Assembly (NCBI GenBank): GCA_021792365.1
Contig: JAJYUT010000001.1
Location: 620,001 to 684,000, forward strand
Length of the DNA stretch: 64,000 bases
DNA from: Pseudomonadota bacterium
GTDB lineage: Bacteria > Pseudomonadota > Alphaproteobacteria > Dongiales > Dongiaceae
Reading direction: 5' to 3'
The notes under the pieces were generated by a model that was not told the origin of the DNA, ran no database searches, and worked only from the letters and a program-made list of their open reading frames with translations. Positions 1-64,000 of the stretch are shown piece after piece. Every line of letters starts with the position of its first letter. The stretch's first letter is position 1. A program made the translations under genes and the position numbers.

Positions 1-1259
1 AGGTCCGCGACCAGGCGGCCCGCGCCGGGACCGATGCCGAAGCCGTGCCCGGAGAAGCCGGTGGCGATGAAGAAGCCTGGAACCGTTTCCACGGCGGAGA
101 TCACGGGCACCGCGTCCGGCGTCACGTCGATGAGGCCCGCCCAATGCTGTGCGACCGTCGCGCCCTGGAGCGCGGGAAACGCCTTCTTCACGGTCGCCAG
201 CGCGCCTTCGCTGAGGGCGATCTCCGGCTCCGGGTCGAGGATGCGCACGCGCTCGAACACGGTCGGCCGGTCGGGCGCAAGCTGGCTCGGCTCGCCCCAT
301 TCCTCCAGGAAGCGCCGCCCCAGGCGCGGGCGCAGGTATTTCCACTCGGCCCGTGCGATCGGCAGGAACTGGCGCAGGAAGCGGAAGGAATCGGGCACGA
401 TATCGACGCGGCTGGAGGAGCCGTTCGCGATCGTGAAGCCGCCATCCAGCCGCCGGCGGATGCCGAAGCCGGTCGCCCACAAGGCCGTATCCGGGCCGCC
501 GGCGACCGGGTTGGTGCGCAGCACGGACGCCAGGACCTTCAATTGCGGCAGCGTCACGCCGGCGGTGGAGCAGAGCAGGCGCGACCACGCCCCGCCCGCC
601 AGCACCACCGAGCTGCAGGCGATGCGGCCCCTCTCCGTCACCACGCCGGCAACGCGCCCGGCGGCGAGGTCAAGGCCGCGCACCGCACAGCCGGTCAGGA
701 TCGCGGCGCCGGAGCGGCGCGCGGCCTGGGCGATGGCCGGCGCGGCTTTCTGCGGCTCGGCCCTGCCGTCAGCCGGGGCGTGCAGCGCGCCGGCATAGGC
801 GTTCGTCGTGCCCGGCGCGACCCGCTCGACCTCGCCTGCGGAGAGGACGTGGGCAACGCGCTGGTAGTCACGGTGCTGGTCCGCCGCCCGCGCTAGCCAG
901 GATTCGTAATGTGCCACCTCCGCCGCGTCGTCGCAGAGATAGGCGACGCCGGATGGACGAAAGCCGGTCTCGGCCTCCGCCAGCGCGTTCATGCCGGCCC
1001 ACAAACGCAGGCTCTCCATCGCCAGCGGCAGCTCGCGCAGATCGCGCCCGATGGTGCGGCACCAGCCCCAGTTGCGGCTGGATTGCTCGCCGCCGATCAC
1101 GCCTTTCTCGCACAACGCGACGGAGATGCCGCGCCGCGCCAGGAACAAGGTCGCGCAGACGCCGATGATGCCGCCGCCGATGACGACGACATCGACCTGG
1201 CGTGGCAGCGTGGAATCGGAGTCGACCGGGTCGAGGAGAGGTCCCAAGGCGGCGCTCAC
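1..1259 (-). CDS. FAD-dependent amino-acid/amine oxidoreductase, 3' end outside window
   Basis: The reverse strand reads open from 1259 to the window edge, giving about 419 residues without a stop. An N-terminal dinucleotide-binding motif GGGIIG lies at residues 28-33 after a hydrophobic strand. It is followed by SSRNWGWCR, and near the visible end by a segment with GLIDVTPDAVPVIS and GFSGHGFGIGPG. These are typical of the DadA/D-amino-acid oxidase (DAO) family, which oxidises amines or D-amino acids with bound FAD. The start is a GTG at 1259: no ATG precedes the Rossmann motif and an in-frame stop lies upstream. No clear Shine-Dalgarno is visible. The substrate cannot be told, and the C-terminus is missing because of the window edge, not truncation. 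Confidence 0.87.
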   Translation of the reverse strand, partial: MSAALGPLLDPVDSDSTLPRQVDVVVIGGGIIGVCATLFLARRGISVALCEKGVIGGEQSSRNWGWCRTIGRDLRELPLAMESLRLWAGMNALAEAETGFRPSGVAYLCDDAAEVAHYESWLARAADQHRDYQRVAHVLSAGEVERVAPGTTNAYAGALHAPADGRAEPQKAAPAIAQAARRSGAAILTGCAVRGLDLAAGRVAGVVTERGRIACSSVVLAGGAWSRLLCSTAGVTLPQLKVLASVLRTNPVAGGPDTALWATGFGIRRRLDGGFTIANGSSSRVDIVPDSFRFLRQFLPIARAEWKYLRPRLGRRFLEEWGEPSQLAPDRPTVFERVRILDPEPEIALSEGALATVKKAFPALQGATVAQHWAGLIDVTPDAVPVISAVETVPGFFIATGFSGHGFGIGPGAGRLVAD

Positions 1260-1332
1260 ACTGAATCGAAAGGCCGCCGATGGAATCAGCCGCGTGGAGA
1301 AATGTCAAAGCTCTCGCGGGTGCCGGAGTCGA

Positions 1333-1848
1333 CTAGAACAGCCGCCCCTGCCCGCGCTCCAGGTCAAGCAGATATGCCTTCGCGTTCACCCCGAGCTCGC
1401 TGGAATAGCCGCCGAGCCAGTTGGTGCCGATGATGCGGTGGCAGGGGATGACGATTGCGATGGGGTTCTGGCCGCAAGCCTGGCCGATGGCCTGGGCCGG
1501 CGCGTTGAGGCGCGCCGCCACTTCGCCATAGGTCAGCGTCTGCCCGTACGGGATCGAGAGCATGACGTCCCAGACATCCCTCGCGAAACCGGTGCCGTCC
1601 GCCGCGATCGGCAGCTCGAAGCGGGTCAGGCGCTTCTCGAAATAGGCCTGAAGCTGCTTCACCGCCTCCTTTACCAGCGGCGAGGATTGCAGGCGCGCGG
1701 GCGGGATTCCGCGCCAATAGAGATGCGTGATCGCATCGTTGTCGGCGCTGACCTCGATCCAGCCGATCTCCGTCTGCAAGGACGCGGTCGCCATTCCCTC
1801 ACCCCGGCGCGGCGCGCCGGTTGCCGTCTCATATGCGTGCTGCAGCAT
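1333..1848 (-). CDS. ogt: Methylated-DNA--protein-cysteine methyltransferase
   Basis: Suicide repair protein that moves a methyl or alkyl group from O6-alkylguanine in DNA to its own cysteine. The active-site motif PCHRIIG is present with the acceptor Cys at residue 136. A preceding DNA-binding region contains YGQTLTYGEVA, as in Ogt/MGMT. At 171 residues it has the size of a bacterial Ogt. The start at 1848 is preceded by GGTGAG at a good distance and lies only 21 nt after the stop of the DUF255 gene upstream, suggesting co-transcription. A second ATG at 1794 would give a 153-residue protein beginning MATASL, which fits the family equally well. Confidence 0.93.
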   Translation of the reverse strand: MLQHAYETATGAPRRGEGMATASLQTEIGWIEVSADNDAITHLYWRGIPPARLQSSPLVKEAVKQLQAYFEKRLTRFELPIAADGTGFARDVWDVMLSIPYGQTLTYGEVAARLNAPAQAIGQACGQNPIAIVIPCHRIIGTNWLGGYSSELGVNAKAYLLDLERGQGRLF

Positions 1849-1869
1849 TCTATCTCACCATCCGGCCGA

Positions 1870-3924
1870 TTATCCAAGGGTGAGCGCCGTGCCCAGCCCC
1901 TTCGGGTGCGTCACCGGCAGGCCGCAGGTCTGGCCCCTGCACACATAGGCCGCCGGCTTGCCGTCCACCATGCCCTTGCCGTGGGCCGGGTGTCTCTCCG
2001 GCAATTGCGCGTCCGGCGTCACCACCTGCAGCAGGCGGTTGGGCAAGGAGCGCGCGTGCACGGCGTGGATGAGGGCACGGGTGGCGTCCGAATCGGCCGG
2101 CCCCACCACCACGATCTGCAAGGCGTTCTCCAGGAACTCGTTGCTGTTGATGAGGGTGGCGAGGGGAAAGAAGTTGCGGCCCAGCTCGCCCGAGAAGGCG
2201 GCGATCAGCGCGTGCGCGCGGTCCAGGTAGCGCTCCTCGCCCGTCAGGTGATGGAGCCGCGCCAGCACGCCGACCATCGCGCCATTGCCGTTGGGAATCG
2301 CGCTGTCCGCCGCCGACTTGGGGCGCTGGATCACGTCCGTCACGTCATCGGCGGTCATGAAATAGCCGCCGTGCTCCCGCTCCCAGAAATGCGCGTCGAG
2401 CAGCGCAACCAGTTCCTGCGCCGCGTCGAGGTATTGCGCCTCCTGCGTCGCCTCGTGCAGCGCCAAGGCCGCCGTCGCGAGATGCGCGTGATCATCGAGT
2501 GTCGCCGCGTGCTGCAGCTTGTCCGCACGCCAGGCGTGGAACAGGCGGCCACCCTTCATCATCGTGATGCGGATGAATCGGAAGGCGCGCGTGGCGAGGG
2601 CAAGCCAGTCCGGCCGCTCGAACGCCATCGCCGCCTCGGCGAGCGCCGCGATCATCAGGCCATTCCAGTCCGCCAGCACCTTGTCGTCCCAGCCCGGGCG
2701 CACGCGCCTGGCGCGCGCCGCCAGCAGCCTCTCGCGCGATTGCGCCAGGCGTCCTTCACCCGCCTCGTCCAGCAGCGACGATCGATCCGAGCGGTTGAGG
2801 ATGGTGTGCCCTTCCCAGTTGCCCTCCGCGCTCACATCGTAGTGCTGCTTGAAGAACACGGCCTCGGGGCCGAGCACGGAATCGATCTCCTGCTCGGTCC
2901 ACACATAGAACTTGCCTTCCTCGCCTTCCGAATCCGCGTCGAGCGAGGCGGCAAAGGCGCGGTCGCCTTGCGCATTCGGCGCGGCAAGCATCTCGCGCTC
3001 CAGCCAGGCGATGGTCTCGCTTACCCGCGCCGCATAGAGCGGGTCGCGCGTTTCCTGCCAGACCACGGCGAGCAGGCCCATCAACTCCGCATTGTCGTAG
3101 AGCATCTTCTCGAAATGCGGCACCAGCCAGTTGGCGTCGACCGAATACCGCGCGAAGCCGCCGCCGAGATGATCATAGATGCCGCCCTGGCTCATCCGCG
3201 TCAGGGTGACGGTCACGGCCTGCTTGAATCGCTGGTTCTTGGTGCGCTTGTAGGCGCGCCAGAACAGGTGGAACAGCGGTACCTGCGGAAACTTCGGCGC
3301 GCTGCCGATGCCGCCCTGCTGGAAATCCACCTCCTCCAGCAGGCGCTCGGCGACTTGGTCCGTGATCTCCGGCGAGATCGCGCCGCCGGCCTGCGGCGCC
3401 GCCAGCTTGGCCATCGCCTGGCGCAGCCCATCGACGTTCTTCTGCACCTTGTCCGGCTCCTGCGCGTAGGTCTCCGCCAGGGCGGTGAGGACGTCGGCGA
3501 AGCCCGGCCGGCCCCAGCGGCTGGTGGGCGGGAAATAGGTGCCGCCCCAGAACGGCCGCCCTTCCGGCGTCAGGAACATGGTGAGCGGCCAGCCGCCCTG
3601 CTGCCCCAAGAGCGCCAGCGCCTGCTGGTAGATCTGGTCGAGGTCCGGCCGCTCCTCGCGATCCACCTTGATGTTCACGTAGAGCTTGTTCATAAGGGCC
3701 GCGATCTCGGGATTCTCGAAGCTCTCATGCGCCATGACGTGGCACCAATGGCAGGCGGCGTAGCCGACCGAGAGCAGGATCGGCCGGTTGGTGCGCCTGG
3801 CCTCCTCCAGCGCCGCTTCCCCCCAGGGCCACCAATCGACCGGGTTGTCCTTGTGCTGCAGCAGGTAGGGCGATGTCTCTGCTGACAGCCGATTGTTCGG
3901 ATTGGGTGTATGAGTCTGTGCCAT
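1870..3924 (-). CDS. Thioredoxin-domain protein of the DUF255 / YyaL (SPATA20) family
   Basis: At 684 residues this is full length for the family: an N-terminal thioredoxin-like domain (about residues 10-170) followed by a long alpha/alpha-barrel like those of sugar epimerases. The family signatures NPVDWWPW and [13 protein letters not shown] are visible, and a CxxC pair (C58-H-W-C61) sits in [10 protein letters not shown] where the redox cysteines of thioredoxins lie. The protein has no signal peptide and should be cytosolic. Its substrate is unknown in the family. It is followed after 21 nt by ogt, so the two probably share a transcript. It diverges from dnaQ, with the promoters in the 181 bp between them. 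Confidence 0.92.
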
Positions 3925-4105
3925 GAGGGATGAACCTGCGAAAACGGAAGTCGCTCCGGAGTTGACGCCCGCCGGCGCGGCAAATCAATCCGGGATTCCC
4001 GTTCCCGCGGATTGGAGCGGGGCCCTCTCCCTCCCTTCCGCCACGTTGGAGGAGCGTGCGAATGAGAGTTGCCCCGACTCAGGCTCGTTCGCTATTTCTC
4101 CGGCC

Positions 4106-4783
4106 ATGCGGGAGATCGTCTTCGATACTGAAACCACCGGCTTCGAGCCCGGAGAAGGGCATCGGATCGTCGAGATCGCGTGCCTGGAGCTGCTCAACCA
4201 GATTCCGACCGGGCGGCGCAAGCAGTTCTACCTCAACCCCGAACGCGACGTGCCGGAGGCGGCGTTCCGCATCCACGGCTTGAGCGGCGAGTTCCTGCGC
4301 GACAAGCCGAAATTCGTTGAGATCGTCGACGAGCTGATAGAGTTCATCGGCGATTCGCCGCTGGTGGCGCACAATGCCGAGTTCGATATGCGCTTCCTCA
4401 ATGCCGAGCTCGGCCTGGTGAAGCGCGCGACCCTGCCGCTCGACCGCGCCATCGACACCGTGCGCCTGGCGCGCCAGCGCTTCCCCGGTTCGCCCGCCAG
4501 CCTCGATGCCCTGTGCAAGCGCTTCGCCATCGACAACACGCAGCGCACCTTGCATGGCGCCCTGCTCGACGCGCAATTGCTGGCCGAGGTCTATCTGCAA
4601 TTGCTCGGCGGGCCGCAGACCGGCCTCAGCCTTACCTCTGCCGCGGAGGAGGCCGCCCGCGCCGCGCTCAGCGTGGTCGGCCGCATCATCCGCCCCGCGC
4701 GCCCGCACGCCGCGACCGCCGAGGAGCTTGCCGCCCACGCCGCCTTCATCGCCAAGCTCAAGGATGCGGTGTGGCTCGGGTGA
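4106..4783 (+). CDS. dnaQ: DNA polymerase III subunit epsilon (3'-5' proofreading exonuclease)
   Basis: DEDD-type exonuclease that proofreads for the replicative polymerase. ExoI is FDTETTG (acidic D7 and E9), ExoII is [10 protein letters not shown], and ExoIII contains [14 protein letters not shown] with the catalytic His and Asp. At 225 residues it matches alphaproteobacterial DnaQ. The ATG at 4106 directly precedes the ExoI strand. The frame is open upstream to an ATG at 3923 inside the divergent gene's start, but that 61-residue extension has no family counterpart and was not used. In many alphaproteobacteria dnaQ lies next to secB; here secB is 4 kb downstream, so the old neighbourhood is loosely kept. 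Confidence 0.96.
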
Positions 4784-4856
4784 GCTGACGGCTCTCTCCT
4801 TCCAGCTTCACACAGTCCAGCAAAGCGCGGCTTTGGCATGACCGCAGAGAGTGGCC

Positions 4857-5168
4857 CTATTCCTCCGCGTTCTTGAGGATTGCCGCCAGCAAGCCCGGGA
4901 AACGCCGGTTGAGCTCCGCACGGCGCAGCGAGACGCGGCAGCGCATGCCCTCGGGGCGCGTGGTCGTGAGACCCGCTTCGCGCAGGATCTTCAGATGATG
5001 GCTCATGGTTGATTTCGGGATGTCGCCGGCCAGATCGCCGGCGGAATGCTCCGCCCCGTCCGCCAGCGCGCGCGCGATGGCAAGACGCGTCGGATCGCTC
5101 AGCGCGAACAGCAACGCGTGCAACTGCACGTCCTCGATCCGAGGCTGTGTGAAATCGCGCTCGCTCAC
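4857..5168 (-). CDS. ArsR-family winged-helix transcriptional regulator
   Basis: A 103-residue single-domain protein with the ArsR-type helix-turn-helix: ALSDPTRLAIARAL, then the recognition helix KSTMSHHLKILREAGL at residues 52-67, then a wing with GMRCRVSLR. Such proteins are dimeric repressors released by a metal or by modification of cysteines. The only cysteine seen is C77 in the wing, and no classical CxCxxC metal site is present, so the inducer is probably not arsenite. It diverges from a glutathione S-transferase gene, and the 231 bp between them hold a 20-bp inverted repeat and 14-bp tandem repeats. The likely target is that GST gene (inference). Confidence 0.9.
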   Translation of the reverse strand: MSERDFTQPRIEDVQLHALLFALSDPTRLAIARALADGAEHSAGDLAGDIPKSTMSHHLKILREAGLTTTRPEGMRCRVSLRRAELNRRFPGLLAAILKNAEE

Positions 5169-5236
5169 CGCAAGCCAGCCATCGATTCAGGCCATGGATA
5201 CCGGGGCATCACCTCAAGACCACCAAATTCGGGCGC

Positions 5237-5286
5237 GCGAAATCGGGCGGGCGAAATCGGGCGGGCGAAATCGGGCGGGCGAAATA
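5237..5286. repeat. 14-bp tandem repeat, three full copies plus a partial
   Basis: Three head-to-tail copies of a 14-bp unit beginning GCGAAATCGGGCGG (5237-5250, 5251-5264, 5265-5278) are followed by a partial GCGAAATA. A degenerate fourth copy lies just before. It sits between the divergent arsR-type gene and the GST gene, nearer the regulator, in the presumed control region. Copy number may vary by slippage. Confidence 0.9.
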
Positions 5287-5337
5287 GACACCTGACAAAT
5301 TGACCCTTGCAAAGGGGCGCGCGCAGGTTATCTGCTG

Positions 5338-5357
5338 TGTTCTAGAAACATAGAACA
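5338..5357. promoter_or_regulatory. Candidate operator: 20-bp inverted repeat upstream of GST gene
   Basis: Perfect 7-bp arms TGTTCTA (5338-5344) and TAGAACA (5351-5357) are separated by six bases. The centre is about 50 bp before the GST start. Spacing and symmetry suit a dimeric winged-helix repressor such as the divergent ArsR protein. A TTGACC hexamer at 5300-5305 could be part of a promoter upstream, though no convincing -10 at 17-bp spacing was seen. The assignment to ArsR is inference. Confidence 0.55.
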
Positions 5358-5399
5358 TAACCCCAACCGATTCAAGGTCTTGCATAGCGGAGCGCCACG

Positions 5400-6098
5400 A
5401 TGATCGAGCTCTATTACTGGCCGACCCCCAACGGCCACAAGATCACCCTGTTCCTGGAGGAGACCGGCCTGCCCTACACCATCGTGCCGGTGAATATCGG
5501 CAAGGGCGACCAGTTCAAGCCGGACTTCCTGAAGATCGCGCCCAACAACCGCATGCCGGCGATCATCGACCGCGCGCCCAAGGATGGCGGCGCGCCGATC
5601 CCCGTGTTCGAGTCCGGCGCGATTCTGGAATATCTCGGCGACAAGACCGGCCGGTTCTTCCCGACCGATCTGCGCCAGCGCAATGAGGTGCGGCAGTGGC
5701 TGTTCTGGCAGATGGGCGGTCTCGGCCCGATGGCGGGACAGAACCACCATTTTGCCATCTATGCGCCGGAGAAGCTCCCCTACGCGATCGACCGTTACGT
5801 GAAGGAGACCAACCGGCTCTATGGCGTGCTGAACAAGCGGTTGGCCGACCGCGAGTTCGTCGCCGGCGACTACTCGGTCGCCGACATGGCTTGCTATCCC
5901 TGGATCGTTCCATACAAGAACCAGGGGCAGGATATCGAGACTTTCCCCCACCTGAAGCGCTGGTTTGAAACGATCCAGGACCGTCCCGCCACCATCCGCG
6001 CCTATGAGAAAGGCAAGGAAGTGAACAACGCCGCTCCGGTCATGACGGAGGAAGCGAAAAAGGTGCTGTTCGGCCAGACCGCGGCGGTGGTGCGGTGA
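5400..6098 (+). CDS. Glutathione S-transferase, YghU/YfcG-like (Nu class)
   Basis: A 232-residue protein with an N-terminal thioredoxin-fold domain starting MIELYYWPTPNGHKITLFLEE. The TPNGHK segment is the mark of the Nu-class GSTs YfcG and YghU of E. coli, which have disulfide-bond reductase activity on glutathionylated or disulfide substrates. A central ESGAILEYLGD glutathione-binding segment and a C-terminal all-helical domain follow. GGAG lies 7 nt before the ATG. It is probably controlled by the divergent ArsR-type regulator through the palindrome 43 bp upstream of the start. A role in thiol or electrophile stress is inferred from family and from the Ohr and OsmC genes nearby. Confidence 0.93.
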   Translation: MIELYYWPTPNGHKITLFLEETGLPYTIVPVNIGKGDQFKPDFLKIAPNNRMPAIIDRAPKDGGAPIPVFESGAILEYLGDKTGRFFPTDLRQRNEVRQWLFWQMGGLGPMAGQNHHFAIYAPEKLPYAIDRYVKETNRLYGVLNKRLADREFVAGDYSVADMACYPWIVPYKNQGQDIETFPHLKRWFETIQDRPATIRAYEKGKEVNNAAPVMTEEAKKVLFGQTAAVVR

Positions 6099-6325
6099 CC
6101 CGAGGGCCGGACCGGGGATGGCGGATTTCACACTTCGGACCTGTCATCTGGCGACATCAGTTTTTCCCTTGCCCTCTGCGCCGATCCCACTAAGCTTGAT
6201 ACGGTCATGCTGCTGTGGATTGCCGACTTCGCCGCCTTAGGACGACCGACTTCGTTGCTATTCCTGGAGACAGTGTGACGCGCCGCGGGAGCGTGGCGCG
6301 ATGCCATCTTTTTTGGGAGTGAGCG

Positions 6326-6535
6326 ATGCCTGTCGGTACCGTCAAGTGGTTCAACAGCACCAAGGGTTACGGTTTTATTCAGCCCGAGTCCGGTGGGCCG
6401 GATGTGTTCGTGCATATTTCCGCGGTCGAGCGTGCCGGCCTCGGTACCTTGAATGAAGGCCAGAAGGTTTCCTACGAGGAGCAGCGCGATCCGAAGCGCG
6501 GCAAGAGCTCGGCGGAAAACCTCAAGAAGGTCTGA
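6326..6535 (+). CDS. Cold-shock domain protein (CspA family)
   Basis: A 69-residue single cold-shock domain with both RNA-binding motifs: KGYGFIQ (RNP1-like) and VFVHISAV (RNP2). The family binds single-stranded RNA or DNA and acts as an RNA chaperone. A GGGAGTGAG Shine-Dalgarno precedes the ATG. The 227 bp between the GST stop and this start hold no gene and probably include a long 5' untranslated region, as is common for csp genes. A terminator hairpin follows directly at 6551, so the gene is monocistronic. Confidence 0.96.
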
Positions 6536-6550
6536 GCGCGGTTCAGACGG

Positions 6551-6580
6551 GAGCGTCCCGGCAGGGGCGCTCTCGTTTCA
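6551..6580 (+). terminator. Rho-independent terminator after the cold-shock gene
   Basis: Stem GAGCGTCCC (6551-6559) / GGGGCGCTC (6564-6572) with one G-U pair and a four-base loop, followed by a T-rich stretch. It begins 16 bp after the csp stop codon. Confidence 0.75.
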
Positions 6581-6739
6581 CTCTTGCAGTTTCGTGATGC
6601 GCGTCACCCCCCGGTGGCGCGTTGTGCGCTTTAGGCGCGCCGTATCGCCGGACCTCACTGTCCTCTGCAAGAGGACGGCGAAAGCGCCTATATTCTGAGC
6701 GCACGCTGGCGCTACGCGCAGCCACTCAGGGAGAGTGCG

Positions 6740-7174
6740 ATGAAGGTCCTCTACACCACGCAGGCGACCGCGACGGGCGGGCGCACCGGCCGTGCCAAGA
6801 CTGCCGATGGCATCCTCGAGGTCGATCTTGTCACGCCGAAGGAACTGGGCGGTCAGGGCAATCCGCCCGGCGGCAAGGGCACCAATCCGGAGCAGCTTTT
6901 CGCCTGCGGCTATTCGGCCTGTTTCCTCGGCGCGATGAAATATGTGGCGGGGCAGGAGAAGCTGAAGCTCTCCGATTCCACCACGGTCACGGCGACTGTC
7001 GGCATCGGCCCGCGCGACGACGGCAAGGGCTTCGGCATCGACGTGGAACTCGCCATCCGGATCCCGGATCTCGATCGCGCCGCTGCCGAGGGCCTGGTGC
7101 AGAAGGCGCACGTGGTCTGCCCCTATTCCCACGCCACCAAGGGCAATGTCGACGTGCGGCTGAAAGTGGTCTGA
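6740..7174 (+). CDS. ohr: Organic hydroperoxide resistance protein
   Basis: A thiol peroxidase that reduces organic and fatty-acid hydroperoxides using lipoylated proteins. At 144 residues it is full length. The peroxidatic Cys is C61 in GYSACF and the resolving Cys is C127 in HVVCPYSHATKGN. The preceding NPEQLFACGYS carries an extra Cys (C56) where most Ohr proteins have Ala. GGGAG lies before the ATG. No OhrR-type MarR regulator gene is adjacent, so control is not visible here. A second, OsmC-type member of the same fold lies at 9631-10107. Confidence 0.96.
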   Translation: MKVLYTTQATATGGRTGRAKTADGILEVDLVTPKELGGQGNPPGGKGTNPEQLFACGYSACFLGAMKYVAGQEKLKLSDSTTVTATVGIGPRDDGKGFGIDVELAIRIPDLDRAAAEGLVQKAHVVCPYSHATKGNVDVRLKVV

Positions 7175-7271
7175 AACGCATAGGGCGCTTCAAGCCGGCA
7201 CGGCACGCGCGCTGGAACCTTCCTGATGCTCCGGCCGTTGTGGCAGCAGGACCCACAACGCGCGAGGCCGC

Positions 7272-7649
7272 ATGGCGTCGCTGTGCTTTCGTACCGCCGT
7301 CATTCTGGCCCTGATTGCCGCGGGCCTCGCCTTGTGGATGACGGCCACCCGTGATTTCCGTGCGTTGCCGGCCGAGGTAGTGCTGAACCTCCTCGGCTGG
7401 GGCTCCTTCATGATCTACGGGCTCTACTACCGGTCGGTGGCGGGCGCGGCAACGGTCCGGCTTGCGCGCCCGCACTATGTGGTCGCCCTCGTCGGCGTCG
7501 TCGTCGAAGCGATCGGCATCGCCGGCACCGCGTGGGGCAATCCATTCTTCGATCCGATCCGGATCATCGGCGCCTTCATCGTCGCGGTAGGCTTCATCCT
7601 GTTCGCCACGATCGTGTTCGGAACGCGCGAGGCGGCGTCGCAGTCCTGA
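7272..7649 (+). CDS. Small four-helix membrane protein, paralogue of the next gene
   Basis: A 125-residue protein with about four hydrophobic segments and no other domain. The core LNLLGWGSFMIYGLYYR is clearly related to LNLLGWVSFFIFGGYYA of the next gene, and both begin with FRTA-I-LA and have a DFR before the core. Proteins with an H-x-H-LNLLGW core resemble one part of haem-copper oxidase subunit I and are sometimes annotated as such. Here the histidines are replaced (LPAEVVLNLLGW), so haem or metal binding is doubtful. It lies 86 bp before its paralogue in the same direction, consistent with tandem duplication. Function unknown. Confidence 0.75.
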   Translation: MASLCFRTAVILALIAAGLALWMTATRDFRALPAEVVLNLLGWGSFMIYGLYYRSVAGAATVRLARPHYVVALVGVVVEAIGIAGTAWGNPFFDPIRIIGAFIVAVGFILFATIVFGTREAASQS

Positions 7650-7734
7650 GCCCGCTGTGGCGCGGATCAGAGGTATCCTCCACGCCGCCGCGCGTCGTGC
7701 TATCCTGGCCTCCTTCACGGAGGGGGCTCCCATC

Positions 7735-8121
7735 ATGTCCATGCCGTCCTTGTTCTTCCGCACCGCGATTCTGCTCGCCATCGCCGGGATCACACTCGGC
7801 ATTTTCATGGGCGTGAACCAGGATTTCCGTCTGGCGCACATGCACGCACATCTCAACCTGCTCGGCTGGGTCTCGTTCTTCATCTTCGGCGGCTATTACG
7901 CGCTCGCGCCGCAGGCCAATGCCGGCATGCTGCCCAAGCTGCATTACGGCCTCTGCCTCGGCGGGCTGCTGGTCTTCATGACCGGGCTGACCGGGATCGG
8001 CCTCACCGGCGACGTTGCCATGGCGCCGTTCGCCGCCATCGGGTCGCTGCTGGTCCTCGCCGGCTTCATCGTCTTCGCGGTGATCGTGTTCCGCACGCGG
8101 GTCGCGCCGCGCACGGCCTAG
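7735..8121 (+). CDS. Small four-helix membrane protein with HMHAHLNLLGW core
   Basis: A 128-residue membrane protein with about four predicted helices. The motif HMHAHLNLLGW (around residues 35-45) keeps three histidines that could bind haem or a metal. The family is found in alphaproteobacteria and is often named as cytochrome-oxidase-I-like, without proven function. The ATG at 7735 follows a strong GGAGGGG, so an upstream in-frame start at 7657 was not used. Its stop overlaps the stop of the convergent thpR gene by four bases. It is a tandem paralogue of the preceding gene, which has lost these histidines. Confidence 0.8.
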   Translation: MSMPSLFFRTAILLAIAGITLGIFMGVNQDFRLAHMHAHLNLLGWVSFFIFGGYYALAPQANAGMLPKLHYGLCLGGLLVFMTGLTGIGLTGDVAMAPFAAIGSLLVLAGFIVFAVIVFRTRVAPRTA

Positions 8122-8693
8122 AGCGCGTCGCGGCGCTCCGCTGCGGCCTCGACGGGCGCGCTGAGCGCGTAGGAGCGCAACGCCGTATAGACCGCCTGCT
8201 CGCCGCCCATCTCGCTGGAATAGAGCGTGAAATGGGTGACCTCGAAGGGCTCGGTCTTGAACAGGCTGTGTTCGGCCAGGTAGTGCTGCAGCTTGTGGAG
8301 CGGAGCGTCCTTGGGCCGGGTCAGCGTCACGTGCGGGGTGTATTTCTGCCCGTCGGGCGGCAGGCCGGCCCTCACCACGGCGGATTCCACCTTGTCGTGC
8401 AGGTGCTGCAGCGCCGGCTGCTTCTCCACCCCGGCATAGACCGCCTTCACCCGCTGGCCGGAGGTGAAGGCGTCGACCCCCTTGAGGCGCAAGGCGAAAC
8501 GCGGCGCGCGGATGCCGGCCAGGGCGGCGTCCACGTAATGGGCGTCGCGGCCGTCGACCTCGCCCAGGAAACGCAGCGTGATGTGGAGGTTTTCCGGCGG
8601 CACCCAGCGGTTCGCGCCCGCCAGCCCGCCGCACAGGAGACGCAGTTGCCAGCGGATGTTGTCCGGCAACGCCAGGGCCACGAACAGGCGCAT
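8118..8693 (-). CDS. thpR: RNA 2',3'-cyclic phosphodiesterase (2H phosphoesterase)
   Basis: A 191-residue member of the 2H superfamily, which opens 2',3'-cyclic phosphates at RNA ends. Both catalytic HxT motifs are present: HITL at residues 37-40 and HVTL at 121-124. The start MRLFVALALPDNI is typical of the family. It is convergent with the upstream membrane-protein gene, overlapping it by four bases at the stop codons (CTAG). No partner gene for tRNA ligation or 2'-5' linkage processing is adjacent. Confidence 0.93.
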   Translation of the reverse strand: MRLFVALALPDNIRWQLRLLCGGLAGANRWVPPENLHITLRFLGEVDGRDAHYVDAALAGIRAPRFALRLKGVDAFTSGQRVKAVYAGVEKQPALQHLHDKVESAVVRAGLPPDGQKYTPHVTLTRPKDAPLHKLQHYLAEHSLFKTEPFEVTHFTLYSSEMGGEQAVYTALRSYALSAPVEAAAERRDAL

Positions 8694-8911
8694 TCGACAC
8701 CAACCTTCGCGGGCGCTCGTCGCCCGCGCAATCGCACGATCGTCACCTTAACAGCCGGCCCGCCGAATCCCAACCGTCAATTCCGGCCCCGAATCGGCGG
8801 TTGTTACGAATCCGATTGCCCCTCGGGAACGCGCCCGTTGGGGTTTGCCTTGGCCGGTTGGAAGTGCTAGCGGAACGCCAACCGAACCCAAACCGATCCA
8901 GGACGTAGATC

Positions 8912-9466
8912 ATGGCCGAGAACGAAACCAAGGGCGGCGGCGCCGCATCCGGCGATGCCCAAGGGAACGCGCCGGAGGCAAATGCACCGGGTGCGGGCTT
9001 CCCGCTCACCGTCGTCACGCAATATGTCAAGGACCTGTCCTTCGAGAATCCAGGCGGCCCCGATTCCCTGGTCTCCCTCAAGGAGGCGCCGCACGGCACC
9101 GTGCGGGTCGACGTGCGGGTGCAGCCGCGCACCCCGCCGGAGATCGAGATCATCCTGTTCCTGGCGGTGGAGGCCAAGGCGAGCGACAAGGTCGTCTATG
9201 TCTGCGAGTGCGAGTATGGCGGCATCTTCCGCCTGGGCCGCGTGTCGCAGGAGGTCGTCCTGCCGCTCATCATGATCGAGGCGCCACGCCTGCTCTTCCC
9301 CTTCGCGCGCCAGGTGATCGCGAATGCCGTGATCGCAGGCGGCTTCCCGCCGCTGCTCATCAACCCGATCGACTTCGCCGCGCTCTATCGCGACAAGCGC
9401 GAGGAGATGATGAAGCAGGCCGCCGCCGCCAAGCCCGAAGGCGACGGAAAGCCGGCACTGAACTGA
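8912..9466 (+). CDS. secB: Protein-export chaperone SecB
   Basis: A tetrameric cytosolic chaperone that keeps preproteins unfolded and hands them to SecA. The 184-residue protein has a Gly/Ala-rich N-terminus, then the conserved core QYVKDLSFENP, the EIEIILFLAVEAK strand and the LLFPFARQVIANAVIAGGFPPLLINPIDF block, which is the SecB signature. SecB is expected in proteobacteria with a large exported proteome; this window alone encodes three porins and several lipoproteins. The 218 bp upstream separate it from the divergent thpR gene and should hold the promoter. Confidence 0.97.
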   Translation: MAENETKGGGAASGDAQGNAPEANAPGAGFPLTVVTQYVKDLSFENPGGPDSLVSLKEAPHGTVRVDVRVQPRTPPEIEIILFLAVEAKASDKVVYVCECEYGGIFRLGRVSQEVVLPLIMIEAPRLLFPFARQVIANAVIAGGFPPLLINPIDFAALYRDKREEMMKQAAAAKPEGDGKPALN

Positions 9467-9630
9467 CGCGGCGGACGGCGCGCGTTCGCCGCGCGCTGTC
9501 TTCCTCCGGTCATCGTCGGTCAGGTCCGGGCGTGGCGCGCCTGGCCACGGAAATACCCCGCCTTCAACGCGGTTGAATCGCGGCCCTGCCTCGCGACAGA
9601 GTATCGCCTTCACGGCGAGGAGAACGAGGC

Positions 9631-10107
9631 ATGGCGCATGCGTATCGCGCGACGGTGCTGTGGCGCCGGGACAGACAGGACTTCACCGATAATCGCTATT
9701 CGCGCGGCCATGTGTGGCGCTTCGACGAAGGGCTGGAGGTGCCGGCCTCATCCTCGCCCTTCGTGGTGCCACGTCACTCGGTCGAGGCGGCGATCGATCC
9801 GGAGGAGGCCTTCGTCGCAAGCCCCTCCTCCTGCCACATGCTGTTCTTCCTCTCCTTTGCGGCGCGCGCCGGCTTCACGATCGACTCCTATGAAGACCAG
9901 GCGCGCGGCGAGATGGCGAAGAACGACGCGGGCAAGCTCTATGTCGCGCGCGTGACGCTGCGGCCCGTCATCGTCTTCTCCGGCGACAAGCGCCCGGCCG
10001 AGGCGGACATCGCGGCCCTGCATCACCGCTCGCACGAGGAATGCTTCATCGCCAACTCGGTCAGGACCGAGGTGGTGACGGAGATCATGCCGCCGCAATT
10101 CGCCTGA
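9631..10107 (+). CDS. OsmC family peroxiredoxin-like protein
   Basis: A 158-residue OsmC/Ohr-fold protein. The two cysteines of the family are visible in PSSCHMLFFLSFAARAGF and in HRSHEECFIANSV. It starts MAHAYRATVLWRRDRQDFTDNRYSRGH, which is typical of the OsmC branch rather than Ohr. Members reduce hydroperoxides, but specificity varies. It stands alone: 164 bp after secB, with a large gap downstream. Together with the ohr gene 2.5 kb away it gives the region two thiol peroxidases of this fold. Confidence 0.9.
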   Translation: MAHAYRATVLWRRDRQDFTDNRYSRGHVWRFDEGLEVPASSSPFVVPRHSVEAAIDPEEAFVASPSSCHMLFFLSFAARAGFTIDSYEDQARGEMAKNDAGKLYVARVTLRPVIVFSGDKRPAEADIAALHHRSHEECFIANSVRTEVVTEIMPPQFA

Positions 10108-10394
10108 ACGCATCTCAGTAGCATCGGACATGTAGGTGCTCATCATCGGCGTTGCCGGCGCCATCAATCGCATATGCACGCGGTCGTGCCAGCGCGCGCC
10201 ATGCGGCTTTCAACGGACCGCATCAGAGTGCGTGCGCATAGTCCGATCGACCTAGCTTCATTGGAACGAGTCTATGTCACGGTGTCGAACGCGCTGTGAC
10301 AAACGCTTTTCGCTGTGACCGCCATCACTGCGCCTTAATTCAATACTAACCATCCTTCGCACAGTCTGAGGGCTACGGCTGTCGGGGAATCACA
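10108..10394. other. 287-bp intergenic region with repeated GCTGTGAC elements
   Basis: No gene seen. It holds two direct copies of GCTGTGAC (10293-10300 and 10312-10319), 19 bp apart, and an inverted GTCAC nearby at 10276-10280. These may be regulator sites for the outer-membrane gene that starts at 10395. A TTAA-N7-CTAA pattern around 10336-10350 resembles a CtrA box with one mismatch; this is weak. Confidence 0.35.
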
Positions 10395-11456
10395 ATGGTC
10401 TCGCGCCTAGTCGCGGCGCGCCCTTCATATTCAGGGCGCCGCGCGTCGTCGTTGTTGCGTGGAGAAACCACGGGACGGGTGCTGCTGCGCCTGCGCCGCG
10501 TCCTGCTCTGCGCCCTCTCGCTCTATCTCACCTTCATCATCGTCTCGAGCGCGCAGGATACCAGCGCGGGCGCTACCCAACCGGTCACTCTCTTTCTCAA
10601 CATCAACAACAGCCAGCTGGCGGACCGGGTGGATCTGAGCCAGAAGCGGCGGCTGAATCTGGCCGGCGTGCCCATCCTGGTCGGCGGCAACCGCCAGAAT
10701 GGCGATGCCGCGCCCAGCATCGCCGCCGGCATCGCCGGCGGCTACACCTTCGATCTCGGCAACAACCTGTCCTTGAAGCCGAGCGGCGTCCTCAGCCGCA
10801 CGCATATCGACGGCGCCGACCTCCTCTCCGGCGGCGGCATCGGCGGCAATGTCGCGTTGCAGTATCAGGCGAGCCGCGGGGGCCTGCTGTTGCGGCCGGT
10901 GCTCTATGCCACGATGCAGAGGGACATCCTGGAGCGCATGGACTACGCGCTGGATGGCGAAGTGTGGCAGGCGATCGGCTGGGGCATGGACCTGACGGCG
11001 GCGCTCGGCTACTCGCGGCGCGAATCGGAGCTGCTGAGCACCGATGACCGCGAGGGCAGCTACGGCAGGCTCGGCCTCAAGATCGGCCTGCTCGATTCGA
11101 GCAACCTGGAGCTGGCCTACGGCTTCAACACCACCAAGGGCACGCTCGCTTCCCAGTTCCGCTTCAACCAAGGCCCGAGCATGTCGACGCATCTGGCGCT
11201 GGCGCCGGGCTGGCAAATCGACGGCGGCTATTCGCTCCTGGCCGTCGAGCGCGGCTATGACAACCGCGATACGGATGCGCGCCGGCACGACATGCGCCAC
11301 CGCCTGCATCTCGCGAGCGACTGGGCGATCACCAGCACCACCGGTGCGGAATGGCACATCTCCGCGGGCTATGACTACGAGCAGACCTTCACCGACGGTC
11401 CAATGCCACCGCCGCCCACCCACCGGGCCCTGGTGAACTTCGCGCTGAACTTCTGA
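10395..11456 (+). CDS. Outer-membrane beta-barrel protein of unknown function
   Basis: A 353-residue protein with a long basic N-region, a hydrophobic segment VLLCALSLYLTFIIVSS around residues 36-52 that can act as a signal peptide, and then alternating polar/hydrophobic strands throughout. It ends in ALVNFALNF; a C-terminal Phe after alternating hydrophobics is the usual sorting signal for the BAM complex. Strand pairs such as GYTFDLGNNLSLKPSGVLSRT and LELAYGFNTTKGTLASQF support a barrel of roughly 12-16 strands. I cannot assign a family: it shows no similarity by eye to the three porins at 47-51 kb. No partner gene is adjacent. Confidence 0.7.
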   Translation: MVSRLVAARPSYSGRRASSLLRGETTGRVLLRLRRVLLCALSLYLTFIIVSSAQDTSAGATQPVTLFLNINNSQLADRVDLSQKRRLNLAGVPILVGGNRQNGDAAPSIAAGIAGGYTFDLGNNLSLKPSGVLSRTHIDGADLLSGGGIGGNVALQYQASRGGLLLRPVLYATMQRDILERMDYALDGEVWQAIGWGMDLTAALGYSRRESELLSTDDREGSYGRLGLKIGLLDSSNLELAYGFNTTKGTLASQFRFNQGPSMSTHLALAPGWQIDGGYSLLAVERGYDNRDTDARRHDMRHRLHLASDWAITSTTGAEWHISAGYDYEQTFTDGPMPPPPTHRALVNFALNF

Positions 11457-11484
11457 GGCACCGGCCTCGCGTCGCGCCTTCACA

Positions 11485-11826
11485 TCAATCGCTGCCGCAC
11501 TTGCCGCTGCTGGCGATGATGTGCAGGACCTGCACCGACCGTGGCAGCTCGATCAGGAATTCCGGATCGCGCGCGAGGTGATGGACCTGCCTGGGATCGC
11601 TGCCGGTGAAGCGCGCCATCGCTTCCACGCTCTCCCAATAGGAGATGGTGATGAACTCGCTTTCGCCGTCGCGGTCCTCGCGCAGCGATTGGACGCCGAG
11701 CGCCTTCTCCTCCAGCGGCCTGATGCCAACCTCGTAATTGTAGCGCGCATACTCGTCCGCCTTGGCTGCGGGCACGCGGCCGCGCCAGATCCGCGCGATC
11801 CTGGGCTTGACGGTATCCTCGCTCAT
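11485..11826 (-). CDS. Antibiotic-biosynthesis-monooxygenase-like (dimeric alpha/beta barrel) protein
   Basis: A 113-residue protein, MSEDTVKPRIARIWRGRV..., with one ABM-type ferredoxin-like domain: IARIWRGRVPAAKADEYARY, a central SLREDRDGESEFITISYWES and a C-terminal HLARDPEFL. These small domains act as monooxygenases, haem-degrading enzymes or simply binding folds; the activity here is unknown. GGAGG stands 7 nt before the ATG at 11826. The frame is open much further upstream, but that part overlaps the GST gene in a different frame and is not coding. It lies 47 nt after the GST stop, so the two are probably co-transcribed. Confidence 0.82.
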   Translation of the reverse strand: MSEDTVKPRIARIWRGRVPAAKADEYARYNYEVGIRPLEEKALGVQSLREDRDGESEFITISYWESVEAMARFTGSDPRQVHHLARDPEFLIELPRSVQVLHIIASSGKCGSD

Positions 11827-11873
11827 GATGTCCTCCGTCGGCTGGGCTCGTGCGAGGTGAGCGCGAGCAATAT

Positions 11874-12548
11874 TCATCCGATCCCGATCGGCCGCGTCAG
11901 CGCCCGGTCGGCCGCGGCGATCTCCGCCGCCGCCTTGCCGAAAGGCGTCCGCGCCTGCAGCCGCGCATGCCAGGCGGCGAGCGCGGGGAAATCCTGCAGC
12001 GCCGGCCCCTTCAGGCGCTGCGTCCACAGCACCACCATGAACATCGCGATATCGGCATAGGAGAGCGCGCCGCACAGAAAGTCGTGTCGCGCCAGCGACC
12101 GGTCCAGCGCCGCGAAGTGATCGCGCAAGGCAGCCTCGGCGCGTGCGCCGGCCTCCTGGTTCGCGGCGCGCCGCGCCGGATCGGGATGGGGCGGATCGGT
12201 GCGATAGAAGAAAGCGCGCGCATGGGGGAACACGACCTCGTCCGCGCGCAGCTCCATCAGCCGGGATTCGGCGCGCTGGTTCACGTCCCGCGGCAGCAGC
12301 GGCGGCGCCGGATAGGCCTCCTCCAGGTATTCGAAAATCACCGTCGAATCGAACAGCGTGAGATCGCCATCGACCAGCACCGGCACCTGCCCCTTGGGAT
12401 TCGCCGCCAGCACGTCCGGATGCTTGGGCTGATAGCCCCGCTCCTGCGTGAAGGGCACCATGACGCGCTCGAAGGCGAGGCCCTTCTCGCCCAGCGCGAT
12501 CTCCACCTTGCGCGAGAACAGGCTCAACGGCCCGGAATAGAGTTTCAT
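11874..12548 (-). CDS. Glutathione S-transferase
   Basis: A 224-residue GST: thioredoxin-fold N-terminal domain (MKLYSGPLSLFSRKVEIALGEKG, then NPKGQVPVLVDGD and the Glu/Asp-Ser glutathione clamp FDSTVIFEYLEE), followed by a helical C-terminal domain (about residues 90-224). The Ser in PLSLFS is a candidate catalytic residue, as in the beta/theta-like classes. The substrate is unknown. It lies between an alpha/beta hydrolase gene upstream and a small monooxygenase-like gene downstream on the same strand, a grouping that hints at detoxification of an organic compound (inference). Confidence 0.92.
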   Translation of the reverse strand: MKLYSGPLSLFSRKVEIALGEKGLAFERVMVPFTQERGYQPKHPDVLAANPKGQVPVLVDGDLTLFDSTVIFEYLEEAYPAPPLLPRDVNQRAESRLMELRADEVVFPHARAFFYRTDPPHPDPARRAANQEAGARAEAALRDHFAALDRSLARHDFLCGALSYADIAMFMVVLWTQRLKGPALQDFPALAAWHARLQARTPFGKAAAEIAAADRALTRPIGIG

Positions 12549-12616
12549 GCACGCGCTCCGCTATGCTCTCCGCCGCGGAGCATGGGACAACGCGCTGTCA
12601 AGAGCTGACAACAGCG

Positions 12617-13504
12617 TCAGCGCTCCACGCTCCTCGCGTGGACGCGACATAGGAAATCGCGCGACAGGGCGGCCACCTCCTCAAGCGAGGTTTCCAGCAG
12701 CCAATGCCCGCCATCGAGCAGGTGCAGTTCGGCATCGGGCAGGTCGCGCAGATAGGCGCGCGCCGCGCCTTCCGGCATGAAGCCGTCCTGTGGCCCCCAG
12801 ACGATCAAGGTCGGAGGCCTGTGCTCCCGCAGCCATGCCTGGTAGCGCGGGAACCAGGTGAAGTTCTCCTTGAGGCCGGTCAGCACGTCGATCGTGCTCT
12901 CCCGCCGTTCGGGCGTCATCAGGGACCAATGCAGGTGCCACAGGTCCGGCGCGATATGCTGTGCAAGCGCGGGCCCCACGTCGTTCAGGAACTCGTCCTT
13001 GAATCCCTCCAGGCTGACGGCCTTGCCCCGCTCGGTACGCGCTTCCTGGGGCGGCAGGCGCAAGGCCTGCCGGAGCGGCGCATATTTCGGCCCAAGCTGG
13101 TCCTCGTAGATGTCGCCGTTCTGAATGATGAACGCGGCAATCAGGTCCGGCCGCTTGATCGCCAGCCTCAGGCCGATCTGCGATCCGAAATCGTGCAGAT
13201 AGACGGCAACGCGCGATACACCGAGCCTCTCCAGGAGCCGTTCCAGGAAATCAGCATAGCCATCGAACCCGTGATGGAAGTCCGCCGGCGCCCGAGTATA
13301 GCCGCAACCGGGGAAGTCCGGCGCCAGCAGCCGCCAGCGATTGGCCAGCGCCGGCATGTAGTTCCGGAACTGGAAGGAGGAGCATGGATACCCGTGGGGC
13401 AGTAATACGACCGGCGCATCCGCCGGCCCCGCTTCCCGATAGAAGCAGTCCACACCGTCGATCTGAACCCGTCGATGCCGAACGGCATTGGCGGCTTGGC
13501 TCAT
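12617..13504 (-). CDS. Alpha/beta hydrolase with Asp nucleophile (epoxide hydrolase / dehalogenase type)
   Basis: A 295-residue alpha/beta-hydrolase. The oxyanion motif is LPHGYP (residues 36-41). The nucleophile elbow reads HDFGSQIG with Asp105 where serine hydrolases have Ser, as in haloalkane dehalogenases and epoxide hydrolases. The remaining triad members are probably D240 (WGPQDGF) and H267 (DGGHW). A cap region lies between. This predicts hydrolysis of an epoxide or C-halogen bond through an aspartyl ester, but not the substrate. The start at 13504 is chosen because GGGAG precedes it; an ATG at 13552 would add 16 residues. A GST gene follows 68 bp downstream. Confidence 0.88.
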   Translation of the reverse strand: MSQAANAVRHRRVQIDGVDCFYREAGPADAPVVLLPHGYPCSSFQFRNYMPALANRWRLLAPDFPGCGYTRAPADFHHGFDGYADFLERLLERLGVSRVAVYLHDFGSQIGLRLAIKRPDLIAAFIIQNGDIYEDQLGPKYAPLRQALRLPPQEARTERGKAVSLEGFKDEFLNDVGPALAQHIAPDLWHLHWSLMTPERRESTIDVLTGLKENFTWFPRYQAWLREHRPPTLIVWGPQDGFMPEGAARAYLRDLPDAELHLLDGGHWLLETSLEEVAALSRDFLCRVHARSVER

Positions 13505-13795
13505 GCCCTGCTCCCGTGATGGCCTGGCGGTCTGCCTATCGAGAACAGCCATCGCGGGTTTTGCTCCCGCGCATCGAAGGAGTCCATGAGCGGCGCGCTT
13601 TTGTCATGGGCTTCAACGCCTGCTGACAAAATCCGACAACAGGCGGCGTTAGGCTCCGCTCATCATCGAGATGGAAGAAGAGGCATCGCAAGCGCGGTCG
13701 AAGCCGCGAGAGGCTTCTCGCACGAGGCCGGGAGTGAATCGGATGGAGTTCACGCGGGCATGAACGTCCAGGCGAGCAATACGATGCCGCATCAC

Positions 13796-13896
13796 CGTCA
13801 TGGCGCGCCGCGCCTTTCCATCCACGCGTTTCGATGGGCAGCACTGTGCCGCGCCATGCAAACGCATGGATCGCAAGGCCAAGCCTTGGGATGACG
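13796..13896. repeat. 101-bp palindromic intergenic repeat, copy 1
   Basis: Bounded by CGTCAT at the left and ATGACG at the right. The left arm contains CCATCCACGCG and the right arm contains CGCATGGATCGCAAGG followed by CCAAGCCTTGGGATGACG, so the element can fold on itself. A second copy with the same length and related arms lies at 46128-46228. The rest of the gap from 13505 to 13920 shows no gene. This kind of mobile-looking palindromic repeat is common in alphaproteobacterial intergenic DNA. Confidence 0.75.
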
Positions 13897-13920
13897 AAGT
13901 TGGACAAGCCTAGGCGCGAT

Positions 13921-14088
13921 CTACTCCGCCGCCTGCACTTTGATGCGCGGATCACCGCCAGGCGGCGCGGCGTCTCGTCGCTCCGCCTCCGCGCGCGGCT
14001 GCGGCGCCGGCTTCGCTTGCTCCGGCGCGCGGCGCTTGGGTGCCGGCGTGTCGGTGATGACGTCGAAATCGTAGGTAACGGGCTTCAT
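13921..14088 (-). CDS. Small hypothetical protein, 55 residues, Pro/Ala/charge rich
   Basis: ATG at 14088 with a strong GAGGAG five bases upstream. It begins MKPVTYDFDVITDTPAPKRR, runs through a low-complexity Pro/Ala/Arg/Glu stretch and ends IKVQAAE. There is no signal peptide or membrane helix. The acidic start and basic, proline-rich middle suggest a mostly disordered small protein. I do not recognise the family. The strong ribosome-binding site is the main argument that it is translated. A bidirectional-looking terminator (14156-14186) separates it from the next small gene upstream. Confidence 0.6.
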   Translation of the reverse strand: MKPVTYDFDVITDTPAPKRRAPEQAKPAPQPRAEAERRDAAPPGGDPRIKVQAAE

Positions 14089-14155
14089 GGCGGCTCCTCG
14101 TTCTGTTGAAGGGCCGCCCGGTCATCTGATCGTCATTCGCTGGAGTGATCCAAAA

Positions 14156-14186
14156 CGAAAGGCCGCCGGATGCGGGCGGCCTTTCG
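14156..14186. terminator. 12-bp perfect stem-loop between two small genes
   Basis: CGAAAGGCCGCC (14156-14167) pairs perfectly with GGCGGCCTTTCG (14175-14186) around a seven-base loop. It lies 26 bp beyond the stop of the 28-residue reading frame that is read on the minus strand. The A/T ends give a short T tract in either direction, so it could terminate transcription from both sides. Confidence 0.75.
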
Positions 14187-14211
14187 TGGATCAATCTCGG
14201 ATGCGCGATCC

Positions 14212-14298
14212 CTAGGCCGCTGGCGTGTACCAGCGGTACCAAAATCGCTGCCCCAGCGGCGTCGCGGCCGAGGGGGCAAGGGTCAGGATCGAGCGCAT
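14212..14298 (-). CDS. Candidate 28-residue small protein or leader peptide
   Basis: ATG at 14298 with a modest AAGG about nine bases upstream, then 28 codons ending in TAG at 14212. The C-terminal half contains QRFWYRWYTPAA, five aromatic residues among twelve, and the N-terminal half is small and hydrophobic. A strong stem-loop terminator follows 26 bp after the stop, which supports a short independent transcript. It could be a small membrane-active peptide, a precursor peptide or a regulatory leader. No modification-enzyme gene lies next to it. It overlaps the region upstream of the divergent DUF1203 gene. Confidence 0.4.
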   Translation of the reverse strand: MRSILTLAPSAATPLGQRFWYRWYTPAA

Positions 14299-14400
14299 AG
14301 GCAGACCTTAGGGGATTTCACCATGACGCGCAAGAACCGGAGCGCCGCCCGCCGTCCCGCCAGCCATGCTGGCCGGCATCGGTCGTCCAAGGAGCCCCGC

Positions 14401-14862
14401 ATGCAATTCCGTATTTCCGGCCTGCCCGCCGAGACATTCCAGTACCTGTTCGCCCTCGGCGACGAGGCGCTCAAGCGCCATGGCGCGCGCCGCCGGGTCG
14501 CCGAGACCAGCGGCTATCCCTGCCGCGTCAGCCTGACCGATGCGGCGGTGGGAGACGAGGTCATCCTGGTCAATTACGAGCACCAGGACGCCGACACGCC
14601 GTATCGCGCCCGCCACGCCATCTATGTGCGCCAGGGCGAGCGGCGCTACGACAAGGTCGGCGAGGTGCCGGAGCAATTGCGCAAGCGCCTGCTCTCCGTG
14701 CGCGCCTTCGATGCAGAGGGCATGATGGTGGATGCGGACGTCATCGAAGGGCGCCTGCTCGAAGACCTGATCGGCCGCCTCTTCGCCAACGACGCGGTCG
14801 CCTATTTGCATCTGCATTTCGCGCGCCCCGGCTGCTACGCGGCGCGGGTCGACCGCGCGTAA
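14401..14862 (+). CDS. DUF1203 domain-containing protein
   Basis: A 153-residue protein matching the DUF1203 pattern: MQFRISGLPAETFQYLFAL, then GYPCRVSLTDAAVGDEVILVNYEHQ, then PYRARHAIYVRQG and AVAYLHLHFARPGCYAARVDRA at the end. The family is widespread, cytosolic and of unknown function. AAGGAG lies 6 nt before the ATG at 14401, so longer in-frame starts at 14170 and 14323 were not used. It is transcribed away from the two small minus-strand genes and followed 162 bp later by the GFA protein gene on the same strand. Confidence 0.88.
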   Translation: MQFRISGLPAETFQYLFALGDEALKRHGARRRVAETSGYPCRVSLTDAAVGDEVILVNYEHQDADTPYRARHAIYVRQGERRYDKVGEVPEQLRKRLLSVRAFDAEGMMVDADVIEGRLLEDLIGRLFANDAVAYLHLHFARPGCYAARVDRA

Positions 14863-15024
14863 GCAGGCGCCCTCGCCGCCTGAAGATTTGCGGGTGTGAT
14901 TGCCCGCTTGCGCGCTCTATACTTCACCGCCGCTCTTCTCGAAGAGCGGGCGGCCGGTCTTCCTGTCCTGCGCGCAAGAGGCGGCACCGGCGGCGAGAAG
15001 CCAACAGCCAGACCAGGAGCCAGC

Positions 15025-15423
15025 ATGAGCGACGCACGCTTGACCGGCGGGTGCCTGTGCGGCGCGGTGCGCCTGACCGCGACCGGCGCGCCCTATCGCG
15101 TCGGCATCTGCCATTGCCTCGATTGCCGCAAGCATCACGGCGCGCTGTTCCACGCCTCCGCAATCTTTCCGGAAGACGCGGTGACGATCACCGGCGCGAC
15201 GGCGGAATACAAGGGCCGCCATTTCTGCCCCGCCTGCGGCTCGTCCCTGTTCGGCCGCACCGGCGATGAGATCGAGGTCAATGTCGGCTGCCTCGATGCG
15301 CCGAACCTGGTGAAGCCGACCTATGAGAGCTGGGTGATCCGGCGCGAGGATTGGCTGCCGCCCTTTGAGGTTGCGCGCCGCTACCCGCGCGATCGCGAAG
15401 GGACCGGCCGCACCGAGCCTTGA
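15025..15423 (+). CDS. GFA family protein (glutathione-dependent formaldehyde-activating-like)
   Basis: A 132-residue zinc protein of the GFA/CENP-V fold. Metal-binding cysteines are visible in GGCLCGAVRL (residues 8-17), CHCLDCRKHHGA and FCPACGSSLF. Family members include the enzyme that adds glutathione to formaldehyde, but most are uncharacterised and activity cannot be inferred from the motif alone. CAGGAG lies 5 nt before the ATG at 15025; an in-frame upstream start at 14896 lacks such a site. No formaldehyde dehydrogenase gene is adjacent. Confidence 0.92.
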   Translation: MSDARLTGGCLCGAVRLTATGAPYRVGICHCLDCRKHHGALFHASAIFPEDAVTITGATAEYKGRHFCPACGSSLFGRTGDEIEVNVGCLDAPNLVKPTYESWVIRREDWLPPFEVARRYPRDREGTGRTEP

Positions 15424-15580
15424 ACCGGGCCTGCCGGTCGGTCAAGGCCAACCGCAGGACTCGATCTGCCCAATGAGGGCCCCGGCACGCGACACGACGT
15501 TGATTGCCACCTTCGGTTGTTGAAGGCCATCGCGGCGCATGGCATCATCGCCCCGGCTTCACTGGGGGATCCCATCGCCG

Positions 15581-17095
15581 ATGACCGCGCGCGTCCGCAC
15601 CGTCGCATTCCAGGGCGTCGACGCGCTGGGCGTGGATGTGCAGGTGCAGATGGCGGGCGGTGTCCCGGCCTTCACCATCGTCGGCCTGCCGGACAAGCAG
15701 GTGGCGGAGAGCAAGGAGCGGGTGCGCGGCGCGCTCACCGCCATCGGCCTCGGCCTGCCGGGCAAGCGCATCATCGTCAATCTCGCGCCCGCCGACCTCG
15801 CCAAGGAAGGCACCCATTTCGACCTGCCGATCGCGCTCGCGCTGCTGATCGGGCTCGGCGCGCTCTCGCCCGACGATGTCGCGCAGCATGTCTGCCTGGG
15901 GGAGCTCGGGCTCGATGGCTCCATCGCGAGCGTCGCCGGCGTGCTGCCCGCCGCGATGTTCGCGGCAAGACAGGGGCTCAACCTCATCTGCCCCAAGAGC
16001 CAGGGCGGGGAAGCGGCCTGGGCCGGCGAACTCGACGTGCTCGCGCCCGATCATCTCATCCAGCTCATCAACCACTGCAAGGGCCGGCAGATCCTTTCCG
16101 CGCCGAAGCCGCAGCTCGCGGAAGAGGAGGCGCTCTATCCCGACCTCAAGGACATCAAGGGCCAGGAAAGCGCCAAGCGCGCGCTGGAGATCGCGGCGGC
16201 CGGCAATCATAACCTCTTGATGGTGGGGCCGCCCGGCTCCGGCAAGTCGATGCTGGCGCAGCGCTTGCCGGGCTTGCTGCCGCCGCTCGATCCCGCCGAG
16301 GCGCTGGAGACCAGCATGATCCATTCGCTGGCCGGCCATCTGCAGGACGGCAAGCTGCGCCGGCGGCGCCCCTTCCGTGATCCGCACCACTCGGCCTCCC
16401 TGCCCTCGCTGGTCGGCGGCGGGCAGCGCGCCCGGCCGGGCGAGATCTCCCTCGCGCATCTCGGCGTGCTGTTCCTCGATGAACTGCCGGAGTTCCAGCG
16501 CGCGACCCTCGAAGCCTTGCGCCAGCCGCTGGAATCAGGCCGCGTCTCCATCGCCCGCGCCAACGCGCACGTCACCTATCCCGCGCGCGTGCAGCTCGTC
16601 GCCGCAATGAACCCGTGCCCCTGCGGCCATCTCGACGATCCGCAGCAGGCCTGCGGCCGCGCGCCCAGATGCGCGCAGGACTACCAGAGCCGCATCTCCG
16701 GCCCGCTGTTCGACCGCATCGACCTCCACATCGAAGTGCCGGCCGTGAGCGCCGCCGATTTGACTCTGCCGCCGCCCGCCGAAGGCAGCGTCGAGATCGC
16801 CGCCCGCGTCGCCAAGGCGCGCGCCATCCAGGCCGAGCGCTACCGGACCAAAGGCGCCGCCATCCGCACCAACGCCGAGTGCGACGGCGAGCTATTGGAG
16901 CAGGTCGCCCCGCTCGACGAGCCCAGCCGCAAGCTCATCACGCAAGCGATCGAGCGCTTCCGCCTCTCCGCGCGCGGCTTCCACCGCGTGCTGCGCGTCG
17001 CGCGCACTTTGGCGGACTTGGAAGGCGGCGGCCCGGTGAAGCAGATCAACGTCGCGGAGGCGCTGACGTATCGGCGTGTGCTGCCGGGGCGATGA
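15581..17095 (+). CDS. yifB: YifB/ComM family Mg chelatase-like AAA+ ATPase
   Basis: A 504-residue protein. The N-terminal Lon-like ChlI domain has VDVQVQMAGGVPAFTIVGLPDKQVAE; a Mg-chelatase-type AAA+ module follows with Walker A VGPPGSGKSM, a Walker B-like LFLDELPEF, the DPHHSAS insert and a C-terminal Mg_chelatase_C region. In naturally competent bacteria ComM is a helicase promoting branch migration of incoming DNA. Its job in this organism is not shown by context. The ATG at 15581 matches the family start; an ATG at 15539 is in frame but adds unconserved residues. Codons 60-69 are copied exactly in an intergenic region at 22016-22045. Confidence 0.95.
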   Translation: MTARVRTVAFQGVDALGVDVQVQMAGGVPAFTIVGLPDKQVAESKERVRGALTAIGLGLPGKRIIVNLAPADLAKEGTHFDLPIALALLIGLGALSPDDVAQHVCLGELGLDGSIASVAGVLPAAMFAARQGLNLICPKSQGGEAAWAGELDVLAPDHLIQLINHCKGRQILSAPKPQLAEEEALYPDLKDIKGQESAKRALEIAAAGNHNLLMVGPPGSGKSMLAQRLPGLLPPLDPAEALETSMIHSLAGHLQDGKLRRRRPFRDPHHSASLPSLVGGGQRARPGEISLAHLGVLFLDELPEFQRATLEALRQPLESGRVSIARANAHVTYPARVQLVAAMNPCPCGHLDDPQQACGRAPRCAQDYQSRISGPLFDRIDLHIEVPAVSAADLTLPPPAEGSVEIAARVAKARAIQAERYRTKGAAIRTNAECDGELLEQVAPLDEPSRKLITQAIERFRLSARGFHRVLRVARTLADLEGGGPVKQINVAEALTYRRVLPGR

Positions 17096-17273
17096 TTGGC
17101 GGATGTCCGGCCCTCCTGGCGCATGATGCCGCAGGGGAGCGCCCGCCCCCGCATGGTATAAGGTCCGGCTTGCCCCGCTGTTTCGCCTGAGCCGCTCCCT
17201 GGTCCAACGGAGAATTGCGGCCCGGCGGCGCAGGGCGCTAGAGCTGGGCCTGGCATGATCCGTGGGAGGAAGC

Positions 17274-18323
17274 ATGGCGCGCAACATCCTGATTCTCGGG
17301 GCCTCATACGGCTCGCTGCTGGCCACCAAGCTGCTGATGGCCGGGCACAACGCGAGCCTGGTCTGCCGGGCGAAGACCGCCGAGCTCATCAACCGCGCGG
17401 GCACCGAGGTCCGCATCAAGCTGCGCGACGAGGCGGTGCACCGGGCGATCGTCTCGCGCGATCTGCCGGGGAAGCTGGACGCGACCGCGCCCGAGGATGT
17501 CGACCTCGCGCGCTACGACCTGGTCGGTCTTGCGATGCAGGAGCCGCAATACGCCAACCACACCATCCGCGTGCTGATGGCCAAGATCGCGGAGGCGAAC
17601 CTGCCCTGCCTCTCGATCATGAACATGCCGCCTTTGCCCTATCTCAAGCGCATCCCGGCGCTGGCCGGGATGGACCTGGAGGAGGCCTATACCAACGCCC
17701 AGGTGTGGGACCGCTTCAAGCCGGAGCTGATGTCGCTCTGCTCGCCCGACCCGCAGGCCTTCCGCCCGCCGGAAGAAGCGCCGAACATCCTGCATGTCGG
17801 CCTGCCGACCAATTTCAAGGCGGCGACCTTCGCGGACGCGGCGCACAGCCGGCTGCTGCGCGAACTGGAGGCGGACATCGGCGCCGCCACGCTGGACGGC
17901 AAGGACGTTCCGGTGAAGCTGAAGGCGTTCGACTCGCTGTTCGTCCCCCTGGCGAAATGGTCGATGCTGCTGACCGGCAACTATCGCTGCATCACGCCGG
18001 ACGAGCCGCGCTCGATCCGCGATGCGGTGCATGAGGACCTCGCGCGCTCGCGCGCGATCTATGAGCATGTGGACGCCCTCGCCCGGCGCCTGGGCGCCGA
18101 CCCGGCGGACCAGGTGCCGTTCGAGAAATACGCCAAGGCGGCGGAGAGCCTGCTCAAGCCCTCATCGGCGGCCCGCGCGGTCGCCCGCGGCGCGCCCTTC
18201 ATCGAGCGGGTTGACCTGCTGGTGAAGCTGATCGCCCATCAGCTCGGCATGCCCAATGCGGAGATCGACCGCACGGTCGAGATCGTGGATCGCAAGCTGA
18301 GCGAGCGGATCGTGCCGGGCTGA
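17274..18323 (+). CDS. Ketopantoate reductase (ApbA/PanE)-like oxidoreductase
   Basis: A 349-residue protein with an N-terminal NAD(P)-binding fold (MARNILILGASYGSLLATKL, nucleotide loop GASYGS) and a C-terminal helical domain as in the 2-dehydropantoate 2-reductase family. The nucleotide loop lacks the usual GxGxxG, having GASYGS, and the segment QEPQYANHTIRVLM takes the place of the KPN catalytic Lys region. It may therefore be a family member with another substrate rather than true PanE. GGGAGGA lies just before the ATG at 17274. A hydrophobic stretch with IMNMPPLPYLKR is unusual. It is convergent with a GNAT gene 10 bp away. Confidence 0.8.
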   Translation: MARNILILGASYGSLLATKLLMAGHNASLVCRAKTAELINRAGTEVRIKLRDEAVHRAIVSRDLPGKLDATAPEDVDLARYDLVGLAMQEPQYANHTIRVLMAKIAEANLPCLSIMNMPPLPYLKRIPALAGMDLEEAYTNAQVWDRFKPELMSLCSPDPQAFRPPEEAPNILHVGLPTNFKAATFADAAHSRLLRELEADIGAATLDGKDVPVKLKAFDSLFVPLAKWSMLLTGNYRCITPDEPRSIRDAVHEDLARSRAIYEHVDALARRLGADPADQVPFEKYAKAAESLLKPSSAARAVARGAPFIERVDLLVKLIAHQLGMPNAEIDRTVEIVDRKLSERIVPG

Positions 18324-18333
18324 CGCCGCCCGG

Positions 18334-18843
18334 TCAGTGCAGCTTCAGTTCGTAGAACACGAGCCAGTCTTTCAGGTTGGCCGGCAGATCGTAATAGGGG
18401 GCGATCGGCGCGAAGCCGCATGCCTCGTAGAGCCGCCTGGCCTCGCTTTGCCGCTTGCTGGTGTCGAGCCGCATCCGGCGATAGCCGGCCGCGCGCGCGT
18501 CCGCGATGATCCGGCTCGCCAGCGCCTGGCCGATGCCGAGGCCGCGAAATACGGCGGGCACGAACATCCGCTTCATCTCGCAGATCCCCTCGCCCAGATC
18601 GCGCAGCGCCACGCAGCCGGCCGGGCACGCATCCTCGTAGGCGATCAGCAACCGCCCTTGCGGCGGCGCATAGTCTCCGGGCAGCCCGGCCAGCTCCGCA
18701 TCGAACGCGTTCTGATCGAAATAGCGCTCGATCACGGCGATGTCCTTGACGTGCCGCTCGCGATGCCACGCCACGAAGGCGCGCATCAGCGAGCGGACAT
18801 CGTCCAGCTCCGGTCGGCTGACCGCGTCACGAATGAGAGCCAT
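18334..18843 (-). CDS. GNAT family N-acetyltransferase
   Basis: A 169-residue acetyltransferase using acetyl-CoA. The acetyl-CoA loop of motif A is seen in EMKRMFVPAVFRGLGIGQALA (R/Q-x-x-G-x-G/A form RGLGIG) and motif B in RLDTSKRQSEARRLYEACGF. The substrate is unknown. It lies 35 bp downstream of a DUF4242 gene on the same strand, so the two may be co-transcribed, and is convergent with the ketopantoate-reductase-like gene. Confidence 0.92.
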   Translation of the reverse strand: MALIRDAVSRPELDDVRSLMRAFVAWHRERHVKDIAVIERYFDQNAFDAELAGLPGDYAPPQGRLLIAYEDACPAGCVALRDLGEGICEMKRMFVPAVFRGLGIGQALASRIIADARAAGYRRMRLDTSKRQSEARRLYEACGFAPIAPYYDLPANLKDWLVFYELKLH

Positions 18844-18878
18844 CGCAGATTGCTCCAGGCCGCGCCGGAGGCGCCGGC

Positions 18879-19154
18879 TCAGCGATAGAAATACGGATCC
18901 AGCACGCGCACTTCGGTGATCTTCCCGACCGGCAGGTTGTTCTTGGCGCCGACCCGGCGGATCGCTTCCGGGTTGGGCCCATCATAGACGCAATAGGTCC
19001 GCTTGTTGTTGTCGGTGCTGACATAGGTGTGGATCCAGGTCACGCCGTCCGCCAGGTTGACGTCGATGACGCCGGCCATCGCCTTGGCGCCATCGGCACT
19101 GACCGGGACGTGCAATCCGTCGGGGAATTCGCGCTCCACCACGTAACGAGGCAT
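18879..19154 (-). CDS. DUF4242 domain protein (small alpha/beta, nickel-binding-like)
   Basis: A 91-residue protein, MPRYVVEREFPDGL..., with DGVTWIHTYVSTDNNKRTYCVYDGPNPEAIRRVGAKNNLP, which is the DUF4242 pattern. A Streptomyces member (SCO4226) binds nickel through a similar ferredoxin-like fold; the biological role is not known. AAGGTGA precedes the ATG at 19154, and a start 16 codons upstream was rejected. The GNAT gene follows on the same strand. The upstream neighbour across an 87-bp gap is the 3' end of the large LuxR-type regulator. Confidence 0.88.
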   Translation of the reverse strand: MPRYVVEREFPDGLHVPVSADGAKAMAGVIDVNLADGVTWIHTYVSTDNNKRTYCVYDGPNPEAIRRVGAKNNLPVGKITEVRVLDPYFYR

Positions 19155-19241
19155 GTGCTTCACCTTACAAAAAAGTTTCCGGACCATTCCGGTGCCACGC
19201 AACCTAGCGATCGCGCGCGCGCGGGAAATCGGGAGAATTCC

Positions 19242-21872
19242 CTAATTTTTGTGCGCTCGCTCCGACAATCTCCAGGTGTTCGCGATCGCCGCCGCCTCGC
19301 CGCGGGAGCGGACCGCCAGCTTGGCCAGGATGGCGGAGACGTGGTGATCCACCGTCTTTTCGGAGACGAACAGCCGGCGCGCGATCTCCGCGTTGCGGCA
19401 GCCTTCGGTCACGAGCGACAACACCTTCATCTCGCGATTGGTGAGGCCCTGGGGGTTCTGCCGCGTGCGTTCCTGCGGCCCGCGCGCCACCCGGCGCACG
19501 CCGCTCGCCCGCAGCTTGCGGCGCACGAGCGCCGCCATGGGCGCGGCACCCAGCCGCTCGCAAATCTCCAGCGCATGGCGCAGGTTCTTTTCATCGGTCG
19601 CATCCGCCAGCGCCACCGCCTGCTCGTAGGGGCAGCCGAGCGCCTCCCAAGCGGACGCGGCCGCGCGCCACTGGCCCGCGATCTGCAGCGCGAAGGGCGC
19701 GGCGAGCGACTCCGGATCGGAAACCCGGTCGCCGCAGCGCCACAACCAGAGCGCAAGCTCGCCCTTCATCCACGCCTGCGAGCCCTTGCGGGCGAGCGCG
19801 AAGGTGGCGCGGATCTCCTCCGACAGGTCCTTGAGCGTACCGCGCAGCCAGGCCGCCTCGGCGCGCGCGGCGAGCGCCGGCACGATGCGCTGCAGCTCGC
19901 CCGTCACGATCGCAAGGTCCCGCGCCTCCATGAGCGGCGCCTCGGGATCGGGATCGCCGCGGCGCGCGCGCAGCAGCCCGAGCACCATCAGCGCGCTCAT
20001 CCGGCTGACCGGCGCGACGTCGGGATGGCGGAGGATGGAATCGGCATCTTCCGCCGCCATGTCCCACGCGCCTTCGGCCAGATGGGCGGCCGCGCGGAAC
20101 GCCGTCATGTAGCGGGCCCAGGAATCGAGATCGTGCTCCTCGCAATAGGCGATCCCATCGGCGAGATAGCGCTTGGCGCGTGCGAGATCGTATTGCCGCA
20201 TCGTGCCGGTGCCGAGATTGGTGTAGGCACGCGCGGCATGCTCCTCGAATCCGCCATCCAGCGCCAGCGCCAAGGCGCGCTCGACGTCGGCGAGGCCGCT
20301 CTGGTCGGCCCGCATCCGCGCGGTGCCGACATTGTTGAGGGCGTGACTCAAGATCTCCTGATCGCCCAGCGCGGTGGCGAGCGCGATCGCCTTGCCGCCC
20401 CAGTCCAGCGCCGCCTCCACGTCATCCTCCAGCATGGCGAGCTGCGCGCGGTTGCTGTAGGCCATGGCGAGCTCCCGCCCCGGCGGCAACGCGCCGAGAA
20501 TCGCGACCGCCTCGGCCGCGTGGCGCTCCGCATCCGCCTTGCGGCCAAGGAACCAGGACAGGCGTGACAACCAGCGCGCATTGTCGCCTTCCTTCAGCCG
20601 GTCGCCGCCGGCGCGCCGGAGCGCACGCGCCGTTTCCCGTGCCCGGATCGCGTCCTGCAACTGGTCGGTGAGGTAGCACTCATAGGACAGGCGCTCGTTC
20701 ATCTCCGCCCGCGCCTGATCCGGCAAGGCTGCGCCATGACGCAGCGCCGTCGCATAATGCGCCGCTGCCTCGCGATGCGAGCGCAAGGCTGCCGCACGCG
20801 CCGCAGCCAAGGGTGCGAAGCGCAGCACCGCCTGGCTGTCCCCCGCCTGCGCCGCGTGATGCACCAGGCGCGCGGCGGGAATCTCGGTCGCCATGATTCC
20901 CGCGCTCGCGCCATCGACCAGGGCGGCGAGGATGCGCGCATGCAGCGCCTGCCGCCGCGGCAGCGGCAGATGCTCCTCCACAGCGCGGCGCGCCAGTTCG
21001 TGCCGGAAGGCGAGCGCGCCGTCCTCCAGCGCGACCATGCCCGCCGCGAGGCAATCCTGCACCGCGTCGGCGGCATCGGGTGCGAGCGCGTCCAGCAGCC
21101 AGCGTTCCGTCCTGCCCGGCACCAGCGCGGTGAGATTCGCGATCGCGCGCGCCGCATCGGGCAGCCGCGCCATGCGCGCGATCACCGCATCGCGCACCGT
21201 TTCCGGCACCTTGTCCCAGGATCCCGCCAGCACCTCGGTGACGAAGAACGGGTTGCCGCGGGCGATCGCGTGCAGCTCCTGGCCCGACCGGCCCGCCGCC
21301 CTCGCCAGCGTGGCGACCGCATCCTCGCTGAGCGGCAGCAGGTGCAGCCGGTGCACCGTCCCGGCCGGGAGATCGCCGATCACCGAGCGCAGCGGATGGG
21401 CCGGACCAACCTCGTCGTCGCGATAGGTGATGATCAGCAGGATTGCGAGCCCCTGCAGCCGGCGCCCCAGGAACTTGACGAAATCCAAGGTCGCCTCGTC
21501 CGCCCAGTGCATGTCCTCGAAGATGAGGACGGTCGGTGCCGGCAGGCGCGCCAACTGATCGATGGTGATGTTGAAAAGGCTTTCGCGCCGCTCCGCCGCC
21601 TCGAGCGCGGCGGGAAACGCTCCGCCGATCTGCCGCGCGATATCGTAGAGGGGCGCCAGCGGATGCGGCGTAAACAAGGCCTCGCACCCGCCCCACAGCA
21701 CGCGCGCGGGCCGGCTGCCGCTGCGCTGCGCCGCCGCGAATTGCTGCAGCAGCGCGGTCTTGCCGATGCCGGCCTCGCCGAAGACCAGCGCGATGCGCCC
21801 GTCGCCGGCCGAGACGCGCTCCAGCCAGCCGGTCAAGGCCGCGATATGGGATTCTCGCTCAAGCAAGCGCAT
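19242..21872 (-). CDS. Large ATP-binding LuxR-family transcriptional regulator (LAL/MalT-like)
   Basis: An 876-residue regulator. The N-terminal AAA/NACHT-like ATPase has Walker A GEAGIGKT (residues 32-39) and a Walker B in [15 protein letters not shown]; a long helical TPR-like middle region follows. The C-terminal LuxR helix-turn-helix is [43 protein letters not shown], split here for length as LTNREMKVL...[10 protein letters not shown]. Such STAND regulators switch on when a small ligand and ATP bind. The inducer and targets are unknown. The start at 21872 precedes the conserved [11 protein letters not shown]; an ATG at 21929 is the alternative. It is transcribed toward the DUF4242/GNAT pair. 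Confidence 0.93.
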
Positions 21873-22015
21873 GCGAGACTCTGCCCCTGTGACCGGATTT
21901 GCTCGCCTTATTGCGCAAGCAGGCATCATGCAGAAGACAGCAGTAAAGCACGACCAAGATCAAATTTCGTTCAAAAGAGCTTCAGAACCGGCCACCCCCG
22001 CCGTCAATACCGGCA

Positions 22016-22045
22016 CCGGGCAAGCGCATCATCGTCAATCTCGCG
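22016..22045 (+). repeat. 30-nt exact copy of yifB codons 60-69 in intergenic DNA
   Basis: These 30 bases are identical to 15758-15787, which encode PGKRIIVNLA in YifB. Both copies are on the plus strand, the match begins exactly on a codon boundary, and it ends after ten codons. Here the copy is not in a gene: it lies between the stop of the DUF1772 gene and the start of the large LuxR-type gene, both on the minus strand. A transcript through it would carry the complement of yifB mRNA. Confidence 0.9.
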
Positions 22046-22054
22046 TTGGGCCAC

Positions 22055-22486
22055 CTAAGTGATCAACGCCCATAGCATCAGGAGCACCGCACCGCAGCCG
22101 AGCAGGCTTCGGCCGACGTGCAAACTGCCCCAGCGTTGCAGCAGCGCGCGGGTTTCCGGCCCGGCGGCGGACGGATCCGTCGCCATCAGCCTTCGGTTAA
22201 TGGGCGCTATGCAGAGCATCGTGTAGGGCCAGTTGGCGATCATCAGCAACCCGCCGATCAGCCAGAGCCAATCGTTGCTCCGCCACCACACCAGCATGGC
22301 AAGCAGGAACCCGACGAGGGCGAGCGAAGCCTGCATGCGGGCGCCGCGCTCATAGGCCGGCTGCCACTGCGCCAGGGCCGCGCGATCATCGAGCAGCAGG
22401 CGTGCGGGATGCTCGGCGAGCGCAATGTAGAACGCGGCGCCGGTGAACAGCGCCGCCACGATGAGCGCGAGTTCCTTCGCCAGCAT
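22055..22486 (-). CDS. DUF1772 membrane protein
   Basis: A 143-residue protein with four hydrophobic segments: about residues 5-25, 52-70, 73-92 and 122-142. Characteristic features are FYIALAEHPARL near the N-terminus and WPYTMLCIAPINRRLM in the third segment, as in the DUF1772 (anthrone oxygenase-like) family. The function in bacteria is unknown. It lies 53 bp downstream of the dodecin gene on the same strand, so the two may be one operon. The 30-nt yifB copy is only nine bases beyond its stop. Confidence 0.88.
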   Translation of the reverse strand: MLAKELALIVAALFTGAAFYIALAEHPARLLLDDRAALAQWQPAYERGARMQASLALVGFLLAMLVWWRSNDWLWLIGGLLMIANWPYTMLCIAPINRRLMATDPSAAGPETRALLQRWGSLHVGRSLLGCGAVLLMLWALIT

Positions 22487-22539
22487 GACCGCCTACTCCC
22501 TTTCCGAGCGGCCCGCCGCGAAGCGCCACCTGTGATCGG

Positions 22540-22773
22540 TCAGCGCTTCTTCTTGCGGTCGTTTTCGCCCTGGTATTTGAACGACACCTTGAGCTTGGTG
22601 CGGAAGGCTTCGACCTTGCCCCCTTCGATCACAAGGTCCTGCTCGATCACTTCGGCGACGCGCAGATCGCGCAGCGTGCGCGAGGCCTGCTTGACCGCGA
22701 CCATCGCCGCGTCCTCCCAGGACTTGGTGCTGGTCCCGATCAGCTCGAGCACCTTGTAGACGCTCTCGGCCAT
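22540..22773 (-). CDS. Dodecin family flavin-binding protein
   Basis: A 77-residue protein, MAESVYKVLELIGTSTKSWEDAA, with the dodecin pattern through DLRVAEVIEQDLVIEGGKVEAFRTKLKVSFKY. Dodecins form hollow dodecamers that store or buffer flavins. It has a basic tail, ENDRKKKR. GGGAGGGAACA lies before the ATG at 22773; an upstream in-frame ATG at 22812 was not used. In many dodecins a Trp stacks on the flavin; here the only Trp is in KSWEDAA. The ribA gene of riboflavin synthesis is 20 kb away and not obviously linked. Confidence 0.92.
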   Translation of the reverse strand: MAESVYKVLELIGTSTKSWEDAAMVAVKQASRTLRDLRVAEVIEQDLVIEGGKVEAFRTKLKVSFKYQGENDRKKKR

Positions 22774-22847
22774 TGTTCCCTCCCACCGGTTCCATCCTCG
22801 GCCCCAATCCAATCACGGCCGGGCCGTCGCCGCAACCCGAGGCTGTG

Positions 22848-22882
22848 CCGCCGCCTCAGGCGACCTTCGCCTGAGGCGGCGG
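22848..22882. other. 16-bp perfect stem-loop enclosing the kinase stop codon
   Basis: CCGCCGCCTCAGGCGA (22848-22863) pairs perfectly with TCGCCTGAGGCGGCGG (22867-22882) around a three-base loop. It contains the last codons and the TGA stop (22856-22858) of the HWE kinase. There is no T tract on either side, so it is not a standard intrinsic terminator. It could stabilise the mRNA 3' end or act together with Rho. Confidence 0.7.
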
Positions 22883-24517
22883 GGTAGCGGTGAAGTGGCC
22901 GCTGAACTCGCAGGTCCACCGCACGCCGTCGGCCTCGAAGAGCAGCTCGGACCAACCGCCGAGGGCGGGGCCGACCACGCTTTCGAGGATCGTGCTGCCG
23001 AAACCCATGGCGGCGCGCGGCATCACCGGCGGCCCGTCATGCTCCTTCCAGACCAGGCGCAGGGTCGCCGGGTCCGCGACCTCGACCTTCCAGGTGACCT
23101 CGACCAGCCCCTTCGGGCTGGACCAGGCGCCATGCTTCGCCGCATTGGTGGCAAGCTCGTGGATCGCCATGCCGATATGCTGCGCGGATTGCGCCGTCAC
23201 CCAGGCTTCGGGGCCGGAGAGACGCAGGCGCGGGCCGGGCGCGAAAGGCTCGAGCTGGGAGAGGATGAGAAGGGCGAGCCTTGCATCCTCCGACCGCGTC
23301 GAGAACACCAGGTCGTGCGAGCGCGCCATCGCCATGATGCGGTCGCCGAATGCCTTCTGGAAGCCTTCGACCGTCTCGGAGTTCTTCGCCACCTGGCGCG
23401 CCATGGAGAGCATGACGGCCATCTGGTTCTTCACGCGGTGCGTGACCTCGCGCATCAGGATGGTGATGCGCTCCTCGCGATGGCGCGCCTGCTCGATCGC
23501 CTGGTCCAGCACCTCGCCCAGGGTGCCGAACTCGTCATCCCCGTGCAGCTCCGACCTGGCTTTGAGGTCGCCGGCGCGCCAGCGTCCCGCGGTCGCGACC
23601 AGCCGCGCGACCGGCCGCGCGATGAAGCGGCGGCTCACGACGGCCGAGGCGACGACCGCGGTCAGCGCCGCCAGGATGGCCACGATCAGGGCGCGCAGAG
23701 CCGCCGCATAGAGTCCGGCATAGGAGTAGTCCATCCCCACGCCGGCGCTGATATAGATATCCCTTGGCAGCACACCGACCGGGTTGTAGCCCAGCACGCG
23801 CCGGGTTCCGTCCTGGCTCGCCACTTCGATGGCGCCCTCGGCCGGCTCGCGCAGGAGATAGAGGTAGGCCTCGGGAATGCGCGTGCCGACGAAGCGTTCG
23901 GGAAACGGCTGGCGTGCGATGATCGTGCCGTTGTTGTCCGCCATGGTGATCGATCCGTCCGGCGGCAGGCCGCGCTCGGCCAGGCTTGCGCTCAGCCACT
24001 CCAGATCGATCGCAACCGACACCAGGCCGGTGACCGCGCCATCCGGCGACTGCACCGGAACCGCGAGGGGCAGCACCGGGCGCTTGCTGATGTGCCCAAT
24101 CATGTATCCGCCGACGACGAAGGGCTCGCCCTTTACGGCGCGCGTGAAGTGGTCGCGCTCCGCGATGGAGATGTCGGTATTGGAGCCGGCGCCGCAATGT
24201 ACCCGGCCGCCGGCATCGGCGACGGCCATGCTGGTGAGCTGCGGCAGGTCCGCCACCACGTTGGCGAGGAAGCCCTGGCAGACCGCCCAGTCCTGCGAGC
24301 GAACCATGGGCGAGAGCGCCACGGTGCGCATGACGCCGCGCAGCCCGTCCAGCAGCCGCTGCATTTCCCAGGCTGCATGCCGTGCATATTCCTGCGCAAC
24401 CTGCCGGCTCTTCGCCCGCTCCTGCTCGATCAGCGAATAGACGTTGTAGCCCTCGATGGCGATGATCGGCGCCACCGCCACGGCAATAACCAGGCCCAGC
24501 CGTTTTGTCAGTCGCAT
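22856..24517 (-). CDS. Cache-HAMP-HWE sensor histidine kinase
   Basis: A 553-residue membrane kinase. TM1 spans about residues 8-28, a periplasmic Cache-type sensor about 35-265, TM2 about 271-295, then a HAMP linker (ISRRFIARPVARL region), then the HWE kinase core. The phosphoacceptor is H360 in EVTHRVKNQMAVMLSMARQ, and the ATPase N-box is HELATNAAKHGAW. HWE kinases are characteristic of alphaproteobacteria and often work in general stress or light pathways. No response-regulator gene is adjacent, so its partner is unknown. The start at 24517 gives the basic MRLTKR before TM1; an ATG at 24631 adds 38 unconserved residues. Confidence 0.93.
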   Translation of the reverse strand: MRLTKRLGLVIAVAVAPIIAIEGYNVYSLIEQERAKSRQVAQEYARHAAWEMQRLLDGLRGVMRTVALSPMVRSQDWAVCQGFLANVVADLPQLTSMAVADAGGRVHCGAGSNTDISIAERDHFTRAVKGEPFVVGGYMIGHISKRPVLPLAVPVQSPDGAVTGLVSVAIDLEWLSASLAERGLPPDGSITMADNNGTIIARQPFPERFVGTRIPEAYLYLLREPAEGAIEVASQDGTRRVLGYNPVGVLPRDIYISAGVGMDYSYAGLYAAALRALIVAILAALTAVVASAVVSRRFIARPVARLVATAGRWRAGDLKARSELHGDDEFGTLGEVLDQAIEQARHREERITILMREVTHRVKNQMAVMLSMARQVAKNSETVEGFQKAFGDRIMAMARSHDLVFSTRSEDARLALLILSQLEPFAPGPRLRLSGPEAWVTAQSAQHIGMAIHELATNAAKHGAWSSPKGLVEVTWKVEVADPATLRLVWKEHDGPPVMPRAAMGFGSTILESVVGPALGGWSELLFEADGVRWTCEFSGHFTATPPPQAKVA

Positions 24518-24885
24518 GGAGGTGCCCCGTTCCCCCGATTTCGATCCGCGCCCTGAACGGACGGCGAACCATTCCACCAATTGGACCGCGATAAAGGATT
24601 GCTCGGACGGCCCCCACCAGCACGCTACCACAAATGCAGACCGGGGACTCCGGTTCCCGTGTCAGTCGTGCGCGCGCCATCCGATTGCCGCGGCCGATGT
24701 TCCGCTCCCGCCGCGGTGCGGAATCCAGCGCGTTTTCCTCAAAGGCGGTGGAACCCGGAGCGCGTCCGGCGCACCGACGCGAAGCCTTGAGCGCGAGTGC
24801 GCATCGAGAGGCCTCCATTCCGAACCATTGCTTAACCACCGGGCGCTAGGCTCGGCCTATCGTCACGATTGCTTGGGGAGCGACG
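24518..24885. other. 368-bp divergent intergenic region
   Basis: Lies between the minus-strand HWE kinase and the plus-strand YcxB-like gene and should carry both promoters. Short reading frames occur on both strands, but none has a ribosome-binding site or protein-like composition. I see no repeat or clear operator. Confidence 0.5.
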
Positions 24886-25470
24886 ATGAACGTGGCGCAG
24901 CGCACGGCTGGCGCGCTGGACATCATCCAGACGCGCGAACTCACCAGCCGCGAAAGGCGCGATCTCACGCACCTATGGGCAAAGCTTTACTGGCGGGATG
25001 AGAACGGCTGGCTCGACAGCACGGCCAGCTCGCTCTGGTACGGTTTCGCGGGCTTCCTCGGCATCTCGGTCCTGATGGCGGTGAACCGCTTGGCCGATCT
25101 GGCACCGGCGCTTTCCGCTCAGCTCGCCTTGGCCGCGATCGGCTTTGCGGCCGCCGTGGTCCTGGCGCACTGCCTCGCCGATCGCCAATACAGGCAGAGA
25201 CTCTGGAGCGGTCTGCGTGCCGGCGACCGTTATGTGATGACCGACAACGGCGTGCAGGCCAGAGCGACACGCGGCGAATACTCGTGCGGCTGGACCAGCA
25301 TCGAAGAGATCGTGGACGATGAGCGCCTTTTGATCGCGCTGCTGGGCGGCAACAGCGGCTTCTTTATAGTGAAAGCTGCCTTCGAAGGGCAGAACATCGA
25401 CGCGTTCGGCAGCGAGTTGCGGCGCCGCTGGCAGGAACGCCGCGCCGCCTCGGGTCCCGCCGCTCCATGA
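24886..25470 (+). CDS. Membrane protein with YcxB-like cytoplasmic tail
   Basis: A 194-residue protein with two hydrophobic segments (about residues 46-64 and 76-95) followed by a C-terminal domain. SGLRAGDRYVMTDNGVQARATRGEYSCGWTSIEEIVDDERLLIALLGG has the strand pattern of the YcxB-like domain (split here for description: it starts SGLRAGDRYVMTDNG and ends LLIALLGG). The function is unknown. GGGGAGCGACG precedes the ATG. Its stop overlaps the start of the next gene (ATGA at 25467-25470), so it is translationally coupled to the EF-G-like protein. That coupling suggests a joint role, but none is known to me. Confidence 0.8.
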   Translation: MNVAQRTAGALDIIQTRELTSRERRDLTHLWAKLYWRDENGWLDSTASSLWYGFAGFLGISVLMAVNRLADLAPALSAQLALAAIGFAAAVVLAHCLADRQYRQRLWSGLRAGDRYVMTDNGVQARATRGEYSCGWTSIEEIVDDERLLIALLGGNSGFFIVKAAFEGQNIDAFGSELRRRWQERRAASGPAAP

Positions 25471-26357
25471 CCGTCACCACCCACGTCCTCTCCATCCCGC
25501 TGACGCCGCGCGATGAGCGCGCCGCGTGGCACTTGCGTGCGCGCCTCGAGACCGTGTGCGCGGAGGATGCAGCCCTCGCCACGGAGGATGGCCCGGGGGG
25601 CGAGATCGTGCTCAAGGGTAGCGGCGAGCCGCAGCTCGAATGGGTGATCGGCCATCTGCAAAGCCAGGCGGACCTTGCCTTCGCCGTGGGCGTGCCGGAG
25701 GTGCGCTATCGCGAGACCATCACCCGCACGGTCGACTGGACCTATACGCACAAAGAAGAAGACCCGCCGCAATTCGCGGTGCTCCGCATCCAGTTGACGC
25801 CGCTGCCGCGCGGCGCGGGCGTCGAGACGGAGATCCGCTGCCCGTCCGACGAGATCCCGCCCCACATCCCCTTGCCGGAGTTCCGGCGCGCGATCGAGGC
25901 CGGCATCCACGCCGCCTGCATGGCCGGTGTGGTCGAGGGCTTCCCGCTCACCGACCTGCAGGCGGTGATCCTCGATGCCGGCTGGCACGACACGGATTCG
26001 ACCCCCGAAGCCTTCGAGGCCGCCGCGTGCCTTGGCCTGCGCGAGGCGCTGCCGCGCGCGCGGCCTTGGCTGCTGGAGCCGGTCATGATGGTAGCCGCGC
26101 TTGCGCCGGAGAAATTCGTGAGCGAGGTGACCGCCGATCTCGGCCGGCGCCGCGGCAGGCTGCAGACCCTCGCCGTGCATGGCGGCATCGCCGCCATCAC
26201 CGCCCTGGTGCCGTTCGCCGATCTCGCCGGCTATGACAACGATTTGCGCGCCATGACCCGGCGCCGTGGCGCCAGCGCCATGGCCTTCGACCACTATGCC
26301 GAAGCGCCGTCCCCACCCGACGGCTCGGAATCGCCGCCGATCGGCCCGCGCGCGTGA
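25467..26357 (+). CDS. G-domain-less EF-G-like protein (domains III-V only)
   Basis: A 296-residue protein that aligns by eye with the C-terminal half of elongation factor G and related ribosomal-protection factors. Domain III is residues 1-85 (VLSIPLTPRDERAAW..., GSGEPQLEWVIGHLQ, VPEVRYRETITR). Domain IV is about 86-205 (FPLTDLQAVILDAGWHDTDS). Domain V is about 206-285 (LLEPVMMVAALAPEKFVSEV, DLGRRRGRLQTL, YDNDLRAMTRRRGASAMAFDHY). The GTPase domain and domain II are absent, and the start codon coincides with the start of domain III, so this is not a simple truncation. Start and upstream stop overlap as ATGA. A ribosome-binding role without GTP hydrolysis is inference. Confidence 0.85.
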   Translation: MTVTTHVLSIPLTPRDERAAWHLRARLETVCAEDAALATEDGPGGEIVLKGSGEPQLEWVIGHLQSQADLAFAVGVPEVRYRETITRTVDWTYTHKEEDPPQFAVLRIQLTPLPRGAGVETEIRCPSDEIPPHIPLPEFRRAIEAGIHAACMAGVVEGFPLTDLQAVILDAGWHDTDSTPEAFEAAACLGLREALPRARPWLLEPVMMVAALAPEKFVSEVTADLGRRRGRLQTLAVHGGIAAITALVPFADLAGYDNDLRAMTRRRGASAMAFDHYAEAPSPPDGSESPPIGPRA

Positions 26358-26471
26358 GGACAGGCGGGCGTAGCGGCGCGCGGCTGCATCTGCTCCGCCC
26401 GGCCGGCCACCATGACAGGGGAACCTCTTCCGTCATCCGGTGTTCACTTCCAGCACCGCAGGGACGCCGCC

Positions 26472-26678
26472 ATGAGCAGTTCCGACGAGTATCGACGGCG
26501 AGCGGGGGAGTGCCTTTTGTTCACGCATTATGTGACGAGCGAGCGAAGCAAGCAGCTGCTGGTCGAGATGGCGCGTGGTTGGTACGATCTCGCAGGGCGC
26601 GCCGAGCAGCAGAAAGCGGCCGCGATCGCGGAGGACGGTTCGGCCGCGCGCCGATCCTCCACCGACATCAAGAGCTGA
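26472..26678 (+). CDS. Small conserved alphaproteobacterial protein, 68 residues
   Basis: MSSSDEYRRRAGECLLFTHYVTSERSKQLLVEMARGWYDLAGRAEQQ is reported here in parts: it starts MSSSDEYRRRAGECL and has LLVEMARGWYDLAGRAEQQ in the middle. This matches a very common family of short helical proteins in Rhizobiales and Rhodospirillales with the pattern YR.RA.EC...A......L..MA..W..LA. The function is unknown. The ATG at 26472 was chosen over one at 26412 because family members start just before the YRRRA helix. It is convergent with the lipoprotein gene 36 bp away. Confidence 0.75.
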   Translation: MSSSDEYRRRAGECLLFTHYVTSERSKQLLVEMARGWYDLAGRAEQQKAAAIAEDGSAARRSSTDIKS

Positions 26679-26714
26679 TCGTTCGTCGTCTCGGAGCGCG
26701 CGTCCTGCGGCGGT

Positions 26715-26984
26715 TCAGCCCTGCACGAGGACGGCCCCCGGTGGCACCTGGTATTGCAGCTGGTGGCACGGGCCCGGCGGGGGCTGATGGCCGGGCGGGC
26801 GGTCCGGATACCAGACGCGGCACTGGCCCGGCGGCGGCAAATGGCCCGGCGGCACATGCACCGGCTGCCCACCGTGATAGACCGGCGCGGGCTCGGCATA
26901 GATCGCGCAGCCGGAAAGCGCGACCAGGACGGCCAGGAGCCCAGGCCGCAGCGCGCGCGGCGCGCAGTAGATGAAACGAAGCAT
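26715..26984 (-). CDS. Proline-rich lipoprotein of unknown function
   Basis: An 89-residue protein with a lipoprotein signal peptide: a basic N-terminus, the hydrophobic LLAVLVALSGC, and lipobox L-S-G-C at residues 23-26. The mature part is Pro/Gly rich, PPGHLPPPGQCRVWYPDRP followed by PGHQPPPGPC, a pattern seen in many short proteobacterial lipoproteins. It should be anchored in the outer membrane; the role is unknown. GGAGGAAGATC precedes the ATG at 26984. The frame is open further upstream but without any protein-like start. Confidence 0.88.
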   Translation of the reverse strand: MLRFIYCAPRALRPGLLAVLVALSGCAIYAEPAPVYHGGQPVHVPPGHLPPPGQCRVWYPDRPPGHQPPPGPCHQLQYQVPPGAVLVQG

Positions 26985-27229
26985 GATCTTCCTCCGCGGA
27001 AAGCATGACCTTGCCGTCCGGAGTATGAATTGTCCATGAATGAGGCGGTCGCTCTCGCCTTCGTGTCGGGTGGAATACACGCCGGGATCGCACACCGGCG
27101 GCGTGCTTGCGCGCGCTTCATCGCTGCGCAAGTCTATAGGGCGCGCGCGGCTTTCCGCGTCCGCGGCGGCGCCCATTGCGCAGGCGATTGCGGCACCGCA
27201 TCTATCCTGCATCGCATTTCGGAGGGCCC

Positions 27230-28024
27230 ATGAATCTCTCATTCGCAGGCAAGCGCGCGCTCGTCACCGGCTCCACCAGCGGCATCGGTCTGGCTGTCGC
27301 TAAGGGCCTGGCCGCCGCGGGCGCCGAGACCATTGTCAATGGCCGCAACCGGGACAAGGTCGAGCGCGTCGTCGCCGATCTCCGGCGCGCCCTGCCGGAA
27401 GCGGCGCTGCGCGGCATTGCCGCCGATGTCGGAGACGAGGCCGGCTGCGCGGCGCTGATCCGCGCCGTCCCGGAGATCGACATCCTCATCAACAATGCCG
27501 GCATTTTCGAGCCCAAGGATTTCTTCGCGATACCCGATTCCGATTGGACGCGGATGATGGAGACCAACGTGATGTCGGGCGTGCGGCTCAGCCGCGCCTA
27601 TATGCCCGGCATGCTGAAGCGGGACTGGGGCCGCGTCGTCTTCATTTCCTCCGAATCCGGGCTGCAGATCCCGCCGGAGATGATCCATTACGGCGTGAGC
27701 AAGACGGCGCAGCTTGGGCTCTCGCGCGGCCTTGCCGAACTGACCGCCGGCACCGGCGTCACCGTCAATGCCGTGCTGCCCGGCCCGACCCGGTCCGAAG
27801 GAGTGGAGATGTTCCTGCAGCAGATGGCCGCGCAGGAGAATACCGACGTCGAGACCATGGCCCGCAACTTCGTCAAGCAGCATCGGCCGAGTTCGCTGCT
27901 TCAGCGCTTCGCCACCATCGAGGAGGTTGCCAGCATGGTGATCTATGTCGCCTCCCCGCAGGCTGCGGCGACCAACGGCGCGGCGTTGCGCGTTGATGGC
28001 GGCGTGGTGCGCGCCATCGCCTGA
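27230..28024 (+). CDS. Short-chain dehydrogenase/reductase (SDR)
   Basis: A 264-residue classical SDR. The cofactor motif TGSTSGIG is at residues 13-20, NNAG at 88-91, and the catalytic Ser in FISSESG with Tyr154 and Lys158 in HYGVSKTA. The basic/acid pattern after the second strand (NGRNRDK) favours NADP(H). It resembles 3-oxoacyl-ACP-reductase-like SDRs; the substrate is unknown. GGAGGG lies before the ATG at 27230, ruling out the in-frame ATG at 27176. No pathway genes are adjacent. Confidence 0.93.
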   Translation: MNLSFAGKRALVTGSTSGIGLAVAKGLAAAGAETIVNGRNRDKVERVVADLRRALPEAALRGIAADVGDEAGCAALIRAVPEIDILINNAGIFEPKDFFAIPDSDWTRMMETNVMSGVRLSRAYMPGMLKRDWGRVVFISSESGLQIPPEMIHYGVSKTAQLGLSRGLAELTAGTGVTVNAVLPGPTRSEGVEMFLQQMAAQENTDVETMARNFVKQHRPSSLLQRFATIEEVASMVIYVASPQAAATNGAALRVDGGVVRAIA

Positions 28025-28132
28025 ACCGCCCGAAAGGCGGGAGGATGCGGGACCAAGCCCGTCGGCCGGCGCGCAAATAGCCCGACTTGCCGTGTTGACA
28101 TGCGCATGACGCTAGGCTGAGGATGATTACGC

Positions 28133-28642
28133 ATGACCGATTATCCCGCAGGCGATACAATCTATGAGAGCGTGAGCTTCGTCCGCTCGCCGCAGATCCT
28201 GGATATGCTCTCCTACTGGGAGAGCAAGCGCGCGGGCGGCCGCCTTCCCCGGCCGGTCGACATCGACCCGACGGAGATTCCCAGGCTGATCGCATCGATC
28301 GTCATCTGCGATCTCGAAATCAATCCGTTCCGCGTGCGCTATCGCCTGGCCGGCACGCGCCAGGTCCACATCCTGGGGAACGAGCTGACCGGCCGCTATG
28401 TCGACGAGCTGAACTGGGAAGAAGGGCCGTTCGTGCACCGCATTTTCGCTCGCGCCCGCGAAACAGCGGCCCCGGTGTTCGGCTACTACCACTGGAAGTT
28501 CCGCGAGGGGACCCCCGGCGCGTCGGAGTTCGGCCTGTTCCCCTTGTCGGAGGACGGCCAGACCGTGACCCGCGTCCTCGGCATCGACGAGTTCTTCCCC
28601 GCGCCGGACTCGCTGGTCTTCGCCAGCCGCCAGCGCCTGTAA
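28133..28642 (+). CDS. PAS_5 domain protein
   Basis: A 169-residue single-domain protein. The pattern LDMLSYWESKRAGGRLPRPVDIDPTEIP, then VICDLEINPFRVRYRLAGT, then GNELTGRYVDEL identifies the PAS_5 family (single segments quoted). It is typical of alphaproteobacteria, where many copies occur per genome. The fold suggests ligand or signal sensing, but there is no output domain, so it must act through a partner. It is preceded by 108 bp with no clear operator, and followed by a 17-bp exact tandem duplication. Confidence 0.88.
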   Translation: MTDYPAGDTIYESVSFVRSPQILDMLSYWESKRAGGRLPRPVDIDPTEIPRLIASIVICDLEINPFRVRYRLAGTRQVHILGNELTGRYVDELNWEEGPFVHRIFARARETAAPVFGYYHWKFREGTPGASEFGLFPLSEDGQTVTRVLGIDEFFPAPDSLVFASRQRL

Positions 28643-28674
28643 CGCCATCGCCCCCGGAACGCCATCGCCCCCGG
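28641..28674. repeat. 17-bp exact tandem duplication after the PAS_5 gene
   Basis: AACGCCATCGCCCCCGG occurs twice head to tail (28641-28657 and 28658-28674), starting at the last base of the PAS_5 stop codon. The second copy with the following GGCGTTC can form a 7-bp stem GAACGCC/GGCGTTC, a possible weak terminator. Confidence 0.8.
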
Positions 28675-28805
28675 GCGTTCGTCCGTTGCCGTTGCCGTGA
28701 AGGTTAACATCTGTGACAACGCCCTGGACAGCGCCTTCGCCACGGGTATGGTGGCGCCGGGGCAGAGGGGGGACATCGAGTCCGCTGGTCAAGGATTATC
28801 CGCTC

Positions 28806-29726
28806 ATGAGTCCGCTTTCCGTCGATTGTGCGCATACGCGCGATCGCAGCGCCTATCTCGCGCTGATCCCAGAACTGGAGCGCCAAGGCTTCCTGCGCAT
28901 CCCGGCTGGTGGCGCGCTGCGTCAGGCGGCGGAGCACGTGTTCGCGGAGGCGAGCGGATTCTTCGCACGGCCAGCCGCGGACAAGCGCCGCTACGCCTGG
29001 CCCGCCCGGGTCGAAGGCTATCGCGAGATGGGGCCGGAATACGCCCAGGTGCCGGAGCGGCCCGACCTTACCGAATCATTCTCCGTGTGGAACCACAACC
29101 GGGCGCGGCCCGAGCTGGGCGATTGGGCGGCGGGCTGCCCGCTGCACGGCGCGCTCCGCCGGGCCTCCGACCTCCTGGAGGAGGTAGTACGCGATCTGTT
29201 CGCGGCGATGGCCGAGTACTTCCAGCCCGGCGCGCCGGAGATCCGTTTCCACAGGGCAACGCACGTGCAGCTCAACTTCTATGAGCCGGCCCGCCATGCG
29301 CGCGATCTGCTGCAGGACTCGCACGAGGATGGCCACCTCGTCACGCTGGTCAGCACCAACGCGCCGGGCCTCGAGATCGAGGTGGATGGCACGTTCATCC
29401 CGGCGGGCGTGGAGCAGGACCAGATCCTGGTGATGCCGGGCAGCCTGCTGTCGCTCATGACCGGCTACCGCCTGAAGCCGCTCTATCATCGCGTCGTGAA
29501 CACGCATCGCGCCGACCCGCGCAGCTCGATGCTCTATTTCGTCAATCCGGAGATCGCCCAGAGCCTGGCGCCGTGGATAGAGAACGAGAGCAACCGGGGC
29601 GTCGACATCATCGCCCGCGCCAACCTCGCACCCACGAAGTTCGGCCTGCCCACCCTAGCCGAGACCCTCGCCGGGGATGCCGGCGCACGGCCCGCGATGC
29701 CGCGCCTCGCCGGCGCGGCGCAATAG
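28806..29726 (+). CDS. 2-oxoglutarate/Fe(II) dioxygenase, isopenicillin-N-synthase-like
   Basis: A 306-residue non-haem iron oxygenase. The facial triad is H173 and D175 in SHEDGHL and H228 in LYHRVVN, and the 2-oxoglutarate carboxylate is probably held by R239 in DPRSS. An N-terminal DIOX_N-like region precedes (IPELERQGFLRIPAG, FFARPAADKRRYAW). The start at 28806 gives MSPLSVDCAH; the frame is open upstream to 28713 without a better start. The substrate cannot be inferred and no biosynthetic cluster surrounds it. Enzymes of this type hydroxylate or cyclise small molecules. Confidence 0.88.
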   Translation: MSPLSVDCAHTRDRSAYLALIPELERQGFLRIPAGGALRQAAEHVFAEASGFFARPAADKRRYAWPARVEGYREMGPEYAQVPERPDLTESFSVWNHNRARPELGDWAAGCPLHGALRRASDLLEEVVRDLFAAMAEYFQPGAPEIRFHRATHVQLNFYEPARHARDLLQDSHEDGHLVTLVSTNAPGLEIEVDGTFIPAGVEQDQILVMPGSLLSLMTGYRLKPLYHRVVNTHRADPRSSMLYFVNPEIAQSLAPWIENESNRGVDIIARANLAPTKFGLPTLAETLAGDAGARPAMPRLAGAAQ

Positions 29727-29891
29727 GCGCGGCAACTCAGGGCTCTCTCCTCGATGCGAGTCGAGAGGGTTGCGCACCGATAGGTAAGCGCGCGCGCAAG
29801 GGAAGGGATCCTTCGCGTGGCTACAACTCGCAAAATCCTGCTCCACAGGCCTCCGCGATAATTGTGCCGCGTGCTGGCGGATGCGGCTACC

Positions 29892-31142
29892 ATGGCCCGC
29901 ATGCCGAGTCGCGCCGACCCACTCCGCGAGATTGCCGCCTTCAACAAGGGCCGACATCCGGAGCTTCTCGCGCTCAAATACCGCAAGATGGCGGCCTCGC
30001 CCTTCGGCTATTTCCGCGGCACCAACCACCTGTTCCATGCCGACTGGCCCGGCGCGGCCTGGCTCGAGCGCATGCCCGCGGTATGGCTGAACGGCGACCT
30101 GCACCTTGAAAATTTCGGCACCTATCGCGGCGACAACCGCCTGGTCTATTTCGATGTCGGCGACTTCGATGATGGCGCGCTGGGCCCGACGGGCCGCGAT
30201 CTCCTGCGCTTCATGGTCGGCTTGCACATGGCCGGGCACGATCTCGGCTTCGGCGCGCGCCGCGCGAACGCGCTCAACCGCACCTTCCTCGCCGGCTATC
30301 GCGCGGCACTCATCCAGGGCAAGGCGCGCTGGATCGAGCGCCGCACCGCCGGCGGCGTCATCGGCGAATTGCTGGTGAAGCTCGAGCGCCGCACCCAGGC
30401 CGACCTGCTCGCCAAGCGCACCACGCTCCGCAAGGGCCGGCGCCGCCTGCGCACCGACACCGGCAAGGCGCTCTCCCTGCCAAGCGCGGAGCGCGCCCGC
30501 GTCGTCGCCTTCATGAAGCGCTTCGCGGAAGGGCGCGCGCGTCCCGGCTTCTTCCGGGTGCTGGACGTGGCGCAGCGCATCGCGGGCCTCGGCACGCTGG
30601 GGCTGAAGCGCTACGTGGTGCTGGTCCAGGGTGATGGCGGGCAGGACGGCGCGGCCTTGATCGATCTCAAGAGCCAGATCGGCTCGACCCTCGTGCCGCG
30701 TCTCCGGCAGCGCCAGCCGCGCTTCGGCAGCGAAGCCGCGCGCGTGGCGGAGATCGAGAACCGCATGCAGGCCATGGGGCCCGCCTTTCTCACGCCGGTG
30801 CGCATCGCGGGGCGCAGTTTTACCCTGCGCGAGTTGCAGCCGAGCGCCGACAAGCTCGACCTCTCCAGCACGCACCCCGAACGGGCGGAGCTCGACCACG
30901 TCATCAGCCTGATGGGCGAACTCACCGCCTGGGCGCAGTTGCGCTGCGCCGGGCGCGACGGCGCCGCCACCATCGACGGATTGATGGCTTTTGCGCGAAA
31001 TGCCGATTGGTGCCGGCGGTCGGTCGCGCTCGCCGCGGATTGGGCTGGCGCGATCTTCGAGGATTGGCGCGGCTTTAGCGACTCCGCCCTCGTGACCTGG
31101 GCCCACGCGCAGGGCGGATCGGCGCGCCGGCTGCCGCGATAA
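29892..31142 (+). CDS. DUF2252 family protein (kinase-fold-like)
   Basis: A 416-residue member of DUF2252. Its signatures are KYRKMAASPFGYFRGTNHLFHADW, then VWLNGDLHLENFGTY and VYFDVGDFDDGALGP, which resemble the catalytic and metal loops of aminoglycoside-phosphotransferase-like kinases (HGDLHxxN, then DFDD). Quoted pieces are FGYFRGTNHLFH, NGDLHLENFG and DVGDFDDG. The likely activity is phosphotransfer, but no substrate is known. ATGs at 29892 and 29901 are both possible starts; an upstream TTG at 29862 was rejected. It stands alone between a dioxygenase and a sensor kinase on the same strand. Confidence 0.9.
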   Translation: MARMPSRADPLREIAAFNKGRHPELLALKYRKMAASPFGYFRGTNHLFHADWPGAAWLERMPAVWLNGDLHLENFGTYRGDNRLVYFDVGDFDDGALGPTGRDLLRFMVGLHMAGHDLGFGARRANALNRTFLAGYRAALIQGKARWIERRTAGGVIGELLVKLERRTQADLLAKRTTLRKGRRRLRTDTGKALSLPSAERARVVAFMKRFAEGRARPGFFRVLDVAQRIAGLGTLGLKRYVVLVQGDGGQDGAALIDLKSQIGSTLVPRLRQRQPRFGSEAARVAEIENRMQAMGPAFLTPVRIAGRSFTLRELQPSADKLDLSSTHPERAELDHVISLMGELTAWAQLRCAGRDGAATIDGLMAFARNADWCRRSVALAADWAGAIFEDWRGFSDSALVTWAHAQGGSARRLPR

Positions 31143-31271
31143 ATCCACCACGGCCGGGAACGGGCCGGCATGACTTTTCCCCACGAATCGGGAACAATGT
31201 GCCGTGGCGATCGGCCAGGGCTAACGACGAGAAAGCCGGAGACCGCGCCTTGGCTGCCTTTGGGCTGAAGC

Positions 31272-32984
<1,713 letters not shown>

Positions 32985-33002
32985 GCTCGGCTTGCCCTCG
33001 TA

Positions 33003-33204
33003 TTCGCGCGCGACTATCTCGACAGCATGCTCCATGCAAAGGAAGCGAGACTGCACCGCGTCTTCCATCTGAACGGATGATCAAAGGCGCGATCCCGCCC
33101 GGCACGCCCTGTTGGGCAGAGATCATCTCCATCGAGTGACCGGCGACAGGGCGGTGGTCAAGCTGACCGACAACTATCCGGGCGCGCGCTTCACCGGCTA
33201 TTGA
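33003..33204 (+). pseudogene. Possible degenerate coding remnant split over three frames
   Basis: Between the kinase stop and the convergent cyclase gene three short open pieces follow one another in three frames: 33003-33080 (ending HAKEARLHRVFHLNG), 33077-33139 (MIKGAIPPGTPCWAEIISIE) and 33139-33204 (TGDRAVVKLTDNYPGARFTGY). Read together they look like one small basic domain broken by two frameshifts. I do not recognise the parent family. The chance that this is non-coding sequence is substantial. Confidence 0.28.
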
Positions 33205-33224
33205 CGCTGCTCAAGACCTGAGAG

Positions 33225-34574
33225 CTAAGCCACCGCCACCAAGTCGAGCGGAACGGCGACGCCGCCGACCGTGACGCCTGAGAGCGCGCGGTGCTCCCCT
33301 TGCGGCCGATAGCCCTGCGCGATCGCCGCGTCGTAGGTCTCCTTCAGCACCAGCGCGCCGCAACCCGCGACCTTGTTGTGCTTCTCGAGCTTGGCGGAGA
33401 GGTTCACCGCGTCGCCGATCACGGTGTATTCGAGGCGCGTCGCATCGCCCACCGCGCCGGCGACGATGCGGCCCGAGGCGAGCGCGCCATTGACGGTGAG
33501 CGGCGGGCGGCCCAGGGCCGCCTGCCCGTCGCTCCACTCCGCCGCCACCGCCATGCATTCCTCCAGCGCGCGCATCGCGCTGGCCGCGTAATGCTCCAGG
33601 GGCCGCGTGGCGCCGAAGGTCGCCATGATGCCGTCGCCCAGGAACTTGTCGATCGCGCCGCCATGGCGCTGGATGATCGGCACCATGCGGCGCTGGTAGT
33701 CCGCCAGCACCGTCATCACCTCCTGCGGGCTCGCGGTCGAGGCAAGCTTCGTGAAGCCGCGCACGTCGAGATTGAGGATCGCGGCCTCGCGCGCCTCGCA
33801 ATCGCCGGCGCTAATCGCGCCGCCGGCGCGGCTGATGTGGCGCGCGATCTCCGGCGCGAAGAAGCGCGACAGGTTCTCCCGCGCATGATCGCCGGTGGCG
33901 GCCTGGGTCATCATCCGCCGCGCGCCATGGATCGCGAAGGCGAGGATGGTGGTGACCGCGGCGATGGTGATGATCTTGTCGACCTCCGCGCCGAGCAGCA
34001 CCGCGTTCGACGTCATGTATTGCACATAGTCGCGCGTGATCATGGGATCATGCGGATCGGCGAACACCACATAGGCGGTCAGCGCCAGCCAGCCGAGCGC
34101 GGCGGCGATCCCCGCCAGCACGACGTAGCGCACTTCGAAGCGCAGCGCGCGCAGGGCGATGAAGATGTAGACGTATTGCTGGGTCGGCGCCTTCAGGTAG
34201 AAGGAGGCGGGCTGCATGTATTGCAGGTGGAAGCTCCAGATCAGGCCGTAGAGCAGCGCCATGTCGATCAGGATGGAGCCCGCCAGCAGCCCGAATCCCA
34301 GGCGGACGCGGTAGGACAGGACGAGGCGGATCACGGTCGCGACGAAATAGAGCCCGATCGCCGCCGGCGTGATCAGCCAGGTGGCCGTCGTCATCGGCAC
34401 GGTCTGGCGGCTGAACCCGTAGAGCGCGCCGAAAAGGATAACGATGGCGAGCTGGATCCAGCCGATCAGCCGCTCGCTGTTGTCCTGCAGCCCGACAATG
34501 CGCGCCCGCACCGCCGGCGGCAGGTCGGCATTCGCATCGTCCTCGGCGATCCGCTCCTTGCGCTTGAGCTTCAA
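33225..34574 (-). CDS. Membrane-bound class III adenylate cyclase
   Basis: A 449-residue cyclase with about six hydrophobic segments in the N-terminal half (residues 38-225) and a C-terminal catalytic domain. Metal-binding aspartates lie in LNLDVRGFTKL and KFLGDGIMATFG. The Lys in FTKL and the Thr/Asp region LEYTVIGDAVNLSAKLEKH suit adenine recognition (quoted part VIGDAVNLSAKLEKH). The transition-state Arg of the usual NxxxR is Lys here (N-L-S-A-K), a variation also seen in rhizobial-type enzymes. The signal sensed by the membrane part is unknown. It is convergent with the LOV-like kinase region and follows the methyltransferase gene on its own strand. Confidence 0.92.
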   Translation of the reverse strand: MKLKRKERIAEDDANADLPPAVRARIVGLQDNSERLIGWIQLAIVILFGALYGFSRQTVPMTTATWLITPAAIGLYFVATVIRLVLSYRVRLGFGLLAGSILIDMALLYGLIWSFHLQYMQPASFYLKAPTQQYVYIFIALRALRFEVRYVVLAGIAAALGWLALTAYVVFADPHDPMITRDYVQYMTSNAVLLGAEVDKIITIAAVTTILAFAIHGARRMMTQAATGDHARENLSRFFAPEIARHISRAGGAISAGDCEAREAAILNLDVRGFTKLASTASPQEVMTVLADYQRRMVPIIQRHGGAIDKFLGDGIMATFGATRPLEHYAASAMRALEECMAVAAEWSDGQAALGRPPLTVNGALASGRIVAGAVGDATRLEYTVIGDAVNLSAKLEKHNKVAGCGALVLKETYDAAIAQGYRPQGEHRALSGVTVGGVAVPLDLVAVA

Positions 34575-34691
34575 ATGCCGTTGCTCCTCGATCTTTCCGC
34601 TGCGCCTGGCCGGGTCACAGGATGAGTGTAGGCCGCGCGCGTCACCGCGCCAGTCACGGCCGAGTGTACCCGTTGCCGCGATGCCTTTTGT

Positions 34692-35543
34692 CTATCGTTT
34701 CGCCAGCCACAGGCTGGTGGCGGGACCGGCGGCATCGATCTGGGCGCCGAGCGGGCCGGCGCGCAGCCGCGCGTCGAAACGCTGCCGCGCGAACCGGCTG
34801 GCGAACAGGACATCCCAGCCGCCGCCGGCCAGCAGCGCGGCGACCGCACCCTGTTCGTTGTAGCCGCGCCAGGCCCAGTCCTCGGGATAGGGTTCCGGCA
34901 GGAAGATGTCGTGGATATGCACCAGCGCGCCTGAGGGCAGGCGCGGCAGCAGCTCGGTCAGGATCAGCTCCACGTCGGTGCCCGGCATCAGGATGTGGCT
35001 GGAATCGATGAACAGCAGATCCCCGGGATGGAGCGCGGCGATCAGGCCGCCGCCGGAATTCGCCAGCGCCTCCTGCAAGGTCGCCCGGCGCCACTCCACC
35101 TTGAGCGCGGCGAGCTGCGCGCGCGGCTCCGGATCGATCGCGACGAGGCGCGTTGCGAGCGCCCCGTCGGCGATCGCGCGGGCGGCGAAGCGCGTGGAAT
35201 GGCCGCTGCCGATCTCGACGATGTTGGCCGGGCGGTGCAGCCGGATCTGCGCATAGAGCATCGCGGCATCGAGCCCGCAGAACCAGTCCTGGCCCCAGCG
35301 CGGCTCCGGCGCCTTGGCCTCGCGCGCAATGCGCTTGAGGTCCTCCGCCACCGCCTCCATCGCATCGAGCGCCGATTCCATCTCCGGCACCGCCGCCTCG
35401 AGCAGCGCCGCGATCGCGTGATAGCGCGCGGGCGGCGTCACCGCGCGCGCATGGCGGTATGGAATGAAGAACCCCAGCCGGTCGAGCGACAGCACGGTGT
35501 CGAGCCCGAAGCACACGCGCCGGAACCATGTGCGGGCGGTCAT
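34692..35543 (-). CDS. Class I SAM-dependent methyltransferase (Methyltransf_24-like)
   Basis: A 283-residue protein. The SAM-binding loop is NIVEIGSGHSTRFAARAI (motif I E-I-G-S-G-H-S), the acidic residue after strand 2 is in LVAIDPEPR, and motif II-like LLFIDSSHILMPGTD is followed by VHIHDIFLPEPYPEDW. This pattern fits the class I methyltransferases often found near sugar or polysaccharide genes, but the substrate is unknown. The ATG at 35543 follows AGAAGGGGA; a GTG at 35567 would add eight residues. Another open frame covering the same DNA on this strand is a shadow. Confidence 0.87.
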   Translation of the reverse strand: MTARTWFRRVCFGLDTVLSLDRLGFFIPYRHARAVTPPARYHAIAALLEAAVPEMESALDAMEAVAEDLKRIAREAKAPEPRWGQDWFCGLDAAMLYAQIRLHRPANIVEIGSGHSTRFAARAIADGALATRLVAIDPEPRAQLAALKVEWRRATLQEALANSGGGLIAALHPGDLLFIDSSHILMPGTDVELILTELLPRLPSGALVHIHDIFLPEPYPEDWAWRGYNEQGAVAALLAGGGWDVLFASRFARQRFDARLRAGPLGAQIDAAGPATSLWLAKR

Positions 35544-35577
35544 GCGGAAAGTTCCCCTTCTCTCCACTCAATAATTC

Positions 35578-35815
35578 CCCTCTCCCCTCGCGGGAGAGGG
35601 CTGCGAAGGCTTAGCGAGCGCAGCGAGCTTAGCCGGAGCTGGGTGAGGAGGCCGCGCCGATCGGCGCGCAGCGCGCGAGCGCTGTTCGCAACTGACCGCA
35701 GAGTGGCGCTCTTACGAGCGCGCGCACCTGGCGGTGCGCTACCCCCCATCCAGCTTCGGCTAAGCTCGCCGGCGCTCGCTGAGGCTGCGCATCCTTCCCC
35801 CACAAGGGGGGAAGG
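35578..35815. repeat. Long inverted intergenic repeat with terminal hairpins
   Basis: The left end has a perfect 9-bp stem CCCTCTCCC/GGGAGAGGG (35578-35600) and the right end has CCTTCCCCC/GGGGGAAGG (35793-35815). Between them, AGCGAGCTTAGCCGGAGCTG on the left is matched in inverted orientation by CAGCTTCGGCTAAGCTCGCC on the right. The unit is thus two opposed copies of a roughly 70-bp element, and fills most of the 322-bp gap between the methyltransferase and MBL genes. Such G/C-rich repeats are frequent in alphaproteobacterial genomes. Confidence 0.75.
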
Positions 35816-35865
35816 AGAGTCTTGAATGGGGAAATGAGAATGCGCGCCATCCAACATGACGCGCT

Positions 35866-36696
35866 CTACACGGTGAGTTCCAGCACCTCTCGCGCGGCGA
35901 TAGTGCCGGGGCGGAGCTTGTTGGCTTCAGCCACCACCTTGTCCATGAAGTCGTCGTCATGGCTGGGGTCGTGGTGGAACAGCACGAGCTGTTTCACCTG
36001 CGCCGCATCGGCGAGGCGCACCGCCTCCTGCCAGGTCGAGTGGCCCCAGCCGACATAGCCCGCGAATTCCTCGTCGGTGTAGGTCGAATCGTAGATGAAG
36101 AGATCGGTGCCGCGCACCAGGTCCAGGATCAGCGGATCGAGCTTGCCCGGCCTGTGCTCGCAATCGGTGACGTAACACAGCGACCTGCCGTCATATTCGA
36201 TGCGATAGCCGGTGGCGCCGTTGGGGTGGTTGAGCGGCGTGGTGCGCACGGTGACCCCCGGCCTGGGATTGAGCACGTCGCCCGCCGCGAAATCGTGATA
36301 GGCCGGGCGCGAGGCGAAGACGTCGAGCGGCACCGGGAACAGCGGCTCCACCATCATGCCGGAGAGCGCGTCCTTCAGCGTCGTGCGCGGCTTGAGGTGC
36401 CCCGCCCACAGGCGCAGGTTGCAGGTCGGCTGGTAGAGCGGCGCGAAGAACGGCAGCCCGACGATGTGGTCGAGATGCGTGTGGGTGAAAAAAATGTCCG
36501 CGTCGATCGGCCCGTTGGCGAGCAGCTTCTTGCCCAGGGGGCGCATGCCTGTGCCCCCGTCGAGGATGAGCAGATGCGGCCCGCATCGCACCTCGAGGCA
36601 GGAGGTATTGCCGCCATATCTGACATATTCCTGTCCAGGGCATGACAGAGACCCGCGCACGCCCCAGAAGCACACCGTGAAGGCTGCCGTCGTCAC
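35866..36696 (-). CDS. MBL-fold metallo-hydrolase (RNase Z / PhnP-like)
   Basis: A 276-residue metallo-beta-lactamase-fold protein. It starts FWGVRGSLSCPG with YGGNTSCLEVR, as in the RNase Z-like branch, and has the metal motif THTHLDHIVGLPFF (HxHxDH). Further ligands are in VTDCEH and LVLFHHDPSHDDD. These features predict a zinc-dependent phosphodiesterase or similar hydrolase acting in the cytosol. It is often found close to adenylate-cyclase genes in alphaproteobacteria, and here the cyclase is the next gene but one on the same strand. A direct role in cyclic nucleotide turnover is speculation. Confidence 0.9.
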   Translation of the reverse strand: MTTAAFTVCFWGVRGSLSCPGQEYVRYGGNTSCLEVRCGPHLLILDGGTGMRPLGKKLLANGPIDADIFFTHTHLDHIVGLPFFAPLYQPTCNLRLWAGHLKPRTTLKDALSGMMVEPLFPVPLDVFASRPAYHDFAAGDVLNPRPGVTVRTTPLNHPNGATGYRIEYDGRSLCYVTDCEHRPGKLDPLILDLVRGTDLFIYDSTYTDEEFAGYVGWGHSTWQEAVRLADAAQVKQLVLFHHDPSHDDDFMDKVVAEANKLRPGTIAAREVLELTV

Positions 36697-37036
36697 CTTG
36701 CTACCACTCCCGGCGTCCCCGGTGTCGGCGGCCGCACCCCCGGCCGAGATGATTCATCGCCACGCGCTTCGGCTCTTGACGGCCGGTTCCGCGCTAGGCG
36801 GGTTGCCGGGGATGATGGCATTGTTTCGCGACCGAGGAAAAGGGGAAAGTCGGGTATGACCTTTGGGGATTAGGTGAGCTTTGTCATAGAGGCTGTTGAG
36901 CCATCATGCTCGTCGACTATATCCTTGTCATGCTTGTGGTTTCCGCCGCTGCGACCGCTGTGGCAGCACCGGGGCTGGGCTCCCGAACAAGGCGTGCTAG
37001 CATGCCCGTGATCAGCGCCCGAAAGGAACTTGTCCC
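36697..37036. other. 340-bp divergent intergenic region
   Basis: Lies between the MBL hydrolase start and the cupin start, so it should hold both promoters. A reading frame from 36906 begins with a hydrophobic stretch MLVDYILVMLVVSAAATAV that looks like a signal peptide. It continues over the cupin start in another frame with no protein-like composition, so I did not call it. Confidence 0.45.
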
Positions 37037-37426
37037 ATGCCCATCATCTCGAACGACCAAGCGCAGGAGATTCCCTGGCGACCGGGCTATCGCAACTTCG
37101 TCTTGGCTGGCCGCGACCAGGGCATGGAGTGCGTCGCAGGCTACAGCGTGATCGAGCCCGGCGCGGGGGCGCCGCTCCACGCGCACAAGGATACGGACGA
37201 GGTTTTCATCGTGCTGGAAGGCACGCTCGAGTTCCGCCTGGACGAGGATCGGCGCCTGGTTGGGCCGAATCATACAATCGCGATTCCCGCCGGCGTGCCC
37301 CACGCCTTCGTCGCGGTCGGGACGTCGCCGGTCAGGATGTTCACCTTCCTGCCGCGGACCCAGACGATCTCCGACGCCACGGTCTATTTCGAAGGCGGCC
37401 CGCCCGCCGGCGCAAAACAGTATTAG
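37037..37426 (+). CDS. Cupin domain protein
   Basis: A 129-residue single cupin. Motif 1 is PLHAHKDTDEVFIVLEG, giving two His and one Glu for a metal, and motif 2 is VGPNHTIAIPAGVPHAF with the third His. The overall size and the surface-exposed motif suit small metal-binding cupins (isomerases, dioxygenases or sensors). The function is unknown. AAAGGAAC precedes the ATG. It is followed 78 bp later by a TauE/SafE exporter gene on the same strand, possibly in one operon. Confidence 0.9.
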   Translation: MPIISNDQAQEIPWRPGYRNFVLAGRDQGMECVAGYSVIEPGAGAPLHAHKDTDEVFIVLEGTLEFRLDEDRRLVGPNHTIAIPAGVPHAFVAVGTSPVRMFTFLPRTQTISDATVYFEGGPPAGAKQY

Positions 37427-37503
37427 AGCGATCGCGCTCGACCATTCTTCCCGCCTCAAGGAATGGCGGTGCGCCCCGCTGCCGGTCCGACGAGCCATCC
37501 GTC

Positions 37504-38268
37504 ATGATCACCGAACTTCTCGCGCGCCATAGCGCCGCAGCCATTACGTTCTTGGTCGTCGCCGCCTTCATCGCGGCGCTGGCGCGCGGCTTCTCGGGAT
37601 TTGGCGGGGCGCTGATCTTCGTGCCGCTGGCGAGCGCCGCGGTGGGCCCGCAGACCGCCGCGCCGATCCTGCTGGTGATCGACGGCGCCGCGCAACTGGC
37701 GCTGCTCAAAAGCGCCTGGCGCACGGCCGACCGGCGGGAGGTCGCCATCATGGCGGCGGGCGCGCTGATCGGGATCCCGCTCGGCGCGGCGATCCTCGCC
37801 TATCTCGATGCGACCCTGCTGCGCTGGGCGATCGCGGCGCTGATCGTGGCGATGCTGGCGCTGCTCATCTCCGGCTGGCGCTATCACGGCCGGCCCGAAG
37901 CCGCCACCACCGTGGGCGTCGGCTTCGCCGCCGGCATCCTCAGCGGCGCGGTGCAGGCCGCCGGCCCGCCCGTCGTCGCCTATTGGCTCGGCGGCAGCGC
38001 CTCCGCCGCCATTGTCCGCGCCAACATCATCCTGTTCTTCTTCTGCACCTCGGTGGTCGCCGCGATCAGCTATCTCGCCGCCGGCCTGCTCGGCCTCGAC
38101 GTGCTGATTCTGTCGGCGTTGACCGCGCCCGCCTATGCGCTCGGGATGTATGTCGGCACGCGCATGTTCGGCCTGGCAAGCGAGCGCCTGTTCCGCCGCA
38201 TCTGCCTCGCGCTGATCGCCGCCGCGGCCCTGGTCTCCCTGCCCGCGCTGGATCCGATCTTGCGCTGA
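37504..38268 (+). CDS. TauE/SafE family (sulfite exporter-like) membrane transporter
   Basis: A 254-residue protein with eight hydrophobic segments. The two family repeats are seen in ALARGFSGFGGALIFVPLAS near the N-terminus (RGFSGFGG) and GFAAGILSGAVQAAGPPVVAYWLGG in the second half (GILSGAVQAAGPP). The family exports small organosulfur or sulfonate-derived anions; the substrate here is unknown. The start at 37504 puts MITELLARH before the first helix, and the long open frame upstream overlaps the cupin gene and was ignored. It is convergent with the FMN reductase gene. Confidence 0.92.
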   Translation: MITELLARHSAAAITFLVVAAFIAALARGFSGFGGALIFVPLASAAVGPQTAAPILLVIDGAAQLALLKSAWRTADRREVAIMAAGALIGIPLGAAILAYLDATLLRWAIAALIVAMLALLISGWRYHGRPEAATTVGVGFAAGILSGAVQAAGPPVVAYWLGGSASAAIVRANIILFFFCTSVVAAISYLAAGLLGLDVLILSALTAPAYALGMYVGTRMFGLASERLFRRICLALIAAAALVSLPALDPILR

Positions 38269-38288
38269 CCGAAGCTGAAGCGCCTAGT

Positions 38289-38864
38289 CTAGGCCGCCTT
38301 TTCCTTACGGGCCGGCGCGAGCCGCGCCACCCAGGGCACGAAGGCGTCGACGAAGCCCTGCAGGATCCGCTTCGCTTGCGGGTCGGTCACGTTGTGCTCG
38401 GCGTCGATGACGCCGTCCTTCCACGCGAAATAGATCTCCGGCTGCGGCAGCACGGCGATGCCCTGGATCAGGGCGACCGCGCGCAGATGGGTCTGCGCGA
38501 CCGCGGTGCCGATCTGGCCCGGAGTGGTGCCGACGATCGCGCCCGGCTTGCCGGGCCAGTTGCTCTGGCCGTAGGGACGCCCCACCCAGTCGATCACGTT
38601 CTTCAGCGCCGCCGGGATCGAACGGTTGTGCTCCGGCGTCACGAACAGGATCGCGTCGGCCGCGTCGATCTCCGCCTTCAGGCGCGTCACCGCGGCGGGC
38701 ATATTCGCCTCGAGGTCCTGGTTGTAGAGCGGCAGGTCGGCGATATCGACCAGCTTCAGGTCCAGCCGGCCGGCCGCGAGCCTGGCGATTGCCAGGGCCA
38801 GCTTCTTGTTGATCGAATCCTTGCGCAGGCTGCCATTGATGACTGCCACCTTGGGAAGCGCCAT
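38289..38864 (-). CDS. NAD(P)H-dependent FMN reductase (ChrR/SsuE-like)
   Basis: A 191-residue flavodoxin-like reductase. The phosphate-binding loop is INGSLRKDSINKKL, and the flavin-side motifs are TPEHNRSIPAALKNVIDWVGRP and GAIVGTTPGQIGTA (quoted segments TPEHNRSIPAALKN and VGTTPGQIG). Such enzymes reduce quinones, chromate or azo compounds and protect against electrophiles. It is divergent from an HxlR-type regulator gene with an inverted repeat 17 bp before its start. It is therefore very likely controlled by it, as in YodB- and HypR-type regulation of quinone or nitro-reductases. Confidence 0.93.
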   Translation of the reverse strand: MALPKVAVINGSLRKDSINKKLALAIARLAAGRLDLKLVDIADLPLYNQDLEANMPAAVTRLKAEIDAADAILFVTPEHNRSIPAALKNVIDWVGRPYGQSNWPGKPGAIVGTTPGQIGTAVAQTHLRAVALIQGIAVLPQPEIYFAWKDGVIDAEHNVTDPQAKRILQGFVDAFVPWVARLAPARKEKAA

Positions 38865-38880
38865 TTTTCGGTCCTTTTTA

Positions 38881-38899
38881 CAGTAACTATATGTGACTG
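38881..38899. promoter_or_regulatory. Candidate HxlR operator: 19-bp inverted repeat
   Basis: CAGTAAC (38881-38887) and GTGACTG (38893-38899) are inverted with one mismatch around TATAT. It lies 17 bp before the FMN reductase start and 82 bp before the HxlR start, so binding would block the reductase promoter. The A/T-rich centre stands out from the G+C-rich surroundings. Assignment to the neighbouring HxlR protein is inference from divergent layout. Confidence 0.55.
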
Positions 38900-38980
38900 G
38901 TATTCATTTGTTCCTCAGGCTAAATATGTGCCCGCGGTGCCGCGCACAAGAAGGCACATCTTTGAAACGAGGGCACACGG

Positions 38981-39376
38981 ATGAAACCGGACAAGCGTTA
39001 TCTGTCGGAGAATTGCCAGGCGGTCAGCGAGGTGCTGGCGCGCGTTGGCGACAAGTGGACGGTCCTGGTGGTCAATATCCTGGGCCGCGGGCCCATGCGC
39101 TTCAACGAACTGAAGCGCACCATCGACGGCATCTCGCAGCGCATGCTGACCCTGACGCTGCGCGCGCTGGAGCGCGACGGCCTCGTCACGCGCACGGTTT
39201 ATCCCGCCGTCCCGCCGCGGGTCGAATACGAGCTGACGCCGCTCGGCCGTTCGTTGCTGCAGCCGGTCTCCGCCCTCGCCGCCTGGGCGATCGACCACCG
39301 CGCCTCGATCGAAGGCGCGCGCAAGAAATTCGACACGCGCGAGGCCGGCAAGGCGCCCAAGTCGCGCGCTGCGTAA
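38981..39376 (+). CDS. HxlR-family transcriptional regulator
   Basis: A 131-residue winged-helix regulator with the family core CQAVSEVLARVGDKWTVLVV, then GPMRFNELKRTIDGISQRMLTLTLRALERDGLV, then YELTPLGRSLLQPV (quoted in parts). A conserved cysteine lies near the N-terminus in SENCQAV. In YodB, HypR and QorR this Cys is the redox or quinone sensor, suggesting that the protein responds to electrophiles. It is divergent from an FMN reductase gene, the probable target, with an inverted repeat between them. Confidence 0.93.
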   Translation: MKPDKRYLSENCQAVSEVLARVGDKWTVLVVNILGRGPMRFNELKRTIDGISQRMLTLTLRALERDGLVTRTVYPAVPPRVEYELTPLGRSLLQPVSALAAWAIDHRASIEGARKKFDTREAGKAPKSRAA

Positions 39377-39626
39377 CACTGTCGCCGCCGCACGCCCTGC
39401 GCCGAACCGGCAACCACTTCGGCGGAATTGCATCGAAGGGCTTCGATGCTCAGCCGGCGTCGTGGTGCTGGAGCGCCTGCGCAGGGCCACCATGATCGCA
39501 GGGCCACCATCATCGCAGCATCGCCGATGATGCAGAACATCCCGCTCACGCGCGGCACCGGCACCAAGTGGCAGCGACAGCGCAAGTCCGCGAGCACCGC
39601 ACTGATCGAAGAACGGGAGCGAGCGG
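39377..39626. other. Intergenic region with a 17-bp tandem repeat and a hairpin
   Basis: No gene seen. GCAGGGCCACCATGATC is repeated head to tail with one change (39481-39497, 39498-39514). A perfect 9-bp stem GCATCGAAG/CTTCGATGC (39430-39449) has almost no loop and no T tract; it may be part of the end of the HxlR transcript. Confidence 0.6.
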
Positions 39627-39658
39627 CAAAAAAGCGGAGCCCATGGTTGAGCTCCGCT
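39627..39658 (-). terminator. Rho-independent terminator of the first Gly-rich gene
   Basis: On the minus strand AGCGGAGC pairs with GCTCCGCT (39651-39658 with 39633-39640) and is followed by six T (the A run at 39628-39633). It lies 25 bp beyond the stop at 39683. A strong classical terminator. Confidence 0.88.
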
Positions 39659-39682
39659 GTCCGTCTCCGATGGCCCTCGGAA

Positions 39683-40162
39683 TTACATTCCGCCGCCACC
39701 TGAAGAACCACCGCTCGACGATCCGCCAGACGACCCGCCAAGGCTGCCGCCGCTGCTGGTTCCGCCCGCGCCAAGCGAGCTGCCCGGCGTTGTGGGCTGG
39801 AGCGTACCGCTGGCCCCGGTGGTGCCCGTCGTGCCGGTGCTGCCGCTACCGCTGCCGCCTGGCGTTGTGTCGTTCAGCGTCCCGGCGCTGCCGCCGATCG
39901 TGCTGCTGCCGCCTCCAGGCGTGCTGCTGCTGCCGGTCGCGCCCGGGTTCGTGTCGCCCAACGGGCCACTGCCGGTCGTGCCGCCCGTGCCGAGTGCACC
40001 ACCGCCCTCGTTTGTCCGATTGAGTTCGCAGTTGGTCGTTGCGCCGCTGCCGGTGCAGCTTACGCCAGGCGTCGTGGTCATGGTTCCAGTGCTGTCCTGG
40101 GCCAAGGCCGCGCCCGGCACGCACAGCACCGCCAGCGTCGAGGCAAGTATGCTCAGTCTCAT
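39683..40162 (-). CDS. Secreted Gly/Ser/Thr-rich protein
   Basis: A 159-residue protein with a clear signal peptide, MRLSILASTLAVLCVPGAALA, cleaved after ALA-QDS. It is followed by VSCTGSGATTNCELNRTN with two cysteines, then low-complexity Gly/Ser/Thr repeats such as GGSLGGSSGGSSSGGSSGGGG to the C-terminus (quoted 20 or fewer at a time). It should be exported to the periplasm or medium as a flexible chain. The function is unknown. GGAGG precedes the ATG at 40162. It has its own terminator and lies downstream of a similar gene, also with two cysteines near CDxxxxDPNCD, suggesting paralogues. Confidence 0.78.
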   Translation of the reverse strand: MRLSILASTLAVLCVPGAALAQDSTGTMTTTPGVSCTGSGATTNCELNRTNEGGGALGTGGTTGSGPLGDTNPGATGSSSTPGGGSSTIGGSAGTLNDTTPGGSGSGSTGTTGTTGASGTLQPTTPGSSLGAGGTSSGGSLGGSSGGSSSGGSSGGGGM

Positions 40163-40256
40163 GGGTGTCCTCCATTGCGATCCTTGCAGCCAACAGGTGC
40201 GTGGAGTCCTCGTTGCCGTCTTTGGACGGCTGGCGTGGGGCCAGATGCCACAAGCA

Positions 40257-40283
40257 AGAACGGAGCCCGTAGAGCTCCGTTCT
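40257..40283 (-). terminator. Terminator-like stem-loop after the second Gly-rich gene
   Basis: A perfect 10-bp stem AGAACGGAGC (40257-40266) with GCTCCGTTCT (40274-40283) and a seven-base loop lies 31 bp beyond the stop at 40314 on the minus strand. The following T content is modest. The stem shares the CGGAGC/GCTCCG core with the terminator of the neighbouring paralogue. Confidence 0.75.
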
Positions 40284-40313
40284 GCATGCATCCAATACGG
40301 GGAGTTGCCGCGC

Positions 40314-40847
40314 CTAGTCGCTGCCGCCTTCTCCTCCGCCACCGCCGTCAGTACCGCCGCCCGCGCCCGAACCGGCGCCGCCCGCACCTGAACCGTCACC
40401 GCCTCCGTTCGAACCGGCGCCGCCTGCACCTGAACCGTCACCGCCTCCGTTCGAACCGGCGCCGCCCGCACCCGAATCGTCACCGCCTCCGTTCGAACCG
40501 GCAGCGCCCGCACCCGAATCGGTCCCGGCATCGTCGTCGCCTCCAGCGGAACCCTCACCAGCCGCGCCGCCTTGGGCGCCAGCCCCGCCGCCGGTGATGC
40601 CGGTGGGCACATTCTCGCCCGCCGTTCCCGGACCTGACGTATCGGAGCCCGCCGCGCCCGCGCCCGGCCCCTGCTGATTGCGATTCGGATCGCAATTGGG
40701 GTCAGTGGCCACATCGTCGCAACTGATGGCTGGATTCGTCGTGCTGGTGCCTGGAGAAGTTCCGCTTTGCGCATGGGCCATCATCGGCAATGCGAAACCC
40801 GCAAGCGATAGGGCGAGCACGCCCAGTCTCGTCGCTCGTTCACTCAT
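40314..40847 (-). CDS. Secreted Gly-rich protein with 14-residue repeats
   Basis: A 177-residue protein. A signal peptide with LGVLALSLAGFALPMMAHA is followed by QSGTSPG, then ISCDDVATDPNCDPNRN with two cysteines, and a Gly/Ala/Ser/Asp chain. The C-terminal third has three near-identical 14-residue units of the form GAGGAGSNGGGDGS, coded by 42-bp DNA repeats. Asp and Gly spacing is reminiscent of calcium-binding or adhesive low-complexity chains but fits no family I know. Together with the gene just downstream it forms a pair of secreted, Gly-rich paralogues, each with its own terminator. Confidence 0.78.
   Translation of the reverse strand: MSERATRLGVLALSLAGFALPMMAHAQSGTSPGTSTTNPAISCDDVATDPNCDPNRNQQGPGAGAAGSDTSGPGTAGENVPTGITGGGAGAQGGAAGEGSAGGDDDAGTDSGAGAAGSNGGGDDSGAGGAGSNGGGDGSGAGGAGSNGGGDGSGAGGAGSGAGGGTDGGGGGEGGSD
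40378..40528 (-). repeat. 42-bp tandem repeat coding for 14-residue units
   Basis: Units lie at 40378-40419, 40420-40461 and 40462-40503, with a partial degenerate unit on each side. The first two are nearly identical in DNA, and the third differs at a few positions mostly in wobble bases. They lie in frame inside the second Gly-rich gene, so copy number can change without frameshift. Confidence 0.9.
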
Positions 40848-41186
40848 GTTCTGTACTCCCGGTGAAAACGTGATCGTTGCTGCGTCAACAAGGTCCGCGC
40901 AGGTCTCGTTGCGCCCCATCACAAGCAGTTCTGTCTGGAGAGGATGGTCGGCGCGATGCGATGACGCGTCGCTCATCGGCGCCGAAACTCGCCAGCTTGT
41001 CGTTCGCGGACACCGGCATCGGCACGGTGAACAGATCACGGGCAGCGGAAGGGCCAGGATGACGAGCGCCACGGCGAGCAGGCCTCGCAGGGGCACAAGC
41101 CATCAGTGCGCAGCAGCAGCGCTCATTTGCTCAGATGGCAGCGCCGTCGAGGCTGCTCGCGGGTTCGGCGCCCGACCTGGAGATCG
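40848..41186. other. 339-bp region upstream of the Gly-rich gene, no firm gene
   Basis: Lies between the Hsp20 stop and the Gly-rich protein start on the minus strand. One minus-strand frame codes a hydrophobic run LLAVALVILALPLPVI near 41070. Another frame just after reads VPMPVSANDKLASFGADERR. Together they could be a small membrane protein broken by a frameshift, but neither has a ribosome-binding site. I leave it uncalled. Confidence 0.35.
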
Positions 41187-41771
41187 TCATCGCACCGCGC
41201 CCAGCGGCGGCGTGCCGGGCTCGGTGCCTTGCCCCTGCTGCGTCTCGCCCGTGTCGCCTTGCGTGCCGCCGCCGGTGGCTTCCCGTCCGCCATCGGTGCG
41301 CACCTGAATCTTGTGCGTGCGCTGCGCCTGCTCCTGCTTGGGCAGGGTGATCTTCAGCACGCCGTTCTCGAACTGCGCCTGCACCTGGTCGGGATTGGGT
41401 GCGAACGGCAGCTGGATGGCGCGCTGGAACGTGCCGTAGAAGCGCTCGGAGACGCAAGCGCGCTCGTCCCTGCGCGCGCAGCGCTTCTCGCCGCGGATGG
41501 TGAGGACATCGTCGTCCAGGCTGACATCGACCTCTTCCTGCTTCACGCCGGGAAGCTCGGCGCTGACCTCGATCGCCCCGTCGGTCTCGTCGATGTCGAT
41601 GCGCGGCGCGGCCATCGCGCTGCCATCCTCGCCGGCGGCCGTCATGCCGAAGCCGCGGAACACGTCATCAAACACCCGGTTCACCTCGCGCTGCAGATCC
41701 ACGAACGGGTCGCCCCAGCGCGCCGGCGTGCGGCTCGCGCCGAACGGGGCCAGAAATCTGGACATGCGCAT
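41187..41771 (-). CDS. Small heat-shock protein, Hsp20/alpha-crystallin family
   Basis: A 194-residue holdase chaperone. The alpha-crystallin domain runs from about residue 55 to 150: PRIDIDETDGAIEVSAELPGV, then DVSLDDDVLTIRGEKR and GVLKITLPK (quoted in parts). N-terminal RTPARWGDPFVDLQREVNRVFDDVF is class A-like. The C-terminal tail is long, low-complexity and Gln/Gly/Thr rich, unusual for the family, which normally ends soon after the I-x-I/V motif; HKIQV may be the I-x-V. A hairpin that hides the Shine-Dalgarno (41778-41795) suggests thermosensing translation. Confidence 0.94.
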   Translation of the reverse strand: MRMSRFLAPFGASRTPARWGDPFVDLQREVNRVFDDVFRGFGMTAAGEDGSAMAAPRIDIDETDGAIEVSAELPGVKQEEVDVSLDDDVLTIRGEKRCARRDERACVSERFYGTFQRAIQLPFAPNPDQVQAQFENGVLKITLPKQEQAQRTHKIQVRTDGGREATGGGTQGDTGETQQGQGTEPGTPPLGAVR

Positions 41772-41777
41772 GATGCT

Positions 41778-41795
41778 TCTCCACGGGTTCGGAGA
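41778..41795 (-). promoter_or_regulatory. Candidate RNA thermometer masking the hsp20 Shine-Dalgarno
   Basis: On the minus-strand transcript TCTCC (41795-41791) can pair with the Shine-Dalgarno GGAGA (41782-41778), six bases before the start codon, with an eight-base loop. A weak 5-bp stem of this kind would melt on heating, as in ROSE-type elements that control small heat-shock genes in alphaproteobacteria. The conserved ROSE sequence itself was not recognised. Confidence 0.4.
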
Positions 41796-41970
41796 CGCGC
41801 CTCATAACGCCCTATCAGGCCGTCTCTCTCAGACTGGTGCCTGGAAATAAAACCGCTGGGCCTGCGCGTCGTTTCAGCGGGCAGTCACAATAATCGCCCT
41901 GATGCTTGGCGCGCGAAAGAAGGAAGCCGCGGAATGACCGGCCCGCGCCTGTTCTGCTACTGGCTTCTGA

Positions 41971-42666
41971 TCACGGAACCAGCCGGTAGCCGCCCTGGTC
42001 CGTCACCAGGATCGCGGCCTTGGACGGGTCCTTCTCGATCTTCTGCCGCAAGCGATAGACATGCGTCTCCAGCGTGTGCGTGGTGACGCCCGCGTTGTAG
42101 CCCCACACCTCGCCCAGCAGCGTCTCGCGGCTGACCGGCTTCTGGCCGGCGCGATAGAGGTATTTCAGGATCGCCGCCTCTTTCTCGGTGAGGCGGATCT
42201 TCTTCTTGGCCGCCTCCTCCACCAGCATCTTCACCGACGGCTTGAACACATAGGGGCCGATATGCAGCACGGCGTCCTCGCTGTGCTCGTGCTGGCGCAA
42301 ATGGGCGCGCACCCGCGCCACCAGCTCGCCCAGGCGGAACGGCTTCGTGACATAGTCGTTGGCGCCGGAATCGAGGCCGCGGATGGTGTCGGCCTCGCCA
42401 TCCACCGCCGTCAGCATGATGATGGGCGCGGCGATCTGGGCCCGGCGCATCTCCCGGCACAGCTCGCGCCCGTCGCCGTCGGGCAGGCCGACATCCAGCA
42501 GGATGACATCGAACCGCCCGTCCTTGGCCTTCTGCAAGCCGTCGGCCGCGTTCCCCGCCTCCTCGATCTCGAACTCGCCCTCCAGGGCGAGCTGCTCGGC
42601 CAAGGTCCGGCGCAGGTTCTCGTCATCGTCGACCAGCAGGATCTTCTTTGCCGCGGCGGCGGGCAT
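41971..42666 (-). CDS. OmpR-family response regulator (orphan)
   Basis: A 231-residue regulator with a receiver domain (residues 6-120) and a winged-helix output domain (about 135-230). The acidic pocket is VDDDE, the phosphorylated Asp is D58 in VILLDVGLPDGDG, the Thr is in IIMLTA and the Lys in YVTKPF. The output domain has RLTEKEAAILKYLYRAG and THTLETHVYRLRQKIE (quoted). GGGGAGG precedes the ATG at 42666. No histidine kinase gene is next to it; the three kinases in this window are all 10-20 kb away. Confidence 0.95.
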   Translation of the reverse strand: MPAAAAKKILLVDDDENLRRTLAEQLALEGEFEIEEAGNAADGLQKAKDGRFDVILLDVGLPDGDGRELCREMRRAQIAAPIIMLTAVDGEADTIRGLDSGANDYVTKPFRLGELVARVRAHLRQHEHSEDAVLHIGPYVFKPSVKMLVEEAAKKKIRLTEKEAAILKYLYRAGQKPVSRETLLGEVWGYNAGVTTHTLETHVYRLRQKIEKDPSKAAILVTDQGGYRLVP

Positions 42667-42870
42667 GGGGCCTCCCCTTGGGTGTCTGTCCCGGTTCCTG
42701 CGGCCCACATAACACCTTGGAACAGAGGGAAACAAGTCCGCCGGACCGGCCTGAACGCCCCTCCTCGCGCAGGGTTGGCGGCCGGGGGGAAGGGAGCGGC
42801 GTTTCCTTGGGGTTCCGTGTCGCAGGCCCCAGGTCTTGACCGGTCACGCGCGCGGTAGCCATATCCAGGC

Positions 42871-44055
42871 ATGAACACCGATTTCCAGGCGCGCAGCGCC
42901 ACCTACCGTGCCACCGTCGAGCGGTGCCTGGCGGAGCTGCGCCGGGGTGGAGCCATCGGCCTGACCGGGCGGGGCTTTGCCGGCATTGCCCTGGCCGCCG
43001 AGATGGTGGAGGAGGCGAGCTTCGCCAACCTGCAATCCGCCTCCCCCGAAGCTGCCGCTTCGGCAAATGACGGGGAAAACAGCGGAGCAGGCAATGGCGG
43101 AGGTCCGCGCCTCGTCCTGACCGCCTCGCGCGCCGCCGATCTCGGGCTGATGCCGCCGGGTGGCGCTGGCCGCGGCCTCGCAATCTGCCGGCTGCCTGCC
43201 GCGATCGGCGCGGAAGCGATCCGCCAGCTTGCCGACCCGACCACCGAGACCCCGGACACGCCAGCGCTCGGCGTGACGCTGGTCGACGATTTGCCGCTGC
43301 AGCTTGCCGAGGCGGCGATCGACCTGACGAAGGCGGCGCGGCTGCTGCCCGCCGCGATCATGGCGGCGCTGCCACCGGAGGCGCTCGGCAACTGGGTCGA
43401 CGAGACCTTCATCCTCGACTGCACGGGCCTTGCCGCACATAGCCGCGCCCTCGCCGCGTCGCTGAAGCGCGTCGGCTCGGCGCGCGTGCCGCTGCATGGC
43501 GCCGAGAACACGGAGATCATCGCCTTCCGCCCGGCCGATGGCGGCAAAGAGCACCTGGCGATCGTGATCGGCAACCCCGATCCCGCGCAGCCCGTCCTCA
43601 TCCGGTTGCATTCGGAATGCTTCACCGGCGACCTGCTCGGCTCGCTGCGCTGCGATTGCGGCGACCAGTTGCGCGGCGCGATCGAGACCATCGCGACATC
43701 GCGGCCGGGAAATGGATCGGGCATCGTGCTCTATCTCGCGCAGGAGGGGCGCGGCATCGGCCTCATCAACAAGCTGCGCGCCTACAACCTGCAGGACGAC
43801 GGCGCCGACACGCTCGAGGCCAATCTGCAGCTCGGCTTCGGCGCGGATGAGCGCGTCTACCAGCCCGCCGCCGAGATGCTGCGCCAACTCGGCTTCACCG
43901 CCGTGCGCCTGCTCACCAACAACCCGGAAAAGATGAGCGGGCTCGAGCAATGCGGCATCCGCGTGGTCGAGCGCGTGCCGCACATCTTCCCCTCCAACCA
44001 GCACAACACGCAGTATCTGGTCACCAAGGCCCGCCGTTTCGGGCACATGTTCTGA
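42871..44055 (+). CDS. ribA: GTP cyclohydrolase II (riboflavin synthesis), with degenerate N-terminal half
   Basis: A 394-residue enzyme of the first step of riboflavin synthesis. The C-terminal domain (about 205-394) has the zinc site HSECFTGDLLGSLRCDCGDQL (three Cys, quoted as ECFTGDLLGSLRCDCGD) and the catalytic LYLAQEGRGIGLINKL, and ends with TNNPEKMSGLEQCGI. The N-terminal 200 residues resemble a RibB-like half that has lost its catalytic signatures, as is common in alphaproteobacterial RibA. Such proteins have GTP cyclohydrolase II but not DHBP synthase activity. It stands alone. Confidence 0.93.
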   Translation: MNTDFQARSATYRATVERCLAELRRGGAIGLTGRGFAGIALAAEMVEEASFANLQSASPEAAASANDGENSGAGNGGGPRLVLTASRAADLGLMPPGGAGRGLAICRLPAAIGAEAIRQLADPTTETPDTPALGVTLVDDLPLQLAEAAIDLTKAARLLPAAIMAALPPEALGNWVDETFILDCTGLAAHSRALAASLKRVGSARVPLHGAENTEIIAFRPADGGKEHLAIVIGNPDPAQPVLIRLHSECFTGDLLGSLRCDCGDQLRGAIETIATSRPGNGSGIVLYLAQEGRGIGLINKLRAYNLQDDGADTLEANLQLGFGADERVYQPAAEMLRQLGFTAVRLLTNNPEKMSGLEQCGIRVVERVPHIFPSNQHNTQYLVTKARRFGHMF

Positions 44056-44122
44056 TCCCGATTACTGAATCTTAACGACCTCCATGGTCACATGGCGGTG
44101 CAATCCCCGGAGGAGCATCGTC

Positions 44123-44425
44123 ATGAATTCATCTTCTATCGGTGCTCACCGCGCGCGCTCCGGCGCCGTGGCCCTGGCCGCGTTCCTGGCGCTTTGCGCC
44201 GCGCCTGCTTCCGCCGGTCAACCGGCCGCGCGGGAGATCCAGCCCGACACCCACCCGATAGCCCACCCGGCTGCCGGCCAGTCCTGGGGAGCGCCCAAAT
44301 TCTCGATCACCGAGATGCGGCCCGGCACAGTCGAACAGGGCCATTTCGCGAAATACATCCGCGAGGTGGACGCCGCGCCGGAGTCTGAAAGCCAGGCCGC
44401 GGCCAAACCCAACTCTGATTTCTGA
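44123..44425 (+). CDS. Small exported protein of unknown function
   Basis: A 100-residue protein with a signal peptide: SGAVALAAFLALCAAPASAG, cleaved near ASA-GQP. The mature part has a PDTHPIAHPAAGQSWGAPKFS segment and a Ser/Glu/Ala-rich end. GGAGGAG precedes the ATG at 44123, and an ATG at 44084 was rejected. It should be periplasmic. I do not recognise the family. It is followed 76 bp later by an unknown protein gene on the same strand, possibly co-transcribed. Confidence 0.72.
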   Translation: MNSSSIGAHRARSGAVALAAFLALCAAPASAGQPAAREIQPDTHPIAHPAAGQSWGAPKFSITEMRPGTVEQGHFAKYIREVDAAPESESQAAAKPNSDF

Positions 44426-44501
44426 CGTCCGCTTTCCCCACTGATCCTGGCCCGCCCCATGCATCGCTCCTGACGGACAAAGTCCCGTCAGGAAAAGCGC
44501 C

Positions 44502-45557
44502 ATGGCACAAATGCCGATCCAATCCATGTCCGGCCGCACGGCGTCGCTTCCCGCCGCGCCGCCGGCCGCAGCCCTCGACCGGGCCGGGCACGCTGGATCG
44601 CACGGCAGCTATCCCATTGACGATGGCCGGATTTCCGGCGGCCTGCTGAGGCCCGGGGCCATCGACCAGGAGCAGTTCAAGGCGCATCTGGCGGCCGCCC
44701 GGCAGGGTGCCATGGCGACGCCGCCGCGGACGCCACCCGCCCCGGCACCGTCGCCGACCCGCCCCGGGATCCCCACGCTCAGCCCGGCACAACTTGCCGC
44801 CCTCGGTGCCGTTGCGGCCACGGCGGGCGAGCCGGTCATCGAGACTCCAGCACCGAGCCCGCTTCATCCAGGTGCACAGCCCTACCCCCGGCACGCCGGC
44901 GGCGCAGGCGCTGCGGCCATCATCGCCACGCCCGGATCGACCGATGCAACCGCCGATGGCAACGCGGCAGCGGCAGCCCCGGCGACCGACGCCGCGGCGG
45001 GTGCGGATGCGCCCGCATCGTCCACACCGGCGTCGGCCACCGCCTCGCACCAGGCGCAGGGCGAGCGTGGCCCGATTCCCGGCGCGCGGCGTGGCGCCGA
45101 CGGCGCGTGGGAGTTGCCGCGCCTGCCCGACAAGGAGGAGCGCACGTGGTTGAGCGGCCAGAAGTGGCGCGTGGTGGAGAGCGAGCGGTCGCGCGCGCTC
45201 TTCCTGGGGCCTGACGGCGAATTCGGCTGGGACGACTTCCTGGATGTCGTCAATCCGCTGCAGCACATCCCGCTGGTCAATATCGCCTATCGCGCCGTCA
45301 CCGGGGACGAGATCTATGGCGCCGCGCGCCTGGTCGACTTCGCCTTCGGGCCGATGGCCGCCGTCTCGACCGCCGTGGATCTGGCCTTCCGGGACATCAC
45401 CGGCAGGAGCATGGCGGACAATGCCGTCGCCGCCCTGTTCGGGCCTGATGAAGCCGGCGCGGGCGAAGGCGAAGTCCCGAGCGGCATCAACACCGCCTCC
45501 GGCGCACCGCGCCAGCCTGCGGGTCTCGATCTGGTCCGCCGCGGCTCCCACAAATAG
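44502..45557 (+). CDS. Uncharacterised protein: disordered Ala/Pro-rich half plus a conserved-looking C-terminal domain
   Basis: A 351-residue protein without signal peptide. Residues 1-185 are Ala/Pro/Gly rich and probably disordered. Residues 205-310 look folded: EERTWLSGQKWRVVESERSR, FGWDDFLDVVNPLQHIPLV, NIAYRAVTGDEIYGAARLVD and FAFGPMAAVSTAVDLAFRD. The DFLDVVNPLQHIPLVNIAYRAVTGDEI stretch (quoted in two parts) recurs, in my recollection, in other alphaproteobacterial unknown proteins. It contains hydrophobic segments that may associate with a membrane. No function can be assigned. The linker composition matches the high G+C bias of the genome. Confidence 0.75.
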   Translation: MAQMPIQSMSGRTASLPAAPPAAALDRAGHAGSHGSYPIDDGRISGGLLRPGAIDQEQFKAHLAAARQGAMATPPRTPPAPAPSPTRPGIPTLSPAQLAALGAVAATAGEPVIETPAPSPLHPGAQPYPRHAGGAGAAAIIATPGSTDATADGNAAAAAPATDAAAGADAPASSTPASATASHQAQGERGPIPGARRGADGAWELPRLPDKEERTWLSGQKWRVVESERSRALFLGPDGEFGWDDFLDVVNPLQHIPLVNIAYRAVTGDEIYGAARLVDFAFGPMAAVSTAVDLAFRDITGRSMADNAVAALFGPDEAGAGEGEVPSGINTASGAPRQPAGLDLVRRGSHK

Positions 45558-45590
45558 CGGGCGGCGTTGCGCGTCTGCTAAGCTGTCGGC

Positions 45591-46105
45591 ATGGACCTGA
45601 TCATCGAAGCCAAGCGCGGTGAGACGCGCGGCCTCGCGCGGCTCGGCGATCGCACCTTGCCTTGCGCGCTCGGCCGCGCCGGGCTCGTCGCCGGCAAGCG
45701 CGAGGCGATGGCGGCACGCCGATCGGCCGCTTTCCGTTCCGGCGGCTGCTTTATCGCGCCGACCGCGTGCCGCATCTCGAGACCCGCCTGCCCGCGCGGC
45801 ACATCGTGCCGGAGGATGGCTGGTGCGACGATCCCGCCGCGCCCGAGTACAACCGGCCCATCCGATTGCCGCATCGCGCCCGCCATGAGGAGCTATGGCG
45901 CGCGGATCGGATCTACGACCTCATCCTCGTCATCGGGCACAACGACGATCCGGTGGTCGCGGGCGCCGGCGGCGCCGTGTTCGTGCATCTCGCACGCGAT
46001 GACTGGAGCCCGACCGCCGGATGCGTCGCGTTCGCGCGCGATGATCTGCTGTGGATCCTGGCGCAGGTCACGACCAGCGACGCGGTCACGACCGTTTCGA
46101 TATAG
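45591..46105 (+). pseudogene. L,D-transpeptidase (YkuD) gene with a one-base frameshift
   Basis: The first 38 codons read MDLIIEAKRGETRGLARLGD and continue through CALGRAGLVAGKRE, the start of a small YkuD-type protein. The second part in another frame reads GDGGTPIGRFPFRRLLYRAD and runs to the catalytic region HLARDDWSPTAGCVAF, with a Cys in an S-x-x-GC-type site. The join is at about 45704, where GAGGCGAT would need to be GAGGGCGAT, so one G is missing. Together the parts make a full 170-residue L,D-transpeptidase-like protein. Either it is a recent pseudogene or a sequencing error; no programmed-slip signal was noticed. Confidence 0.8.
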
Positions 46106-46127
46106 CACTCCCGAGCAGCACTCTTCC

Positions 46128-46228
46128 GGTCATCCCAAGGCTTGACCTTGGCATCCACGCGCGTGTCTGGAACGCGGAGCCTCGCGGAAGGAAACTCATG
46201 GATGCAAGGGCAAGCCTTGCCATGGCGG
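46128..46228. repeat. 101-bp palindromic intergenic repeat, copy 2
   Basis: It begins GGTCATCCCAAGGC with TTGACCTTGGCATCCACGCG, and ends CATGGATGCAAGGGCAAGCC with CTTGCCATGGCGG, so the ends pair with each other. The same length and the same arm sequences occur at 13796-13896, with CATCCACGCG and GCATGGAT shared. It lies between the stop codons of the convergent YkuD remnant and yggS genes. Confidence 0.75.
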
Positions 46229-46239
46229 AAGAACGCGGG

Positions 46240-46926
46240 CTATCGGTCCTTCGTCTCCCGCGCGCCGAAGATCGCGGCGCCGACGCGCACATGCGTCGCG
46301 CCGAGCTGGACGGCAAGCTCGTAGTCGCCGCTCATGCCCATGCTGAGCTGCGCAAGGCGGTTGCGCTTGGCGATCTCGCCCAGCAGCGCGAAATGCGGCG
46401 CGGGATGCTCCTCCGCCGGCGGAATGCACATCAGGCCTACCACCGGCAGCCGGTATTCATCGCGGCAGCGGCGGATGAAATCGCCCGCCTCGCGCGGCAG
46501 GATGCCGGCCTTTTGCGACTCCTCGCCGGTATTCACCTGGATGAAGAGATCGATGCGCTTGCCGCTCTTCGCCAGCTCCGCCGCGATGCCTTGCGCGAGC
46601 TTGTCGCGATCCACGCTCTCGATCGCGTCGCAGGTGTCGATCGCCTGCCTGATCTTGTTGGTCTGCAGCGGGCCGATCAGGTGCAGCTTGAGGTCGGGAT
46701 AGCGCGCGCGCAGCGCCGGGAACTTCGCTGCCGCCTCCTGCACGCGGTTCTCGCCGAACAGGCGATGCCCGGCGGCGAGCGCCGCTTCCACCGCCGCCGC
46801 CGGATGGGTCTTGCTGACCGCGACCAGGTGCACGTCCTCGGGCGCGCGGCTCCAGGCCTTCGCCTGCGCGGCGATGCGCGTCTTGATCTCGCTGAGATTG
46901 GCTGGGATGTGATCGAAGCCGGTCAT
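46240..46926 (-). CDS. yggS: YggS family pyridoxal-phosphate homeostasis protein
   Basis: A 228-residue alanine-racemase-fold protein that binds PLP and affects vitamin B6 and amino-acid balance, with no known catalysis. The PLP lysine is in VAVSKTHP (around K39), with the conserved FGENRVQEAAAKF, the IGPLQTNKI strand, and SMGMSGDYELAVQLGATHVRVG at the end (quoted in parts). In many bacteria it neighbours cell-division or proC genes; here it does not. A 15-bp tandem repeat lies just before its start. Confidence 0.95.
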   Translation of the reverse strand: MTGFDHIPANLSEIKTRIAAQAKAWSRAPEDVHLVAVSKTHPAAAVEAALAAGHRLFGENRVQEAAAKFPALRARYPDLKLHLIGPLQTNKIRQAIDTCDAIESVDRDKLAQGIAAELAKSGKRIDLFIQVNTGEESQKAGILPREAGDFIRRCRDEYRLPVVGLMCIPPAEEHPAPHFALLGEIAKRNRLAQLSMGMSGDYELAVQLGATHVRVGAAIFGARETKDR

Positions 46927-46949
46927 GGGGGCGGCAGGTTACCGTCTGC

Positions 46950-46994
46950 GGCCCGGCGCGAAAAGGGCCGGCGCGAAAAGGGCCGGGACGAAAC
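46950..46994. repeat. 15-bp tandem repeat, three copies, upstream of yggS
   Basis: Units of the form GGGCCGGCGCGAAAA are found at 46950-46964, 46965-46979 and 46980-46994; the third is changed at the end. It lies 24 bp before the yggS start on the minus strand, in its leader. The core GCGCGAAA is like that of the 14-bp repeat at 5237. Confidence 0.85.
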
Positions 46995-47020
46995 GGAACT
47001 GTGGCGTGGAGGACGTGGGC

Positions 47021-47055
47021 AAAGAAAATCCCTCCCCCGGCGGACCGGGGGAGGG
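47021..47055 (-). terminator. Strong terminator after the first porin gene
   Basis: On the minus strand an 11-bp perfect stem (47045-47055 with 47030-47040, CCGGGGGAGGG type) with a four-base loop is followed by ATTTTCTTT. It lies 45 bp after the stop at 47100. Confidence 0.88.
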
Positions 47056-47099
47056 CGGAAAGGGAGGAGGCAATCGCTCTTGGATCGGGGAGCGGGTGA

Positions 47100-48254
47100 C
47101 TAGAAGGTGATCGCCGTGCCGATGCCGATTTCCCAGGCATCGTAGTCGTCGACATTGCCCGGGGTCTCCGGATCGGTATCGAGCCAGGTGTAGCCGACCT
47201 CGCCATCCAGATTGATGCCGGGGCCGAGCGCGTAATTCGCGGTCAGCACGGCACGGTCCATGGTGAAGTCGTTGTTTCCCCCGCCTTTGACGTCGGCGAG
47301 CTGGTGCGAGTATTGCGCGCCGACGGTCCACGCATCCATCGTGTAGGCAACGCCGCCGCCAGCGACCCAGGCATCCACATTGTCGCCGGTATCGAAGGTG
47401 GCGAGATCGTCGTAGTACTGGAACACGCCGCCGACCGCGAACTGACCGAAGCTCAGGTTGAGAGCGCCCTGGTAGAATCGCTGCTCGTCGCGATCCGGGC
47501 CGGGGCCCTTCTCGACGTGCCCTTCGAAGGAGCCGCCGCCGCCTGCCGTCAGGCCCCAGCCATCGCCTTCATACGCGTAGGTGGCATAGGCCGCGAAGTT
47601 GTTGCGCGATTCGCCATCTGCATTGAACGGCATGCCGATGTGCGGACCGACACCATCTTCGTGATCCTCGTCCCCGCCGTTCGGCGTGTAGGAGAGGGAG
47701 AGTTGGAAGCCGCCGAAGCTCGGCGTGAAGTACACGACCTTCTGCGCGTCTTCCTTGTCGTCGACGCTGACGCAAGCCGCGTTCGAGGTGAGCGCGGGGA
47801 ACCCGGCTGCGAAGGTGTCGTTGTTGGCGCCCCACTGGTTGGGCGAGAAGGCGGAGAAATTGGCGGTTCCGCCAGGCGGCAGGATGCAGGAGCCGGCCAG
47901 CGCATCGTCGGTGGAGCCGACGCGTAATTCGCCAAAGCCGCCGGAGAAGAAGATAAAGGCTTCGTCGATCTGGTCGTCGTTGGTTTCGGCTTCCAGCTCG
48001 ACATTGGCGCCGACCGTCAGGCCGTTATCCAGCGTGGTCTCGCCTTCGAAATGGATTTCGGCATCCTGGAAGAGACCGGTGGTGTTGCGCTCGTTGCCGA
48101 GCTCGCCTTCACCGTCGTCATCGAAGGTCGCCATATACGCGGCGTTAAAAAATCCGCCGATGCCGAGCTTGATGCCATCGGCGGCCACGGCGGTGTTGGC
48201 CATCATTCCCGCACCGACAAGTGCGGTGCTTCCAAACAGGGCTAGTCTCTTCAT
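47100..48254 (-). CDS. Porin, tandem paralogue 1
   Basis: A 384-residue outer-membrane porin. The signal peptide is MKRLALFGSTALVGAGMMAN with cleavage after AVA. The mature chain starts ADGIKLGIGGFFNAAYM, then the shared signature DDDGEGELGNERNTTGLFQD, AEIHFEGETTLDNGLTVGAN and VELEAETNDDQIDEAFIFF (about residues 50-110). It ends GIGTAITF with a C-terminal Phe for BAM. About 16 strands are expected. The start at 48254 matches the other two paralogues (an ATG 21 bp upstream was dropped). It lies in a tandem row of three related porins, all on the minus strand, and is the last; a terminator follows. Confidence 0.92.
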   Translation of the reverse strand: MKRLALFGSTALVGAGMMANTAVAADGIKLGIGGFFNAAYMATFDDDGEGELGNERNTTGLFQDAEIHFEGETTLDNGLTVGANVELEAETNDDQIDEAFIFFSGGFGELRVGSTDDALAGSCILPPGGTANFSAFSPNQWGANNDTFAAGFPALTSNAACVSVDDKEDAQKVVYFTPSFGGFQLSLSYTPNGGDEDHEDGVGPHIGMPFNADGESRNNFAAYATYAYEGDGWGLTAGGGGSFEGHVEKGPGPDRDEQRFYQGALNLSFGQFAVGGVFQYYDDLATFDTGDNVDAWVAGGGVAYTMDAWTVGAQYSHQLADVKGGGNNDFTMDRAVLTANYALGPGINLDGEVGYTWLDTDPETPGNVDDYDAWEIGIGTAITF

Positions 48255-48614
48255 TGGGGGCTCCCTCACATACATGGATTGTCTGCCGAAGTGCGCCCCC
48301 CTCAGCGCGCCTCGACCGAACGCCGCGGAGAGTGCGGAACGCCTATCTATCCCTCAACCAATATGTAGTTGAAAAACATGACCCTCTTGCCCCTCGGATT
48401 AGGAATTGCAACCTTGAGCCGTAACTGACCCGGTTCCAATAAAGCGTAAGATGCTGACACGGCGAGTGAGGATGTTCCTATCTTCGCCTTTTGTTTTCAA
48501 TTACTTGGCGGACGATGCGCGGCGCACGTCCTCCCCCTGGCTTCGCCAGGCGTGGACATTCTGCAACAGGGGCGGGCTTTTTTGCCGAACCAGCCTGGGA
48601 GGGCGCTGCGGGGT
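48255..48614. other. 360-bp region between porin 1 and porin 2
   Basis: It holds the leader and promoter of porin 1 on the minus strand and the 3' flank of porin 2. A CCTGGC/GCCAGG stem occurs near 48531-48546 without a T tract. The middle is unusually A/T-rich for this genome around 48360-48500, as is usual for strong promoters. No gene seen. Confidence 0.55.
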
Positions 48615-49784
48615 CTAGAACGTGATGGCGGTGCCGATGCCGATCTCGAGCGCGTCGTAGTTGTCCGCGGCGTCGTCGAAGTCAGGCCCGCTGACATCCT
48701 GCCACGTGTAGCCGACCGCCCCGTCGAGATCGATGCCGGGGCCGAGCGCGTAATTGGCCGTCACCACGGCGCGCTGCAGGCTGAACTCGCTGTCCGCGTC
48801 GCCGGCATTGTCGATATCGGCCTCGTGGATCGAGTAGCCGATCCCGAAAGTCCAGGCGTCCATCGTGTAGGCCGCGCCGATTCCAAGCACCCAGCGGTCC
48901 GCGTCCACGTCGCCGTTCTCCAGTGTCGCGGAGAACAGGTCGTCATCGTTGAAATAGTTGAAGGATGCGCCGAGCTGGACGTCGCCGATGCCGACCAGGA
49001 TGCCAGCCTGGTAGGCATCCGCCTCCTCGCGGTTCGGCCCGCCATTGGTCTTCTCGACATGGCCTTCCCAGGAGCCGCCCGCGCCGGCCTGCAGCCACCA
49101 GGTCTCCGCTTCATAAGTGTAGACGCCATAGAGCGAGAGGTTGTTGCGCGAGGTGCCGTCGACGTTCACGGGCATGCCGGTATGCGGCCCGACGCCGTCG
49201 TCGTGGGTCTCCTTGTCGCTGGACGGCACATAGGAGAGGCCGAGCTGGAACCCCGCCATGATGGGCGAGAAATAGACGATCTTCTGCGAATCGGCGACAT
49301 CGTCGACGCCGAAGCAGATGCTGTTGGTGGTCAGCGCGTTGGCGCCCCACTGGTTGGGCGAGTAGGCCGAGAAGTTGTAGGTTCCGCCCGGTGCGAAGAC
49401 GCACAGCATGCCGAGCGCGTCGTCGAGCGACCCGATGCGCACCTCGCCGAAGCCGCCGGAGAAATAGATCCAGGCCTCGTCGATCTGGTCGTCTTCGGTC
49501 TCGCCTTCGAGCTCGATGCGCGCGCCGACTTCGATCCCGTTGTCGAGCGCGGTCGAGCCGGTGAAGTGGATCTCGGCATCCTGGAACAAGCCGGTGGTGT
49601 TACGCTCGTTGCCGGCCTCGCCTTCGCCGTCGTCGTCGAACACCGTCTGAAAGGCGGCCCGGAAAAAGCCGCCGACCTCGAGCTTGATACCCTCGGCCGC
49701 GTGAGCCGCCTGCGTCAGCGCCAGTCCGGTGAACGCCACCCCGCCGCCGATCATCGCGGCGGACCCCATCAAGAACCTGCGCAT
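48615..49784 (-). CDS. Porin, tandem paralogue 2
   Basis: A 389-residue porin with signal peptide MRRFLMGSAAMIGGGVAFTG, cleaved near AHA-AEG. It shares the block DDDGEGEAGNERNTTGLFQD, AEIHFTGSTALDNGIEVGAR and DDQIDEAWIYFSGGFGEVRIG with the other two, and SAYSPNQWGAN further on. It ends GIGTAITF. Compared with porins 1 and 3 it lacks several residues around 130-150 (a shorter loop after APGGTYNFS) and has a DLFSATLENGDVDADRW insertion near 265-285. Loop differences of this kind set pore selectivity. The A/T-rich gap before porin 1 suggests separate promoters. Confidence 0.92.
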   Translation of the reverse strand: MRRFLMGSAAMIGGGVAFTGLALTQAAHAAEGIKLEVGGFFRAAFQTVFDDDGEGEAGNERNTTGLFQDAEIHFTGSTALDNGIEVGARIELEGETEDDQIDEAWIYFSGGFGEVRIGSLDDALGMLCVFAPGGTYNFSAYSPNQWGANALTTNSICFGVDDVADSQKIVYFSPIMAGFQLGLSYVPSSDKETHDDGVGPHTGMPVNVDGTSRNNLSLYGVYTYEAETWWLQAGAGGSWEGHVEKTNGGPNREEADAYQAGILVGIGDVQLGASFNYFNDDDLFSATLENGDVDADRWVLGIGAAYTMDAWTFGIGYSIHEADIDNAGDADSEFSLQRAVVTANYALGPGIDLDGAVGYTWQDVSGPDFDDAADNYDALEIGIGTAITF

Positions 49785-49910
49785 GCTCCGTTCCCCCCAC
49801 CTTGCCGGCCCCCGCCCGGCAACCGGCTGAATGAACGGCCATTCAGCGCAAGGATTTCACCACAATTTCCCGGAATACGCTAGGCTGTATATAGCTGCGT
49901 CGCGGTCATG

Positions 49911-49941
49911 AAAAAGGGGGGAGCGGTTGCCCGCTCCCCCC
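49911..49941 (-). terminator. Strong terminator after the third porin gene
   Basis: An 11-bp perfect stem GGGGGGAGCGG (49916-49926) / CCGCTCCCCCC (49931-49941) with a four-base loop is followed on the minus strand by five T (the A run at 49911-49915). It lies 34 bp after the stop at 49975. Confidence 0.92.
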
Positions 49942-49974
49942 GATACGTTAGCCTTCCGGCCGGCTTGCGCCGAC

Positions 49975-51135
49975 TTAGAAGCGAACGCGCGTGCCGATAC
50001 CGATCTCGAACGCCGAGTAATCGTCGATATCGTCGCCGCCAACCGTGAACTCCGGATCGGTGTCGACCCAGGTATAGCCGAGCATGGCATCGATGTTGAT
50101 GCCAGGGCCCATCGCATAGTCGCCGGTCAGGACAACGCGGTCCATAGTGAACTCGGAATCAGCAGTGCCGTCGTCGTCGGCATCCTGATGCGAGTACTGC
50201 GCACCGACGGTCCAAGCGTCCATGGAGTAGGAGATACCACCGCCCGCAACCCAGGCCGACGCATCGATGTCGCCCTGGTTGTTCAGGTCGTTGAAGTACT
50301 CGAACACGCCGCCGATGGCGAAGTTGCCGAAGGAGAGGTTCAGGCCAGCCTGGTAGAAGTCCTGCTCCTCACGATTCGGACCCGGGACCTTCTCCGCGTG
50401 GCCTTCCCACGAACCGCCGCCGCCGAAGGTGGCGCCCCAGCCATCGCCCTCGTAGGTGTAGGTGAGGTAGGCCGAGAAGTTGTTGCGGGATTCGTTATCG
50501 GCATTCTCCGGCATGCCGGTATGCGCGCCGACGCCGTCGCCGTGCGTCTCGTCACCGCCATTCGGCGTGTAGGAGGCGCTCAGCTGGAAGCCGGCGAACA
50601 CCGGGGAGATGTAGACGATCTTCTGGGCGTCGCCCTTGTCGTCGACGCCGGTGCAGATCGTGTTGGAGGTCAGCGCGCCGACACCGGTCGTGAAGGCGGC
50701 GGCGTTGTTGGCGCCCCACTGGTTCGGCGAGAAGGCCGAGAAGTTGCCAGTGCCGCCCGGCGGAACGATACAGCCGCCCGCCAGTGCGTCGTCTTCGGAA
50801 CCGATGCGGATTTCACCGAAGCCGCCGGAGAACCAGAGCCAGGCTTCGTCGATCTGGTCGCCTTCAGTCTCGGCTTCCAGCTCGACACGGGCACCGACCT
50901 CGAGGCCGTTGTCGAGAACGGTCGAGCCGGTGAAGTGGATTTCCGCGTCGCTGAAGATGCCGGTGGTGTTGCGCTCGTTGCCGAGCTCGCCTTCACCGTC
51001 ATCATCGAACACAACCATGTAGGCGGCGTTGTAGTAGCCACCCACACCGAGCTTGACCCCATCAGCCGCGAAGGCGGGGCTTGCGAGCAAGCCAGCGCCG
51101 ACCACGGCCGTGGTACCCAAGAGAACTTTCTTCAT
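49975..51135 (-). CDS. Porin, tandem paralogue 3
   Basis: A 386-residue porin. The signal peptide is MKKVLLGTTAVVGAGLLASP with cleavage after AFA. The mature protein begins ADGVKLGVGGYYNAAYMVVF and carries the shared DDDGEGELGNERNTTGIFSD, STVLDNGLEVGARVELEAET and SPNQWGANNAAAFTTGVG, ending FEIGIGTRVRF with Phe. It is closest to porin 1 over the surface loops (GGDETHGDGVGAHTGMPENA). It is the first of three porin genes in the same direction and has its own strong terminator. The start at 51135 was chosen because the upstream extension has no signal-peptide character. Confidence 0.93.
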   Translation of the reverse strand: MKKVLLGTTAVVGAGLLASPAFAADGVKLGVGGYYNAAYMVVFDDDGEGELGNERNTTGIFSDAEIHFTGSTVLDNGLEVGARVELEAETEGDQIDEAWLWFSGGFGEIRIGSEDDALAGGCIVPPGGTGNFSAFSPNQWGANNAAAFTTGVGALTSNTICTGVDDKGDAQKIVYISPVFAGFQLSASYTPNGGDETHGDGVGAHTGMPENADNESRNNFSAYLTYTYEGDGWGATFGGGGSWEGHAEKVPGPNREEQDFYQAGLNLSFGNFAIGGVFEYFNDLNNQGDIDASAWVAGGGISYSMDAWTVGAQYSHQDADDDGTADSEFTMDRVVLTGDYAMGPGINIDAMLGYTWVDTDPEFTVGGDDIDDYSAFEIGIGTRVRF

Positions 51136-51455
51136 CTCGAGATTCCCTAAGTTTGCGATTGCCACCGGGGGAGATTGAAGTTCCCCCAGGTGCCCCACGG
51201 AACAAGCCCTGCGTGTTTGTCTGGTGTTGCCTAGCAACTACGCAGTCACCGGTGACGGCAAAACCAGTCAAACCATCGGCCTTGAACCACGTAAACCATC
51301 CTCAATGCGTGATCGGGTGTCAAACCAATTGCGTCGCTGTGGACTCTCGGCTGTGGCAAATTCCCAAGGCCTGTGGCGGGCAGGCCACAGCGGTCGACTC
51401 GGTCATTAACCCCGCGTAAACCAAGAAAAAACCGGATATAGTCCTGAAAGGTATT
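51136..51455. other. Leader and promoter region of porin 3
   Basis: No gene seen. It contains a stem CTGTGGC (51371-51377) / GCCACAG (51384-51390). On the minus strand it leads into the porin 3 start after some 300 bp, so a long untranslated leader or regulator sites are likely. No clear promoter hexamers were identified. Confidence 0.5.
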
Positions 51456-51474
51456 GCGCCCGGAAGGCGGGCGC
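51456..51474 (-). terminator. Likely terminator after the sulfotransferase gene
   Basis: A perfect 7-bp stem GCGCCCG (51456-51462) / CGGGCGC (51468-51474) with a five-base loop lies 18 bp after the sulfotransferase stop. On the minus strand it is followed by AATACCTTTC, only moderately T-rich. Confidence 0.55.
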
Positions 51475-51492
51475 GGCGGCCGATGCAACGCC

Positions 51493-52326
51493 TCAGGAGA
51501 GCGGCCAGTAGCCGAACCGCTGCATCTGTTCCTTGTGCTGCTCCACGACCTTGTCGACTTGCGCGTGTGTCAGGATGTCGCGCCATTGGCCGGACCGGCC
51601 TTCGCGGAAGAACTTTTGCGCGTGCGGGGAACGCTCCTTGAATCCCTTCTTGTCCTCCTGCTCGCGCAGCGCCTTGAAGGAGGAGCGTTCGATGGCGCGC
51701 TGCAGGCGTTGGCGCGGGGGATTGAGGCCCATGAAACTCGCCAGGCCGCCGAAGGCCTTGACCGGGTTCTTCAGCATGTCCTCGTAGCGCAGCACCGCGA
51801 GCCCCGGCCTCTGCTGGCCGGTCCAGGACTCGACATGGGTCGACCAGCTCTTGTGCACCTCCAAGACCATCTTTTCGTTGGTGTTGGAACCCGTCGCGTC
51901 TTCGCCCATGAGCTTGATGGCGGTATCGAGATCGCAGCCGTAATGGTGCGTCAGGGAAATGCAGACATCCAGCGGGTTGCGCACGATATAGATGGCGCCG
52001 GCGGTGAGGTCGGGGTGGATGAGCGGGTAGCCCATGAAATAGACCGAAGCGTTGTGGGTCTTCACGAACGTGTCGTCCCGCCGCCAGGAGCAGACCGCAA
52101 GCTGAGCCGACCGCTTCATGCGCATGACATCCAGCGGCGTCCAGTCCTGCCATGGGCGCGCGGTCTGGGCGGCGTACCACTCGAGCGAGGAATCGCTGGT
52201 CGAGAAATCGGTGATCTTGTTGATGTCGTAGGATTCGCTCGGATCCCGCAGCAAGTTGTGCAGGAAGGCGCGCATCCAGGTATTGCCGCTCTTGGGGTAG
52301 CTTGCCAGCCAGATGATCTTCGACAT
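51493..52326 (-). CDS. Sulfotransferase domain protein
   Basis: A 277-residue P-loop sulfotransferase that would move sulfate from PAPS to an acceptor. The 5'-phosphosulfate loop is WLASYPKSGNTWMRAFL (SYPKSGNTW, residues 9-17), and the 3'-phosphate site is in IYIVRNPLDVCISLTHHYG (RNPLDVCIS). VKTHNA contributes the catalytic-type His region. The start at 52326 lies just before the P-loop strand as in the family; the frame is open far upstream without signal. The acceptor is unknown. It is the gene upstream of the porin row on the same strand, but a terminator separates them. Confidence 0.92.
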   Translation of the reverse strand: MSKIIWLASYPKSGNTWMRAFLHNLLRDPSESYDINKITDFSTSDSSLEWYAAQTARPWQDWTPLDVMRMKRSAQLAVCSWRRDDTFVKTHNASVYFMGYPLIHPDLTAGAIYIVRNPLDVCISLTHHYGCDLDTAIKLMGEDATGSNTNEKMVLEVHKSWSTHVESWTGQQRPGLAVLRYEDMLKNPVKAFGGLASFMGLNPPRQRLQRAIERSSFKALREQEDKKGFKERSPHAQKFFREGRSGQWRDILTHAQVDKVVEQHKEQMQRFGYWPLS

Positions 52327-52570
52327 TCCGTCCGCCGCGCTCCCGTTGAAGTCCCCGACCGCCCCGTCCGCCGAAAGAGGCGGCTTCGCGCGGTTTAGCG
52401 TACTTGACCCGGCCGCGCCATTTCGCGTACCAGGAAGCTCGTTTCGCCAACATGCCAGGGGCCTTGGGGGCGGGTCACCGGCGGGGCCGAATTGGGGCGC
52501 GCCTGAACGTCCCGGCACCCGAAGGCGAAGGCAGGGGCGTTCTTAGGAAATGCACAAAAGGGCCGTCAAT

Positions 52571-53143
52571 ATGAAAGTTGCCGCGATGGATGGCGGATCG
52601 CGCCGGGCAGGCTCGTGGGCGCGACGGATGCTCATGGCGGCGGCCGCGCTGACCTTGGGCGCCTCCTTGAGCGCCTGCAATTTCGACCTGGGCGGGGAAG
52701 CCAAGTACCCCTCGCCCAACCGGCAGAGGCCGACTTCCACGGTGCAATACGAGGACGAGCCCGGGATCTTCGGCGAGGGCGGCATCTTCGGCCCCGACGT
52801 GCCGCAGGACGCGGCCGGCGGCGGCATCGGCGTCAACAACCTGCTGTGGCGCGCCTCGCTGGACACGGTGTCCTTCATGCCGCTGGTCTCGGCCGATCCC
52901 TTCGGCGGCGTCATCATCACCGACTGGTATACCCCGCCTTCCGCGCCGGATGAGCGCTTCAAGGTCAATGTCTACATCCTTGGCCGCGCGCTCCGGGCCG
53001 ACGGCATCCGCGCCTCGGTGTTCCGCCAGCAGATGCACGGCAGCACCTGGGTGGACGCGCCGGTCGCCCTCAACACCGCGACCGACCTGGAGAACGCGAT
53101 CCTGACCCGGGCCCGGCAGATGCGCCTCGCCGGCTCGCAATAG
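52571..53143 (+). CDS. DUF3576 lipoprotein
   Basis: A 190-residue protein with a lipoprotein signal: Arg-rich N-region, RRMLMAAAALTLGASLSAC, lipobox L-S-A-C. The mature part has FGEGGIFGP, GGGIGVNNLLWRASLDTVSF, then DPFGGVIITDWYTPP and FKVNVYILGRALRADGI, the DUF3576 pattern. It should be anchored in the outer membrane; the function is unknown. In many alphaproteobacteria it directly precedes leuS-lptE-holA, exactly as here, suggesting a tie to outer-membrane assembly. ATG at 52571 was chosen on its AGGG spacing; ATG at 52550 is equally in frame and would add seven residues. Confidence 0.9.
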   Translation: MKVAAMDGGSRRAGSWARRMLMAAAALTLGASLSACNFDLGGEAKYPSPNRQRPTSTVQYEDEPGIFGEGGIFGPDVPQDAAGGGIGVNNLLWRASLDTVSFMPLVSADPFGGVIITDWYTPPSAPDERFKVNVYILGRALRADGIRASVFRQQMHGSTWVDAPVALNTATDLENAILTRARQMRLAGSQ

Positions 53144-53235
53144 CTGATCCCCCCTCCCGAACTGGGGAGGGGATTGCGCGGCACAGGGCAAAGGTTATTG
53201 TGCGCGCTCGTTTCGTTGCACAACTCTGAAGCCTG

Positions 53236-55821
53236 ATGTCGCGCTACAACTTCCAAGAAACCGAGCCGAAATGGCAGGCCGCCTGGGCGGAGCGCCGCGC
53301 CTTCGCGAGCAAGGCCGAGCCCGGCCGCCCGAAATACTACGTGCTGGAGATGTTCCCCTATCCCTCGGGGCGCATCCATATGGGCCACGTGCGCAACTAC
53401 ACCATGGGAGACCTGGTCGCCCGCTACAAGCGCGCGCGCGGCTTCAACGTGCTGCATCCGATGGGCTGGGACGCCTTCGGCCTGCCGGCCGAGAACGCGG
53501 CGCGCGACCAGAAGATCCATCCCGCCCAATGGACCTATGACAACATCGCGGTGATGCGGGCCGAGCTGCAGCGCATGGGCCTGTCGCTGGATTGGGAGCG
53601 CGAGCTCGCCACCTGCCATCCCGGCTATTACGCGCAGCAGCAGCGGCTGTTCCTGGACTTCCACAAGGCCGGGCTCGCCTACCGCAAGGAGGCCTACGTC
53701 AACTGGGACCCGGTGGACCACACCGTGCTCGCCAACGAGCAGGTGATCGACGGTCGCGGCTGGCGCTCCGGCGCGCTGGTGGACAAGCGCAAGCTCTCGC
53801 AATGGTTCCTGAAGATCACGGCCTATGCCGACGATCTGCTGGCGGCCTTGTCCAAGCTCGAGCGTTGGCCTGAGAAGGTCCGGCTGATGCAGGAGAACTG
53901 GATCGGCAGGTCAACTGGCGCCTATGTACGCTTCAAGGTCGAGGGCCTCAGCGACGAGCTGACCATCTTCACCACGCGGCCGGATACGCTCTATGGCGCG
54001 TCCTTCATGGCGCTGTCGCCCGACCATCCGCTCTCCGACCTCGTGGCCCAGAGCGAACCCGGCGCGGCGGAGTTCATCGCGGAATGCCGGGCCGCAGGAA
54101 CCTCCGAGGCCGCCATCGAGGCGCAGGAGAAGCGCGGGTTCCGGACCAAGTTCGAAGCCGTGCACCCCTTCACCGGCAAGAAGCTGCCCGTCTTCATCGC
54201 GAATTTCGTGCTGATGGAATACGGCACCGGCGTGATCTTCGGTTCGGCGGGCCACGACCAGCGCGACCTCGACTTCGCGCGCAAATACGGCCTCGAGGTC
54301 CTGCCGGTGGTGCTGCCGCCGGGCGAGACGCCGCAGACCTTCAAGGTCGGCGACGTCGCCTATACCGAGCGCGAAGGCACGATCTACAATTCGGATTTCC
54401 TGGACGGCCTTTCCATCGATGCGGCGATCGACAAGGCCTGCGAACGGCTGGAGCAGATGGGCGCGGGGACGAAGACCACCGTCTATCGCCTGCGCGACTG
54501 GCTGGTCTCGCGTCAGCGCTACTGGGGCTGCCCGATCCCGATGGTGCATTGCGACGCCTGCGGCATCGTGCCGGTGCCGGCCGCCCAATTGCCCGTCCTG
54601 CTGCCCGACGACGTCACCTTCGACAAGCCGGGCAATCCGCTGGACCACCACCCGACCTGGAAGCACACCACGTGCCCGAGCTGCGGCAAGCCCGCCCGGC
54701 GCGAGACCGACACCTTCGACACCTTCGTCGATTCCTCGTGGTATTTCGCGCGCTTCTGCTCGCCGCGCCTGATGGATCAGCCGGTCGACCGCGATGCGAT
54801 CGACTACTGGCTGCCGGTCGACCAGTATATCGGCGGCGTCGAGCACGCGATCCTGCACCTGCTCTATTCGCGCTTCTTCATGCGCGCGATGCACCTGACC
54901 GGACACGCGAAGATCGACGAGCCGTTCGAGGGCCTGTTCACGCAGGGCATGGTGCTGCACGAATCCTACAAGGACGAAGCCGGCAAGTGGCTCTATCCCG
55001 AGGAGGTGGAGAAGCACGCCGACGGCACCGCCGTACATATGACGACCAAGCGCCCGATCGAGATCGGCCGCAAGGAGGTCATGTCCAAGTCCAAGAGGAA
55101 CGTGGTGCCGCCGGCGCGCATCATCGAGACCTACGGCGCCGACACCGCGCGCTGGTTCGTGCTGTCCGATTCGCCGCCCGAGCGCGACATGGAATGGACC
55201 GAGGCGGGCGTCGAGGGCGCCTGGCGGTTCACCCAGCGCCTGTGGCGCATCGTGACCGGATGGATCGAAGTGTTTCCCGCCCTGGCGTCGCGTGGCGATG
55301 CCGCGGCCTTCGCCGCGGCGGGGCCGGCCGCGCAGTTGCGCCGCGCCACCCACAAGGCGATCGCCGGCGTCACCGATGATATCGAGAAGTTCCGCTTCAA
55401 CCGCGCGGTGGCACGGATCTACGAATTCGCCAACATCATGGCCGACGTGAAGGACGCCGCGCTCGCCGATCCCGCTGGCCTGGCGGCGCGGCGCGAAGCG
55501 CTGGAGACGCTGACGCTGCTGATCGGCCCCGCCATGCCGCACCTGGCGGAGGAGTTGTGGCAGCGCCTGGGCCATGGCACCTTGCTGGCCGAGACCGCCT
55601 GGCCGGTCGCCGATCCCAAGCTGGTGATCGACGAGTCGGCAACCGTCGCGGTGCAGGTGAACGGCAAGCTGCGCGCCACCATCCATCTGCCGCGCGACTG
55701 CGACAAGGCGGAAGCGGAGCGGGCCGCGCTTGCCGAGCCGGCGGTGCTCAAGGCGCTGGACGGCAAGCCGCCGAAGAAGGTGATCGTGGTGCCGAACCGG
55801 ATCGTCAATGTGGTCGCGTAG
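53236..55821 (+). CDS. leuS: Leucine--tRNA ligase
   Basis: An 861-residue class I synthetase charging tRNA-Leu. The HIGH motif is HMGH in [15 protein letters not shown], the KMSKS motif is VMSKSKRN, and the CP1 editing domain lies between, with TTRPDTLYG as the editing-site signature. A zinc-like pair pattern, CDACG and CPSCG, is seen in the middle insertion. The C-terminal anticodon-binding and additional domains are complete. The start at 53236 gives [14 protein letters not shown], typical. It overlaps the start of lptE by 14 bp, so the two are translationally linked. Confidence 0.98.
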
Positions 55822-56425
55822 GCAAGTCCTCTGGGCTCTGGTCCTGGCCGGCGCGGCAGCGCCGCTGGCCGGCTGCGGCTTTCGGCCGCTGCACGGCAGC
55901 GCCAACACCAATGCCGTGGGCCTCAGCGTCGATCACCAGATGGCGAGCATCGCCGTCTCGCCGATCGAGAACCGCGATGGGCAGCAACTGCACAACGCGC
56001 TGCGGGACCGCTTCAACCCGCTGGGCCAGCCCGCTTATGCCAGCTATTGGCTGGATGTGAGCCTGACCACGCGCACCTATGGCGCGCTGGCGCGGCGCGG
56101 GCTCAGCGCCACGCGCCGCAACGTCGAGATGAACGCCTTCTACGCGCTGCGCGACACCGCGGGCAGGATCGTGCTGCGAGAGCGCGCGGAAATCGTCACC
56201 GGCTTCGACGAGTTCGACGATCCGCTCAACGACCTCTCGTCCCTGAACGACGCGGTGCGCCGCACCACCCTGCAGATCGCCGACCAGATCCACACCCGGG
56301 TCGCCGTGTTCCTGACGGAAGGGACGGCGCCGGACATGCCCGCGGCCAAGCCGGCAGAGAAGGAACCGCCCACCGCGGTGACGCCGACGGGCGAGCCGAT
56401 CGGCGCCTGGGCCCGCAAGCGCTGA
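55808..56425 (+). CDS. lptE: LPS-assembly lipoprotein LptE
   Basis: A 205-residue outer-membrane lipoprotein that plugs the LptD barrel for lipopolysaccharide transport. The signal peptide is [19 protein letters not shown] with lipobox L-A-G-C; the mature part starts CGFRPLHG, the usual LptE beginning. [32 protein letters not shown] (quoted in part: [17 protein letters not shown]) follows the family. Sequence conservation in LptE is low, so identification rests on the start motif, length and position between leuS and holA. It overlaps leuS by 14 bp. Confidence 0.93.
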
Positions 56426-56444
56426 CGCGCCGGCGCCGCGGACC

Positions 56445-57509
56445 ATGAAGCTCGACAGGCCCAAGCTCGATCGCGTGCTGAAGTCGCCCGATTCGATCGG
56501 CGCCCTTTTGTTCTACGGCCCCGACGAAGGGCTGGCGCATGAATATGCCGCCGCCGCGCAGAAGGCCGTGCTGGGCGCGGGCGATGACCCCTTTCGCCTT
56601 GCCGAGCTGACACCGGACGAGATCCGCGGCGATGGCGCGCGCCTGACCGATGAGCTCAACGCGATTTCAATGCTGGGCGGCCGGCGCGTGGTGCGAATCG
56701 CCCAGGCCGGCAACCAGATCGCCGGGCAGATCGCCGCCGCAATCGCGGCGCAAGCGCCGGGCGCGGCCCTGCTGATCGTCGAGGCCGGCGACATCGGCAG
56801 CAAGGCGGAGCTGGTGAAGGTCTTCGAATCGGCGGCGAATGCCGGCGCCGTTGCCTGCTACCGCGACAGCGGGAGCCAGCTCGGCCCGCTGATCGCCGCG
56901 CATCTGAGGGAGGGCGGCTATGCCATCGCGCGCGACGCGCAGGCCTATCTCGCCGAACGCCTGGGGGGCGACCGCGGCGTCACGCGCAGCGAGCTCGACA
57001 AGCTCATGCTCTATATGGGGGAGCCTCATATGGGCGAGCCGCAGGCTGGCGCACCGGCGCGGGAGGTGACGCTGACCGATGCGATGGCCTGCATCGGCGA
57101 CCGCGCCGCCTTCGTGCTCGACGATTTGATCGCCGCGGCGGCGGAAGGCGACGCGGCGGAGCTCGACCGGCAATACGACCGCAGCTTCGCCGAGGTGGAG
57201 GCCATCCAGTTGCTGCGCAACGCCGCGCGGCATTTTCAGCGCCTGCACCAGGTGGTCGCCCGGATGGCGGCAGGCGACAGCTTCGAGACCGCCGCCGCCG
57301 CGCTGCGCCCGCCGGTGTTCTGGACCCAGCGCGACCGCATGCAGCGCCAGGCGCGCCAATGGTCGCCGCCGCGCATCGGCCGCGCCCTCGAGCGTCTGAT
57401 CGAGGCCGAAGCCCAGGCCATGCGCACCTCCGGCATCCGGGATGAGATCGCCCAGCGCGCGCTGATGGAGATCGCCACGCTGGCGCGCGCCGGCGCGACG
57501 CGGCGCTAG
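56445..57509 (+). CDS. holA: DNA polymerase III subunit delta
   Basis: A 354-residue clamp-loader subunit of the replicative polymerase. It begins MKLDRPKLDRVLKSPDSIGALLFYGPDEGLA, where the GALLFYGPDEG strand-loop is a degenerate P-loop, as in HolA; pieces are quoted. FSxxEL-type and VSRSELDKLMLYMG regions follow (TRSELDKLMLYMG). The C-terminal helical domain has IQLLRNAARHFQRLHQVVA and IGRALERLIEAEAQAMRTSG. It lies 20 bp after lptE in the classical leuS-lptE-holA order, and probably on the same transcript. Confidence 0.95.
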   Translation: MKLDRPKLDRVLKSPDSIGALLFYGPDEGLAHEYAAAAQKAVLGAGDDPFRLAELTPDEIRGDGARLTDELNAISMLGGRRVVRIAQAGNQIAGQIAAAIAAQAPGAALLIVEAGDIGSKAELVKVFESAANAGAVACYRDSGSQLGPLIAAHLREGGYAIARDAQAYLAERLGGDRGVTRSELDKLMLYMGEPHMGEPQAGAPAREVTLTDAMACIGDRAAFVLDDLIAAAAEGDAAELDRQYDRSFAEVEAIQLLRNAARHFQRLHQVVARMAAGDSFETAAAALRPPVFWTQRDRMQRQARQWSPPRIGRALERLIEAEAQAMRTSGIRDEIAQRALMEIATLARAGATRR

Positions 57510-57646
57510 GTTCGTATGACTTTATCGCCGCTTCGCCGCGTGCGCGGCGGCCGCATGTCATTCTTGCGGCCGGCAGGCGTTCATGGAACCTTAGGCTGGT
57601 CCGCCCGTTGTGCGTTGCGAGGGCGGCGCGACTGGGGGATCGGCGC

Positions 57647-60352
57647 GTGACAACCAACCACGGGAACGTGAGTCCCGTCAGATCAGGCAAGCTGCCTCGC
57701 TTTTCGACGCACGCTTTGCTCGTTCTCCTTATCATCCTGCTGCTTGGGCCTAGCCTGGGTTTCGCCGGATTTCTGCTGCTGCGCTATGCATCGGCCGAGC
57801 AGGAGCGCTATACCTTCGACGCCCTGAGCACCGCCCGCTACATCGCCGTCGTGATCGACCGGGATTTCGAAGGGCTGATGAGCACGCTCGGCGCGCTTTC
57901 CACCGGGACCCGGCTCAGGACCGGAGATTTCGCGGGCTTTTACTCCCAAGCAACCCAGGTTTCGAAGATCATCGGCGCGGATATCGTGCTGCGCACACCC
58001 GATGGGCAGGAGATCGTGAACACGGGGCGCCCGTGGGGCGCGGCGCTGTCGCCGTCGCATCTCGCCATCGATGAGGACGTGCGCGACCAAAGGCGGATCA
58101 TGATCTCCAACGTCTTCCGCGATCCGAAGACCAACCGGCCGGTATACGCGGTGGTGGCGCCGGTCGTGATCGATGGCGACCTCCGCTATTTGCTCGGTAT
58201 CCAGGCGTCGACCGAGCGGATCATGTCACTGCTTTCGCCGGAAATCGTCGGGCAATGGGTGATCGGCGTCGGCGACCGCAAGGGCGACTACGTCACCCGC
58301 GTGCCGGGACACGAGACCTTCAGCGGCATGGCAAGCACCCCCGCCTTCCTGGCGAAAGTGAAGGGCGACGCAGGTAATTTCCGCGGCACCAGTCCCGACG
58401 GCCGGGAGATCCTGGTTGGCTATGCTCACGCCAGCAGGTCGAACTGGCTGGTCGCTGCCAGCCTGCCGACTGCTGTCATCGAGGGGCCGATGCGCCAGGA
58501 GCTGGTCGGCCTGTTCGGCTTCGGCGCTCTCGCCCTCGCGGTCTCTTTTCTTCTTGTGTTCTGGCTGTGGCGAATGGTGTCGCGCCCGCTGCGTCAGCTC
58601 ACGGGTATCGGCGTTTCCAGCGCAGCCGCCATCCGGGCGCTCGACCTGCGCTCGCCCGTGCGTGAGATCCAGGAGCTGTCCGCCGCCCTGCTGCGCCAAG
58701 TGCAGGCCCGGGACGAAATCGACGATGAGCTGCGCCGCAACGAATCGAGCGTGCGGGCGATCCTCGACACGGTTCCTGTCGGCGTGGTGATCGCCGGGCC
58801 AAACGGCGAGGTGCTGGACGGCAACCGGCAGCTTGAACGGTTCCTGGGGCCCGAGACCCGCAAGGCCGGGTCCTTCTTCCACTGGCCGCTCAGCCATGCC
58901 GATGGCGCGCCGGTGCGCGAGGCGGAGCTGCCGGTCTATCGCGTGCTGCACGGCGAAGTGGAGATGGCGGAAATCGAGTGCATAGCCGAGACCGCCGATG
59001 GCTCGCTTCACTGGATCCGCAAGATCGCTGCGCCGATCCGCGATGCCTCGGGCACCGTTGTCGGCGCTGTCGCCTCCGTCATCGACATCGATCGCGAGAA
59101 GCGCGCGGAGGAGATCCTGGAGCGCCAGGTGGCGGAGCGCACCGCGGAGCTGCAGAACGCGAACCGCACCCTGGTCGCGGAGATGACCAGTCGCCAGCAG
59201 GCGGAGCAGCAGGTCCGGCAGCTGCAGAAGATGGAAGCGATCGGGCAGTTGAGCGGCGGGATCGCGCACGACTTCAACAACATGCTGGCCATCGTGATGA
59301 GCGCGCTCAACATGATGGAGCGTCGCCTCGCCAGGGGCGAGGCGGATTACGCGCGGTATCTTGAGATGGCGCGCGACGGAGCGATGCGCGCCGCCAACCT
59401 CACCAAGCGCCTGCTTGCCTTCTCGCGCCAGCAGCCGCTGGCCCCGATCTCGGTCGACGCCAACAAGCTGGTCGCCTCCATGTCGGATCTGTTGCGCCGC
59501 AGCCTGGGCCCCGAGATCCAGCTTGAGACGGTGCTGGCTGGCGGGCTGTGGGCCACGCATGTCGATTCCAACCAGCTCGAAAGCGCCATCCTCAATCTGG
59601 CGCTCAACGCGCGCGACGCCATGGAGCAGCAGGGGCGCCTCACCATCGAGACCGCCAACTACCTGCTCGATGAAGCCTATGCGCGCCAGCACGACGTGCC
59701 CGCGGGGCAGTACGTGTTGATCGCCGTGACGGATACGGGCAAAGGCATGAGCCCGGAGGTGCTGGCGCGCGCGTTCGATCCGTTCTTCACCACCAAGGAA
59801 GTCGGCAAGGGTACCGGCCTCGGCCTCTCCATGGTCTACGGCTTCGTCAGGCAAACGGGCGGGCACATCAAGATCTATTCCGAGCTCGAGCAGGGCACGA
59901 CGGTGAAAATCTATCTGCCCCGCTTCTACGGGTCGACGAACACAGCGGATGAGGAGATGCCGCACGAGACGTTGAAGCCCGATGGCGAGGGTCAGCTCGT
60001 CCTGGTGGTGGAGGATGAAGACGATGTGCGCGCGCTGACCGGCGAATCGCTGCGCGAGCTTGGCTATCGCGTGATCGAGGCCGGCAGCGCCGCCGCGGCC
60101 CTGCGGGAGCTCGACGCCAATCCGCAGATTACGTTGCTGTTCACGGACATCGTGATGCCCGACATGAACGGCCGCAAGCTGGCGGATGAAGCGCTCAAGC
60201 GACGTCCGGATTTGCGCGTGCTCTACACCACCGGCTTCACGCGCAACGCCGTCGTGCACAACGGCGTTCTCGACCCCGGGGTCAATTTCCTGCCCAAGCC
60301 CTTCACCCTGCAGCAACTCGGCGCGAAGCTGCGCGAGGTCCTGAATCGCTAG
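57647..60352 (+). CDS. Hybrid sensor histidine kinase (Cache-PAS-HisKA-HATPase-REC)
   Basis: A 901-residue membrane kinase. TM1 is about residues 22-46; a periplasmic Cache-like sensor (about 60-285) has the form of a double-Cache dCACHE_1; TM2 is about 292-315. A PAS domain lies at about 365-485, HisKA with the phosphoacceptor His in LSGGIAHDFNNMLAIV, HATPase with NLALNARDAM, DTGKGM and GTGLGLSMVYGF, and a C-terminal receiver with the Asp in LLFTDIVMPDMNGR. GGGGGA precedes a GTG start at 57647; TTG at 57608 is in frame but less likely. The phosphorelay partner is unknown. The family is typical of CckA-like hybrid kinases in the kinase core. Confidence 0.94.
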   Translation: MTTNHGNVSPVRSGKLPRFSTHALLVLLIILLLGPSLGFAGFLLLRYASAEQERYTFDALSTARYIAVVIDRDFEGLMSTLGALSTGTRLRTGDFAGFYSQATQVSKIIGADIVLRTPDGQEIVNTGRPWGAALSPSHLAIDEDVRDQRRIMISNVFRDPKTNRPVYAVVAPVVIDGDLRYLLGIQASTERIMSLLSPEIVGQWVIGVGDRKGDYVTRVPGHETFSGMASTPAFLAKVKGDAGNFRGTSPDGREILVGYAHASRSNWLVAASLPTAVIEGPMRQELVGLFGFGALALAVSFLLVFWLWRMVSRPLRQLTGIGVSSAAAIRALDLRSPVREIQELSAALLRQVQARDEIDDELRRNESSVRAILDTVPVGVVIAGPNGEVLDGNRQLERFLGPETRKAGSFFHWPLSHADGAPVREAELPVYRVLHGEVEMAEIECIAETADGSLHWIRKIAAPIRDASGTVVGAVASVIDIDREKRAEEILERQVAERTAELQNANRTLVAEMTSRQQAEQQVRQLQKMEAIGQLSGGIAHDFNNMLAIVMSALNMMERRLARGEADYARYLEMARDGAMRAANLTKRLLAFSRQQPLAPISVDANKLVASMSDLLRRSLGPEIQLETVLAGGLWATHVDSNQLESAILNLALNARDAMEQQGRLTIETANYLLDEAYARQHDVPAGQYVLIAVTDTGKGMSPEVLARAFDPFFTTKEVGKGTGLGLSMVYGFVRQTGGHIKIYSELEQGTTVKIYLPRFYGSTNTADEEMPHETLKPDGEGQLVLVVEDEDDVRALTGESLRELGYRVIEAGSAAAALRELDANPQITLLFTDIVMPDMNGRKLADEALKRRPDLRVLYTTGFTRNAVVHNGVLDPGVNFLPKPFTLQQLGAKLREVLNR

Positions 60353-60765
60353 TCCAGCGGGAGATTGCCGCAGCGAAGGATTTCTCCCGGTCAGGTCCGG
60401 CTGCTCCTGGGACGTGACGTCACAGGAGGCCGATCAGGTTGCAGCGGTCGAGCTTGGCCTTTCCGGCCTCGAAATCGGTGATCAAGCTTCCAAGCCGATC
60501 GCCGTCATCGCGCACGAGGCTGGGTGCGGAACGAAAGCGGCCTTTTAGCCGCGCCTCTCACGGGCCTACAGCGCGCCGCCCGCGGCATGGCGTCAGGCGG
60601 GCGCGACAGCCAGGCGAATGATGCGGCGGCCGGCCGCGAGAGGATATGGATCGAGAGGATATGGATATTGACAGTGACGCGGCCGGCCGCATTCTCCTCT
60701 GGAGAGGGTGCGGCGCGCCGGGGCAGCGCCGATGCCTCAGTGGGCAGAGGAGGGGACCGATTGCC
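60353..60765. other. 413-bp region with a possible small-gene remnant
   Basis: No full gene seen. On the minus strand 60420-60515 is open and reads VRDDGDRLGSLITDFEAGKA with KLDRCNLIGLL at the end. It is short, starts only with GTG and has no ribosome-binding site, so it may be the remnant 3' end of a gene. Repeated GAGAGGATATGGATC at 60639-60653 and GAGAGGATATGGAT at 60654-60667 gives a 15-bp tandem duplication just before the redoxin fusion gene. Confidence 0.4.
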
Positions 60766-61911
60766 ATGAGGCCGCAGGCCGCGAAACCGAAAACCTTCGT
60801 GAACCTGGCGCCGGGCGACCCGGCGCCGTGGTTCCATCAGCGTTCCGGCAACAACCCGAATTACGCCTTCGATACGGTGGGCGGGCGCTGGATCGTGATG
60901 TGTTTCTTCGGGACCGCCGGCGACGAGGATGGCCGGCGCGCCCTTGCCGCCATCGCCGCAAACCGCGCCTTGTTCGACGACGTGCATGCCTGCTTCTTCG
61001 GCGTCAGCCTCGATCCCAATGACGAGGCTCAGGGCCGCGTCGCCGATTCCCTGCCCGGCCTGCGCTACTTCTGGGATTTCGACGGCACCGTCGCGCGGCT
61101 CTATGGCGCGATCTCCCGCCAGGCCGTTCCCAATCCCAAGCGGCTGGAGATGCGACGCTTCTGGCTGGTGCTCGATCCCACCATGCGGGTGAGGCACGTG
61201 GTGCCGTTCCAGCCCGGCGGCGGGGAGATCCCCGGTCTCGTCGCCTGTCTCAGGGAATTGCCAGCGCCGGAGAACTTCGCCGGCATCGAGGTGCCGGTGC
61301 CGGTCCTCATCCTGCCCGACGTGTTCGAGCCGGATTTCTGCCGGCAGTTGATCGCGATCTACGATGCGACGGGCGGCGCCGAATCCGGCTTCATGCGCGA
61401 GGTCGACGGCAAGACGGTGGAAATCCGCGACACCCGCCACAAGGTCCGCCGCGATGTGATCCTGGAGGACCAGGCAATGATCCGGCAGACGCAGATCCGC
61501 GTCCAGCGGCGCATCGCGCCGGAAATCCTGAAGGTGCACCAATTCCAGGCGACGCGCATGGAGCGCTATCTCGTCGCCTGCTACGCGGCGGAGGAGCGCG
61601 GCCATTTCCGCGCCCACCGCGACAACACCACCAAGGGCACCGCCCATCGCCGCTTCGCGGTCTCCATCAACCTCAACGACGCCTTCGAGGGCGGCGAGAT
61701 CGGCTTCCCCGAATACGGGCCGAAGAGCTTCAAGCTGCCGACCGGCACAGCCTGCGTATTCTCCTGCTCGCTGCTGCACCAGGTCTCGCCGGTGACGTCC
61801 GGCAAGCGCTACGCCTTCCTGCCTTTCCTCTATGACGACGACGCCGCCAAGCTGCGCGAGGCCAACAACGCGTTCCTGGGCGAGGGCGTCGGCGCCTACA
61901 AGGCCGGATAA
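60766..61911 (+). CDS. Redoxin-like domain fused to 2OG-Fe(II) dioxygenase
   Basis: A 381-residue two-domain protein. Residues 10-165 are an AhpC/TSA-type thioredoxin fold: VNLAPGDPAPWF, VMCFFGTAGDEDGRRALAAI and RFWLVLDPTMRV. Residues 175-375 are a prolyl-4-hydroxylase-type dioxygenase with iron ligands H284 and D286 (HFRAHRDN) and H338 (LLHQV), and K347/R348 for 2-oxoglutarate. In the redoxin part the peroxidatic TxxC is TAGD (T50-D53), so peroxidase activity is doubtful, although C46 is near. Similar fusions occur in other proteobacteria. An oxygen- or redox-responsive hydroxylase is inference. GGAGGGG precedes the ATG. Confidence 0.88.
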   Translation: MRPQAAKPKTFVNLAPGDPAPWFHQRSGNNPNYAFDTVGGRWIVMCFFGTAGDEDGRRALAAIAANRALFDDVHACFFGVSLDPNDEAQGRVADSLPGLRYFWDFDGTVARLYGAISRQAVPNPKRLEMRRFWLVLDPTMRVRHVVPFQPGGGEIPGLVACLRELPAPENFAGIEVPVPVLILPDVFEPDFCRQLIAIYDATGGAESGFMREVDGKTVEIRDTRHKVRRDVILEDQAMIRQTQIRVQRRIAPEILKVHQFQATRMERYLVACYAAEERGHFRAHRDNTTKGTAHRRFAVSINLNDAFEGGEIGFPEYGPKSFKLPTGTACVFSCSLLHQVSPVTSGKRYAFLPFLYDDDAAKLREANNAFLGEGVGAYKAG

Positions 61912-62229
61912 GGGCGCGGCGGCGCCCGGCCGGGGAAAGCGTGCACACGGTGCCCCGGCGAGACTGATCTATTCTCGAACGTGCCGAGATCGCCGGTTAC
62001 GGAGTGACGCGCAGGGCACAAGAGACAGGGGCGAGACGGGGCGGGCGGCGCCATCAGGACCGCACGCGCTCCGTCCGCTTCCGGGCCTTCGCGTCCGAGC
62101 CGTTCCAGATGCTGGAACGCCGCCGGCGCGGGCGGATCGAGCGAGATGTCCATCCGCGGCGTAGTCGCGCGCCGCAGGTCATCCGATGGAGATGGCGTCG
62201 CCGGCCAGCGGCGCGTCCATCGTCCCGGC
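61912..62229. other. 318-bp convergent intergenic region, no gene recognised
   Basis: Lies between the stop of the redoxin-dioxygenase fusion and the stop of the small minus-strand gene. Open frames on the minus strand (such as MDISLDPPAPAAFQHLERLG from 62153) have no ribosome-binding site or recognisable family. No clear terminator with a T tract. Confidence 0.45.
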
Positions 62230-62382
62230 CTAGCCGTTCACACTCTTGGGATGATGATTGGCCCGGTCATTGGGGTAATGGCTCACCGGCTCCGGGGCGG
62301 TCAGCGACGTGCTGACGAAGCCGGCAAGGACGATGGCGCTCAACGCCACCGCCACGATCATAAGCGCCTTCTTATGTAACAC
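62230..62382 (-). CDS. Small single-pass membrane or exported protein, 50 residues
   Basis: GTG start at 62382 with a strong GAGGAGG five bases before. It has a basic start (LHKKALM), one hydrophobic segment (IVAVALSAIVLAGFVSTSL), and a polar tail TAPEPVSHYPNDRANHHPKS with five charged or His residues. It could be an anchored small membrane protein or a signal peptide with a short mature part. The ribosome-binding site is the main evidence that the GTG is used. An internal ATG eight codons on is an alternative. I do not recognise the family. Confidence 0.6.
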   Translation of the reverse strand: MLHKKALMIVAVALSAIVLAGFVSTSLTAPEPVSHYPNDRANHHPKSVNG

Positions 62383-62535
62383 GATGTCCTCCTCATCTGC
62401 CTCGGTAACGGTCCCGGGGGCCACTCTCCGGACGATCCGATTGGGCCGGCCGGGCGGCGGCGCGCACCTTATGCAAGGGCGGCTTGGAATGCTTGGAGCC
62501 GGCATGGAGATTTCGAGGAGACGGGGTGATTTACG

Positions 62536-64000
62536 TCACGACGTTGGGCGGAAGATGGGCTTGCCCCGGGCGCCGTGGATGAAGGGCGAGCGCCCGGTCA
62601 GGTAATAGCCTGCCGCCTGCACGCCGGATGCTTGCGATGCGGGTTCCTTCAGCAACCCTGCCCTTCGGAACCCTTCGACCAGGTGATCCTGGTCGGCGGG
62701 ATTGCGATAGGGCTCCTTGCGCACCACCGAGGCGGCGGAGAAAAGCGGCGCCTCCCGCGCGATCGCGGTGGCAATGCCGCGCGCCGCTTCGATCCGTCCT
62801 GCCATCGCGTGGGCCGCGGCCGCATAGGCCTTGGCCCAGGTCGGCGGATCGGGCACGTGCTGCAGCGCCTTTGCCGCCTCGTCATAGCGGCGGGCGTTGA
62901 ACAGCGCGGCCCCCAGCAGATTCCAGTACCACGTGGCGTCGAAATAGGGGTCGATGCGCCGGGCCAGCTCGAACCACTCGACGCCTTCATCCGGCCGGCC
63001 GAGGAAGCTGCATGCCGCGCCCATCGCCGCCAGCTCAGCCGGGCTGTTGGCGTTGAGCTCGATGGCGCGGCGGTAGTGCAGCTCGCTCCGCTCGTAGGAC
63101 TTGCAATGCAGCAGGATCCAGCCCAGCGTCTCGCGGCATTCGTAGTCGTCCGGGTCGAGCGCGACCGCCTTGTCCGCGTGCCCGAGCGCCTTGCCGAGCA
63201 CGTCCTGCGCGTCGTCGGTACGGCGGAACCACTCGCACAGCAGCACGACCGCGAGGCCCGCATGGGCGCGCGGATAATCCGGATCGAGCGCCAGCGCCTG
63301 CTCGAAGAAGCGCCGCGCCGCCGCCTCCTGCGCGGGATCGCCGATCAGCGCCTGCGCCGTCTGGCCGCGCAGCACACAATCATAGGCGGCGAGATTGGCC
63401 GGCGCCTTGCGCCTGGCCAGCGCCGAGCCGGCCTGCCGCACGCGTCCGACCAGCGTGCCGACGATGGTGCGCACCAGCTCGTCGGACATCGCGAACAGAT
63501 CCTCTGCGCCGCGGTCGAAGCGCTCCGCCCACACCTGGTTGCCGCTGTCGGTCTGGATCAGCTGCGCGGAAAGCCGCAGCTTCGCGCTGCGCCGCCGGAT
63601 GCTGCCGGTCACGATGTAATCGGCGGCAAGGGCGCGGCCGATCTGCTGCGGATCGGCATGCGGCGCGCGGAAGCGGAAGCTGGAATCGCGCGCCACCACC
63701 CGCAGTTCGCGGAAGCGCGACAGATCGGTGATGATGTCCTCGGTCACGCCGTCGGCGAAATAGTCCTGGTCCGCATCGCCCCCGACATTGGCGAAGGGCA
63801 GGACGGCGATGGCGGGCCAGGTCGAGCGTTCCGCCTCGCGCGCCGTCGCATGGCCGATCAGCGCGCGATCCGTCGCGATGATGTCGGCGCCGGTGCGGCA
63901 GGACCTGGTCCTGACCGCGCCGACGAAGCGGATGCCGCGCCCGTGGACGGTCCGGATGAACTTCTGCTGCCGGCCATCGTCGCCGATCGCCTTGCGCGCC
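62536..64000 (-). CDS. Winged-helix regulator with TolB-like and TPR domains, 5' end outside window
   Basis: The minus strand is open from the stop at 62536 to the window edge (488 codons). At the edge is the end of an OmpR-type winged helix, DGRQQKFIRTVHGRGIRFVG. A TolB_N-like/FlgO-like domain follows with WPAIAVLPFANVGGDADQDY, FADGVTEDIITDLSRFRELR and VVARDSSF. The C-terminal half is a row of TPR-like repeats such as FFEQALALDPDYPRAHAGLA. This architecture (winged helix, then TolB-like, then TPR) is known in alphaproteobacteria, often named adenylate-cyclase-like or CadC-like. Signal and targets are unknown. Confidence 0.9.
   Translation of the reverse strand, partial: ARKAIGDDGRQQKFIRTVHGRGIRFVGAVRTRSCRTGADIIATDRALIGHATAREAERSTWPAIAVLPFANVGGDADQDYFADGVTEDIITDLSRFRELRVVARDSSFRFRAPHADPQQIGRALAADYIVTGSIRRRSAKLRLSAQLIQTDSGNQVWAERFDRGAEDLFAMSDELVRTIVGTLVGRVRQAGSALARRKAPANLAAYDCVLRGQTAQALIGDPAQEAAARRFFEQALALDPDYPRAHAGLAVVLLCEWFRRTDDAQDVLGKALGHADKAVALDPDDYECRETLGWILLHCKSYERSELHYRRAIELNANSPAELAAMGAACSFLGRPDEGVEWFELARRIDPYFDATWYWNLLGAALFNARRYDEAAKALQHVPDPPTWAKAYAAAAHAMAGRIEAARGIATAIAREAPLFSAASVVRKEPYRNPADQDHLVEGFRRAGLLKEPASQASGVQAAGYYLTGRSPFIHGARGKPIFRPTS

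Follow-up and report, generated by a model that had tools for sequence, protein, structure and literature searches.

The window, the whole stretch of 64,000 nucleotides analysed here, carries a gene for a protein that consists of domains III–V of elongation factor G (EF-G) and stands alone, without the G domain and domain II; judged by sequence comparison, it and its relatives are best called a G-less EF-G paralogue family in Alphaproteobacteria, one that is apparently undescribed. The gene (gene A; positions 25467–26357, plus strand, as for all features of the window given below) starts with ATG and encodes 296 residues followed by a stop codon, without internal stops in the list of open reading frames. 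Three Pfam domains are matched in the order found in EF-G, namely EFG_III (PF14492; residues 6–74, 25482–25688; E-value, 3e-4), EFG_IV (PF03764; residues 77–198, 25695–26060; E-value, 3e-18), and EFG_C (PF00679; residues 202–282, 26070–26312; E-value, 4e-18), corresponding to domains III, IV, and V, respectively. The EFG_III match is weak (21.2 bits, under the curated cut-off of 27), and domain III is also the most diverged part of gene A in the per-domain comparison. The NCBIfam EF-G model (TIGR00484) is aligned only from position 400 to 679 of its 691 positions, with a score of 160 bits against the 659 required, so that the start of gene A coincides with that of domain III, and no part of it corresponds to the G domain or domain II. 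Neither the frame nor the locus contains a G domain (PF00009) in the Pfam and whole-genome searches, and the β-barrel of domain II is absent from the NCBIfam alignment. The domain content and the start at domain III thus agree with a sequence-only reading of the window, which had described a G-less protein whose start codon sits exactly there and had proposed the profile search.

The AlphaFold2 model of gene A is confident (pLDDT, 92.7; pTM, 0.83) except for the C-terminus, which has low pLDDT and is predicted to be disordered. In a Foldseek search, the model matched the III–V part of solved EF-G structures with TM-scores of up to 0.88 by query length, in support of the domain order including the sub-cut-off domain III. 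No NCBIfam model covers gene A, all the matches being to models of full-length GTPases far below their cut-offs, and no other ribosome-factor family outside the EF-G relatives was matched in Pfam or NCBIfam. PADLOC gave no match for gene A or its neighbor, and a defense system was rejected on this basis.

Immediately upstream, a gene for a YcxB-like membrane protein of 194 residues (24886–25470; PF14317; E-value, 1.5e-5), with hydrophobic stretches, overlaps gene A by an ATGA stop–start junction (25467–25470) indicative of translational coupling; a sigma-70 promoter scan found no promoter. The same arrangement of YcxB-like gene, ATGA overlap, and gene A recurs at the orthologous loci of two other genomes of the genus to which the window belongs, Dongia (G002 and G003), with gene A products showing 75% and 69% identity to that of the window. 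The overlap with a membrane protein gene, noted in the sequence-only reading, and the recurrence of homologues of about 296 residues next to the same upstream gene, which it had proposed as a check, were thereby substantiated. The YcxB-like gene was detected only in the three Dongia genomes among 21 searched, and its product evolves faster than that of gene A (48% and 31% identity among Dongia). When named genomes were scanned with the window protein, only Dongia deserti was retrieved, other matches being at about 30% identity or less, as is typical of ordinary EF-G. The ratio dN/dS (NG86) is 0.22–0.39 among the three copies of gene A. Gene A is a conserved coding gene under selection. A local truncation of EF-G is rejected because the same locus is G-less in both relatives, and a fusA pseudogene or fragment is likewise rejected in view of the dN/dS values, the lack of stops, and the G-less orthologous loci; neither of the findings that the sequence-only reading had named as fatal to it, an intact G domain at the locus in relatives or a frame without purifying selection, was made.

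The genome of the window (5.4 Mb in 30 contigs) encodes a second stand-alone III–V gene, copy B, located far from gene A (copy A) at positions 105059–105949 of contig C9 (minus strand at 8060–8950 of locus L034). Copy B is present in all three Dongia genomes; in the two relatives it follows gene A in tandem on the same strand. It is more EF-G-like than copy A, has likewise a confidently predicted EF-G III–V fold, and shows dN/dS of 0.23–0.29 among its three representatives. The genome also contains a normal EF-G (frame of 695 residues) and an EF-G2 (694 residues). If gene A were one half of a split EF-G, it would have to be paired with a G domain and domain II encoded by another gene, and its complementary domain content is the only feature in keeping with such a system. 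However, none of the 14 PF00009 hits in this genome resembles an orphan EF-G-type G domain, their frame lengths fitting known GTPases. Barring a gene missing from the assembly, this refutes a split EF-G for the genome, and we regard it as extremely improbable. The gene A product may instead work with the G part of the intact EF-G.

Loop I of domain IV in EF-G (QTGGSG; GGSGQ) is replaced in copy A by a shorter EEDPP/EDPPQ (EEDPP in the window, residues 97–101, 25755–25769), its glycines being lost in all three A copies, and a five-residue insert (~HIPLP; residues 133–137, 25863–25877) is found in domain IV of the A copies only. Loop II, HDVDS in EF-G, is HDTDS in gene A (residues 174–178, 25986–26000) and in one further A copy, and TDSDS in the G003 orthologue; the HDTDS loop pointed out from the sequence alone is thus present and corresponds to loop II of domain IV, its histidine being a threonine in G003. 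Of the 160 positions invariant in the aligned EF-Gs, or invariant in all but one of them, 72 differ in every A copy, the loop I glycines included, and 22 are retained across every stand-alone protein. In most of the B copies and other stand-alone copies (B and S in our alignment), loop II is recognizable as HD/HE-x-DS and several also retain loop I; of the three B copies of Dongia, two have the glycines of loop I. Since the tip of loop I is lost in the window's copy A, copies A and B probably differ in their mode of action.

These features bring to mind a fold put to new use, in which at least copy A has left the ribosome for an unrelated, possibly membrane-associated role with the YcxB-like protein. 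The operon with the membrane protein, overlapping and conserved though confined to Dongia, the loss of loop I together with the domain IV insert, and the long branch leading to the A copies in the tree described below are all consistent with it. Nevertheless, most of domain V and of loop II is retained, the AlphaFold2 model shows the EF-G III–V fold intact, and the copies outside Dongia have no YcxB-like neighbor; we consider this possibility rather unlikely, yet worth keeping in sight.

Outside Dongia, stand-alone III–V genes for proteins of ~295–300 residues were found in seven genomes: one of another genus of the window genome's family (G010), five of family f5 belonging to two genera (G020, G311, and G823; G279 and G298), and one of family f81 (G375). 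Whereas EF-G ends with a C-terminal helix (...IADEVRAKMA), the stand-alone proteins have tails, such as DDDFPMAAALRA, DDNFPPAIGMRA, PPFRPAIGMRA, DPRFPGAMGMRVA, and DPRFPPAAAMRMRA, approximating the pattern F.PA..[ML]R.A, which is absent from EF-G. Among the 2,151 stop-terminated frames of at least 100 codons in the loci examined, the tail-end pattern occurs only in stand-alone genes. In gene A, the tail (residues 283–296, 26313–26354), which coincides with the low-pLDDT region and takes the place of the last helix of EF-G, is a shortened version ending with PPIGPRA, and the two Dongia relatives, as read from the DNA, have LPLRLRA and QPLAMRV. The window copy has the domain III start of the family while its tail is missed by the tail profile, which copy B of the same genome matches; because A-type tails escape the profile, the counts based on it are lower bounds. 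The profile retrieved at least three stand-alone genes in 385 evenly drawn alphaproteobacterial genomes (~1%). In the order of G020, 5 of 96 genomes gave hits, whereas outside the genome with copy B a set of 398 Pseudomonadota genomes gave none in its remaining 397. The family therefore appears rare, with ~1% as its least share among Alphaproteobacteria drawn evenly, and was not seen in other Pseudomonadota; several of its members come from what are apparently fragmented draft genomes or MAGs.

The locus of the stand-alone gene is syntenic between G020 and G311 as well as among Dongia. In two species, the gene (7224–8126 of locus L038 and 6748–7647 of locus L089) lies between the same two neighbors, one of which encodes a protein of ~575 residues; the other is a short gene that we take to be DUF1491-like. 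Between lineages the adjoining genes differ, so that the gene context provides no functional link to translation.

Several further candidates were set aside. Because of their position at contig ends, the short frames of G323 and G269 were not counted, nor was one in G274 that belongs to a disrupted EF-G2; there (3294–5327 of locus L094), EF-G2 is divided into a G-domain frame (318 residues) followed by a III–V frame (317 residues), a split that may be genuine or may result from a frameshift or an error of assembly. An extra EF-G paralogue of G267 (2773–4833 of locus L134), a member of a genus in which two relatives have the stand-alone gene, was considered as a full-length tailed intermediate and rejected, for its 686 residues include the G domain and lack the tail. 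A viral or phage origin was rejected as well, all 16 matching loci of viral contigs being full-length frames of ~690–710 codons, and no stand-alone III–V gene was evident among the phage records listed, most of which are unannotated. Carriage by plasmids was rejected too, the annotated best hits being EF-G and the two Rhizobiaceae hits that were inspected proving to be full-length paralogues.

The relationship of the stand-alone genes to fusA differs from domain to domain. In the whole-length tree, stand-alone genes adjoin the EF-G of their own lineage in several cases, the A clade has a long stem branch, and a single clade of all stand-alone genes is rejected (p-AU, 0.0009; 2e-5 with fewer rows). 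Tested separately, domain IV alone strongly rejects a single clade (p = 6e-55), whereas domain III (p = 0.63) and domain V with the tail (p = 0.15) do not. Consistently, domain IV of copy B in the window's genome shows 93% DNA identity to the genome's own fusA, with identity at 52 of 61 fourfold sites, as compared with 53% and 5 of 13 fourfold sites for domain III. Domain IV thus tracks the host fusA, unlike domain III and the tail, and the gene has the look of an old mosaic; we read this as one old family, the central part of which would repeatedly have been overwritten by gene conversion from fusA. The tail would have escaped, since nothing in EF-G corresponds to it. The grouping by domain III may, on the other hand, be due in part to long-branch attraction, as its branches are long. 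Furthermore, fourfold identity to fusA is low outside Dongia (e.g., 20 of 49 sites), which keeps in play that the genes arose independently more than once and that their tails converged, an alternative that we consider unlikely though of some weight. The apparent domain-wise exchange with fusA under preservation of the tail would represent an unusual case in which a core gene of translation and its truncated paralogue evolve in concert.

The position of stand-alone genes beside the host EF-G, the rejection of one clade over the whole length, and the patchy distribution would also be expected if the genes were functionless, recent partial duplicates of fusA, born several times independently and now decaying. 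This explanation is largely refuted by dN/dS well below 1 and the lack of stops, by the same tail in all lineages, by the synteny of the loci, and by domain III, which on its own is compatible with one clade, and we regard it as very unlikely. The sequence-only reading, correct in recognizing a stand-alone III–V protein, had missed the change in loop I, copy B, the tailed family, and the apparent exchange of domain IV with fusA.

Compared with known systems, the family shares with EF-G (fusA product) domains III, IV, and V in the same order, the fold, and in most copies the HDxDS loop II, but lacks the G domain, domain II, the GTPase, and the C-terminal helix, in place of which it has the tail; the loop I glycines kept in EF-G are lost in copy A. 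The closest counterpart in content and size is EF-GC3 (301 residues; PDB ID: 2mzw; PMC4725979), which is folded in solution but is a laboratory truncation without the tail and not a natural gene. A Bacteroides EF-G paralogue without GTPase activity, cited in PMC12775393, is likewise derived from EF-G and active without GTP hydrolysis. The tetracycline-resistance proteins TetM/TetO match domains III–V weakly (best NCBIfam score, 81 bits against a cut-off of 775) and are full-length GTPases, whereas gene A stands in no resistance context and does not qualify as a ribosomal protection protein. Unlike gene A, the Bacteroides paralogue (Han et al. 2023) is reportedly full-length and acts as a translocase. 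A natural EF-G of III–V-only form was not found described in the open literature searched, in line with the earlier statement that no such protein was known, and two surveys covering duplicated EF-Gs and translational GTPases do not contain the word "truncated".

Based on the domain content and start, the orthologues, the selection, copy B, the tailed family, the host-like domain IV with loop II retained in most B and S copies, the absence of a free G domain from the genome, and the confident fold, we favor, with slightly less than even confidence, a putative GTP-independent ribosome ligand that competes with or modulates EF-G-type factors. The protein would adopt the fold of the EF-G half that mimics tRNA, and would transiently engage the ribosomal A site and the factor-binding region without GTP. 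What EF-G gains in affinity or localization from its G domain would here come from the tail or, in Dongia, from the co-translated membrane protein. In the sequence-only reading, too, the protein had been taken as a possible A-site binder without GTP hydrolysis, acting as a competitor, hibernation, or rescue factor. That a III–V fragment is able to fold by itself follows from EF-GC3, engineered from Staphylococcus aureus EF-G and studied by NMR (PMC4725979; PDB ID: 2mzw), and we infer that the family would act on the ribosome without GTP, the tail or the partner adding affinity. That an EF-G derivative can work there without a GTPase has a precedent in the EF-G paralogue that translocates without hydrolysis (cited in PMC12775393). 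The loss of the loop I glycines of copy A in all three species, the changes at 72 of the 160 invariant positions, and a gene context that varies between lineages speak against a ribosome ligand. The affinity of EF-G rests largely on its G domain and GTP, and therefore an isolated III–V module may bind poorly.

Alternatively, a free III–V module could serve as a decoy or for target protection, soaking up or shielding from EF-G binders such as argyrin-type antibiotics, FusB-like proteins, or EF-G-modifying toxins. A decoy would require a host-like domain IV such as this one, FusB attaches to domains IV and V of EF-G and binds EF-GC3 with an affinity comparable to that for EF-G (PMC4725979), and the solved argyrin B–EF-G complexes (PDB IDs: 7ug7 and 4fn5) have their ligand sites in this half or nearby. 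Nonetheless, no resistance or toxin genes were seen adjoining the family genes, PADLOC recognized neither gene A nor its neighbor, and copy A is strongly diverged; we hold the decoy to be unlikely. Returning to the ribosome ligand, a wider and more tentative proposal, to which we give appreciable but clearly less than even credence, is that the family constitutes a putative new class of GTP-independent ribosome factor, in which one half of EF-G would enter the A site by domains III–V plus the tail, conversion by fusA would keep domain IV compatible with the host, and two copies would have specialized in Dongia, one of them co-translated with a membrane protein. How the work of EF-G is shared between binding with tRNA mimicry and the GTPase is a live question (PMC12775393), and a natural, selected EF-G reduced to the half for binding and mimicry would offer a ready means of testing it.

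Around the gene A locus, a dodecin gene and an anthrone-oxygenase-like gene lie upstream in the window (22055–22812), a dodecin-like gene being located also near the locus in both Dongia relatives, and a DUF2252 protein is encoded at 29862–31142 (PF10009; E-value, 2e-75).
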